The notes below the pieces were generated by a model that had not been told where the DNA came from, ran no database searches, and saw nothing but the letters and a program-made list of their open reading frames with translations. From Bacillus sp. ISL-37 (GTDB lineage Bacteria; Bacillota; Bacilli; Bacillales; Cytobacillaceae), in assembly GCF_018613315.1 (NCBI RefSeq), contig NZ_JAGGQL010000011.1, positions 99,136 to 135,075 of the forward strand: DNA of 35,940 nt, written 5' to 3'. The position numbers were made by a program, and so were the translations under genes. This document shows positions 1 to 35,940 of this stretch, piece by piece. Each line of letters starts with the position of its first letter. Positions within the stretch are counted from its first letter, which is position 1.

Positions 1-206
1 GAGGTTTAATGGACATTTCAAGCAAGATGCCGGAGTGAAATGTCTATTAACAGGAGTTTAATAGACATTTCAAGTAAGATGCAGGAGCAAAATGTCTAAT
101 AACAGGAGTTTAATAGACATTTCAAGCAAAAGGCAGCAGCGAAATGTCAAATAACAGGGGTTTAATGGACATTTTCAGTAAGATGCTGAAGCGAAATATC
201 TAATAA
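1..206. repeat. Tandem array of four 52-bp palindromic units
   Basis: The GACATTT motif recurs at 12, 64, 116 and 168, an exact 52-bp period. Each unit pairs a left arm GACATTTC with a right arm GAAATGTC (12-19 with 37-44 in unit 1). The pairing extends into flanking TTAATA/TATTAA, giving arms of about 13-14 bp around a 17-nt loop. The fourth unit has a degenerate right arm (GAAATATC). The array is cut by the window edge, so the true copy number is unknown. Units abut with no unique spacer, so it is not a CRISPR. It lies downstream of the leftward HxlR-type gene. Confidence 0.9.
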
Positions 207-264
207 ATGTTTCATTATCGCGTGGCGTTTTAGTCTTATAAAAAAATAGTAAATTCCAACATGT

Positions 265-292
265 AAAAAGCACCCATTCAATGGGTGCTTTT
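265..292 (-). terminator. Rho-independent terminator of the HxlR-type gene
   Basis: AAAAGCACCC, a short loop and GGGTGCTTTT form a perfect stem flanked by A and T runs. It lies about 30 bp past the leftward stop codon and looks bidirectional. Confidence 0.85.
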
Positions 293-323
293 AGGATGAG
301 GATTCCTGCTTGGAATCTATAAT

Positions 324-638
324 TTACACTTCCGCTTCCAGCCAGCTCTGTGACCATTTTTCTATTTCCGTCATAAGAGGTTCCAGAGACTTACCTTTCT
401 CGGTCAAAGAATATTCGATTCGGACTGGGGTTTCAGGATGAACTTCACGTCTTACAATCCCTTCGTTTTCCAAATCCTTCAATCGCTCTGAAAGCACTCT
501 TCCACTAACTCCTACAGAGGATTCAATCGTACAAAAACGCTGTGGTCCGGAAAGCAGCTGGTATATGATCAAGCCAGTCCAACGTTGGCTTAGGATTGTC
601 ATGGCTTTTTCAAATCTGGGACAAATCGACTTATCCAT
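324..638 (-). CDS. HxlR/DUF24-family redox-sensing repressor (CatR/YodB-like)
   Basis: A 104-residue winged-helix regulator of the MarR/DUF24 (HxlR) type. The N-terminal MDKSICP places a cysteine at residue 6, the position of the redox-sensing Cys of B. subtilis YodB (Cys6) and CatR (Cys7). A second Cys lies at about 36. The motifs RWTGLIIYQLL and LSERLKDLENEGIVRR are typical of the family. The ATG at 638 is preferred because AAGGAG lies 8 nt upstream. The GTG at 647 overlaps that ribosome-binding site. It is divergent from a catD/catE-like pair, and CatR and YodB repress catDE in B. subtilis, so it probably represses its neighbours and is inactivated by quinones or diamide-like electrophiles. 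Whether it corresponds to CatR or YodB cannot be settled here. Confidence 0.88.
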   Translation of the reverse strand: MDKSICPRFEKAMTILSQRWTGLIIYQLLSGPQRFCTIESSVGVSGRVLSERLKDLENEGIVRREVHPETPVRIEYSLTEKGKSLEPLMTEIEKWSQSWLEAEV

Positions 639-708
639 ATCAATCACTCCTTACTAACATTATAAACATAACAACTGAAAAATAAATTACTTTTTATAAA
701 AAAGGTAC

Positions 709-754
709 TTGACGTAATTAAATTACAGTAATATAGTTACTTACATAAAGTAAC
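709..754 (+). promoter_or_regulatory. SigA-type promoter of the catDE-like operon with two inverted-repeat operators
   Basis: TTGACG (709-714), a 17-bp spacer and TATAGT (732-737) form a near-consensus promoter. GTAATTAAATTAC (714-726) is a perfect palindrome inside the spacer. GTTACTTACATAAAGTAAC (736-754) has perfect 7-bp arms over the end of the -10 and the start region. These are the likely binding sites of the divergent HxlR-type repressor. Assigning them to it is inference. Confidence 0.75.
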
Positions 755-800
755 AAACTTACTGCAGCTAAGTTAACTAAATTAATTCTAAAGGAGAGAA

Positions 801-1214
801 ATGGAAATGTTTAAAAAGCATGAAGCAGCAGCAACCATTTTAAGAATAGTGTTAGGAGCTACATTTTTGATCCATGGAGCAGCAAAGTTCCAGGGGGGAA
901 TTGAACATACAGTCGGATTTTTTGAAAGCTTAGGTTTCCCTGGATTCTCGGCATACATTGTAGCCTTAGTAGAGCTTGTTGGAGGGTTAGCGATGGTTCT
1001 GGGTGTAGGAACTAGGGTAGTTTCGATTTTATTTGCAATTGTTTTGGCAGTAGCTGTTGTAAAGGTGAAGCTTGCCGGGGGATTCCTGGGAAATGGTCAA
1101 ATGGCCGGATTTGAACTTGATTTGGCCCTTCTGGCAATTTCCATCTTCCTTGCCATTACAAACAAATCGCTTTTTGCTCTGGATAATGTTATTTTTCAAT
1201 CAAAGAATGCTTAA
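801..1214 (+). CDS. catD: DoxX-family membrane protein (CatD-like)
   Basis: A 137-residue integral membrane protein with about four hydrophobic helices and the DoxX N-terminal pattern (ILRIVLGATFLIHGAAKFQGG). The B. subtilis equivalent, CatD (YfiD), is encoded just before the catechol dioxygenase CatE and belongs to the quinone and thiol-stress regulon. Here the gene is likewise followed after 14 nt by a catE-like gene and sits behind an HxlR-type repressor, so the same role is inferred. Its biochemical function is not established; DoxX relatives are linked to quinone or redox reactions at the membrane. AAGGAG at 791-796 could serve either ATG 801 or ATG 807. Confidence 0.85.
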   Translation: MEMFKKHEAAATILRIVLGATFLIHGAAKFQGGIEHTVGFFESLGFPGFSAYIVALVELVGGLAMVLGVGTRVVSILFAIVLAVAVVKVKLAGGFLGNGQMAGFELDLALLAISIFLAITNKSLFALDNVIFQSKNA

Positions 1215-1228
1215 AGGAGGAAATGATT

Positions 1229-2086
1229 ATGAGTTTTCATCAACCGCCAGTCACTTTTGTGGGGCAAGTAAATATAAAGGTACAAAGCTTGGAACGCTCT
1301 CTTACCTTTTATCAAGAAGTAATTGGTTTTAAGGTATATGAAAAAACGGAAAAATCCGCCAAGTTAACTGCCGATGGAAAAACTGTGCTATTAAGCCTTG
1401 AGCAGCCATCCGATGTGATCCCGAAGAAGGGAAGAGCAACTGGATTGTACCATTTTGCACTATTGCTGCCTGAACGGTCTGACCTGGCAAAAATATTGAA
1501 ACACTTCCTGCAGACTGGACATCCATTGCAGGGGGCATCTGACCATCTTGTAAGTGAAGCTCTATATTTAGCAGATCCCGATGGAAATGGAATTGAAATC
1601 TACACAGACAGACCTGCTTCGAAATGGGAATGGAATGAGCAGCATGTAGTGATGGCGACTCAGGCACTGGATGCAGAAAACCTTCTTGCAGAAGGCGTGG
1701 AGCAAGCCTGGAATGGGCTTCCTGCAGGAACAGTAATGGGGCATATCCACTTACATGTCGCAGAACTAGCAAAAACAGAAGAGTTTTACACAAAGGGACT
1801 TGGATTTGACGTGATAAGCCGTTATGGACCACAAGCACTCTTCATTTCTTCAGGAAAGTACCATCATCATATTGGGCTGAACACATGGAATGGAGTAGGT
1901 GCTCCCAAGCCGCCTGCTAATAGCGTAGGGCTCGAATCTTATACACTCGTCTTGCCCGACGAAGTGAGCTTGAAAGACACAGTAGTCCGCCTGCAAGAAA
2001 TCGGGGCAGCTGTCGAAGAAGAAAGAGGCGTTTTCATTACGGAAGATCCTTCAGGAAACCGCATCATCTTGGAAACAGCCAAGTAA
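1229..2086 (+). CDS. catE: VOC-family catechol-2,3-dioxygenase-like protein (CatE)
   Basis: A 285-residue two-module vicinal-oxygen-chelate protein, the length I recall for B. subtilis CatE. Module 1 contains QVNIKVQSLERSLTFYQEVIGF and SEALYLADPDGNGIEIY. Module 2 contains GHIHLHVAELAKTEEFY, the KYHHHIGLNTW histidine cluster and a C-terminal NRIILE glutamate. His, His and Glu are the expected Fe(II) ligands of extradiol dioxygenases. CatE opens catechol rings, detoxifying catechol and related compounds in the cytosol. ATG 1229 is preferred over ATG 1223 because AAAGGAGG ends 8 nt before the former and only 2 nt before the latter. It is in one operon with the catD-like gene. Confidence 0.88.
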   Translation: MSFHQPPVTFVGQVNIKVQSLERSLTFYQEVIGFKVYEKTEKSAKLTADGKTVLLSLEQPSDVIPKKGRATGLYHFALLLPERSDLAKILKHFLQTGHPLQGASDHLVSEALYLADPDGNGIEIYTDRPASKWEWNEQHVVMATQALDAENLLAEGVEQAWNGLPAGTVMGHIHLHVAELAKTEEFYTKGLGFDVISRYGPQALFISSGKYHHHIGLNTWNGVGAPKPPANSVGLESYTLVLPDEVSLKDTVVRLQEIGAAVEEERGVFITEDPSGNRIILETAK

Positions 2087-2112
2087 AATCAAAGGAATTG
2101 AAGGTGAAAATA

Positions 2113-2709
2113 ATGAGTTTTTTAAGAAAGCTTTTTGGCAGTAATAAAAAGGAGGAAACAATGATGACTGAAAAAATGAACATAGGAATTATTTTAGGCA
2201 GTACAAGACAGGGCCGTGTAAGCCCTCAGGTTGGCGAATGGGTGAAGGGGATTGCTGACCAACGAGAAAATGTAAATTATGAGATCGTGGACATCGCTGA
2301 TTTTGAATTGCCTTTCCTGGGCACAACTGACGGTTCCGAGCCTGGGATTGCTGCCTGGAATGAAAAGCTTGCAAGCCTTGATGGTTTCGTATTTATCGTC
2401 CAGGAGTATAATCACAGTATTACAGGTGCCTTGAAGAACGCTCTTGATTTTGCACGCGAAGCATGGAATAACAAAGCTGCAGGAATCGTAAGTTATGGTT
2501 CAACGGGTGGAGCCAGAGCAGCTGAGCATTTAAGAGGAATCTGTGGTGAATTAAAAATTGCTGACGTTCGTACGCATCCAACACTATCACTATTTACAGA
2601 CTTTGAGAATGGTACAGAATTCAAGCCACAAGCCCTGCACCTAGATAATGTCAATGCGATGCTTGATGAGGTTGAGGCATGGAGCGGTGTACTAAGATCT
2701 TTAAGATAA
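2113..2709 (+). CDS. NADPH-dependent FMN reductase / quinone or azo reductase, flavodoxin-like
   Basis: A flavodoxin-like NAD(P)H:FMN oxidoreductase of 198 residues from ATG 2113. It has the phosphate-binding motif GSTRQGR and the family stretch DGFVFIVQEYNHSITGALKNALDF. B. subtilis relatives such as YhdA reduce azo compounds and quinones. It is the third gene of the catDE-like operon. There are two plausible in-frame starts. ATG 2113 follows GAAGGTG and adds an N-terminal tail MSFLRKLFGSNKKEE. ATG 2161/2164 follows a strong AAGGAGG (2149-2155), just before the flavodoxin fold begins. The tail alternates hydrophobic and basic residues and could be a membrane-docking helix. A TTG at 2098 in the same frame has a weaker context. 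Confidence 0.82.
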   Translation: MSFLRKLFGSNKKEETMMTEKMNIGIILGSTRQGRVSPQVGEWVKGIADQRENVNYEIVDIADFELPFLGTTDGSEPGIAAWNEKLASLDGFVFIVQEYNHSITGALKNALDFAREAWNNKAAGIVSYGSTGGARAAEHLRGICGELKIADVRTHPTLSLFTDFENGTEFKPQALHLDNVNAMLDEVEAWSGVLRSLR

Positions 2710-2726
2710 GAAGACAAGCATTTCTT

Positions 2727-2784
2727 TTGACCTTTCATTAAAAACGGATTAATATCTCGAAGTAAGCTATTTTAAATTCGAGAT
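2727..2784 (+). promoter_or_regulatory. azoR promoter with MhqR-like inverted half-sites
   Basis: TTGACC (2727-2732), a 17-bp spacer and TAATAT (2750-2755) form a good SigA promoter. ATCTCGAA (2754-2761) overlaps the -10, and its exact reverse complement TTCGAGAT lies at 2777-2784, leaving a 15-bp gap. The two half-sites match the MhqR (YkvE) operator of B. subtilis as I recall it (TATCTCGAATTCGAGATA), where the halves are adjacent. MhqR controls azoR2 in B. subtilis. Confidence 0.65.
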
Positions 2785-2834
2785 TTATATTTCACGAAAT
2801 AGCGTTAAATTAAAAGGATAGGTGGAATTACAAC

Positions 2835-3470
2835 ATGGCTAAAGTTTTATACATCACAGCACACCCGCTTACTGAAGAACAATCTTTCAGTCTTGCAGCA
2901 GGAAAAGCGTTCATTGATACGTACAAAGAACAAAACCAGAATGATGAAATCATTCATTTGGATCTATATAAAGAAAACATTCCCCACATTGATGCCGACG
3001 TATTAGGCGGTTGGGGCAAACTGCAAAAAGGAACTGAGTTCTCCGCGCTAACAGCAGCTGAACAATCAAAAGTAGGCCGTCTGGCTGAACTGGTTGACCA
3101 GTTCACAGCAGCAGACAAATTTGTTTTCGTGACACCGCTTTGGAACTTCTCATTCCCGCCAGTCATGAAGGCATACCTGGACGCGGTAGCAGTAGCAGGC
3201 AAAACATTCAGATATACACAGGAAGGACCTGTCGGATTAATGACAGACAAAAAAGCCCTTCATATCCAGGCTCGTGGCGGTTACTACTCAGAAGGACCGG
3301 CGGCCACCATGGAGATGGGACACCGCTATATCGAAACGATCATGAACTTCTTCGGTGTACCTTCAATTGAAGGCCTATACCTGGAAGGCCACAATGCAAA
3401 CCCAGAAAAAGCACAGGAAATCAAAGAAAACGGAATCGCGCGTGCTAAGGATTTGGCGCACACGTTTTAA
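2835..3470 (+). CDS. azoR: FMN-dependent NADH-azoreductase
   Basis: A 211-residue flavodoxin-fold azoreductase, equal in length to the B. subtilis AzoR proteins. It starts [12 protein letters not shown], contains [31 protein letters not shown] (FMN and substrate region) and ends in the expected [19 protein letters not shown] region. These enzymes reduce azo dyes and quinones by two-electron transfer from NADH and act as homodimers in the cytosol. GGTGG lies 9 nt before the ATG. It has its own promoter, separate from the upstream operon, but shares the detoxification theme. A strong terminator follows at 3485-3515. Confidence 0.92.
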
Positions 3471-3484
3471 TGAATAATAGACGG

Positions 3485-3515
3485 AAGCAGGCCGGTATAT
3501 ATCGGCCTGCTTTAT
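3485..3515 (+). terminator. Rho-independent terminator of azoR
   Basis: GCAGGCCG and CGGCCTGC form a perfect 8-bp stem around an 8-nt AT loop, followed by TTTATT. Confidence 0.88.
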
Positions 3516-3534
3516 TAGTTAGAAGGGCTTTAAC

Positions 3535-3895
3535 GGCCACTTTTTTAGGAAGTCTCACTAAGATTGTCCGATAGAGTAGTTATAACGGACATTTTTTCAT
3601 GAAACCAAAGTGAGATTGTCCGATAGAGCTCTTCTAACGGACACATTTTCAGGAAATCGTCGTGAGTTCGTCCGATAGAGCGCTTCTAACGGACACATTT
3701 TAAGGAGATCGTCGTGAGTTCGTCCGATAGAGCTCTTCTAACGAACACATTTTCAGGAAATTGTCGTGAGTTCGTCCATAGAGTGCTGCTAATGGACGCA
3801 TTTTCAGGAAATCGTCTTGAGATTGTCCGATAGAGCGCGTCTAACGGACACTTTTTCGAGAAATTCTCCCGAGTTTTTCCAATAGAACTTTCTAA
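3535..3895. repeat. Tandem array of about seven 52-bp units with GTCCG/CGGAC arms
   Basis: The G of the GTCCGATAGAG core falls at 3566, 3618, 3670, 3722, 3774 and 3825, with a degenerate copy near 3877. The steps are 52,52,52,52,51,52; the 51 reflects one deleted G in the fifth copy. Each unit carries CTAACGGACA, which can pair with TGTCCGATAG of the flanking unit (10-bp arms, one mismatch). The array fills the gap between the convergent azoR and katA genes. No spacers and no ORF of significance were found. Confidence 0.9.
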
Positions 3896-3923
3896 CACTC
3901 ATCAGCTTATATAAGAAAAAAAT

Positions 3924-3953
3924 AACGGATGCCCAATTTAGGGGCATCCGTTT
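3924..3953 (-). terminator. Rho-independent terminator of katA
   Basis: AACGGATGCCC and GGGCATCCGTT form a perfect 11-bp stem just past the leftward katA stop codon. The A run on the + strand supplies the U tail for the leftward transcript. Confidence 0.88.
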
Positions 3954-3962
3954 CTCGTAATA

Positions 3963-5423
3963 TTAAACTTCCTGTGGCACTTGCAGGCCCAATCCTTGAG
4001 CAATGCGTGTTCCGTATTCTGAATCTGCCTTGTAGAAGTGGCCGATTTGGCGAAGTTTGATATCGTCGCGCTGAACTGGCTTCATCGCAGCGACAATGTT
4101 AGCCACAAGGCGTTCGCGTTCTTCCTCGCTCATCAGGCGGTACAGGTCACCTGCCTGGGTGTAATGGTCGTTATGGTCATATCCAACATTTTCAGCAATG
4201 CCGCTGACAGGGAATGATGCCTGCTTGTGCTCATTGACTTCCGTTGGTCCTCCAAAACTATTAGGCTCGTAGTTCACTGCTTTGCCGCCATTGCCATCAA
4301 AGCGCATCTGGCCGTCACGCTGGTAGGAGTTCACTTCTGATTTTGCTCTGTTGATCGGCAGGTGATTATGGTTTGCTCCAACACGGTAGCGGTGGGCATC
4401 AGCATATGCAAACAAGCGGCCCTGCAGCATTTTATCAGGTGATACATCGACACCCGGTACAAGGTTTCCAGGAGAGAATGTAGCCTGCTCAACCTCCGCA
4501 AAGTAGTTTTCCGGATTCCGATCCAATACCATGCGGCCGACTTCTATCAATGGATAGTCCTTCTGCGACCATACCTTTGTTACATCGAATGGATCGAAAC
4601 GATATGTGTTCGCATCCTCAAGTGGCATAATCTGCACATATAGCTTCCATGCAGGGAAGTCCTCAGCTTCAATCGCATTGAACAAATCTTCTGTATGATA
4701 GTCAGGATTTTCGCCTGCAATTTTAGCGGCTACATCTGCTGTAAGGTTTTTCACGCCTTGTTCTGTCTTGAAGTGGTACTTGATCCAGACGCCATCGCCC
4801 TCGGCATTTGTCCACTTGAACGTATGGCTGCCGAAACCGTGCATATGGCGTAGGGTAGCCGGGATGCCGCGATCGGACATCAGGATGGTTACCTGGTGCA
4901 ATGCTTCAGGTGAAAGTGACCAGAAATCCCAAACTGCATTTGGATCCTTCAAGTGTGTTTGCGGGTTTCTCTTTTGTGTATGGATAAAATCAGGAAACTT
5001 GATCGCGTCACGGATGAAAAATACCGGAGTATTGTTCCCGACGATATCATAGTTTCCTTCCTCTGTATAAAACTTCACTGCGAAACCGCGCGGGTCACGG
5101 ACAGTGTCTGCTGATCCGAGTTCACCAGCAACCGTTGAAAAACGGATGAATAGAGGTGTCTTTTTGCCAACCTCTGATAGGAAAGCAGCTTTTGTATATT
5201 TTGACACATCATTTGTTACTTCAAAATAGCCATGTCCACCGGCACCTTTTGCATGCACAACACGCTCTGGCACACGCTCACGGTTAAAGTGGGCCAATTT
5301 TTCCAGCAAGTGTACGTCTTGTAGTAGAGTAGGACCTCTTTGTCCCGCAGTCATAGAGTTCTGGTTGTCCCCAACCGGCGCTCCCCAGCTTGTAGTTAGA
5401 TGATTCTTTTGATAATTGCTCAT
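3963..5423 (-). CDS. katA: Haem catalase, clade typical of Bacillus vegetative KatA
   Basis: A complete 486-residue monofunctional catalase that degrades H2O2 in the cytosol. The catalytic His is in [16 protein letters not shown] (about H57) and the catalytic Asn is in [12 protein letters not shown] (about 130). The proximal haem Tyr lies in [14 protein letters not shown] near 340. RFSTVAGE is also present. The length matches B. subtilis KatA (483). The start is set by AAAGGCGGG upstream. It is monocistronic, with its own terminator and a PerR-box promoter, so peroxide induction is expected. Confidence 0.96.
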
Positions 5424-5464
5424 TTATTCAACCCGCCTTTATAATGAATTTAATTTATAACTAA

Positions 5465-5514
5465 ATGATAACACTTTTCAATTAAAAATCAATACTTAAT
5501 TATAATAATTTTAA
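5465..5514 (-). promoter_or_regulatory. katA promoter with PerR box
   Basis: On the minus strand, TTGATT (5487-5492), a 16-bp spacer and TATCAT (5465-5470) fit a SigA promoter. TTATAATAATTTTAA at 5500-5514 matches the PerR consensus TTATAATNATTATAA with one mismatch. It sits just upstream of the -35, the kind of placement expected for PerR control of katA. Confidence 0.72.
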
Positions 5515-5554
5515 TTAAGAAATTAATATAATGTAAAACTCTCATTTTGATCTT

Positions 5555-5690
5555 GGTCGAATATTCTGTGGAGTGGTCGATATATTGGGGAAAGTGGTCG
5601 ATATATCTTCAAATGTGGTCGATAAGATTAAATATCCGCTGATATATTGCTAAATGTGGTCGATATAATTTGTTTTTCGCCAATAAAGTA
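5555..5690. repeat. About 21-bp tandem repeat, core TGGTCGATAT
   Basis: GGTCGA begins at 5555, 5575, 5596, 5617 and 5658, with a degenerate copy in phase near 5637, so the period is about 20.6 bp. The right edge (5677-5689) carries one TTCGCCAATAAA motif, the same unit that forms the array at 23261-23352. The repeat lies between the divergent katA and the LysM/SleB hydrolase gene. The rest of this 593-bp gap holds the katA promoter and a GTTACA-4-TGTAAC inverted repeat at 5786-5801, otherwise nothing recognised. Confidence 0.75.
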
Positions 5691-5785
5691 TAAATCAATA
5701 AAGTATAATCTTATGCTTTAATAGGTGATGATCCTGTTAGTAGATATCGTGATGGTTTAATTTATATAAGGTAGCAATTAACTAA

Positions 5786-5801
5786 GTTACAAACCTGTAA
5801 C
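5786..5801. promoter_or_regulatory. Small perfect inverted repeat upstream of the LysM/SleB gene
   Basis: GTTACA, AACC, TGTAAC is a 16-bp interrupted palindrome about 215 bp upstream of the next start codon. It could be an operator, but no matching regulator is evident in the window. Confidence 0.3.
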
Positions 5802-6016
5802 ACTATGTAAAATTTGAGCCGTAAACTTACAAGTATGGTTATTGAAGGAAGGCAAGCAAAGGTGGAATAAATTTCTATGTTTAAAAATAATCAAGCGTTT
5901 TCAATGGAGAGCCACCATTTCTCCTATCTGGTACTTATTGGGCAATGAATGACTATGTTACAACTGCTAGCCTTATTAGTAGAGAAAGAGAGCAACATTA
6001 CTGGGAGGTATGGAAA

Positions 6017-6613
6017 ATGAGAAAAATGAAAAAGACATTGGCAGCGCTGACAGCGGTGGTATCCTTATCATTATTTTCAACGGGTGCAGCTGCTGAAGCG
6101 GCAACTTACCAGGTGAAAACAGGAGATACGATGTGGGGAATCGCCAGCAAATATGGTGTGCAACTGACAGAATTGAAAAAAGCGAACAATAGAACTAGCA
6201 ATCTACTATATCCAGGACAAAAGTTGACCATCCCGGCTTCAGCCGTATCTGCAGCAGATCAGGACTTGCTTGCAAGGCTGGTCCACGCTGAAGCAAAAGG
6301 CGAGCCATATGCAGGGAAAGTAGCAGTAGCAACTGTTGTCTTGAATAGAGTAGCAAGCCCAGATTTCCCTAACACAGTAAAGGGAGTCGTCTATGAAAAG
6401 GCTAATGGGTACTATGCCTTCACTCCTGTAAAAAATGGCGCGATCAATAAGCCGGCAGATGCAGAAGCAAAGAAAGCTGTAAAAGAAGCGCTAGCATTTA
6501 GAGGGCAAGGAAGTGGCTCATTGTTCTTCTTCAACCCTAAAACAGCAGTAAGTAAATGGGTGTTTTCAAGAGAAGTGACCGTAACAATTGGAAATCATAG
6601 ATTTGCTAAGTAA
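6017..6613 (+). CDS. LysM-SleB/CwlJ-type cell-wall hydrolase (YkvT-like)
   Basis: A 198-residue secreted protein. A signal peptide (MRKMKKTLAALTAVVSLSLF to AAAEA) is followed by a LysM module (YQVKTGDTMWGIASKYG to LLYPGQKLTIP). A C-terminal Hydrolase_2 (SleB/CwlJ) domain follows, with LLARLVHAEAKGEPYAGKVAVATVVLNRV and a conserved Glu in HAEAKGEP. This domain is found in spore-cortex lytic enzymes; with a LysM domain it resembles B. subtilis YkvT. It probably cleaves peptidoglycan at the wall or cortex. ATG 6017 is chosen because GGGAGG (6003-6008) lies 8 nt upstream and the signal peptide starts there. An ORF extension back to 5945 lacks both. It is monocistronic with a strong terminator. Confidence 0.88.
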   Translation: MRKMKKTLAALTAVVSLSLFSTGAAAEAATYQVKTGDTMWGIASKYGVQLTELKKANNRTSNLLYPGQKLTIPASAVSAADQDLLARLVHAEAKGEPYAGKVAVATVVLNRVASPDFPNTVKGVVYEKANGYYAFTPVKNGAINKPADAEAKKAVKEALAFRGQGSGSLFFFNPKTAVSKWVFSREVTVTIGNHRFAK

Positions 6614-6641
6614 CCTTAACAAAAGGTAACGAACTAAGCCA

Positions 6642-6682
6642 GAAAAAGCCGTGCATATTCTCAATCTGCACGGCTTTTTCTC
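6642..6682 (+). terminator. Rho-independent terminator of the LysM/SleB gene
   Basis: GAAAAAGCCGTGCA and TGCACGGCTTTTTC form a perfect 14-bp stem with an 11-nt loop and a T run. Confidence 0.9.
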
Positions 6683-6793
6683 AATTGGTTATGCGGAAAC
6701 TTTTTGCATGACACTCAAAGTAAAAAAACTTGTTAAATATTCAAATAAAACATACTATTTAATTGCAATACATAGCGAATGGAGGAATGTTTT

Positions 6794-7732
6794 TTGATAG
6801 TTAAATCACGTGTTGAATCCCTTGAACTGCAGATTCTGAGGATACTGAATGCCCGAATGAACTTGTCTCCGAAAGAATACAGTAACTATCTCTACCTGGA
6901 AAAAGGTTATGAAGGAGAAGTAATTTTTGATCGCAGGATGGAGGAGATTGAAAAAGGCTTCTTGGTAATGAATGACCTGCTTCTTGAACATGGAAATACC
7001 AAATTTCAAATCGATTCCCTATTCATCTCCAAGATCACCCACTTGTTTGAAGTAAAGTATTTCGAAGGCGATTATTATACTGAAGGTGACAGGTGGTACA
7101 CCAGCAATGGAACAGAAATCAAGAATCCTTTACAACAAATGGAAAGAGCAGAGTCTCTCCTGCGAAGGTTGGTACGAGACCTTGGATTCAACATTAATAT
7201 CGAATCAACTCTAGTCTTCGTGAACCCGAACTTTTACCTCTATCAAGCTCCTCGTAATTTACCAATTATCTTTCCCAACCAGATTCCGAGACTACTTCAT
7301 AATCTGCAAAAACAAATTACCCCAATAAAAAATACTCATACAAATCTATCAGATAGGCTGCTTTCCCTGCATTCCCACGATTCACCGTATAAGAGGCTCC
7401 CTGAACATAATTTCGAGAAATTGAAGAAGGGAATAGCCTGTTCTCATTGTCATACATTGAATACAATAGTCACGAGAAAAACATTAATATGCAATAATTG
7501 CGGGAAGCGGGAAAATATTCATGAAGCAGTATTAAGAAGCGTTAGAGACCTTCAATTACTTTTTCCGGAAGAAGAATTTACAGTCAGCAAGATTCAAGAT
7601 TGGTGCAAATCAATCAAAACGAAAAAAGCCATCAGGAACATTCTTGTAGATGACTTTACATTGAGCGGCTGTGGCCGTAGTGCTCACTATACAATTAAAG
7701 AAAATAAAGAGGGTTATCTGCTATTAGAGTAA
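6794..7732 (+). CDS. NERD-domain protein with C-terminal zinc ribbon
   Basis: A 312-residue protein. An N-terminal nuclease-related (NERD, Pfam PF08378) domain begins near residue 37. Nuclease-core-like residues are seen in GYEGE (E40), QIDSLFI (D74) and FEVKYFEG (E86, K88). A four-Cys zinc ribbon, CSHC...CNNC, lies at about 216-236 and is followed by a helical tail. The family is common in Bacillaceae but its substrate is unknown. No signal peptide or membrane segment is present. TTG 6794 is the likely start: GGAGG (6781-6785) lies 8 nt upstream and MIVKSRVESL matches how such proteins usually begin. An ATG at 6779 would overlap the ribosome-binding site. The gene is alone on its strand, and the 53-bp array follows it. 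Confidence 0.8.
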   Translation: MIVKSRVESLELQILRILNARMNLSPKEYSNYLYLEKGYEGEVIFDRRMEEIEKGFLVMNDLLLEHGNTKFQIDSLFISKITHLFEVKYFEGDYYTEGDRWYTSNGTEIKNPLQQMERAESLLRRLVRDLGFNINIESTLVFVNPNFYLYQAPRNLPIIFPNQIPRLLHNLQKQITPIKNTHTNLSDRLLSLHSHDSPYKRLPEHNFEKLKKGIACSHCHTLNTIVTRKTLICNNCGKRENIHEAVLRSVRDLQLLFPEEEFTVSKIQDWCKSIKTKKAIRNILVDDFTLSGCGRSAHYTIKENKEGYLLLE

Positions 7733-7770
7733 GTATATGAAAAAGGTATCCTTCTGGAGGAAATTCAAAA

Positions 7771-8213
7771 AGCCATTCAAGGTTAAATGCAGCCTTATAC
7801 ACCTCATTTCACCTACATAAGGGAACATTTAAAGGCTAAATGTACCCTTATACATCGAATTTCATCTACATAAGGGCACATTTGAAGGCTAAATGTACCC
7901 TTATACATTGCACTTCACCAACATAAGGGCACATTTAAAGGCTAAATGTACCCTTATACATTGCATTTCACCTACATAAGGGAACATTTAAAGGCTAAAT
8001 GCACCCTTATGCACCGCGTTTCATCTACATAAGGGAACATTTAAAGGCTAAATGTACCCTTATGCACCGCAATTCATCTACATAAGGGTACATTTCAAGT
8101 GTTAAATGTACCCTTATGCATCGTATTTCACCTACATAAGGGAACATTTGAAGGCTAAATGTACCCTTATGCACCGCGATTCATCTACATAAGGGCACAT
8201 TTCAAGGTTTAAT
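7771..8213. repeat. Tandem array of eight 53-bp hairpin units plus edge half-units
   Basis: ACATAAGGG starts at 7815, 7868, 7921, 7974, 8027, 8080, 8134 and 8187: steps of 53 with a single 54. Each unit holds an inverted repeat, ATAAGGGNACATTT paired with AAATGTACCCTTAT (14-bp arms, 7-8-nt loop). A right-arm-like half-unit begins the array at about 7774 and a left-arm half-unit ends it, touching the stop codon of the leftward dacC-like gene at 8217. It fills the gap between two convergent genes. No other terminator was seen for either gene, so the hairpins may serve that role. Confidence 0.93.
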
Positions 8214-8216
8214 GCG

Positions 8217-9695
8217 CTATCTTGCAAGTATCCTAACGATTCTATCCTCAAACTTCCTGCCATCTCGATCATCCAGCAGGTTATTCAGCAAGACGGAAAA
8301 AATAAGAGTATCCCCACTGTTTGTTTTTACATATCCGGCTAGCGTACTTACACCTGTCAGTGTCCCTGTTTTAGCGGATACACGATCCTTAAGGTGCTCT
8401 TCTTTCAGCCTATTACGCATTGTTCCTCCGACCATTCTGAGCTCAACTCCGGCAACTGGAAGTGAATGCTGGAAAGCAGGGAACCATTTCTCCTTTTGTG
8501 CAAGGTATAGTAGTTTTGTGATTTCATTGGCTGGAATGAGATTAGCGTGAGAGATTCCGGATCCGTCTCGCAACACAAGCCGGCTGGTGTCAATCCCGAT
8601 TCGGGAAAGCTCAGCAGCCATAACCTCAAGTCCTTTTTCCCAGCTGCCTTCACCATGAACGACCTTGCCCATTTCCTTAACAAGCACTTCAGCATGTCCG
8701 TTATTGCTTAATTTCATGAATGGTATCATCAGGTCTGCAAGCGGCATGGATTTATGAGAAATTAACCTGGTCATTGTCTCTGTCGCACGTCCCGTTATTA
8801 TTTTCCCAACTACTTTTATCCCATGTTCTTCTAATGACTTTTGAAAGATACTTCCTGCATACAAGGAAGGCTCCCAGACGGCAACCCATTCTCTTGCTTT
8901 ATGAGCGCCAGCCGGGATCGTTCCCCTTACTAAAATACTATTCGACCCATGCTCTCGTTCAATTATTATGTCATGTTCTCCCTCGGAATCTACTGTTACC
9001 GTTTCATTTAAGATTTTTACATAATCGGTTTCAGGTTCAAGTGAAATGTTTGCTGCTTTTCCTTTCTTGCCTGGTAAAATATTGACAATAACAGTGCCTG
9101 CATCATAATCCTGGTTTGGCGAAGCAGTAAGGGCAGAAACCTGGGCTCCATAATATTGATGTTCGTCATTCCAGGTAAGGTCTTTAGAATAACGGACATC
9201 ATCATACCAGCTATCATCAGCCACTAAATCGCCAGAGACCTTCTTGATTCCCTTATTCTTAAGTTTTAGTGCCATTTCATCAAAGTCTGCTGGAAGCAGG
9301 GTCGGATCACCCATTCCTTTTAGAACAAGGTCACCCGCAAGAGTCCCGCCGTCAATTTTTCCATCTGCCAGTACTTCGGTTGTAAAGCGGTATTCTTCCC
9401 CTAAAACTGAAAACGCCGCTGCAGCTGTAAACATTTTCAGCACCGAAGCAGGCTGCAACCGAGTATCCCCAATATGCTCGTACAAAAGCTTTCCCTCTTC
9501 GGCAGACCTGATGCTGACACCAGCCAAAGCTCCATCAAGTACCGGCTCATTTGTTAACAGCTTACCTATTTCTATGGACAACTCACCACTTGGCTCAACA
9601 GCCCTGGCCGGCGGTTCTTCAGTATGAAAAAACGGAATGATGGCTAAGATGATAACGAGTGAAAATATGATGATTGCTGTAGATTTTTGTTTCAA
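8217..9695 (-). CDS. dacC: D-alanyl-D-alanine carboxypeptidase/endopeptidase, PBP4a type (S13)
   Basis: A 492-residue class C low-molecular-weight penicillin-binding protein; B. subtilis DacC is 491. The N-terminal hydrophobic segment (IIIFSLVIILAIIPFF) is a signal peptide or anchor. Active-site motifs are all present: SVLK (S84, K87), SNN in the middle third and KTG at 442. It trims or hydrolyses peptidoglycan cross-links outside the membrane. The start is TTG 9695. AAAGGAG lies 12 nt upstream, a long spacing, and no better in-frame start was seen. The stop codon abuts the 53-bp hairpin array. Confidence 0.92.
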   Translation of the reverse strand: MKQKSTAIIIFSLVIILAIIPFFHTEEPPARAVEPSGELSIEIGKLLTNEPVLDGALAGVSIRSAEEGKLLYEHIGDTRLQPASVLKMFTAAAAFSVLGEEYRFTTEVLADGKIDGGTLAGDLVLKGMGDPTLLPADFDEMALKLKNKGIKKVSGDLVADDSWYDDVRYSKDLTWNDEHQYYGAQVSALTASPNQDYDAGTVIVNILPGKKGKAANISLEPETDYVKILNETVTVDSEGEHDIIIEREHGSNSILVRGTIPAGAHKAREWVAVWEPSLYAGSIFQKSLEEHGIKVVGKIITGRATETMTRLISHKSMPLADLMIPFMKLSNNGHAEVLVKEMGKVVHGEGSWEKGLEVMAAELSRIGIDTSRLVLRDGSGISHANLIPANEITKLLYLAQKEKWFPAFQHSLPVAGVELRMVGGTMRNRLKEEHLKDRVSAKTGTLTGVSTLAGYVKTNSGDTLIFSVLLNNLLDDRDGRKFEDRIVRILAR

Positions 9696-9810
9696 TTTTT
9701 TTGGACACTCCTTTCATTTCTCAACTGTATTCGACAGTAAATTTCCCAATAACCAACTAGTAAAGTCTATGATATTGTTTTAAATAATATAAGGTTCAGG
9801 AGGCAAAAAA

Positions 9811-10011
9811 ATGTACCGATACTTTTTGAATACCTTACTCATTCTAGCCATCGGAGCAGGATTTTACTTCTATGTCCAACTGATTTTTTCAAAGGTGACA
9901 GACCCATTGTACGGAACATTGGCGCTTCTAGCAGGCTGCCTGTTTGCGGCTGGTATTTCAAGAGAACTTCTGTTCATTGCATATTCAAGGAGAGAAAATA
10001 GAGAGATTTAA
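9811..10011 (+). CDS. Small two-helix membrane protein
   Basis: 66 residues starting MYRYFLNTLLILAIG, with two hydrophobic stretches (about 6-28 and 34-56) and a basic C-terminus (SRRENREI). AGGAGG lies 7 nt before the ATG and a terminator follows at once, which supports a real gene. I do not recognise the family and assign no function. It is divergent from dacC with a 115-bp gap. Confidence 0.68.
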   Translation: MYRYFLNTLLILAIGAGFYFYVQLIFSKVTDPLYGTLALLAGCLFAAGISRELLFIAYSRRENREI

Positions 10012-10020
10012 CTTGGAAAT

Positions 10021-10076
10021 AAAAATACTCCTTTTGAACATCCTTTAATTATGGGAAGTTCAATGGGAGTATTTTT
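10021..10076. terminator. Bidirectional terminator between the small membrane gene and gerC
   Basis: AAAAATACTCC and GGGAGTATTTTT form the outer stem. A second inner pairing TTGAAC/GTTCAA lengthens it. A runs on the left and T runs on the right fit termination from both sides. Confidence 0.75.
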
Positions 10077-10133
10077 GAATTAATATCGGGTCACTGGAAA
10101 ATCGAGGCAGGAGAATATCCGGGATCGGATCGC

Positions 10134-11258
10134 CTATTCTATAATTCCATGTCCAATAATTTCTACATTCACTTTTGGGGTGATTGAAATATTTGGATAT
10201 ACACTTTTCCAATCCACGCGCTGCCAATAATCATTGTGGAGCGAAATAAGTCGCCGGCCAATGCCGAAGCTGTCGCTGTTCGCTTCTTGAAGTTTCTTTA
10301 TGGCAGTTTCTGCGTCTTTTGTGAGTATCTCAGAAAGCTCTTCATTCAGAAACTTGATTTCTTGTTTATTATACAATTGATTTCTGGCATACTCAGTAAG
10401 TGAAATTTTTAATTTTAGATTGATGTTAACTTTTACTTCTTCATTTTCAATCGTTACTTCCAACCTTTTCTTTGCTTTTTTCACATTGAGAGAAACAAAT
10501 TCACGAAGATCAGAATCATCGTGATTTGCAATTTTCTTTGTGAAGGAAACTGTCTTCCCAGTGTGGCCGTCCATCAATAGAAATATTTCCGCCTCATCAC
10601 CTGATAAAATATGTCCTGTAAATTTACGTTCATTAAATAATGCTATTCCTTCTACATTTGCCAAAGTCCCACCTTCTTCCTGGCTTATATAAGGGAGACT
10701 CAAATCTTCACCTGGATCAAACATTTCAGCGCAAATCGATTGGATATTTTCCTCTGGTATAAGTAATGAATCCTCCTGGCTTTCTAATAGCTCAAATAGG
10801 TATTCACTTATTTTTTGGTCCTTAATATTAAGCTCGAGAATTCCCTTCCCCATACCTTCCGCAATAACAACTTTAGCGCTAAGGGAGCTTTTTGGGTCTC
10901 GATAAAATAAATCAAGAACTGGATATATATCTTCTTTTGCTAGTTTATTTCCAATAATGAGTACTCTGAGTTTTGAGGCATCAAATGTTTTTGAAACTCT
11001 TTTGTCTATATCTCCTCTTGCTTTTCTAGGTGTATCTCCAATCCCAGTGATAATCTGGTAGGTTTCTGCTGATCCCTCTCCTTGGTCTGCCTTTTTTATA
11101 ATCGGGGAAGAAACTGTATCGATTATTCTTCCATCCGTATCCAAGTCAAAACTGGCAGCCAAGTATAACCTTACATCCTTCAATAAATTTTGATCCCAGC
11201 ATGCGCTTAAAAAGATTGTCATGAATGCGATGCATAAGAAATTACTTGGCCTGATCAT
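10134..11258 (-). CDS. Germinant receptor lipoprotein, Ger(x)C family
   Basis: A 374-residue C subunit of a GerA-type nutrient germination receptor. The N-terminus MIRPSNFLCIAFMTIFLSAC is a lipoprotein signal with lipobox LSAC (Cys20 lipidated). WDQ follows directly, the usual WD(x) start of the mature protein. ATG 11258 is chosen over an upstream ATG at 11303 because it places the signal at the N-terminus and has AAAGGAAAG upstream. It overlaps the end of the gerB-type gene by 17 nt, so the genes are translationally linked. The protein sits on the outer face of the spore inner membrane. Confidence 0.9.
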   Translation of the reverse strand: MIRPSNFLCIAFMTIFLSACWDQNLLKDVRLYLAASFDLDTDGRIIDTVSSPIIKKADQGEGSAETYQIITGIGDTPRKARGDIDKRVSKTFDASKLRVLIIGNKLAKEDIYPVLDLFYRDPKSSLSAKVVIAEGMGKGILELNIKDQKISEYLFELLESQEDSLLIPEENIQSICAEMFDPGEDLSLPYISQEEGGTLANVEGIALFNERKFTGHILSGDEAEIFLLMDGHTGKTVSFTKKIANHDDSDLREFVSLNVKKAKKRLEVTIENEEVKVNINLKLKISLTEYARNQLYNKQEIKFLNEELSEILTKDAETAIKKLQEANSDSFGIGRRLISLHNDYWQRVDWKSVYPNISITPKVNVEIIGHGIIE

Positions 11259-12354
11259 AGTGGATCTTTCCTTTCGCTGTTTTTTTAAACAGGTATGAGA
11301 CAAGCAGTAAGAGAATAGGGAAAAGAAGAAAGGCGAAGCTGGCTTTTGTTATATATCCACTCATAGATTTAGCGAAAAGAATATTGGACTCTGCAAATAA
11401 CGATAATCCAAAACAAATTAAAGCAACAAAATAAATCAGCTTTTTATGTTGTGCCTTTTTAAATAAACTCTTGCCACACTTTGCTGCCAAAAACAGATAG
11501 CTACTAAAAGATGTGAAAACCATGATTATCCATATTGAGAGGAATAACAAGTCCGTTCGCTCAATGACCTTAAAGGTATAAGACTTTAGCATATATAACA
11601 GAGGTTCTGGTATAATCTTCAATTCATCTGGACTGAAATACATGAAACTGACGAGTAGCAGATAGGCATATAAAAGCGTAATAAACAAATTTGCAAAAGT
11701 CATTGCCTTGAACTTTTTTCTGTTTGACCCCATTACTAACGGGAAAATCATTAGGACTGCTTCAAATCCGAGCATGGACAGGAAGGCATCTTTGCTACCA
11801 AAAAATATATCTTTTATGCCACTCTGGCCGATCGGTAGGATGTAGTATATGTTTGCATCTTTTAATGTGTAGGAAACTAGCAAAAAGAGAATAACCATTA
11901 GGGGTGTAACCAACGTAAAAAAACGAGCTAATACATTCAAACCGTCTATGCATAAATAAATCCCAGTCAGAACCAATAACGCCCCAATAATCCAGTTAGG
12001 TGTATAGGGAAGTATCCATCGGTCGATAATCCCAATATAAAGAACTAAAATTAAGCTTCCGACACTTATGAAATATAGGGAGTAAAATAGAGAGATTACT
12101 TTACCTATCTTTTTGCCAAGTAGCAAATTAGAAATTTCAAGAAGGTTTTGTGAGTCAAATCTCTTGAATAGGAGCAAATAAGCAATTAATAAACCCTGTA
12201 CCAGCACTCCGGCAATGAGAATGGAAATCCATCCATCTGAATGGACAGAATTATGCATATCATATGGTAGCGAAAGTACGCCAACCCCTGATTGGGTATG
12301 GATGAGCAAGAAGAAATATTGCTGATATGTGATCATATCTTTATTATTGTCCAT
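11242..12354 (-). CDS. Germinant receptor permease-like subunit, GerB family (endospore germination permease)
   Basis: A 370-residue integral membrane protein of the APC superfamily with about ten transmembrane helices. The N-terminus ITYQQYFFLLIHTQSGVGVLSLPYDMHN is the GerB family signature. B subunits bind amino-acid germinants. It overlaps gerA by 11 nt and gerC by 17 nt, a tight tricistronic unit. The germinant cannot be predicted from sequence. Confidence 0.92.
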   Translation of the reverse strand: MDNNKDMITYQQYFFLLIHTQSGVGVLSLPYDMHNSVHSDGWISILIAGVLVQGLLIAYLLLFKRFDSQNLLEISNLLLGKKIGKVISLFYSLYFISVGSLILVLYIGIIDRWILPYTPNWIIGALLVLTGIYLCIDGLNVLARFFTLVTPLMVILFLLVSYTLKDANIYYILPIGQSGIKDIFFGSKDAFLSMLGFEAVLMIFPLVMGSNRKKFKAMTFANLFITLLYAYLLLVSFMYFSPDELKIIPEPLLYMLKSYTFKVIERTDLLFLSIWIIMVFTSFSSYLFLAAKCGKSLFKKAQHKKLIYFVALICFGLSLFAESNILFAKSMSGYITKASFAFLLFPILLLLVSYLFKKTAKGKIHYDQAK

Positions 12355-13837
12355 CTATCTTCCATCCTCTTGTATCCCGCTGTCTTTTAGTGTTTATAGC
12401 ACGGGAGTTTTTTGGTCGATCATTCATTTTCCAAAGCGGCAGCCTGAGGAATGTATCTTTTAAGTCCTTTAGGTGCAATGGAGCCAGCGGAGAAAAGAAA
12501 GGAACACCAAATGACTCTAATTTACAAAGCTTGATGAAAATTATGATCAACCCAAAAATCAAACCGACAAACCCCATGAATGATGCAGCAACCATAAGTG
12601 GAAACCTGATCAAGCGAACTGTCGTGCTCATTTCATTTGAGGGAACGACGAAGGCAGAAATAGCCGTTACAGCCACAATGACTATCATTATGTTAGAGAT
12701 GAGCCCGGCACTGACTACAGCATCTCCGATAACAAGACCACCAACGATGCCAATTGTCTGACCAACAGGCTTTGGAAGCCTGATTCCTGCTTCCCGGATC
12801 AGTTCAATCGTAATCTCCATTAAGAAGGCCTCCAACAATGGGGGATAAGGTATTCCTTCCACTGATCCTTTCAATGACAAAATCAATTCATGTGGAATGA
12901 CTTCTAGGTGATATGCAATTATTGAGATATAAAATGCCGGAAAAGTAATCGCAATAATAAAGCTTACATATCTTAGCATCCTGATGAAGGTCGCCGATAT
13001 CCACCTGCTGTTGTAATCATCGGATGATTGGTAAAATGAAAAAAACGTCACTGGAAGAATTAATGCAGTAGGACTACCCTCACCAATCAAAGCTATCCTC
13101 CCTTCCATTAAATTTGCCATAGTCCTGTCAGGCCGTTCGGTGTTAATGATTTGAGGGAACAAAGAGAAGGGATCGTCTTCAATGAATTCTTCAATGTATC
13201 CTGGGCTTATTACCATATCAGTTGAGATGTAGGATAATCTTCTTTCTACTTCAGTGACAACCTCCTCGTCAGCGATTCCTCTAATAAACACAACTGCAAG
13301 CTTTGTTCTAGTTTTTTCACCTAACACGTGATATTTAACAGTAAAATCAGGATCTTTGATTTTTTGTCTTAAGAGACTGATATTTACCTCGAGATTTTCT
13401 ATGAAACCATCGTGAGAGCCACGGACAACATTTTCGTTCTGAGGCTCTTGTATCGCCCTTTGATTACTTTTAGGAAATTTGAATAGCCAGGATTCATTAC
13501 GGCCACATAGAAACAACACATATCCACCGTCAAGGATACCTTCTATAAGTTCTTTGTAATCGGGATTTTCCACGCCATTTAAAGATTGTAAATTTTCCCT
13601 GCTGACACTAGACCCATGTTCGAACAATGGTACCAATAAATATTCATTGAAATGTTCTTTTGAGACTAAGGTTTCAAGAAAGCAAAATATAAAGGATATG
13701 TCACCTTTAGAAAATTTCAATTCTTTAAAATCTGCTGTATGTTCGAACACAGATTTCACACTTTGGTAGATGCTATTGTAAATAGCTTGATCTTTCGTAT
13801 CCTGATGGAAGCTCTTCGGTAGCCTAAATTTTTTCAT
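12344..13837 (-). CDS. Germinant receptor subunit A, GerA family
   Basis: A 497-residue A subunit. A soluble N-terminal half (about 1-270) contains the RGIADEEVVTEVERRLSYI region. It is followed by membrane helices, with GSVEGIPYPPLLEAFLMEIT as the GerA-type P(F/Y)PP loop and GGLVIGDAVVSAGLISNIMIVIVAVTAIS after it. GerA subunits form oligomeric nutrient-gated ion channels in the spore inner membrane. It is the first gene of the operon. The operon is expected to be SigG-controlled in the forespore, but I could not find a convincing SigG promoter in 13838-13900. Confidence 0.92.
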   Translation of the reverse strand: MKKFRLPKSFHQDTKDQAIYNSIYQSVKSVFEHTADFKELKFSKGDISFIFCFLETLVSKEHFNEYLLVPLFEHGSSVSRENLQSLNGVENPDYKELIEGILDGGYVLFLCGRNESWLFKFPKSNQRAIQEPQNENVVRGSHDGFIENLEVNISLLRQKIKDPDFTVKYHVLGEKTRTKLAVVFIRGIADEEVVTEVERRLSYISTDMVISPGYIEEFIEDDPFSLFPQIINTERPDRTMANLMEGRIALIGEGSPTALILPVTFFSFYQSSDDYNSRWISATFIRMLRYVSFIIAITFPAFYISIIAYHLEVIPHELILSLKGSVEGIPYPPLLEAFLMEITIELIREAGIRLPKPVGQTIGIVGGLVIGDAVVSAGLISNIMIVIVAVTAISAFVVPSNEMSTTVRLIRFPLMVAASFMGFVGLIFGLIIIFIKLCKLESFGVPFFSPLAPLHLKDLKDTFLRLPLWKMNDRPKNSRAINTKRQRDTRGWKIDGQ

Positions 13838-13958
13838 AACTACACCACTTTTTATTGAAGTAAGTAAGCTTTAATTGTTAGAAGTAGTTATTCCAATTGA
13901 TTTGCCAAAATATACAAAGTAAGGGAGATGACGGGGCGAATCAAGGGCCATCTGGCAT

Positions 13959-13988
13959 TTGCGATTAAGTAAATCATGGGGGTATGAT
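13959..13988 (+). promoter_or_regulatory. csoR-like gene promoter with G-rich inverted repeat
   Basis: TTGCGA (13959-13964), an 18-bp spacer and TATGAT (13983-13988) suggest a promoter. ATCATGGGGGTATGAT (13973-13988) overlaps the -10; its GGGGGTAT core resembles the G/C-tract half of CsoR operators. Autoregulation is inferred. Confidence 0.45.
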
Positions 13989-14022
13989 AAAATAAGATTA
14001 AAAGATATAAGGGGGTTTTTAG

Positions 14023-14364
14023 ATGGACATTTTAGAGCCCGAAGTGAACCCATCTGAATGTGGTGACAGCTGTTGCTCATCAGAACGAAAGAGCCATCAC
14101 TCTGAAAAAACGAAAAAGAATCTCGTGACGAGATTGAATCGGATAGAAGGACAAATTCGCGGCATTAAAGGCCTGATTGAGAGAGATACGTATTGTGACG
14201 ATGTCATCACGCAGATTTCGGCAACACAGGCTGCTTTGAACAGTGTGGCCAAACTTTTGCTCGAAGGCCATATGAAATCATGCATTGTCGAACGGATCCA
14301 GGAAGGCGACAATGAAGTGGTTGATGAGCTGTTGACTACGATTGAGAAGTTGATGAAAAAATAA
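14023..14364 (+). CDS. csoR: CsoR/RcnR-family (DUF156) metal-sensing repressor, Cu(I)-sensor-like
   Basis: A 113-residue all-helical repressor. LVTRLNRIEGQIRGIKGLIERDTYC is the family hallmark. C58, H83 and C87 give the C-H-C Cu(I) ligand set of CsoR; Tyr57 and Glu90 match its second-shell residues as I recall them. The N-terminus (SECGDSCCSSERKSHH) adds three Cys and two His not found in the short B. subtilis CsoR and could bind extra metal. AAGGGGG precedes the ATG by 7 nt. No copZ or copA lies nearby, so the target is elsewhere or only itself. Assignment to copper is based on ligands, not context. Confidence 0.78.
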   Translation: MDILEPEVNPSECGDSCCSSERKSHHSEKTKKNLVTRLNRIEGQIRGIKGLIERDTYCDDVITQISATQAALNSVAKLLLEGHMKSCIVERIQEGDNEVVDELLTTIEKLMKK

Positions 14365-14377
14365 AAGGTTGTTTTGT

Positions 14378-14406
14378 TTTTCATTTAACTTAAAGTTCTG
14401 TATAAT
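14378..14406 (+). promoter_or_regulatory. Promoter of the rib operon
   Basis: TATAAT at 14401-14406 with TTTTCA at 14378-14383 (17-bp spacer) lies about 20 bp upstream of the riboswitch. Confidence 0.55.
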
Positions 14407-14427
14407 CAACTTTAACTTAATACATTC

Positions 14428-14563
14428 CTTCGGGGTCGGGTGAAATTCCCAACCGGCGGTGATGAAGCTTTCGCTTCTTAGTCCGTGACCCGGTTAACAT
14501 TTGTTAAACGGTGGATCTGGTGAAACTCCAGGGCCGACAGTTAAAGTCTGGATGGGAGAAGGA
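14428..14563 (+). promoter_or_regulatory. FMN riboswitch (RFN element)
   Basis: The conserved RFN blocks appear in order: CTTCGGGGTCGGGTGAAATTC, CCAACCGGCGGTGATGA, the variable CTTTCGCTT hairpin, AGTCCGTGACCCG, then GGTGGATCTGGTGAAACTCC, GGGCCGACAGT and AGTCTGGATGGGAGAAGGA. It binds FMN and represses the downstream riboflavin operon by premature termination at 14637-14670. Confidence 0.97.
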
Positions 14564-14634
14564 AAAAAACGAGGATTAAAAGAACGGGATCAGTATGCCC
14601 TTTTTTAACTCTCTAGTTTGACATTGCCTTTTTT

Positions 14635-14670
14635 AGGACCCCGAAGCAATTTTGTTTCGGGGTCTTTTTG
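14635..14670 (+). terminator. Riboswitch expression-platform terminator
   Basis: GACCCCGAA and TTCGGGGTC form a 9-bp stem followed by TTTTTGTTTTTT, between the aptamer and ribD. A weaker G3/C3 hairpin with a T6 tail lies at about 14585-14606. Confidence 0.85.
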
Positions 14671-14713
14671 TTTTTTAATTGCCCCAAGGAAAAATTAGAA
14701 AGGAGGTAGTCAG

Positions 14714-15796
14714 GTGAATGACCAGGATTATATGGCACTAGCCATCAATCTCGCCAGTGCGACTGAAGGCCAAACCTCCCCGAATCCCCAGGTTGGTGCT
14801 GTTCTTGTAAAAGACGGCAAGATCATTGGGATGGGTGCCCACTTGAAGGCGGGAGAACACCATGCTGAGGTGCACGCAATCTCCATGGCAGGTGAAAAGG
14901 CCAAAGGAGCAACACTGTATGTGACCCTTGAGCCATGCAATCATTTCGGAAAGACGCCGCCATGTTCGAATTTGGTTATCGAATCAGGCATCAAGAAAGT
15001 TTTTATCGCCTCGGTCGATCCGAATCCGCTTGTCGGCGGAGCAGGGGTGAAAAAGATGCTCGATGCAGGCATAGATGTCCAGGTTGGGATAATGGAGGAA
15101 GAAGCGAAAGCGCTGAACAAAGTGTTTTTTCATTACATAAACACTGGCTTGCCCTATGTAACGCTGAAGTCAGCCACTAGCCTTGATGGGAAAATTGCTA
15201 CAGTAACGGGAGAGAGCCAGTGGATTACAGGAGAAGAAGCAAGAAAGGACGTTCATCAATTCCGTCATACACATGACGCGATTTTAGTAGGCGTCAATAC
15301 CGTTATAAAAGACAACCCGAGCCTGACGACCAGACTTGAAGCTGGAGGGGAAAATCCGGTAAGGGTCGTGCTGGACAGCACCCTTCGCACCCCGCTGGAT
15401 TCAAGGATCGCAAATGATAGAGCTGCCGATACGATTATTGTGACCGGAGCAAGAGTAAATCCGGATAAGATAAAGCAATTTACTGAGCTAGGCATTGAGG
15501 TTATCAAGCTGGAAACTGAGAAAATTGGGATTCATGACATGCTGAAAAAACTGGCAGACCGGGGCATCACTTCTGTCTACGTAGAAGGCGGAGCCGAGGT
15601 CCATGGCAGCTTTTTAAAAGAAAAAGCCTTTCAGCAAGTAATCACCTATATCGCTCCAAAGCTGATCGGCGGGAAAAATGCTCCTGCTGCATACGGAGGC
15701 GCGGGCATTGCCCGACTCGACGATACAGTTCCTTTGGAAATTAAGGATGTCAAACAAATTGGCCAGGATATCCGGATCATTGCTGAGCCGGTATAG
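14714..15796 (+). CDS. ribD: Bifunctional riboflavin deaminase/reductase RibD
   Basis: A 360-residue cytosolic enzyme for riboflavin steps 2 and 3. The N-terminal deaminase domain has HAE (50-52) and the zinc cysteines PCNHFGKTPPC (C75, C84). The C-terminal reductase domain, from about 147, contains VTLKSATSLDGKIAT and VYVEGGAEVHGSFL. It starts at GTG 14714 with AGGAGG 7 nt upstream. First gene of the riboswitch-controlled operon, 12 nt before ribE. Confidence 0.97.
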   Translation: MNDQDYMALAINLASATEGQTSPNPQVGAVLVKDGKIIGMGAHLKAGEHHAEVHAISMAGEKAKGATLYVTLEPCNHFGKTPPCSNLVIESGIKKVFIASVDPNPLVGGAGVKKMLDAGIDVQVGIMEEEAKALNKVFFHYINTGLPYVTLKSATSLDGKIATVTGESQWITGEEARKDVHQFRHTHDAILVGVNTVIKDNPSLTTRLEAGGENPVRVVLDSTLRTPLDSRIANDRAADTIIVTGARVNPDKIKQFTELGIEVIKLETEKIGIHDMLKKLADRGITSVYVEGGAEVHGSFLKEKAFQQVITYIAPKLIGGKNAPAAYGGAGIARLDDTVPLEIKDVKQIGQDIRIIAEPV

Positions 15797-15808
15797 AAGG
15801 AGGTTTGT

Positions 15809-16465
15809 ATGTTTACTGGGATTATAGAAGAAATTGGGACAGTCGCGAACATCCAGCATAGCGGTGAATCATTCGTCCTGACAATTGATGCGAAAAAAGT
15901 GCTGACAGATGTCCATCTTGGAGACAGCATTGCTGTTAACGGAGTATGCCTGACAGTCACCTCCTTCACTGAGAGCAGATTTACTGTGGATGTCATGCCG
16001 GAAACGGTCAAAGCATCCAGTCTGAAAACGGTAAAAAGAGGATCGAAGGTGAACCTGGAAAGAGCGATGGCAGCGGGCGGCCGATTCGGCGGGCACTTTG
16101 TCGCCGGCCATGTGGATGGAGTCGGAACCATTAAAGGGAAAAAGCAAATTGAGAACGCGGTTTACTATGAAATTCAAGTAGACCCTGAATTGCTGAGGTA
16201 TGTCATCATGAAAGGCTCCGTCGCTGTTGATGGTACAAGCCTGACTGTATTTGGGATATCGGAAGACAGCTTGACCTTATCTCTCATCCCGCTCACATTA
16301 AAAGATACAGTCCTAGGTTTCAAAGATACAGGAGATATTGTCAACATCGAATGTGACATGATCGGCAAGTATGTAGGGCACTTTTTAAGTAACCAGGCCC
16401 CTGCAGCTCCAAAACGAGGGAACAATATTACAGCCCAATTCTTAGAGGAAAACGGGTTTATGTGA
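15809..16465 (+). CDS. ribE: Riboflavin synthase alpha subunit
   Basis: A 218-residue trimeric enzyme that dismutates two 6,7-dimethyl-8-ribityllumazine molecules to riboflavin. It has two lumazine-binding repeats, one starting MFTGIIEEIGTV and one with HVDGVGTIKGK. AAGGAGG precedes the start, and 12-nt gaps on both sides indicate operon membership. Confidence 0.97.
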   Translation: MFTGIIEEIGTVANIQHSGESFVLTIDAKKVLTDVHLGDSIAVNGVCLTVTSFTESRFTVDVMPETVKASSLKTVKRGSKVNLERAMAAGGRFGGHFVAGHVDGVGTIKGKKQIENAVYYEIQVDPELLRYVIMKGSVAVDGTSLTVFGISEDSLTLSLIPLTLKDTVLGFKDTGDIVNIECDMIGKYVGHFLSNQAPAAPKRGNNITAQFLEENGFM

Positions 16466-16477
16466 GGGTGATGAAAA

Positions 16478-17671
16478 ATGTTTGATCCAATTGAAGAGGC
16501 CATTTACGAACTGATGCAGGGAAATGTAGTCATTGTTTGTGATGATGAAGATCGTGAGAATGAAGGGGACTTCATTGCTCTGGCAGAGAAGGCGACTCCT
16601 GATGTGATCAATTTCATGGCAACACATGGCCGGGGATTGATCTGTGTGCCAATTGAACAGGATATGGCCCAGAAGCTGGATTTAATGCCGATGGTATCAC
16701 GGAATACGGATCCACACGGCACGGCTTTTACCGTCAGCATCGACCATAAGTATTCAACAACCGGAATTTCTGCTTTTGAACGCTCGGCAACTGTATTGAG
16801 CATGCTTGACCCAGAATCAAAGGCCGCTGATTTTAAAAGGCCTGGACATATTTTTCCGCTTGTTGCCAAGAAGGGCGGAGTACTAAGGAGAGCCGGCCAT
16901 ACAGAGGCGGCTGTGGACCTGGCTAAATTAAGCGGTGCCAAGCCTGCAGGCGTCATCTGTGAAATCATGAATGAAGACGGCACAATGGCTCGAGTCCCGG
17001 AACTCCGAAAAATTGCCGATCAGTTCGAGTTGAAAATGATCACGATCAAAGATCTTATTCAATATCGCAACCGGAAGGACCAGCTGATTAACAGAGAAGT
17101 TGAGATCAATCTTCCTACTGAGTTTGGAATCTTCAAGGCAGTCGGTTATACAAACGTAGTAGATGACAAAGAACATATTGCCCTGGTAAAAGGTGAAATC
17201 GACCCTGATGAACCAGTATTGGTGAGAGTACACTCTGAATGTTTGACAGGAGATGTGTTCGGCTCCTTCCGTTGTGATTGCGGCCCGCAGCTGCATGCGG
17301 CATTAAACCAGATTAACAAGGAAGGGCGAGGTGTCCTTCTGTACATGCGCCAGGAAGGCAGAGGCATCGGCCTGATGAACAAGCTTCGCGCGTATAAGCT
17401 ACAGGAAGAAGGCTATGACACCGTAGAAGCAAATGCAAAACTCGGATTCGGTGCCGACCTGCGTGAATATGGAATTGGAGCTCAGATTTTGAAAGACCTT
17501 GGCATCAAGCAAATTAAATTGCTGACCAACAATCCAAGGAAAATCAAAGGGCTTAAAGGATATGACCTGGAAGTAGTCGACCGGGTACCAATCCAAATGC
17601 CTACAAGGGAAGAGAACGAAAATTACTTAAAAACAAAACACAGTAAATTAGGCCATTTACTTAATTTTTAA
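16478..17671 (+). CDS. ribBA: Bifunctional DHBP synthase / GTP cyclohydrolase II (RibBA)
   Basis: A 397-residue fusion supplying both riboflavin precursors. The N-terminal half (1 to about 200) is 3,4-dihydroxy-2-butanone-4-phosphate synthase, with DEDRENEGD (23-31) and HTEAAVDL. The C-terminal half is GTP cyclohydrolase II, with zinc cysteines in [16 protein letters not shown] and the RQEGRGIGL motif. It corresponds to the B. subtilis gene called ribA. Confidence 0.97.
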
Positions 17672-17705
17672 TGAAAATTAAACCATATAATTGGAGGAAT
17701 AGGAC

Positions 17706-18176
17706 ATGAATAGAACTTTTGAAGGTAATTTAGTAGGAACAGGTCTTAAAGTCGGAATCGTTGTAGGGCGTTTCAATGAATTCATCACAAGCAAGCTCTT
17801 GGGCGGCGCTCAGGACGCGTTGAAAAGACACGGGGTTGAGGAAAGCAACGTTGATGTTGCCTGGGTTCCAGGTGCGTTCGAAATCCCATTGGTCGCGCAA
17901 AAAATGGCTAAAAGCAATAAATATGACGCGGTTATCACATTAGGTACAGTCATCCGCGGATCCACTCCACACTTCGATTACGTATCCAATGAAACAGCAA
18001 AAGGGGTATCAGCCGCAGCAATGAACTCAGGTGTACCTGTCATATTCGGAGTCCTGACTACGGATACAATCGAGCAAGCAATCGAACGCGCTGGCACCAA
18101 AGCCGGCAACAAAGGCTGGGACGCTGCAATGTCAGCAATTGAAATGGCGAATTTGATGAAGGATATTGAAATTTAA
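17706..18176 (+). CDS. ribH: 6,7-dimethyl-8-ribityllumazine synthase
   Basis: A 156-residue beta subunit that forms 60-mer capsids. [23 protein letters not shown] (catalytic His about 88) and [15 protein letters not shown] are diagnostic. It condenses the RibBA and RibD products to give the lumazine substrate of RibE. Last gene of the operon; GGAGG precedes the ATG and a terminator follows. Confidence 0.97.
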
Positions 18177-18189
18177 TCTTTCTATGAAG

Positions 18190-18220
18190 CTGCAGGCAAA
18201 ATTGTCTGCAGTTTTATTTT
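18190..18220 (+). terminator. Terminator of the rib operon
   Basis: CTGCAGGCAA and TTGTCTGCAG can pair (one G-U), followed by TTTTATTTTT. Confidence 0.8.
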
Positions 18221-18379
18221 TCAATGGAAAATACTTCGTTTGGTAGCCCCAGGAATAATCCCACCTTTAACACAACAAAAATCTTCCCCATATTTTAAAA
18301 ACCTCGCCGCAGTTTGTTAATAATTTGTTCATAATTTCTGGTTAAGATGAAGACAAGTTAGAAGCGAGGAGGAAAAATC

Positions 18380-19582
18380 ATGAACGACTTTGAACAGAAT
18401 TCCCGGTATCAGGACCAGGAGCCGGTCAAAAAAACAAATAAATTCAAAAGCATAATGTCCACTGTTATGGCTGGGGTAGTCGGTTCGGCGATTACACTAG
18501 CAGCGGTGAATTTTACAGAAACAGACGCAGGAAAACAGCTGCAGCCTCAAACAGAATCAGTCACAGAAAATAATTCAAATATCGTCACGACACCAACCTC
18601 ATCAAAAAGCTCTGGAACGATTGCTGATATCATTGAAACTTCTTCGAAATCAATTGTCGGCATCACGAATATCCAATCGCAAAGCAATCCATTTTCCCAA
18701 AGCAAGGGCAATGTTGAGAGCGGATCTGGTTCTGGGGTTATTTTTAAGAAAGAAGGGGGCAGTGCTTTCATCGTCACAAACAACCACGTGATTGAAGGTG
18801 CTTCAAAGGTTGAGGTCTCCCTGTACAATGGTGAGAAAGTTGATGCAGAAGTTGTCGGTACAGACGCATTGACTGATTTAGCGGTAGTCAAAATTGATGC
18901 AGCTAAAGCAGCGGATGTCATCGAATTTGGTGATTCATCTGTGTTAAGGGCTGGCGACCAGGTGCTGGCCATCGGCAACCCGCTTGGGCTCGACTTATCG
19001 CGGACAGTGACTCAGGGAATCGTCAGTGCCGTAGACCGTTCAATCTCTGTGCCAACCTCTGCAGGGGAATGGGAAATGATCGTTATCCAGACGGACGCAG
19101 CAATCAATCCAGGCAACAGCGGCGGCGCGTTAATTAATACAGACGGTAAAGTAATTGGCATCAACAGCTTGAAAATCTCGCAAAATGGCGTGGAAGGCCT
19201 CGGGTTTGCAATCCCAAGCAATGAAGCTTTGCCAATCGTCAACCAGCTGATTGAAAAAGGAAAAGTGGAACGTCCTTATTTGGGTGTAAGCCTTGCTGAT
19301 CTGGCGCAAATTCCAGATATGTATCTCGACAACCTGCCAGAGAACGTGGACTCTGGGACGATGGTTACCTATGTTGACCCTAATTCTGCGGCTGCTGCTG
19401 CAGGACTCCAGGAACAAGATGTCATCGTGGGGATCAATGATGAAAAAGTAAGGAATGCAAGTGATCTAAGAAGATACATGTATACGGAACTTGAAACTGG
19501 CGACAATGTCGAATTGAAAATATATCGTGACGGCAAGCAGCAAACTTTAAAGGTAGCATTGTCTGCTGCTAATGCAGAATAA
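18380..19582 (+). CDS. HtrA/DegP-like membrane-anchored serine protease with PDZ domain
   Basis: A 400-residue quality-control protease. A short cytosolic N-terminus, one TM helix (about 25-45) and a Ser/Thr-rich linker precede a trypsin-like domain. The triad is H136 (TNNHVIEGA), D166 (LTDLAVV) and S247 (NPGNSGGAL). A PDZ domain follows from about 290. Its length equals B. subtilis HtrC/YyxA (400), but the context is different, so no paralogue name is given. GAGGAGG lies 8 nt upstream of the ATG. ATAATTT occurs twice 11 bp apart just upstream (about 18320-18340), a spacing used by response regulators, and CssR control is possible. The foldase gene follows after 13 nt. Confidence 0.92.
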   Translation: MNDFEQNSRYQDQEPVKKTNKFKSIMSTVMAGVVGSAITLAAVNFTETDAGKQLQPQTESVTENNSNIVTTPTSSKSSGTIADIIETSSKSIVGITNIQSQSNPFSQSKGNVESGSGSGVIFKKEGGSAFIVTNNHVIEGASKVEVSLYNGEKVDAEVVGTDALTDLAVVKIDAAKAADVIEFGDSSVLRAGDQVLAIGNPLGLDLSRTVTQGIVSAVDRSISVPTSAGEWEMIVIQTDAAINPGNSGGALINTDGKVIGINSLKISQNGVEGLGFAIPSNEALPIVNQLIEKGKVERPYLGVSLADLAQIPDMYLDNLPENVDSGTMVTYVDPNSAAAAAGLQEQDVIVGINDEKVRNASDLRRYMYTELETGDNVELKIYRDGKQQTLKVALSAANAE

Positions 19583-19595
19583 ATGGAGGAAAATA

Positions 19596-20474
19596 ATGAT
19601 TTCTTTAATGAAAAATAATAAACTCTTAATGGTATTTACAGCGGTTTTCTTAGGACTTCTCTTAATTTTTGCAACAGCTTTTACCAAAACAGAAACTGCT
19701 GCGAGCATCAATGGGGAGAAAATCACCAAGGAAGAACTGAATACGAAATTGACAGAAATGTATGGTGCAGATATATTGGATTCCTTAATCACAAACAAAG
19801 TGATTGAAAAGGAAGCTTCAAAAGAAAAGGTAAAAGTAACCGGGAATGAGATAGATGACGAGCTTACAAAATTGCAGGAATCATATGGCGGCGAAGAAGC
19901 ATTCGCTTCGGCACTTGAGCAAAACCAGGTTTCAATGGACAAAATCCGGGAGGATATCGAAATTTACCTGCTCGCAGAAAAAATGATTGGAACTTCCATT
20001 GAAGTGACTGAAGAAGAAATGAAGACCTATTTCGAGGAAAATAAGGAATCTTTTGACCAACAGGAACAGGTGAAGGCGAGCCATATACTGGTAGAAGATG
20101 AGGAAACGGCCAAGAAGCTTAAAGAAGAGCTTGATAATGGAAAAGACTTTGCTGAATTGGCAAAAGAATATTCAACAGATTCATCCAATGCGGCTAATGG
20201 CGGAGACCTCGGGTATTTCGGAAAAGGAGAAATGGCTGAGGAATTCGAGAATGCAGCATTCGCATTGGAAGTCGATTCAATTAGTGAGCCGATAAAAACA
20301 GAGTTTGGTTACCATATCATCAAGCTTGTTGATAAAAAAGCTGCCAAGGCCGCAGTATTTAATGAACATAAGGAAGAGATTAAAGAATTGTTATTTGACC
20401 AGGAAATCCAGGCACAGTATCCAAATTGGCTGGAGGAGAAAAAAGCAGAATATGAAATTAAAAGTTATCTATAG
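19596..20474 (+). CDS. Membrane-anchored parvulin-type peptidyl-prolyl isomerase (PrsA/SurA-like)
   Basis: A 292-residue extracytoplasmic foldase. One hydrophobic segment (about 9-29) is followed by a SurA-like N-domain and a parvulin domain at 159-248 (KASHILVEDEE, NGGDLGYFGKGEM, FGYHIIKLVDKK). Unlike PrsA it has no lipobox Cys, so it is a signal-anchor rather than a lipoprotein. ATG 19596 is chosen because GGAGGA (19585-19590) lies 5 nt upstream. The ORF could extend to 19572 inside htrA, without ribosome-binding support. It is cotranscribed with the HtrA-type protease, coupling folding and degradation of secreted proteins. Confidence 0.88.
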   Translation: MISLMKNNKLLMVFTAVFLGLLLIFATAFTKTETAASINGEKITKEELNTKLTEMYGADILDSLITNKVIEKEASKEKVKVTGNEIDDELTKLQESYGGEEAFASALEQNQVSMDKIREDIEIYLLAEKMIGTSIEVTEEEMKTYFEENKESFDQQEQVKASHILVEDEETAKKLKEELDNGKDFAELAKEYSTDSSNAANGGDLGYFGKGEMAEEFENAAFALEVDSISEPIKTEFGYHIIKLVDKKAAKAAVFNEHKEEIKELLFDQEIQAQYPNWLEEKKAEYEIKSYL

Positions 20475-20486
20475 TTAGTTATTGAG

Positions 20487-20514
20487 CCTCTGCAGCGTTT
20501 TGCAGGGGTTTTTT
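20487..20514 (+). terminator. Terminator of the htrA-foldase operon
   Basis: CCTCTGC and GCAGGGG pair around an 8-nt loop and are followed by six T. Confidence 0.85.
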
Positions 20515-20557
20515 AATGAAAAATGGCGCGAATTATAAAAATTCTAAAATTATTTAG

Positions 20558-20605
20558 TTGCAGGTCAAGTTTCCTTTGCGATAAAATGTTTACCAAAGGA
20601 AACTT
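20558..20605 (+). promoter_or_regulatory. Candidate promoter/operator upstream of the ZIP transporter gene
   Basis: AAGTTTCCTTTG (20567-20578) and CAAAGGAAACTT (20594-20605) are perfect 12-bp inverted arms 15 bp apart. They flank TAAAAT (20582-20587), which with TTGCAG (20558-20563, 18-bp spacer) could be a promoter. TTTCC/GGAAA half-sites loosely recall MntR-type metal operators. A terminator is the alternative, since T5 follows. Further hairpins lie downstream in this 353-bp gap: TTTGGTCAT/ATGACCAAA near 20693-20715 and GTTTC/GAAAC near 20717-20732. Confidence 0.45.
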
Positions 20606-20827
20606 TTTAATCCGAATGCATATATTATTTTTACAAATGGAGTTCTGCACCCCGAAAGTTGGCTGAAGGAAACATTTTAGTGTTAGACCATCATTTGGTC
20701 ATAAAAATGACCAAAAGTTTCGTTCATGAAACAAATTTCGTGTTCTGGCATAAATTAAAGATTATTTGTTTCTTTTTGAAAAATTCTTTGGGCAGGCTCA
20801 AAATTGATATTCAAAGGAGAATAAAAA

Positions 20828-21637
20828 ATGACAGAGGAAATTTTATTCGCATTTGGTTTGACACTGTTTGCAGGTCTAGCCACTGGGATCGGCAGCATTC
20901 TTGCCTTTTTCACATCGCGGACCAATACAAAATTTCTTTCAATTGCACTTGGGTTTTCAGCAGGTGTGATGATTTATGTGTCGATGATTGAAATCTTTGT
21001 CAAAGCGAAGGATTCACTTGTTTCCGCGATGGGCGCACAGTTAGGAAACTGGGTAACAGTCGGAGGATTTTTCGGGGGAATTCTGCTAATTGCCTTGATT
21101 GATAAGTTCATACCAAAGCAGGGAAATCCTCATGAACTGAAAAAAGTCGAGGATATGAATGCTCCTTCAAAACCTGCCACAGATGCTGCCCTGCTGAAAA
21201 TGGGAACATTCACAGCTCTCGCGATCGGGATACACAATTTCCCTGAAGGAATTGCAACCTTCACCTCGGCCATCCAAGATCCGGCTTTGGGTGTGGCAAT
21301 TGCCATCGCGATTGCCATCCACAACGTTCCTGAGGGAATTGCCGTTTCCGTACCGGTCTATTTTGCGACTGGCGATAAGAAGAAAGCCTTTAAACTATCA
21401 TTTCTGTCAGGTCTTTCCGAACCGATCGGCGCACTTGCAGCATACCTATTCTTAATGCCATTCCTGAATGACATTATGTTTGGCGTCATTTTCGCGGCCG
21501 TAGCTGGAATCATGGTATTCATCTCACTTGATGAATTACTGCCAGCGGCAAAAAAATATGATGAATCACATCTAGCTATTTATGGTTTAATTGCCGGGAT
21601 GGCAGTAATGGCCGTCAGCTTGCTGCTGTTTATCTAA
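20828..21637 (+). CDS. ZIP-family divalent metal transporter (ZupT-like)
   Basis: A 269-residue, eight-helix metal importer of the GufA/ZupT subfamily. The two metal-site motifs are IHNFPEG (H136) and IHNVPEG (H165). A variable hydrophilic loop lies at 96-122. The substrate is probably Zn2+ or another divalent metal (Fe, Mn), not resolved by sequence. CAAAGGAG lies 8 nt upstream. It is monocistronic, with a long inverted-repeat-rich leader and a strong terminator. Confidence 0.92.
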   Translation: MTEEILFAFGLTLFAGLATGIGSILAFFTSRTNTKFLSIALGFSAGVMIYVSMIEIFVKAKDSLVSAMGAQLGNWVTVGGFFGGILLIALIDKFIPKQGNPHELKKVEDMNAPSKPATDAALLKMGTFTALAIGIHNFPEGIATFTSAIQDPALGVAIAIAIAIHNVPEGIAVSVPVYFATGDKKKAFKLSFLSGLSEPIGALAAYLFLMPFLNDIMFGVIFAAVAGIMVFISLDELLPAAKKYDESHLAIYGLIAGMAVMAVSLLLFI

Positions 21638-21673
21638 AAGACAAGTGCATAATATCCTATTATTTTCCAATGC

Positions 21674-21710
21674 AAAAGAGTGACCTGTCAAAAAATGGTC
21701 ACTCTTTTTA
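21674..21710 (+). terminator. Terminator of the ZIP transporter gene
   Basis: AAAAGAGTGACC and GGTCACTCTTTT form a perfect 12-bp stem with an 11-nt loop. Confidence 0.9.
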
Positions 21711-21820
21711 GTTCCATTGATATTGGGAAATTTTTAAAATGGTACTTTATACATGTGAAATTTATGTAAACGCGCATTTTTACCTGATTCGAAAGACTTA
21801 AAAATGAACAGATTAGCATA

Positions 21821-21850
21821 TTGATATTATCAGAAAATTTTAAATATAAT
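21821..21850 (+). promoter_or_regulatory. Promoter of the subtilisin gene
   Basis: TTGATA (21821-21826), an 18-bp AT-rich spacer and a consensus TATAAT (21845-21850) lie about 48 bp before the start codon. Confidence 0.65.
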
Positions 21851-21897
21851 AGAGTCTGTAAAACATGCAACACCATAAAATGCAGAGGAGTGGTTGA

Positions 21898-23139
21898 ATG
21901 AAAAAGAAGAAAGTACTAGGAGCCGCACTATTAAGCATGACAATGGGTTTATCTATGTTTACGGCTGGGGCATTTGGCCAGGCACCAGAGGCACAGGATT
22001 CTTACCGGGTATTAATTCAGGGTCCCAAAGCTGAACAAGCAAAGGCAAAAGATCAGTTCGGCAAGAGATGGGATTTCGGAGCGAATGGTTTTACAACAAC
22101 TGTTAATGCAAAACAATACCAGGCCCTACTTAAAAATAAGAATCTTAACGTAGAAACTGTTTCCCAGGTACAGCTGGAAGCAAAGCCGGGTTCTGATGCT
22201 CAGGCAGCGCCAACCGACCAGACACCATGGGGAATGGAAGCAATCTATAATGATAGCAATTTACAGGCAACATCCGGTGGTAACGGTGTAAAAGTAGCGG
22301 TTCTCGATACTGGAGTCAACATAAACCATACCGACTTAGCTGGAAGCGATGAACAATGTAAGGACTTTACACAGAGAAAGTCACCGATCGTTAATAACTC
22401 TTGCTCCGATAAAAATGGTCATGGAACCCATGTTGCAGGGACAGTTCTGGCTCATGGCGGAACAGGTTTGGGAGTATACGGAGTTGCACCAGAAGCAGAC
22501 CTCTGGGCTTATAAAGTGTTGAATGACAGAGGATCAGGCTATTCTGATGATATCGCAGGAGCAATCAGGCATGCTGCGGATGAAGCAGCGCGAACAGGCT
22601 CAAAAGTGGTCATTTCGATGTCCCTTGGATCAAGCAGCAAGAGTGCAATGATTGCTGATGCTGTAGACTATGCATACGGAAAAGGTGTCCTTGTTGTTGC
22701 AGCGGCTGGAAACAGCGGACCTAATGCCAATACAATTGGTTATCCAGGAGCCCTTGTGAATGCAGTAGCAGTTGCCGCTTTAGAAGATGTTCAGGAAAAC
22801 GGTACATACCGTGTCGCTGACTTTTCGTCCCGCGGAAATCCGCAGACAGATGGTGACTATGTCATCCAGGAACTTGACGTGGAACTGTCCGCGCCAGGAA
22901 GAGCAATCGAATCAACCTGGTATGACGGTTCATACAACACAATCAGCGGAACATCGATGGCAACTCCGCACGTTTCCGGATTGGCAGCAAAAATCTGGGC
23001 TGCAAATCCAGGCATGAGCCATACACAGCTTCGTGCTGAGCTTCAGAACCGTGCAAAAGCTAACGACATCCTTGGCGGATCAGGAGCAGCATCTGGTGAT
23101 GATTATGCTTCAGGATTTGGATTCCCGCGTGTGAAGTAA
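21898..23139 (+). CDS. Secreted subtilisin-family serine protease, sphericase/S41-like
   Basis: A 413-residue preproenzyme. A signal peptide (1 to about 27) and an I9-type propeptide (about 33-95) precede the S8 catalytic domain. The triad is D137 (VAVLDTGVNINH), H175 (NGHGTHVAG) and S353 (SGTSMATPHVSG), with oxyanion N272 (AAGNSG). Two cysteines (C154, C169) sit between Asp and His, positioned for a disulfide. This pattern and phrases such as DLWAYKVLNDRGSGYSDDIAGAIRHAAD recall sphericase from B. sphaericus and the cold-active S41/S39 subtilisins rather than AprE. It is an extracellular scavenging protease. GAGGAG lies 7 nt upstream. A strong terminator follows. Confidence 0.93.
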   Translation: MKKKKVLGAALLSMTMGLSMFTAGAFGQAPEAQDSYRVLIQGPKAEQAKAKDQFGKRWDFGANGFTTTVNAKQYQALLKNKNLNVETVSQVQLEAKPGSDAQAAPTDQTPWGMEAIYNDSNLQATSGGNGVKVAVLDTGVNINHTDLAGSDEQCKDFTQRKSPIVNNSCSDKNGHGTHVAGTVLAHGGTGLGVYGVAPEADLWAYKVLNDRGSGYSDDIAGAIRHAADEAARTGSKVVISMSLGSSSKSAMIADAVDYAYGKGVLVVAAAGNSGPNANTIGYPGALVNAVAVAALEDVQENGTYRVADFSSRGNPQTDGDYVIQELDVELSAPGRAIESTWYDGSYNTISGTSMATPHVSGLAAKIWAANPGMSHTQLRAELQNRAKANDILGGSGAASGDDYASGFGFPRVK

Positions 23140-23150
23140 AGATAGTATGA

Positions 23151-23187
23151 AAAACCGCTTAATCGAGCTGATTAAGCGGTTTTTTTG
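23151..23187 (+). terminator. Terminator of the subtilisin gene
   Basis: AAAACCGCTTAATC and GATTAAGCGGTTTT form a perfect 14-bp stem with a 5-nt loop, followed by TTTG. Confidence 0.92.
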
Positions 23188-23229
23188 TTGGAAACGGGTG
23201 CTTGATCTTGTATGTAAACTGTGGAGCGC

Positions 23230-23352
23230 GAACTGGAAAAAAACGCCCGGAATTTCCAGTTCGCCAATATAATTTGATTTTCGCCAATAAGGAAGTGGAA
23301 ATCGCCAATAAATTTATTTTTTCGCCAATAAAAATTGAAAATCGCCAATAAA
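23230..23352 (-). repeat. 20-21-bp GCGAA-type tandem array with terminal cap, minus orientation
   Basis: Read on the minus strand, TTTATTGGCGAA-type units have their CGC/GCG core at + positions 262, 282, 303, 323 and 343 (all +23000), steps of 20,21,20,20. The array ends at about 23233-23264 in a 32-bp cap: GCGAACTGGAAATT, 7 variable bases, then a T7 run and CCAG. CTGGAAA and TTTCCAG make the cap itself an inverted repeat. Outside the last ordered unit a degenerate unit holds CATGAAA in place of GCGAAA, in phase. Confidence 0.85.
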
Positions 23353-23416
23353 ATGATTCACGCATGAAAAAGGGTTGAAACTTGTATTGAAAACTAGACT
23401 TGAACATGCCTGTTTC

Positions 23417-23549
23417 CATGAAAAAAATGATATTATAGCGAAAATTTTAATTTTATAGCGACTTTCTGATTTTTATAGCGACTTTTTCGTTTTTATAGCG
23501 AAAAATTCGTTTTTATAGCGAATTGGAAATTATCCGCGATTTTTTTCGG
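23417..23549 (+). repeat. 20-bp GCGAA-type tandem array with terminal cap, plus orientation
   Basis: TTTTATAGCGAA units have GCG at 23438, 23458, 23478, 23498 and 23518, exactly 20 bp apart. The last unit opens the cap GCGAATTGGAAATT, followed by 8 variable bases and a T7 run (23518-23549). It faces away from the array at 23230-23352, so the pair forms an inverted composite about 320 bp long between the convergent subtilisin and CAP-protein genes. Confidence 0.88.
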
Positions 23550-23558
23550 ATTTTCTAC

Positions 23559-23587
23559 TAAAAAAACCGAGCCAATCTGACTCGGTT
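23559..23587 (-). terminator. Terminator of the CAP-domain gene
   Basis: On the minus strand AACCGAG and CTCGGTT pair, followed by T7. The stem begins at the last base of the TGA stop codon. Confidence 0.88.
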
Positions 23588-24729
23588 CAAAACTTCCTCT
23601 TACTATAAAAATTCTCAGTAAAATAAGGCTCATGCTTCGGCCCGAATGCGACGCCGACACCTAGCAGTTTAAAGTCAGACTTCAGGATGTTTTCACGGTG
23701 CCCTAGCGAGTTCATCAAGCCTTCGTGGGCAAAGATGCTGCTGAACTGTCCATACGCAAGATTCTCTCCGGCGACCGAAAACGCAATATCATCCTCTTCC
23801 ATCCTGTCAAAAGGCGATTGTCCCTCAGGGTTCGTGTGGCTGAAATACGAGTTTTCCGCCATGTCGGCACTGTGCTTTCTGGCAGTGACCCTCACCTCGT
23901 CATCCCAGGTAAGAATGCCAAGACCGTGCATCAACCTTGAAGCATTGGTCATGTCAAACAGCTGGTATTCAAACCCTTCCTTCAAAGCCTCACTTGCCTC
24001 CGTATAAAAGCCCGCCTTGCTTTGTTCAAGTTTTTCGCTGACCATCTGGATTGCTGTTACGGTATTGTTTTGATGTTTATCATAAAAAACCGTCACATAG
24101 CTGTCATCCAAATTATAGACGTCATAGTCCTGGTCTTTTTGGAACTGGTAATAGACAAGTCCTTTCCTAATCTCGCTAAGTGGTTCCCCAAGTGACTGAC
24201 GGACTTCTTCTTTTGGAGTGCCATACTTGATTCCGGTTTTAGTCGCAATCAAATCCTGGTTTGTATACAAAGCATTCACAACCCCATCTTTGCTGTAGGA
24301 AACCATTATGAAGTTTTGGAAATTTTCATGATAAGCATGCCACTCTGTTCCATACTCGTTCACGGAAACCCGTTTAGGGGCACCAAGCTGAGCTTCTACA
24401 TCACCCTTTGCATCGCCAATGCCAATATTATGGAAGGTGAATGTTTTTTCAGAAGGTGTTTCCAGCTCGGGCTTAGCCACTTTGGGCAAAAGGTTTTGCT
24501 CATCCTGCGTCAATTCTTCCTTTTTCTCATTAAGCTGCCAGATCAGCTGATTAATCCCGCTGTTCACCGTTTCCAATGCTTTGCTGAGTTCGGGATTTTC
24601 TTTTAACTTATCTATTTCAGTATTTAAATTTTGAAGATTCTTTTCATTCGTCAAAAATGGCCATGCAAAGTAAAGCAAAGCCCCTAAAAGCAAGAGTGAA
24701 AATAAACGTCTCAAGAGTTTTCTCACCAT
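23587..24729 (-). CDS. CAP/SCP-domain protein with CAP-associated N-domain (YlbC-like)
   Basis: A 380-residue membrane-anchored extracellular protein. A basic N-terminus with one TM helix (about 8-26) precedes a coiled stretch (about 30-75) and a CAP-associated domain (about 98-235, with IGIGDAKGDVEAQLGAPKR). A C-terminal CAP domain (about 255-380) carries FDMTNASRLMHGLGILTWDD, HSADMAENSYFSHTNPEGQSP, AGENLAYG and SLGHRENIL. The domain order matches B. subtilis YlbC. CAP proteins of bacilli, including the SafA-region and YlbC types, have no settled function. It is convergent with the subtilisin gene and divergent from the DoxX-like gene. Confidence 0.88.
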   Translation of the reverse strand: MVRKLLRRLFSLLLLGALLYFAWPFLTNEKNLQNLNTEIDKLKENPELSKALETVNSGINQLIWQLNEKKEELTQDEQNLLPKVAKPELETPSEKTFTFHNIGIGDAKGDVEAQLGAPKRVSVNEYGTEWHAYHENFQNFIMVSYSKDGVVNALYTNQDLIATKTGIKYGTPKEEVRQSLGEPLSEIRKGLVYYQFQKDQDYDVYNLDDSYVTVFYDKHQNNTVTAIQMVSEKLEQSKAGFYTEASEALKEGFEYQLFDMTNASRLMHGLGILTWDDEVRVTARKHSADMAENSYFSHTNPEGQSPFDRMEEDDIAFSVAGENLAYGQFSSIFAHEGLMNSLGHRENILKSDFKLLGVGVAFGPKHEPYFTENFYSKRKF

Positions 24730-24801
24730 CCTTCGTTCCTTATCACCAATATACCCATTAATACTTGATTAAAAAAGCATACTAGCTTGGTGACAGGGCA
24801 A

Positions 24802-24828
24802 ACTTTGTATAGTAAAACTATCCAAAGT
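24802..24828. promoter_or_regulatory. 27-bp imperfect palindrome in a divergent promoter region
   Basis: ACTTTGTATAGT and ACTATCCAAAGT are 12-bp arms with one mismatch around AAA. It lies between the divergent CAP-protein and DoxX-like genes and is a candidate operator. Confidence 0.45.
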
Positions 24829-24900
24829 CAGATTTTGTGAAAACATTCACATTATGTTCAAAACTTTGCTGCTAATATCTTATGATTCAGTAGTATTATT

Positions 24901-24914
24901 ACTATCTAGATAGT
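24901..24914. promoter_or_regulatory. Perfect 14-bp palindrome ACTATCTAGATAGT
   Basis: It lies 26 bp before the GTG start of the DoxX-like gene. It shares ACTAT/ATAGT half-sites with the larger palindrome at 24802-24828, suggesting the same regulator binds both. Confidence 0.45.
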
Positions 24915-24939
24915 GTTTATATTGCCAGGAGGTTTTATA

Positions 24940-25935
24940 GTGAAAAAACTGTTGCAAATCATCATTGGATTAGGACTTATTCTGACCCCTTTTTATACAA
25001 ATGCTCACGTAAAGTGGTTTACCGAAGTTGCGCCAAAGAAAGAAAGTATTGAAAATATATTATCGCCGTTATTTATGGGTCTTGCCTTACTGGCGGCAGT
25101 TGTTCTCGCTTCATTGACTATAATTATTCCGAAAATGGCTCAAATGCCGCTAATCCAAAAGTGGGATGATTACCTTTCAGGCTTCCGGAAATATTCTAGA
25201 TATCTATTGAAGTACGGAACGGCAGTCGCCTTGATTATCCAGGTCACAAACGGTACCTTGTTTGCACCGGAGTTCCAGTTGGACAGCACCTTGATGACGG
25301 TTTTAGCGTGGATCACGATTGGCCTGCTCCTTGTTCCGCACCATATCTCAACAAAATTAGGGGCATCCATTTTACTGATCCTATTTATCATGGTCACGGT
25401 AAAGCATGGTATTTTTTATATGCTTGATTACGGTTTTTATGTGGCTATCATCGGCGTGCTGCTTGTCGGCAGCACTAAGCTTGAAAACGTTGGCTTCCCA
25501 TTCTTATATTTGGGGACAGGACTTTCATTATGCTGGGTCGCCGTTGAAAAATGGGTATACCCAACCATGTCGCTGGATATCGTCGCAAACCACCAGGTAC
25601 CTACCTTCGGCTTTGAACCAGCAGCTTTTATCGTCATGGCCGCTTTTGTAGAATTCGTAGTCGGCTACTTGCTGGTTGTCGGTATCCTGAATCGAGTGCT
25701 TGGTTTTGTAGTCACAACGATTTTTATTTTAACGACAATGTTATTCGGTTTTACTGAAATCATCGGCCACTTTATGATTCATATTGTCCTGATCATCTTC
25801 ATCATCGAAGGCGTATCCTTCTATAATCCGCCAATTAAAATGCACAAAACAAGAGTGGACCAATTCATCTTTATATTTTTGAACTTCATTTTCGTCTTAT
25901 CGACCTTTGTGTTGATTTATTATCGATTTGCTTAA
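24940..25935 (+). CDS. DoxX-like multi-pass membrane protein
   Basis: A 331-residue protein with about nine hydrophobic helices. An N-terminal signal-like helix ends in TNAHVKWFTEVAPKKES, and the HVKWF motif would face outside. The C-terminal half contains DoxX-like helices (FLYLGTGLSLCWVAVEKWVYPT, FVEFVVGYLLVVGIL). Members are annotated as DoxX-family or quinol-oxidase-associated proteins, but no function is established. GTG 24940 is chosen because AGGAGG (24927-24932) lies 7 nt upstream; extension to 24913 has no ribosome-binding site. It is monocistronic, with a terminator at 25938-25963. Confidence 0.72.
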   Translation: MKKLLQIIIGLGLILTPFYTNAHVKWFTEVAPKKESIENILSPLFMGLALLAAVVLASLTIIIPKMAQMPLIQKWDDYLSGFRKYSRYLLKYGTAVALIIQVTNGTLFAPEFQLDSTLMTVLAWITIGLLLVPHHISTKLGASILLILFIMVTVKHGIFYMLDYGFYVAIIGVLLVGSTKLENVGFPFLYLGTGLSLCWVAVEKWVYPTMSLDIVANHQVPTFGFEPAAFIVMAAFVEFVVGYLLVVGILNRVLGFVVTTIFILTTMLFGFTEIIGHFMIHIVLIIFIIEGVSFYNPPIKMHKTRVDQFIFIFLNFIFVLSTFVLIYYRFA

Positions 25936-25937
25936 GC

Positions 25938-25963
25938 AGCCTTCTTTGGGGGCTGTTTTTTCT
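25938..25963 (+). terminator. Terminator of the DoxX-like gene
   Basis: CAGCC and GGCTG pair around an 8-nt loop, followed by a T-rich tail. Confidence 0.75.
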
Positions 25964-25998
25964 TTTTAGAAAAAAATATAACTTACACTTCGAGAATT

Positions 25999-26117
25999 GT
26001 CTAGCTGCAGCGCCTAGCCCCTCGAGACGCTTCGGTCCGCCCAATGAAGTCAAAGAACGAGTTCACTGGTCGGCCCTCCAGCGCTTGTCGGGGCTGACCA
26101 AGGCGCTTTCGCATTTC
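25999..26117. repeat. Dispersed Bacillaceae intergenic stem-loop repeat
   Basis: A GC-rich element of about 119 bp in AT-rich surroundings. It runs from TCTAGCTGCAGCGCCTAGCC through TCGCTTCGGTCCGCCC-like and GGCGGCCCTCCAGCGCTTGT-like blocks to GGGGCTGACCAAGGCGCTTT. AGCGCC and GGCGCT end blocks and GCCCC/GGGGC make it self-complementary. I recognise this sequence as one that recurs in intergenic regions of many Bacillaceae genomes; I know no agreed name. It sits directly upstream of the kynU promoter. Confidence 0.75.
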
Positions 26118-26138
26118 ATAGAATTATCAGACCTTTTG

Positions 26139-26168
26139 TTGACGCTTGCTTCTGTTCTTTGTTACGAT
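26139..26168 (+). promoter_or_regulatory. Promoter of the kyn operon
   Basis: TTGACG (26139-26144), an 18-bp spacer and TACGAT (26163-26168), about 35 bp upstream of the kynU start codon. Confidence 0.6.
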
Positions 26169-26202
26169 TTCTCTAGTTGCAAATGGAATGGGAGAGATGA
26201 CG

Positions 26203-27489
26203 ATGAAGCCTTATTCTTTTCAACCTGATGCGGAATTTGCCGCACAGCTTGACCGCGAAGATCTATTAGCCCGTTACCGGGATGAATTTTACCTGAAACC
26301 TGATTCAATCTATCTTGATGGAAACTCGCTTGGTCTTCTTTCAAAGCGGGCTGAACAAACATTGCTTGAATCATTGGCCGACTGGCGCGAGCTTGGCATC
26401 GATGGCTGGATGGAAGGCAACCATCCGTGGTTCTATTTATCTGAAAAACTAGGAGAATTGACTGCTCCGCTTGTTGGTGCCGCTCCTGAAGAGGTTATTG
26501 TAAGCGGATCCACAACAGTCAACCTGCATCAGCTGGTGGCTACTTTTTATAAGCCTGAGGGGAAGAGGACAAAAATTCTTGCTGATGAATTGAATTTCCC
26601 GTCCGATATCTATGCGCTTCAAAGCCAGCTGCGAATCCATGGCTATGATCCGGATACGCACCTGATCAGAGTGAAAAGCAGGGATGGCAGGTTCTTGGCT
26701 GAGGACGATATCATTGAGGCAATGACCGAAGAAATTGCGCTTGTTGTGCTGCCGACTGTGCTGTACCGCAGTGGGCAAATCCTCGATATGGAGCGGTTGA
26801 CAAGGGCGGCTCACCAGCGTGGAATCCTTATTGGCTTCGATGGCTGCCATTCAATTGGCGCAATTCCTCATGCTTTCTCTGATTGGGGAGTCGACTTTGC
26901 CTACTGGTGCAATTATAAGCATTTGAATGGCGGGCCAGGGGCTGTGGCAGGTCTTTATGTGAACTCGAAGCATTTTGGCACGAAGCCTGGTCTTGCAGGT
27001 TGGTTCGGTTCAAGGAAAGATAAACAGTTTGATATGGAGCATGTTCTGACACCTGCAGAGAATGCCGGTGCCTACCAGATTGGTACACCACATGTGTTGA
27101 GCCTTGCTCCTTTACTTGGCTCATTGGAAATGTTCGCCGAAGCGGGAATTCAGAATATCCGCGAAAAATCATTGAGGATTAATCAATATCTAATGGACCT
27201 GATTCAGCATGAGTTAGGCGAAGCAGGTTTTAAAATCGGCAGTCCTGTTGAAGATTTTAAACGTGGCGGCCATGTCAGTCTTGAGCACAAAGAAGCAGCA
27301 AGGATTTGCAAGGCGTTGAAGGAAAAAGGAATCATCCCTGATTTCCGCGCTCCGAACATCGTCCGACTGGCACCTGTGGCCCTATACACTTCTTACACTG
27401 ATGTCTGGAATGCTGTCCAGATGTTAGAAGAAATCATGGATCATAAATTATACGAGAAATTCAGCAATGAGCGCGGAGTTGTAGCGTAG
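26203..27489 (+). CDS. kynU: Kynureninase
   Basis: A 428-residue PLP-dependent hydrolase that converts L-kynurenine to anthranilate and alanine. The PLP lysine is K239 in [20 protein letters not shown]. Other family features are [25 protein letters not shown] and the [12 protein letters not shown] phosphate/PLP Asp. ATG 26203 is preferred over ATG 26197 because GGGAG ends 8 nt upstream of it. Longer in-frame forms to 26146 read through the promoter. First gene of kynUAB, 14 nt before kynA. Confidence 0.96.
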
Positions 27490-27503
27490 GGGGGAGTCTG
27501 GCA

Positions 27504-28337
27504 ATGAAGGAAGAACAAAAAACTTCACATGAAATTCATACCGATTTTTCAAAAGAGCTGTCTTACGGAAGTTATCTGCAATTGGATAACATCCTATCGA
27601 GCCAGCACCGCTTGTCTGATCACCATGATGAAATGCTGTTCATCATCATCCACCAGGCTAGCGAGCTGTGGATGAAGCTGATTTTACATGAAGTGAGCGC
27701 GGCGATTGACTGCATCCGTAAAAATGACCTGGAGCCATCCTTTAAGATGCTGTCGAGGGTGTCGAGGATCCAGCAGCAGCTGATCCAGTCGTGGAGTGTA
27801 CTATCGACGCTGACTCCGGCTGAGTATATGGAATTCCGAGACAAGCTTGGCCATTCATCAGGTTTTCAATCCTATCAGAACCGTTTGATTGAATTTGCTT
27901 TGGGACAAAAACAATCTCATGTTCTATCTGTTTATAAGCACGATGCGGACCTGTATAAAAAGATGGAGGATGCGCTGTATGAACGGTCGATTTATGATGC
28001 GGCGATCGGTGCGATGGCGATGCGCGGCCTGCCGATAGATGATGCAGCCTTAAATCGTGATTGGTCTGCTCCATACGAACCAAATGCCAGTGTCGAGGAA
28101 GCGTGGCTGACGGTGTACCGTAACGTCGATCAATATTGGGATTTATATGAGCTTGCGGAGAAGCTTGTCGATATCGGCAGCCAGCAGCAGCTTTGGCGTT
28201 TTAACCATATGAGTACTGTTGAACGGATTATCGGCCACAAAACTGGAACAGGCGGTTCCGCCGGTGTATCCTATCTGAAAAAGGTCGTAGACCACCGATT
28301 TTTCCCTGAGCTATGGAGCCTGAGGACGAAGCTATAA
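27504..28337 (+). CDS. kynA: Tryptophan 2,3-dioxygenase
   Basis: A 277-residue haem dioxygenase opening the tryptophan indole ring to N-formylkynurenine, the first step. Family motifs are [38 protein letters not shown], the [16 protein letters not shown] stretch, and [28 protein letters not shown] with the haem His. GGGGAG lies about 8 nt before the ATG. A 202-bp gap separates it from kynB. Confidence 0.96.
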
Positions 28338-28364
28338 AATAAGGGCTGATTACTAGAGATTGTT

Positions 28365-28390
28365 GTTAAAATCCTAAAGCCGATTTTAAC
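28365..28390. promoter_or_regulatory. Perfect 9-bp inverted repeat in the kynA-kynB gap
   Basis: GTTAAAATC and GATTTTAAC with an 8-nt loop. No T run follows, so it is not a typical terminator. It could be an operator or an mRNA structure. Confidence 0.4.
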
Positions 28391-28459
28391 GTATATAAAG
28401 TTATTTTGCTGGTCGGTATTAAGTTTGCATGCTCTTTTCTCTTTATAAAGGAGTCAAGG

Positions 28460-28573
28460 ATGCAAAGAAAAAGTGTCATTCAATCCTATTTTGTAGTCAA
28501 TAGTTTGAGAAAAGAGCTTAAAAGAAAGAAGGAAACAGTATGGGAAATTGGATTGATATTTCGCAGGTTTTAA
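28460..28573 (+). CDS. Possible 37-codon upstream ORF overlapping the kynB start
   Basis: ATG 28460 follows AAGGAG (28448-28453) by 6 nt and encodes MQRKSVIQSYFVVNSLRKEL and 17 more residues, rich in Lys and Arg. It ends at 28573, overlapping kynB by 34 nt in another frame. Its only Trp codon (TGG, 28541-28543) falls on the kynB ATG. It could be a leader peptide that couples or blocks kynB translation, or chance; coding evidence is the ribosome-binding site alone. Confidence 0.35.
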   Translation: MQRKSVIQSYFVVNSLRKELKRKKETVWEIGLIFRRF

Positions 28574-29166
28574 ATGATAAAATTCCTGTTTGGCCGGGCG
28601 ACACTCCATTTCATTATGAAGTGAGCTGGGGAATGGAAGAAAGCGGCTCTGTGAATGTCGGACAGGTGACGATGAGCACGCATACCGGCACGCATATCGA
28701 TGCGCCTTTCCATTTCGAAAACGATGGAAGAAAAGTGATCGATCTCGACTTTAACCTTTATATCGGCCCTGCAAAGGTCATCCATTTGCAAAATCCAGCC
28801 AGTATCGGAGTTAAGGAAGTAGAATCTTTGGATTTGCAGGGGGTCAAGCGTTTGATGATCCGTACGGACGCGTGGCAGGATAAGACTGTGTTCCCTGAAT
28901 CCATTCCGCATATCGAGCCTGAATTGGCTGCTTATCTTGCTGAGCAAGGAGTGCAATTGCTTGGTCTTGATTTGCCATCGGTCGATCCATTGGATAGCAA
29001 GGAACTGAGGGCCCACCATGAATTGAACAGCCAGGGCATTCATATCCTTGAAGGATTGGTACTTGATAAAATTGAACCAGGAGAATACGAGCTCGCTGCT
29101 CTGCCTCTGCCGCTGGAACAGGGTGACGGCAGTCCTGTCAGAGCCGTGATCCGTGAAATTAAATAA
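28540..29166 (+). CDS. kynB: Kynurenine formamidase (arylformamidase)
   Basis: A 208-residue cyclase-family, metal-dependent hydrolase that converts N-formylkynurenine to kynurenine, step 2 of the pathway. STHTGTHIDAPFHFE gives the metal ligands H48, H52 and D54. IDISQVLNDKIPVWPGDTPF is the usual N-terminus and GLDLPSVDPLDS is typical of KynB. AAGAAGG lies 7 nt upstream of the ATG. With kynU and kynA it completes tryptophan-to-anthranilate catabolism. A terminator follows. Confidence 0.95.
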   Translation: MGNWIDISQVLNDKIPVWPGDTPFHYEVSWGMEESGSVNVGQVTMSTHTGTHIDAPFHFENDGRKVIDLDFNLYIGPAKVIHLQNPASIGVKEVESLDLQGVKRLMIRTDAWQDKTVFPESIPHIEPELAAYLAEQGVQLLGLDLPSVDPLDSKELRAHHELNSQGIHILEGLVLDKIEPGEYELAALPLPLEQGDGSPVRAVIREIK

Positions 29167-29178
29167 AGTTAGAAGAGG

Positions 29179-29208
29179 GAGGCTGCCATTTGGTGCAGTC
29201 TCTTTTTT
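29179..29208 (+). terminator. Terminator of the kyn operon
   Basis: GAGGCTGC and GCAGTCTC pair (one G-U) around an 8-nt loop, followed by six T. Confidence 0.82.
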
Positions 29209-29233
29209 GTCGAAAATTTTGCCACAAACATTG

Positions 29234-29284
29234 TTGACCGATGTGGTCAATGAGGAGTAAGATGTAATTGACCGATGTGGTCAA
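29234..29284 (+). promoter_or_regulatory. tetR promoter with twin identical operators
   Basis: TTGACCGATGTGGTCAA occurs at 29234-29250 and again, identically, at 29268-29284, 34 bp apart. Each is a perfect inverted repeat (TTGACC/GGTCAA, 5-bp centre). The first copy supplies the -35 (TTGACC), and TAAGAT (29258-29263) 18 bp on is the -10. The second copy covers the start region. Autorepression by the following TetR protein is a strong inference. Confidence 0.82.
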
Positions 29285-29305
29285 TAATAATTTAAGGAGG
29301 GCGTT

Positions 29306-29935
29306 ATGTCTTCAAAGTTTTTAAGCTTGAATCCTGAAAAGCAAGAACGAATCCTGAACGCCGCTCTAAAGGAGTTTGCCCTGAAAGGATACGAAAAGGC
29401 ATCCACGAATGAAATCGTCAAATCAGCAGGCATCTCAAAAGGACTGCTATTCCACTATTTTAATAACAAGAAAGAACTTTATCTGTTCCTTTATAACCAC
29501 TTTGCCGGTGTGATGGTAGAAGAGTTCTTTAATGAATTGGACCTGAGCGAACGCGACATTTTCGAACGGATGAAAACGCTGATGATCCTGAAAAACAAAC
29601 TGATGGCAAGGCATCCGGAAGTATTCGACTTCATGGTGGCAGCCTCCATGGAAACCGCGGAAGAAGTAAAGGAAATATTGAATAACACAAATACAGAGCT
29701 GATCCAGGCAAGTTACAGCAGGCTATTCGAGAATATTGACATCACTAGGTTCAGAGCTGGAGTCGACATCCAGCGAGCCATCAACATCATAATGTGGACA
29801 CTCCAGGGCTTCAGCAACCAGGAATTAGAAAAAGCCAAAAAGCTGAACAAAGCACATCACGACTTTGATGAAGCATTCAAAGAAGTCGAAGTGTATATCG
29901 AGATGATGAAGAAGGCTTTTTACAAGAATGTCTAA
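29306..29935 (+). CDS. TetR/AcrR-family transcriptional regulator
   Basis: A 209-residue repressor. The N-terminal HTH (about 10-55) contains QERILNAALKEFALKGYEKASTNEIVKSAGISKGLLFHYFNNKKELYLFLY. The C-terminal ligand domain is helical and unassigned. AAGGAGGGC precedes the ATG. It lies 50 nt upstream of an ABC exporter operon on the same strand, so it probably controls the exporter in response to its substrate or a membrane-active compound. Confidence 0.93.
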   Translation: MSSKFLSLNPEKQERILNAALKEFALKGYEKASTNEIVKSAGISKGLLFHYFNNKKELYLFLYNHFAGVMVEEFFNELDLSERDIFERMKTLMILKNKLMARHPEVFDFMVAASMETAEEVKEILNNTNTELIQASYSRLFENIDITRFRAGVDIQRAINIIMWTLQGFSNQELEKAKKLNKAHHDFDEAFKEVEVYIEMMKKAFYKNV

Positions 29936-29985
29936 GAAAAAGAGAATGAAAAGATAAAAAGAATTATAATCTGGGAGGGTCTGGC

Positions 29986-30870
29986 ATGAACGTGATTGAG
30001 ATTAAAAATCTGACTAAAATGTACGGCAAGGCCAGGGGAATTGAGGATGTTAGTTTCAATGTGAAGGAAGGAGAAATTTTCGGGTTCATTGGCCCGAATG
30101 GCGCAGGGAAATCAACGACGATCAGGACGTTACTATCATTGATTTATCCAACGAGCGGCAGCGCGACGATATTTGGAAAAGATATCATCACCGCTGCTCC
30201 GGAAATCAAAAAGGATATCGGGTACCTGCCATCTGAGGTATTTTACTATGACAATATGAAGGTTATGGATCTGCTCAAGTATTCCGCAAGCTTTTACAAA
30301 AAGGACTGCACAAAGCGGATTAAAGAGCTTGCTGACATCATGGAGCTCGACCTTACGAAGAAAATCGATGACCTTTCGCTTGGTAACAAAAAGAAGGTTG
30401 GCATCGTTCAGGGACTGCTTCATGAACCGAAGCTAATTATCCTTGATGAACCGACGAGCGGGCTGGATCCGCTCATGCAGCAGAAGTTCTTTGACCTTCT
30501 TGAAAAAGAAAACAAGAAAGGCGCGACGATTCTCTTTTCTTCTCATATTCTCAGCGAGGTGCAGAGACTGTGCGACAGGGTTGCGATTATCAAGGATGGC
30601 CGGATTGTCACTGTCGAGAAAATCAGCACGTTAAAAGAAAACACCTACAAGAAATTCAAAATCGAAACCAATTCCGTAATCGATAAAACCCTTTTCAATA
30701 TTGACGGTGTGAACCAGCTTGTGCAGGACGGTGGATTGGTCAGCTTCCTTTTCAGAGGCAACATCAATTCCATCACGAAGAAAATTGCTGAAATCGAGAT
30801 TGCGAACCTATGGGTCGAGGAGCCTGACTTGGAAGAGATCTTCATGCATTACTATGAAAAGGAGGAATAG
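29986..30870 (+). CDS. ABC-2 type transporter ATP-binding protein
   Basis: A 294-residue ATPase. Walker A is GPNGAGKST (36-44), the signature is LSLGNKKKVG (about 131-140) and Walker B is LIILDEPTSGLDP (about 150-162). The H-loop is in LFSSHILSEVQRL. A C-terminal extension (about 215-294) resembles drug-exporter ATPases. GGGAGG precedes the ATG. The first permease gene starts 3 nt after the stop codon. Substrate unknown. Confidence 0.95.
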   Translation: MNVIEIKNLTKMYGKARGIEDVSFNVKEGEIFGFIGPNGAGKSTTIRTLLSLIYPTSGSATIFGKDIITAAPEIKKDIGYLPSEVFYYDNMKVMDLLKYSASFYKKDCTKRIKELADIMELDLTKKIDDLSLGNKKKVGIVQGLLHEPKLIILDEPTSGLDPLMQQKFFDLLEKENKKGATILFSSHILSEVQRLCDRVAIIKDGRIVTVEKISTLKENTYKKFKIETNSVIDKTLFNIDGVNQLVQDGGLVSFLFRGNINSITKKIAEIEIANLWVEEPDLEEIFMHYYEKEE

Positions 30871-30873
30871 AAC

Positions 30874-31671
30874 ATGAATATATTCCTTCATGAACTGAAG
30901 GCATATCGAAAGTCGACTATTATATGGACCTTGTCGTTGGTGGCGATGGTTGTCTTGTTTTTATCAATGTTTCCTTCCTTTTCAAAGGATGCAGAAGAGT
31001 TTAAGAAGCTGCTTGAAGGATTCCCGGTTGAATTAAGGAAAGCAATTGGATTGTCAGTGGACAGCATCGCGACATTGATTGGTTTTTTCTCTTACGCATT
31101 CCTATACCTGAAGCTAGCGGGCGCCATCCAGGCTATGAATCTTGGAACCTCGATCCTATCAAAGGAAACACGGGAAAAGACAGCCGACTTTCTGCTCACC
31201 AAGCCAGTGACAAGGACTCAGGTAGTCACTTCCAAGCTGTTGGCAGCGCTGGTTTCGCTGGTAATCACCAACATCGTTTTTATCGGAGCGACTTTCGTGA
31301 TGGCGTCTATTGTAGAAGGTGACGATTTTAACAAGCAAGCTTTGTTCCTGATTGCTATTTCCCTGTTTTTCATCCAGCTAATGTTCATGGCACTAGGAAT
31401 TATCATTTCGGTAATTTTCCCGAGAATAAAATCGGTGATATCCGTTTCACTAGGTACTGTTTTTGGATTTTTCATGCTCGGAATGATCAGTTCGACGACA
31501 GAAGATGAAGCCCTGCGTTATTCGACGCCGTTCAATTACTTTGATTCAACGTACATCACACAACATTCAAGCTATGAAACTTCATTTGTCATAGGGGGGG
31601 TAATTTTTATCATCGCTGCGGTCTCGGCCAGCTATTATTTTTACGCAAAAAAAGATGTCCATTCCGTTTAG
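30874..31671 (+). CDS. ABC-2 type permease subunit 1
   Basis: A 265-residue membrane protein with about six helices. It starts MNIFLHELKAYRKSTIIW, and the motif SKETREKTADFLLTKPVTRTQVVTSKLLAALV after the second helix marks the ABC-2 permease. It is clearly related to the next protein, equal in length. The pair probably forms a heterodimeric channel with two copies of the preceding ATPase. Confidence 0.92.
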   Translation: MNIFLHELKAYRKSTIIWTLSLVAMVVLFLSMFPSFSKDAEEFKKLLEGFPVELRKAIGLSVDSIATLIGFFSYAFLYLKLAGAIQAMNLGTSILSKETREKTADFLLTKPVTRTQVVTSKLLAALVSLVITNIVFIGATFVMASIVEGDDFNKQALFLIAISLFFIQLMFMALGIIISVIFPRIKSVISVSLGTVFGFFMLGMISSTTEDEALRYSTPFNYFDSTYITQHSSYETSFVIGGVIFIIAAVSASYYFYAKKDVHSV

Positions 31672-31686
31672 GGAGGAGGGAAAGTC

Positions 31687-32484
31687 ATGAATTTATTTAA
31701 AAGGGAAATGAAAGCAAACCGAAAGTCCTTAATTATCTGGAGCATCGGAGTCGTCTTCATGGTCGCCGCGGGCATGGGCAAGTACTCAAGCCTTGAAGGG
31801 ACGGGGCAATCGATGAATGCGCTGATGGCTGATATGCCTAAATCTTTGCAGGCCATCATGGGAACGGGGTCACTCGATCTGTCCACACCGGTTGGTTATT
31901 ACGGAGTCTTATTCTTATACCTGACTGTGATGGCAGCCATTCATGCCGCGATGCTCGGCTCGAACATCATTGCCAAGGAAGAGCGTGACAAGACGGTCGA
32001 GTTCCTGCTGGTCAAACCAGTTTCAAGAACGAGAATGATAACATCCAAACTAATAGCCGCTTTGGTCAACATTCTGATTTTCAATATTGTGACCTTCGCT
32101 TCCTCTGTGGCAATGGTCCAGAAATATGCGGAAGGCGAAAGTGTGATCGGGGATATTTCCTTATTGATGGCCGGGATGTTCATCCTACAGCTGATCTTCC
32201 TGGTTATCGGAACCGCAATCGCTGCTATCTATAAAAATGCGAAAAAAGCCACATCGCTGGCAACAGGAATCTTGCTTATCCTTTTCATTTTATCAATAGC
32301 AATTGATATGAATGAAAAGCTGGATGGATTGAAGTTCCTGACTCCATTTAAATATTATGACGCGAAGCTTGTTTTGGAGGAAGGCGGGTTCGAACCGCTT
32401 TATCTGGCACTGTCAGCCGTGCTGCTGTTCGGGTTGACAATCGTGACCTACGTATTTTATCGAAAAAGAGATATGAATGTTTGA
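31687..32484 (+). CDS. ABC-2 type permease subunit 2
   Basis: A 265-residue paralogue of the preceding permease. MNLFKREMKANRKSLIIW and AKEERDKTVEFLLVKPVSRTRMITSKLIAALVN align with it across the same regions, indicating tandem duplication. AGGGAGGAGG lies upstream. Last gene of the exporter operon; a terminator begins 2 nt after the stop codon. Confidence 0.92.
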   Translation: MNLFKREMKANRKSLIIWSIGVVFMVAAGMGKYSSLEGTGQSMNALMADMPKSLQAIMGTGSLDLSTPVGYYGVLFLYLTVMAAIHAAMLGSNIIAKEERDKTVEFLLVKPVSRTRMITSKLIAALVNILIFNIVTFASSVAMVQKYAEGESVIGDISLLMAGMFILQLIFLVIGTAIAAIYKNAKKATSLATGILLILFILSIAIDMNEKLDGLKFLTPFKYYDAKLVLEEGGFEPLYLALSAVLLFGLTIVTYVFYRKRDMNV

Positions 32485-32485
32485 G

Positions 32486-32512
32486 AATCCCGGGAATCCG
32501 GGATTTTCTTAT
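32486..32512 (+). terminator. Terminator of the ABC exporter operon
   Basis: AATCCCGG and CCGGGATT form a perfect 8-bp stem with a 4-nt loop, then TTCTTATT. Confidence 0.82.
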
Positions 32513-32578
32513 TGGAGATGGAGATTTTTATTGGGTATTTTGTGAATACCACACATTTTTTCTCCAAAGTGTATAGGC

Positions 32579-32741
32579 ATTCCACGAATTTTTCACCTAA
32601 TAACGGGAGCGTGAAGCTTAATTCCGCGAAATACCCACCTGATTCCGCGAAAAAGACGCTTAATTTCGCGAAATACCCACTTAATTCCGCGAAAATCCAG
32701 GATAATTCCGCGAACTGGAAATTATCAAGGATTTTTTCCAG
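32579..32741 (+). repeat. 21-bp GCGAA-type tandem array with terminal cap
   Basis: ATTCCGCGAAA units place GCG at 32626, 32647, 32668, 32689 and 32710, exactly 21 bp apart. Degenerate in-phase copies lie at 32605 and 32584 (CCACGAA). The last unit opens a 32-bp cap (32710-32741), GCGAACTGGAAATT, 8 variable bases, T6 and CCAG. Its first 14 bases are identical to the cap of the minus-oriented array at 23233-23264. The array fills the 400-bp gap between the exporter operon and hemY; the rest of the gap (32742-32884) holds the hemY promoter region. Confidence 0.9.
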
Positions 32742-32884
32742 CAACCTCGTTCACATTTTAGTAAAAAAACTCCCATCTTCCTTTGAATTTCCGGTGATAT
32801 ACTTTAAATATGTTAAATACTGCACATACCTAGTTAATTCAACTATAGGATAATCAATACATTACTAAAGAATAGGTGAGCGGA

Positions 32885-34294
32885 ATGGATGAAAAGAAGG
32901 TCATTGTTGTTGGCGGCGGGATTACTGGACTCGCAACAGCATATTATCTCCAAAAGGAAGCAAGGGAAAAGCAACTGCCCATCAAAGTAAAATTGGTTGA
33001 GGCAAGCGATCGTCTTGGCGGTGTCATCAGTACGGAGAAGCGAGACGGGTTCGTCATTGAAAGAGGACCGGATTCTATCATAGCGAGAAAAAAGAGTGCT
33101 ATGAGATTGATAGAAGAAGTTGGACTTAAAGATAAAATCATCTCCAATACTGCCGGGAGATCTTATATTTACGCGAGAGGCAAGCTTCACACTATGCCTG
33201 AGGGGTCTTTCATGGGCATCCCAACAAAGGTGACGCCATTTGCGTTATCTGGATTATTTTCACCGCTTGGGAAATTGCGTGCGGCGGGGGATTTTATTTT
33301 ACCAAAAGGCGAGCCGAAAGCAGACCAGTCGCTCGGAGTCTTTTTCCGCCATCGGCTTGGCGACGAGGTGGTCGACAACCTGATTGATCCACTATTGTCA
33401 GGTATCTATGCTGGCGATATTGATGAACTCAGCTTGATGGCGTTGTTTCCGAACTTCTATGAAATCGAACAGAAGCATCGGAGCCTTGTGATTGGATTAA
33501 ATAAATCGATGCCAAAGCCGCCAAAAACAGCTAAAAAGCCTGGTTCTAAAAAAGGAATGTTCATCTCATTGTCAACGGGCCTTGAGGAGCTGATTCACCA
33601 GGTCGAGAGCCGACTGGAAGAAGGAACGATCGTGAAAGGAACGTCTGTAAAAAAGGTAGTGAAAACAGGCAGTACCTATCAAGTCCACTTTGAAACTGGA
33701 GAGGTTGAAACAGCGGCCAGTGTCGTCATCACGACTGACCATTTCCATGCGCAACGCATGCTTTCGGAGTATGCATTCATGGAACAATTCAAAGATATGG
33801 CATCCAATTCGGTGGCAAATGTCGCGATGGCATTTCCGAAAACGGCGATTGAAAAAGATATCGACGGAACAGGCTTCCTCGTTTCGAGAAACAGTGATTT
33901 CCGGATCACTGCATGTACGTGGACACACAAGAAATGGCCTGGAACATCTCCTGAAAATATGGCTTTGCTCCGCTGCTATGTCGGCAAACCGGATGACCAG
34001 GAAGCGGTCGAACTATCAGATGATGAAATCGTCGAACTGGTGTTGAAAGATTTGAACAAGACGATGAATATCACTGAAAAGCCAATCTTCCATGTCGTAA
34101 CCAGATGGAGAAGAGCGATGCCTCAATATACGGTGGGGCATCTTGAAAAGATTGCTCATGTTAAAAAGAAACTCGACGAGGAACTCCCAGGTGTTTTCCT
34201 TGCCGGAGGGTCATTTGAGGGTGTTGGCATACCTGGTTGTATCGATCAGGCGGAGGCTGCGGTCGATAAAGTAATCGCGCATCTGTCCTTATAA
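32885..34294 (+). CDS. hemY: Coproporphyrinogen III/protoporphyrinogen IX oxidase (HemY/CgoX)
   Basis: A 469-residue FAD enzyme of haem synthesis, length as in B. subtilis HemY (470). The N-terminal FAD motif is VVGGGITGLATAYYL, followed by DRLGGVISTEKRDGFVIERGPDSI. The C-terminal FAD region is PGVFLAGGSFEGVGIPGCIDQAEAA. In Firmicutes it oxidises coproporphyrinogen III to coproporphyrin III using oxygen. ATG 32885 is preferred because AGGTGAG lies 6 nt upstream; a GTG at 32876 lies within that site. It is not next to hemE or hemH here, unlike the B. subtilis hemEHY order. Confidence 0.94.
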   Translation: MDEKKVIVVGGGITGLATAYYLQKEAREKQLPIKVKLVEASDRLGGVISTEKRDGFVIERGPDSIIARKKSAMRLIEEVGLKDKIISNTAGRSYIYARGKLHTMPEGSFMGIPTKVTPFALSGLFSPLGKLRAAGDFILPKGEPKADQSLGVFFRHRLGDEVVDNLIDPLLSGIYAGDIDELSLMALFPNFYEIEQKHRSLVIGLNKSMPKPPKTAKKPGSKKGMFISLSTGLEELIHQVESRLEEGTIVKGTSVKKVVKTGSTYQVHFETGEVETAASVVITTDHFHAQRMLSEYAFMEQFKDMASNSVANVAMAFPKTAIEKDIDGTGFLVSRNSDFRITACTWTHKKWPGTSPENMALLRCYVGKPDDQEAVELSDDEIVELVLKDLNKTMNITEKPIFHVVTRWRRAMPQYTVGHLEKIAHVKKKLDEELPGVFLAGGSFEGVGIPGCIDQAEAAVDKVIAHLSL

Positions 34295-34303
34295 CAATTC
34301 CTG

Positions 34304-34333
34304 CCGCTATCTTTTAAAGATGGCGGTTTTTAC
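34304..34333 (+). terminator. Terminator of hemY
   Basis: CCGCTATCTT and AAGATGGCGG pair (one G-U), followed by TTTTTA. Confidence 0.85.
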
Positions 34334-34426
34334 TTTTAATAGAGAGATAACCAAATACTTCTTTTTTAATATCATAATCTTCTGTAAAATAGAGTTATAA
34401 GGTTGAAAAAGTTTGGAGAGATCTCT

Positions 34427-35896
34427 ATGCGAAGTAGTTTCCCTATATTTGGGACAGATGATGAAACGATCTATAATCCTGATGAACTGCTGAGTTTATT
34501 TTTGGATTGCACGGCTGACGGATTTGCTATTGTCGATATGGAGAATCGTTTTTTAAGGATCAACCATAAGTATACGGAAATTTTCGGCTATACAGAAGAA
34601 GACTTGATTGGGAGAACTTTTTATGAGTTTTCAAATCCCGATTTCGTCCCGGGAATCATTTCTGAAGTGCAGAATGGAAAAGCATTTACCAATATGATAA
34701 CGAAACGATTCCATAAAGATGGTTCCATGCTGGATATTGCAGTCTCTTATTCTCCTTTCCGGAATAAGCATGGGAAAATCATAGCGATCATTGCGATATA
34801 CCGTGATATCACCAAAATAGTGAGCATGGAGAGTGAACTAAATAGAACCCGGGAATTGTATGAATTGATCACCGAAAATACGAGTGACATGATCAAGGTG
34901 ATTAATAAGGATAAGATGATTGTGTACGCTTCACCCTCACATGAAAAAGTAATCAGTCTGAAGCCGGAGCAAATTGTAGGCAGAAGCTTGAGTGAATTTT
35001 TGTCGGCTGAGGAAGATGCCATTCTTGATAAAAAGCTGGCGGAAATTATCGAAACAGGCGAGCCGCAGATTTTACGGAAGAAGTTTACGACTTGTGACCA
35101 AAATATCGTTTACACAGAGTACAATTTTTCACCGATATATAATGAGAAAAAAGAGATAGAGTCCTTTGTCAGTGTCGGCAGAAATATTACGGACCGGGTC
35201 AAGCAGGATGCTACCATCCGGAATCTGGACAGGCTTTCTGTCACCGGCCAGCTGGCAGCGGGAGTGGCTCATGAAATCCGCAACCCGCTGACTTCGTTGA
35301 AGGGATTTTCGAAGTTATTGCAGACATGCCTCGATAAGAAGAAGCAAGGTGATTACCTTGCCATCATGATGAATGAACTCGATAGGATCGATACGATTGT
35401 CAATGAGTTCATGTCACTGGCAAAGCCTCAGGCGGTGCAATATGTAAAAGAAGATCTGAAGTCAATCCTGGACAGCACAATTAACATCATTCATCCGCAG
35501 GCGCTAATGCATAATGTCCAAATCATCACTAATTATCCAGAAAAGAATTGTAAGCTGTCATGCAATTCGCACCAGCTAAAGCAAGTATTTCTAAACTTCT
35601 TAAAAAATGCGATTGAATCGATGGCTGAAGGGGGAAATATCTATATCGACCTTCAGATGAATGAACCGGGTAAAGTGCTGGTAAGCATTGTCGACGAAGG
35701 AGCAGGCATCGAATCGGACCGGTTGCGATACCTTGGAACGCCTTTTTATACCACAAAAGATAAAGGAATCGGGCTTGGACTGACCGTCAGCAATAAAATC
35801 ATCCAGGAGCATAATGGCACAATGAAGATTGTCAGTGAAAAAGGCCAAGGGACCACAGTGATTGTTGAATTGGATTGTCTTGAGACATCCTCCTAA
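34427..35896 (+). CDS. PAS-PAS sensor histidine kinase, sporulation-kinase-like
   Basis: A 489-residue soluble kinase with no TM helix. PAS domain 1 is at about 20-130 and PAS domain 2 at about 143-258, each ending in a PAC-like DIT or NIT motif. The HisKA domain has phosphoacceptor H282 in GVAHEIRNPLTSLKGFSKLL, typical of the Bacillus KinA-KinE group that phosphorylates Spo0F. The HATPase domain has N-box NFLKNAIESM, DEGAGI and GIGLGLTVS. ATG 34427 is chosen because GGAGAG lies 6 nt upstream; a TTG at 34403 is weaker. No response regulator lies next to it, as with orphan sporulation kinases. A terminator-like stem may begin at about 35898 but is cut by the window end. Confidence 0.9.
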   Translation: MRSSFPIFGTDDETIYNPDELLSLFLDCTADGFAIVDMENRFLRINHKYTEIFGYTEEDLIGRTFYEFSNPDFVPGIISEVQNGKAFTNMITKRFHKDGSMLDIAVSYSPFRNKHGKIIAIIAIYRDITKIVSMESELNRTRELYELITENTSDMIKVINKDKMIVYASPSHEKVISLKPEQIVGRSLSEFLSAEEDAILDKKLAEIIETGEPQILRKKFTTCDQNIVYTEYNFSPIYNEKKEIESFVSVGRNITDRVKQDATIRNLDRLSVTGQLAAGVAHEIRNPLTSLKGFSKLLQTCLDKKKQGDYLAIMMNELDRIDTIVNEFMSLAKPQAVQYVKEDLKSILDSTINIIHPQALMHNVQIITNYPEKNCKLSCNSHQLKQVFLNFLKNAIESMAEGGNIYIDLQMNEPGKVLVSIVDEGAGIESDRLRYLGTPFYTTKDKGIGLGLTVSNKIIQEHNGTMKIVSEKGQGTTVIVELDCLETSS

Positions 35897-35940
35897 TAAA
35901 AAGAGCGGCTTCCTGAACGTGAACTGTGCCCCCGTTTGCG

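What the first reader, a model, noticed from the sequence alone, without database searches (positions are those of the whole stretch)
23230..32741. A GCGAA repeat family with a conserved 32-bp terminal cap
Three tandem arrays, at 23233-23352 (minus), 23417-23549 (plus) and 32579-32741 (plus), use different units (TTTATTGGCGAA, TTTTATAGCGAA, ATTCCGCGAAA) that share a GCGAA core at a 20-21-bp period. Each ends on the same side in a 32-bp cap: GCGAA(C/T)TGGAAATT, 7-8 variable bases, then T6-7. In two caps CTGGAAA and TTTCCAG form an inverted repeat. Units that differ between arrays but are uniform within one, with a conserved end, suggest a defined element with array-wise homogenisation and a functional boundary. 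I know of no described family like this.
Basis: seen in the sequence. Interest (0 to 1): 0.72.

Follow-up and report, generated by a model that had tools for sequence, protein, structure and literature searches.

The report
Nuclease genes with private repeat arrays
Short repeated DNA arrays scattered between the genes of a soil-type bacterium appear to belong to a family of nuclease-like proteins, each with its own repeat, which suggests an owner for a class of bacterial repeats that had none.

Summary
In detail: three arrays with caps are there (0 in 300 shuffles). The exact cap 14-mer occurs 27 times in the genome, 27 of 27 after a 20-21-bp array, and in 20 of 21 genus genomes. The arrays fit a published but unexplained class, Bacillus tandem repeats of 20-21 or 52 nt (PMC8161180). 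New is a candidate owner. NERD-domain genes (PD-(D/E)XK nuclease fold) with a CxxC..CxxC ribbon have an array of their own alongside in 72 of 75 cases examined, in the genus and 10 other genera; NERD genes without that ribbon in 0 of 19. At one locus NERD allele and motif switch together: TTGGCGA in 12 of 12 genomes, TATAGCGA in 7 of 7, over at least 4 allele changes on a gene tree. TTGG arrays are more decayed where the resident NERD is the other allele (p = 2e-5 over arrays; p = 0.11 over genomes). Best reading: a NERD protein binds, maintains and probably spreads its private arrays, rather as RAYTs do REPINs. Pairing is well supported; binding, cleavage and function are inferred.

The parts
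23231..23352 (-). Array 1: five TATTGGCGA-type units at 20-21 bp, plus cap; the NERD gene with this motif lies elsewhere in the genome (G000:C24:28578-29558)
23231..23264 (-). Cap of array 1, GCGAACTGGAAATT-N7-TTTTTTTCCAGTT, imperfect inverted repeat
23430..23551 (+). Array 2: five TATAGCGA-type units at 20 bp, plus cap; in other genomes this motif accompanies the other allele of the same NERD locus
23518..23551 (+). Cap of array 2, GCGAATTGGAAATT; second arm diverged
32618..32743 (+). Array 3: five ATTCCGCGA-type units at 21 bp, plus cap; the NERD gene with this motif is at G000:C4:29294-30256
32710..32743 (+). Cap of array 3
6779..7732 (+). NERD-domain protein (317 aa, PF08378 E 3.3e-15, CxxC..CxxC ribbon), the window's own paralog, with another repeat family
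7779..8214 (+). 53-bp array (8.2 copies) just after the NERD gene; the arm pattern occurs at 5 loci in the genome
5560..5675 (.). Dispersed array of the GTGGTCGATATA family; other members lie upstream of the NERD genes L202, L234-L239 and L241
3527..3864 (.). 52-bp array (TAACGGACA/TGTCCGATA arms) of the same class; owner not identified
4..206 (.). 52-bp array (AATAGACATTT/AAATGTCTAAT arms) of the same class; owner not identified

Best explanation
The GCGAA arrays are dispersed DNA sites of a two-part chromosomal system: a NERD-domain protein (predicted PD-(D/E)XK nuclease fold, then a CxxC..CxxC ribbon and a helical C-terminus) and a private tandem array that sits beside its gene and is scattered through intergenic DNA. 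Each such NERD paralog has its own motif. Shown by sequence: the array is adjacent to the gene; NERD allele and motif switch together at one locus; the arrays are dispersed; repeat sizes follow whole helical turns; TTGG arrays are, over arrays, more decayed in genomes with the other allele. Inferred: the protein binds the units side by side on one face of the helix with the cap as boundary; cutting or nicking in the array followed by recombinational repair founds, expands and homogenises arrays, so they decay once the matching NERD is gone. It works like RAYT/REPIN but is not a member of that family.
For: Own genome: 13 NERD genes; 11 have an adjacent array, L211 is cut off by the contig end, L200 has neither this ribbon nor an array. 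Wider: NERD with ribbon 72 of 75 (genus 50 of 51, ten other genera 22 of 24), NERD without it 0 of 19, control ORFs 4 of 15; Fisher p 4e-17 and 1e-8. At one NERD locus 12 of 12 genomes with 79-100% identical NERD have TTGGCGA and 7 of 7 with 56-65% have TATAGCGA; the allele needs 6 changes, at least 4 forced, on a two-gene tree of 17 genomes. G007, the only genus genome without caps, has no NERD above 44% identity to this one. TTGG share of typed caps 105 of 186 versus 33 of 111 by allele; per-genome test p = 0.020. TTGG arrays: 0.46 motif mismatches per 28 bp in 48 arrays with matching NERD, 3.16 in 25 without, p = 2e-5. Periods: 74 of 94 NERD-flank arrays within 1.3 bp of a multiple of 10.5. 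The GE, QID and (E/D)xK residues E49, D82, K97 (L213 numbering) are identical in 85 of 85; nuclease-like fold. Motif 0.992 versus spacer 0.900 conserved in 11 orthologous arrays. A second NERD's arms pattern: 56 hits at 14 loci, all 46 bp long although 41-61 was allowed, reversed control 0.
Against: Binding and cleavage were not tested. With genomes as units the TTGG decay is only a trend (four against six, p = 0.11; G014's two arrays are intact; G015 has the strongest decay) and TATAG decay is not significant either way (arrays 0.96 versus 1.54, p = 0.42; genomes p = 0.17). 18 of the 19 typed genomes hold both array types (only G011 has no TATAG cap), and in four TTGG-NERD genomes TATAG caps prevail (G004 5:14, G001 3:8, G019 8:12, G002 4:5). 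At CAP-S8, G004 has mutated TTGG units beside intact TATAG units although its NERD is the TTGG allele. Three of 75 ribbon NERDs have no array (L272, L273, L307). Ten NERD loci that my signature pattern missed were left out (7 with array, 3 without). The genus count includes 18 orthologs of one NERD locus and 8 of another, so it is not 51 independent cases. Control regions of the same genomes hold arrays too (4 of 18). G009 has 5 caps and no matching NERD found (66% complete). No target-site duplication was identified.
Confidence: 0.75

Rival explanations
1. NERD proteins bind the arrays for a host function (nucleoid organisation, insulation, roadblock behind terminators); motifs persist by ordinary selection and the nuclease plays no part in making them. 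Subirana and Messeguer suggested a polymerising protein and nucleoid stabilisation.
For: Helical-turn periods and motif more conserved than spacer; caps lie mostly in the origin-proximal half of four complete genomes, 17 of 19, 15 of 17, 12 of 12, 18 of 20; the gene on the cap side ends at the cap in 82 of 112 classifiable cases, against 99 of 232 cap-free gaps of 150 bp or more.
Against: Eleven different units beside NERD genes of one genome; arrays of different families, or none, at the same locus in different species (HemY); identical catalytic-type residues in 85 of 85.
Confidence: 0.35
2. The array next to the gene is only an autoregulatory operator of NERD, and dispersed arrays are recombination by-products.
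For: Longer NERDs (316 aa or more, stop to stop) in the genus have the array upstream in 37 of 42.
Against: Shorter NERDs have it downstream of the stop, 9 of 9 in the genus; dispersed arrays are numerous and kept at syntenic places.
Confidence: 0.15
3. The arrays act as RNA: transcribed repeats, or the cap as terminator or hairpin.
For: 52-nt repeats of B. coagulans are reported as transcribed (PMC8161180, part read).
Against: No covariation of the outer arm pair (p = 0.31); no Rfam match at the arrays at gathering scores; periods follow DNA helical turns.
Confidence: 0.07
4. Arrays and NERD genes are independent passengers of shared intergenic hotspots.
For: Arrays beside 4 of 15 control genes.
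Against: 72 of 75 versus 0 of 19 for NERDs without the ribbon; 19 of 19 allele-motif match.
Confidence: 0.03

Closest known systems
Bacillus tandem repeats of 20-21 and 52 nt (Subirana and Messeguer 2021, PMC8161180; parts 1-3 of 5 and one passage search seen)
   Same: Same two repeat sizes, variable sequence, several families per genome, short conserved signals, mostly non-coding; B. selenatarsenatis, boroniphilus and subterraneus are named for the 52-nt class.
   Different: [quoted passage not shown] Cap, allele switching and decay do not appear in the parts I read.
RAYT/REP-REPIN (PMC2817692 seen as listing, PMC8049555 as passages)
   Same: A chromosomal nuclease-like gene associated with its own repeat, which is also dispersed in extragenic DNA.
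   Different: RAYTs are tyrosine transposases and REPs palindromes; here a PD-(D/E)XK-type fold and tandem arrays.
NERD domain proteins (PF08378)
   Same: Pfam match E 6e-17 for P0001.
   Different: No repeat partner of NERD proteins turned up in searches (one search returned 2,689 papers, 5 listed).
CRISPR-Cas
   Same: A nuclease gene beside a repeat array.
   Different: Period 20-21 or 52 bp, short AT-rich spacers, dozens of dispersed arrays; the neighbours read here are NERD genes.

Membership tests
Bacillus 20-21/52-nt tandem repeats | Repeat size 20-21 or 51-53 nt | tested here: met
   Of 523 steps found when looking for 19-22 bp, 385 are 20 and 131 are 21; NERD-flank arrays, any period from 10, peak at 20-21 and 52
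Bacillus 20-21/52-nt tandem repeats | Several families per genome with different sequence and short conserved signals | tested here: met
RAYT/REP | Tyrosine (HUH-type) transposase | tested here: not met
   NERD is the only Pfam family above cut-off for four proteins; PD-(D/E)XK-type fold matches, modest Z
RAYT/REP | Palindromic 20-40-bp REP with GTAG or CGTC tag | tested here: not met
   The three GCGAA unit motifs are direct repeats without these tags. Other families here do hold the letters GTAG (L204) or CGTC (L208) by eye; not followed up
RAYT/REP | Gene accompanied by its own repeat, which is also dispersed in intergenic DNA | tested here: met
RAYT/REP | Repeats are copied by the enzyme | not testable with these tools
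   needs experiment
RAYT/REP | Chromosomal, not on plasmids or phages | tested here: met
   P0001 only: no match at E 1e-5 in 72,556 plasmid and 50,697 phage records
CRISPR-Cas | Repeats with unique spacers and cas genes | tested here: not met
   Spacers of 9-10 bp, AT-rich, with recurring forms; NERD neighbours
MITE or transposon end | Terminal inverted repeats and target-site duplication | tested here: inconclusive
   Array-free sites found (G007, G009 at CAP-S8) but no clean junction
Intrinsic terminator | GC-rich hairpin followed by U-run | tested here: inconclusive
   The T-run lies inside the inverted repeat; no terminator scan and no RNA data

The most novel reading that the evidence does not exclude
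A satellite-making nuclease system: NERD-ribbon nucleases cut their own arrays, and repair amplifies and homogenises them, so each nuclease writes a private satellite family across the chromosome; swapping the nuclease allele starts replacement of the old family by the new one.
Probability: 0.4. Interest if true: 0.92.

Novelty: categorically new. Interest (0 to 1): 0.82.

Why it matters
Bacillus tandem repeats of constant size and variable sequence were published as an enigma without a known protein. The pairing found here gives each repeat family a candidate owner and makes the question testable with one protein and one DNA fragment. It also suggests a role for an uncharacterised group: in the sample examined, 72 of 75 ribbon-bearing NERDs come with arrays of their own. 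Natural alleles with different motifs at one locus are ready specificity variants. I rate the pairing as categorically new; the arrays alone would be a new member of a known kind, and the way of working resembles RAYT/REPIN.

Tried and rejected

Weaknesses: gene starts and orientations come from a simple ORF caller; 12 edge and 10 inside cases are outside the 112. NERD genes were not a full set. They were the 13 of the own genome, 18 and 8 orthologs, 29 loci given and 40 fetched from its capped list; outside the genus this is 41 of the 65 matches that one search counts. Identical proteins counted once; L211 and L306 gave no ORF, L301 (1 kb) left out; flanks 450 bp up and 600 bp down; periods 18-24, 38-46, 48-64 only. 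'Ribbon' means the pattern CxxC..CxxC after residue 150; L200, counted as without it, has a different Cys motif at its end. The set of 85 was chosen by ribbon, and the ORF choice favoured the nuclease signature, which leans the residue count. Spacers include about 20 bp ahead of the first unit, and 11 of 12 loci were retrieved. The decay test needs an exact cap. It used TTGG arrays of six of the seven TATAG-NERD genomes (G013 not sampled) and of four of the twelve TTGG-NERD genomes, 9 of 11 in G016; TATAG arrays were 27 of the 78 counted in TATAG-NERD genomes. CAP-S8 was read in 20 of 21 genomes (G002 failed), HemY in 330 bp upstream of 19.
Full report
1. Three arrays with caps lie at 23231-23352 (-), 23430-23551 (+) and 32618-32743 (+). 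Shuffled windows give no such runs or caps (0 in 300). The window lies in contig C3 of a 4.74-Mb genome. I take the genus to be Mesobacillus; this is inference, the genome itself is unnamed.

2. The family is genome-wide and, as far as searched, nearly confined to the genus. GCGAAYTGGAAATT has 27 exact hits and 27 of 27 are preceded by a 20-21-bp array. It occurs in 20 of 21 genus genomes with 5 to 27 hits each, and in 4 of 40 genomes outside the genus with 5 hits in all; the reversed control there gives 1, and my arithmetic at equal base frequencies expects 2 to 3. Over 137 distinct caps the steps between units are 385 of 20 bp, 131 of 21, 6 of 19 and 1 of 22; the most frequent array has six units; the second arm ends 17 nt after the 14-mer in 124. 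The main unit types are TATTGGCGA, TATAGCGA and ATTCCGCGA.

3. Place. In 82 of 112 classifiable cases the gene on the cap side points towards the cap, with a median of 43 or 64 bp from stop to cap; among 232 cap-free gaps of at least 150 bp the corresponding share is 99. In the window the two outward caps face the 3' ends of an S8 peptidase and a CAP-domain protein gene. Orthologous loci often keep arrays of the same unit spacing across species, and at some loci the motif type differs between species.

4. The candidate owner. Two arrays lie upstream of NERD-domain genes, and the window's own 53-bp array (7779-8214) follows a NERD gene (6779-7732). The genome has 13 NERD genes. Eleven have an adjacent tandem array, each with a different unit; L211 is cut off by a contig end; L200, which lacks the CxxC..CxxC ribbon of the others, has none. 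In the genus, longer NERDs mostly have 20-21-bp arrays upstream, shorter ones 52-bp inverted-repeat units downstream.

5. The link is wider than this genome. With the same criteria on each, NERD genes with the ribbon have an array in 72 of 75 cases (50 of 51 in the genus, 22 of 24 in ten other genera of the same family and order), NERD genes without it in 0 of 19 (8 genus, 11 other), and control ORFs in 4 of 15. The exceptions are L272, L273 and L307. Ten loci whose signature my pattern did not recognise were set aside; seven have arrays. The genus cases include sets of orthologs and are not independent. Periods of the flanking arrays peak at 20-21, 41-42, 52-53 and 61; 74 of 94 are within 1.3 bp of a multiple of 10.5, as expected of proteins lined up on one face of DNA.

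6. NERD allele and motif switch together. A NERD with at least 56% identity to the TTGG NERD (P0001) was found as best match in 19 of 21 genus genomes. Twelve are 79-100% identical and 12 of 12 have TTGGCGA upstream; seven are 56-65% identical and 7 of 7 have TATAGCGA. In 17 of 19 the printed stretch also shows the same end of the upstream gene (not L224; not within the stretch for L230), so it is the same locus in those. On a tree of two neighbouring genes from 17 genomes the allele needs 6 changes, at least 4 forced by well-supported branches; shuffled labels need 5.5 on average. So alleles seem to have been exchanged repeatedly and the array came along. The two genomes without the ortholog are G007, with no caps, and G009, 66% complete with 5 caps; both have an array-free CAP-S8 region.

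7. Arrays seem to depend on the NERD. Genomes with the TTGG allele have 105 TTGG and 81 TATAG caps, those with the TATAG allele 33 and 78; per genome the TTGG share differs with p = 0.020. TTGG arrays carry 0.46 motif mismatches per 28 bp in 48 arrays of TTGG-NERD genomes and 3.16 in 25 arrays of TATAG-NERD genomes (p = 2e-5); TATAG arrays point the same way without significance (0.96 in 27 against 1.54 in 26; p = 0.42). With genomes as units neither is significant (TTGG p = 0.11, TATAG p = 0.17). Single loci, read by eye, illustrate it: at CAP-S8, G015 (TATAG allele) has an intact TATAG array next to a decayed TTGG array, while G011 and G006 (TTGG allele) show the reverse; G004 runs against the rule.

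8. Dispersed families beyond GCGAA. The arm pattern of NERD L208's array (exact arms required by the search) gives 56 hits at 14 loci, all 46 bp long; interiors look alike within an array and differ between arrays; the reversed control gives 0. The window NERD's pattern gives 15 hits at 5 loci. Upstream of HemY, the ATTCCGCGA array of this window is seen in G000, G005, G006, G017 and partly G011; six other genomes show units of the window NERD's 53-bp family, G013 (and a relic in G002) the GTGGTCGA family, and in G018, G001, G014 and G007 I saw none (330 bp read).

10. Mechanism. Shown: pairing, co-switching, dispersal, helical period; decay of TTGG arrays without their NERD over arrays. Inferred: unit binding, cap as boundary, nuclease-driven founding and homogenisation. 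Motif over spacer conservation (0.992 against 0.900 in 11 orthologous arrays) fits selection for binding as well as active maintenance.

11. Known and new. The arrays fall within the class described by Subirana and Messeguer (PMC8161180; parts 1 to 3 of 5 read, one passage search), who proposed a polymerising protein but knew none. A related paper, PMC6749651, has neither 'NERD' nor 'nuclease' in its main text (passage search). For RAYT/REP I used a search listing and passages of PMC8049555. Searches listed no report linking NERD proteins to repeats; they cover one open library, searches listed 30 of 31 and 5 of 2,689 papers, so this is weak evidence of absence.

Noticed in passing
G018, G008, G010, G016 (complete genomes): Exact caps concentrate in the origin-proximal half of the chromosome: 17 of 19, 15 of 17, 12 of 12, 18 of 20 (dnaA placed, counts). 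Many loci are syntenic, so the genomes are not independent.
   Followed up: partly
L201, L262, L263, L264, L266, L267, L268, L302 upstream regions: What looks like one group of related NERD genes has different upstream motifs in different species (AACCGTAAATAA, AACCGTTAAATTA, AACCGGAGATAA, AACTGGTATTAAA, AACTGGGATTATC), as if motif and protein co-evolve.
   Followed up: no
window 32485-32875 and L400-L418: Upstream of HemY, arrays of three different families, or none, occupy the same intergenic place in different species.
   Followed up: partly
L240 (G014): A further NERD gene with a TCGCAAAATTC-type upstream array and a cap like the GCGAA one: cap shared, unit not.
   Followed up: no
window 14422-14567: FMN riboswitch (RF00050, 116 bits) ahead of what look like riboflavin synthesis genes. 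Ordinary.
   Followed up: no
window 4-206 and 3527-3864: Two more 52-bp palindromic arrays whose NERD owner was not identified.
   Followed up: no
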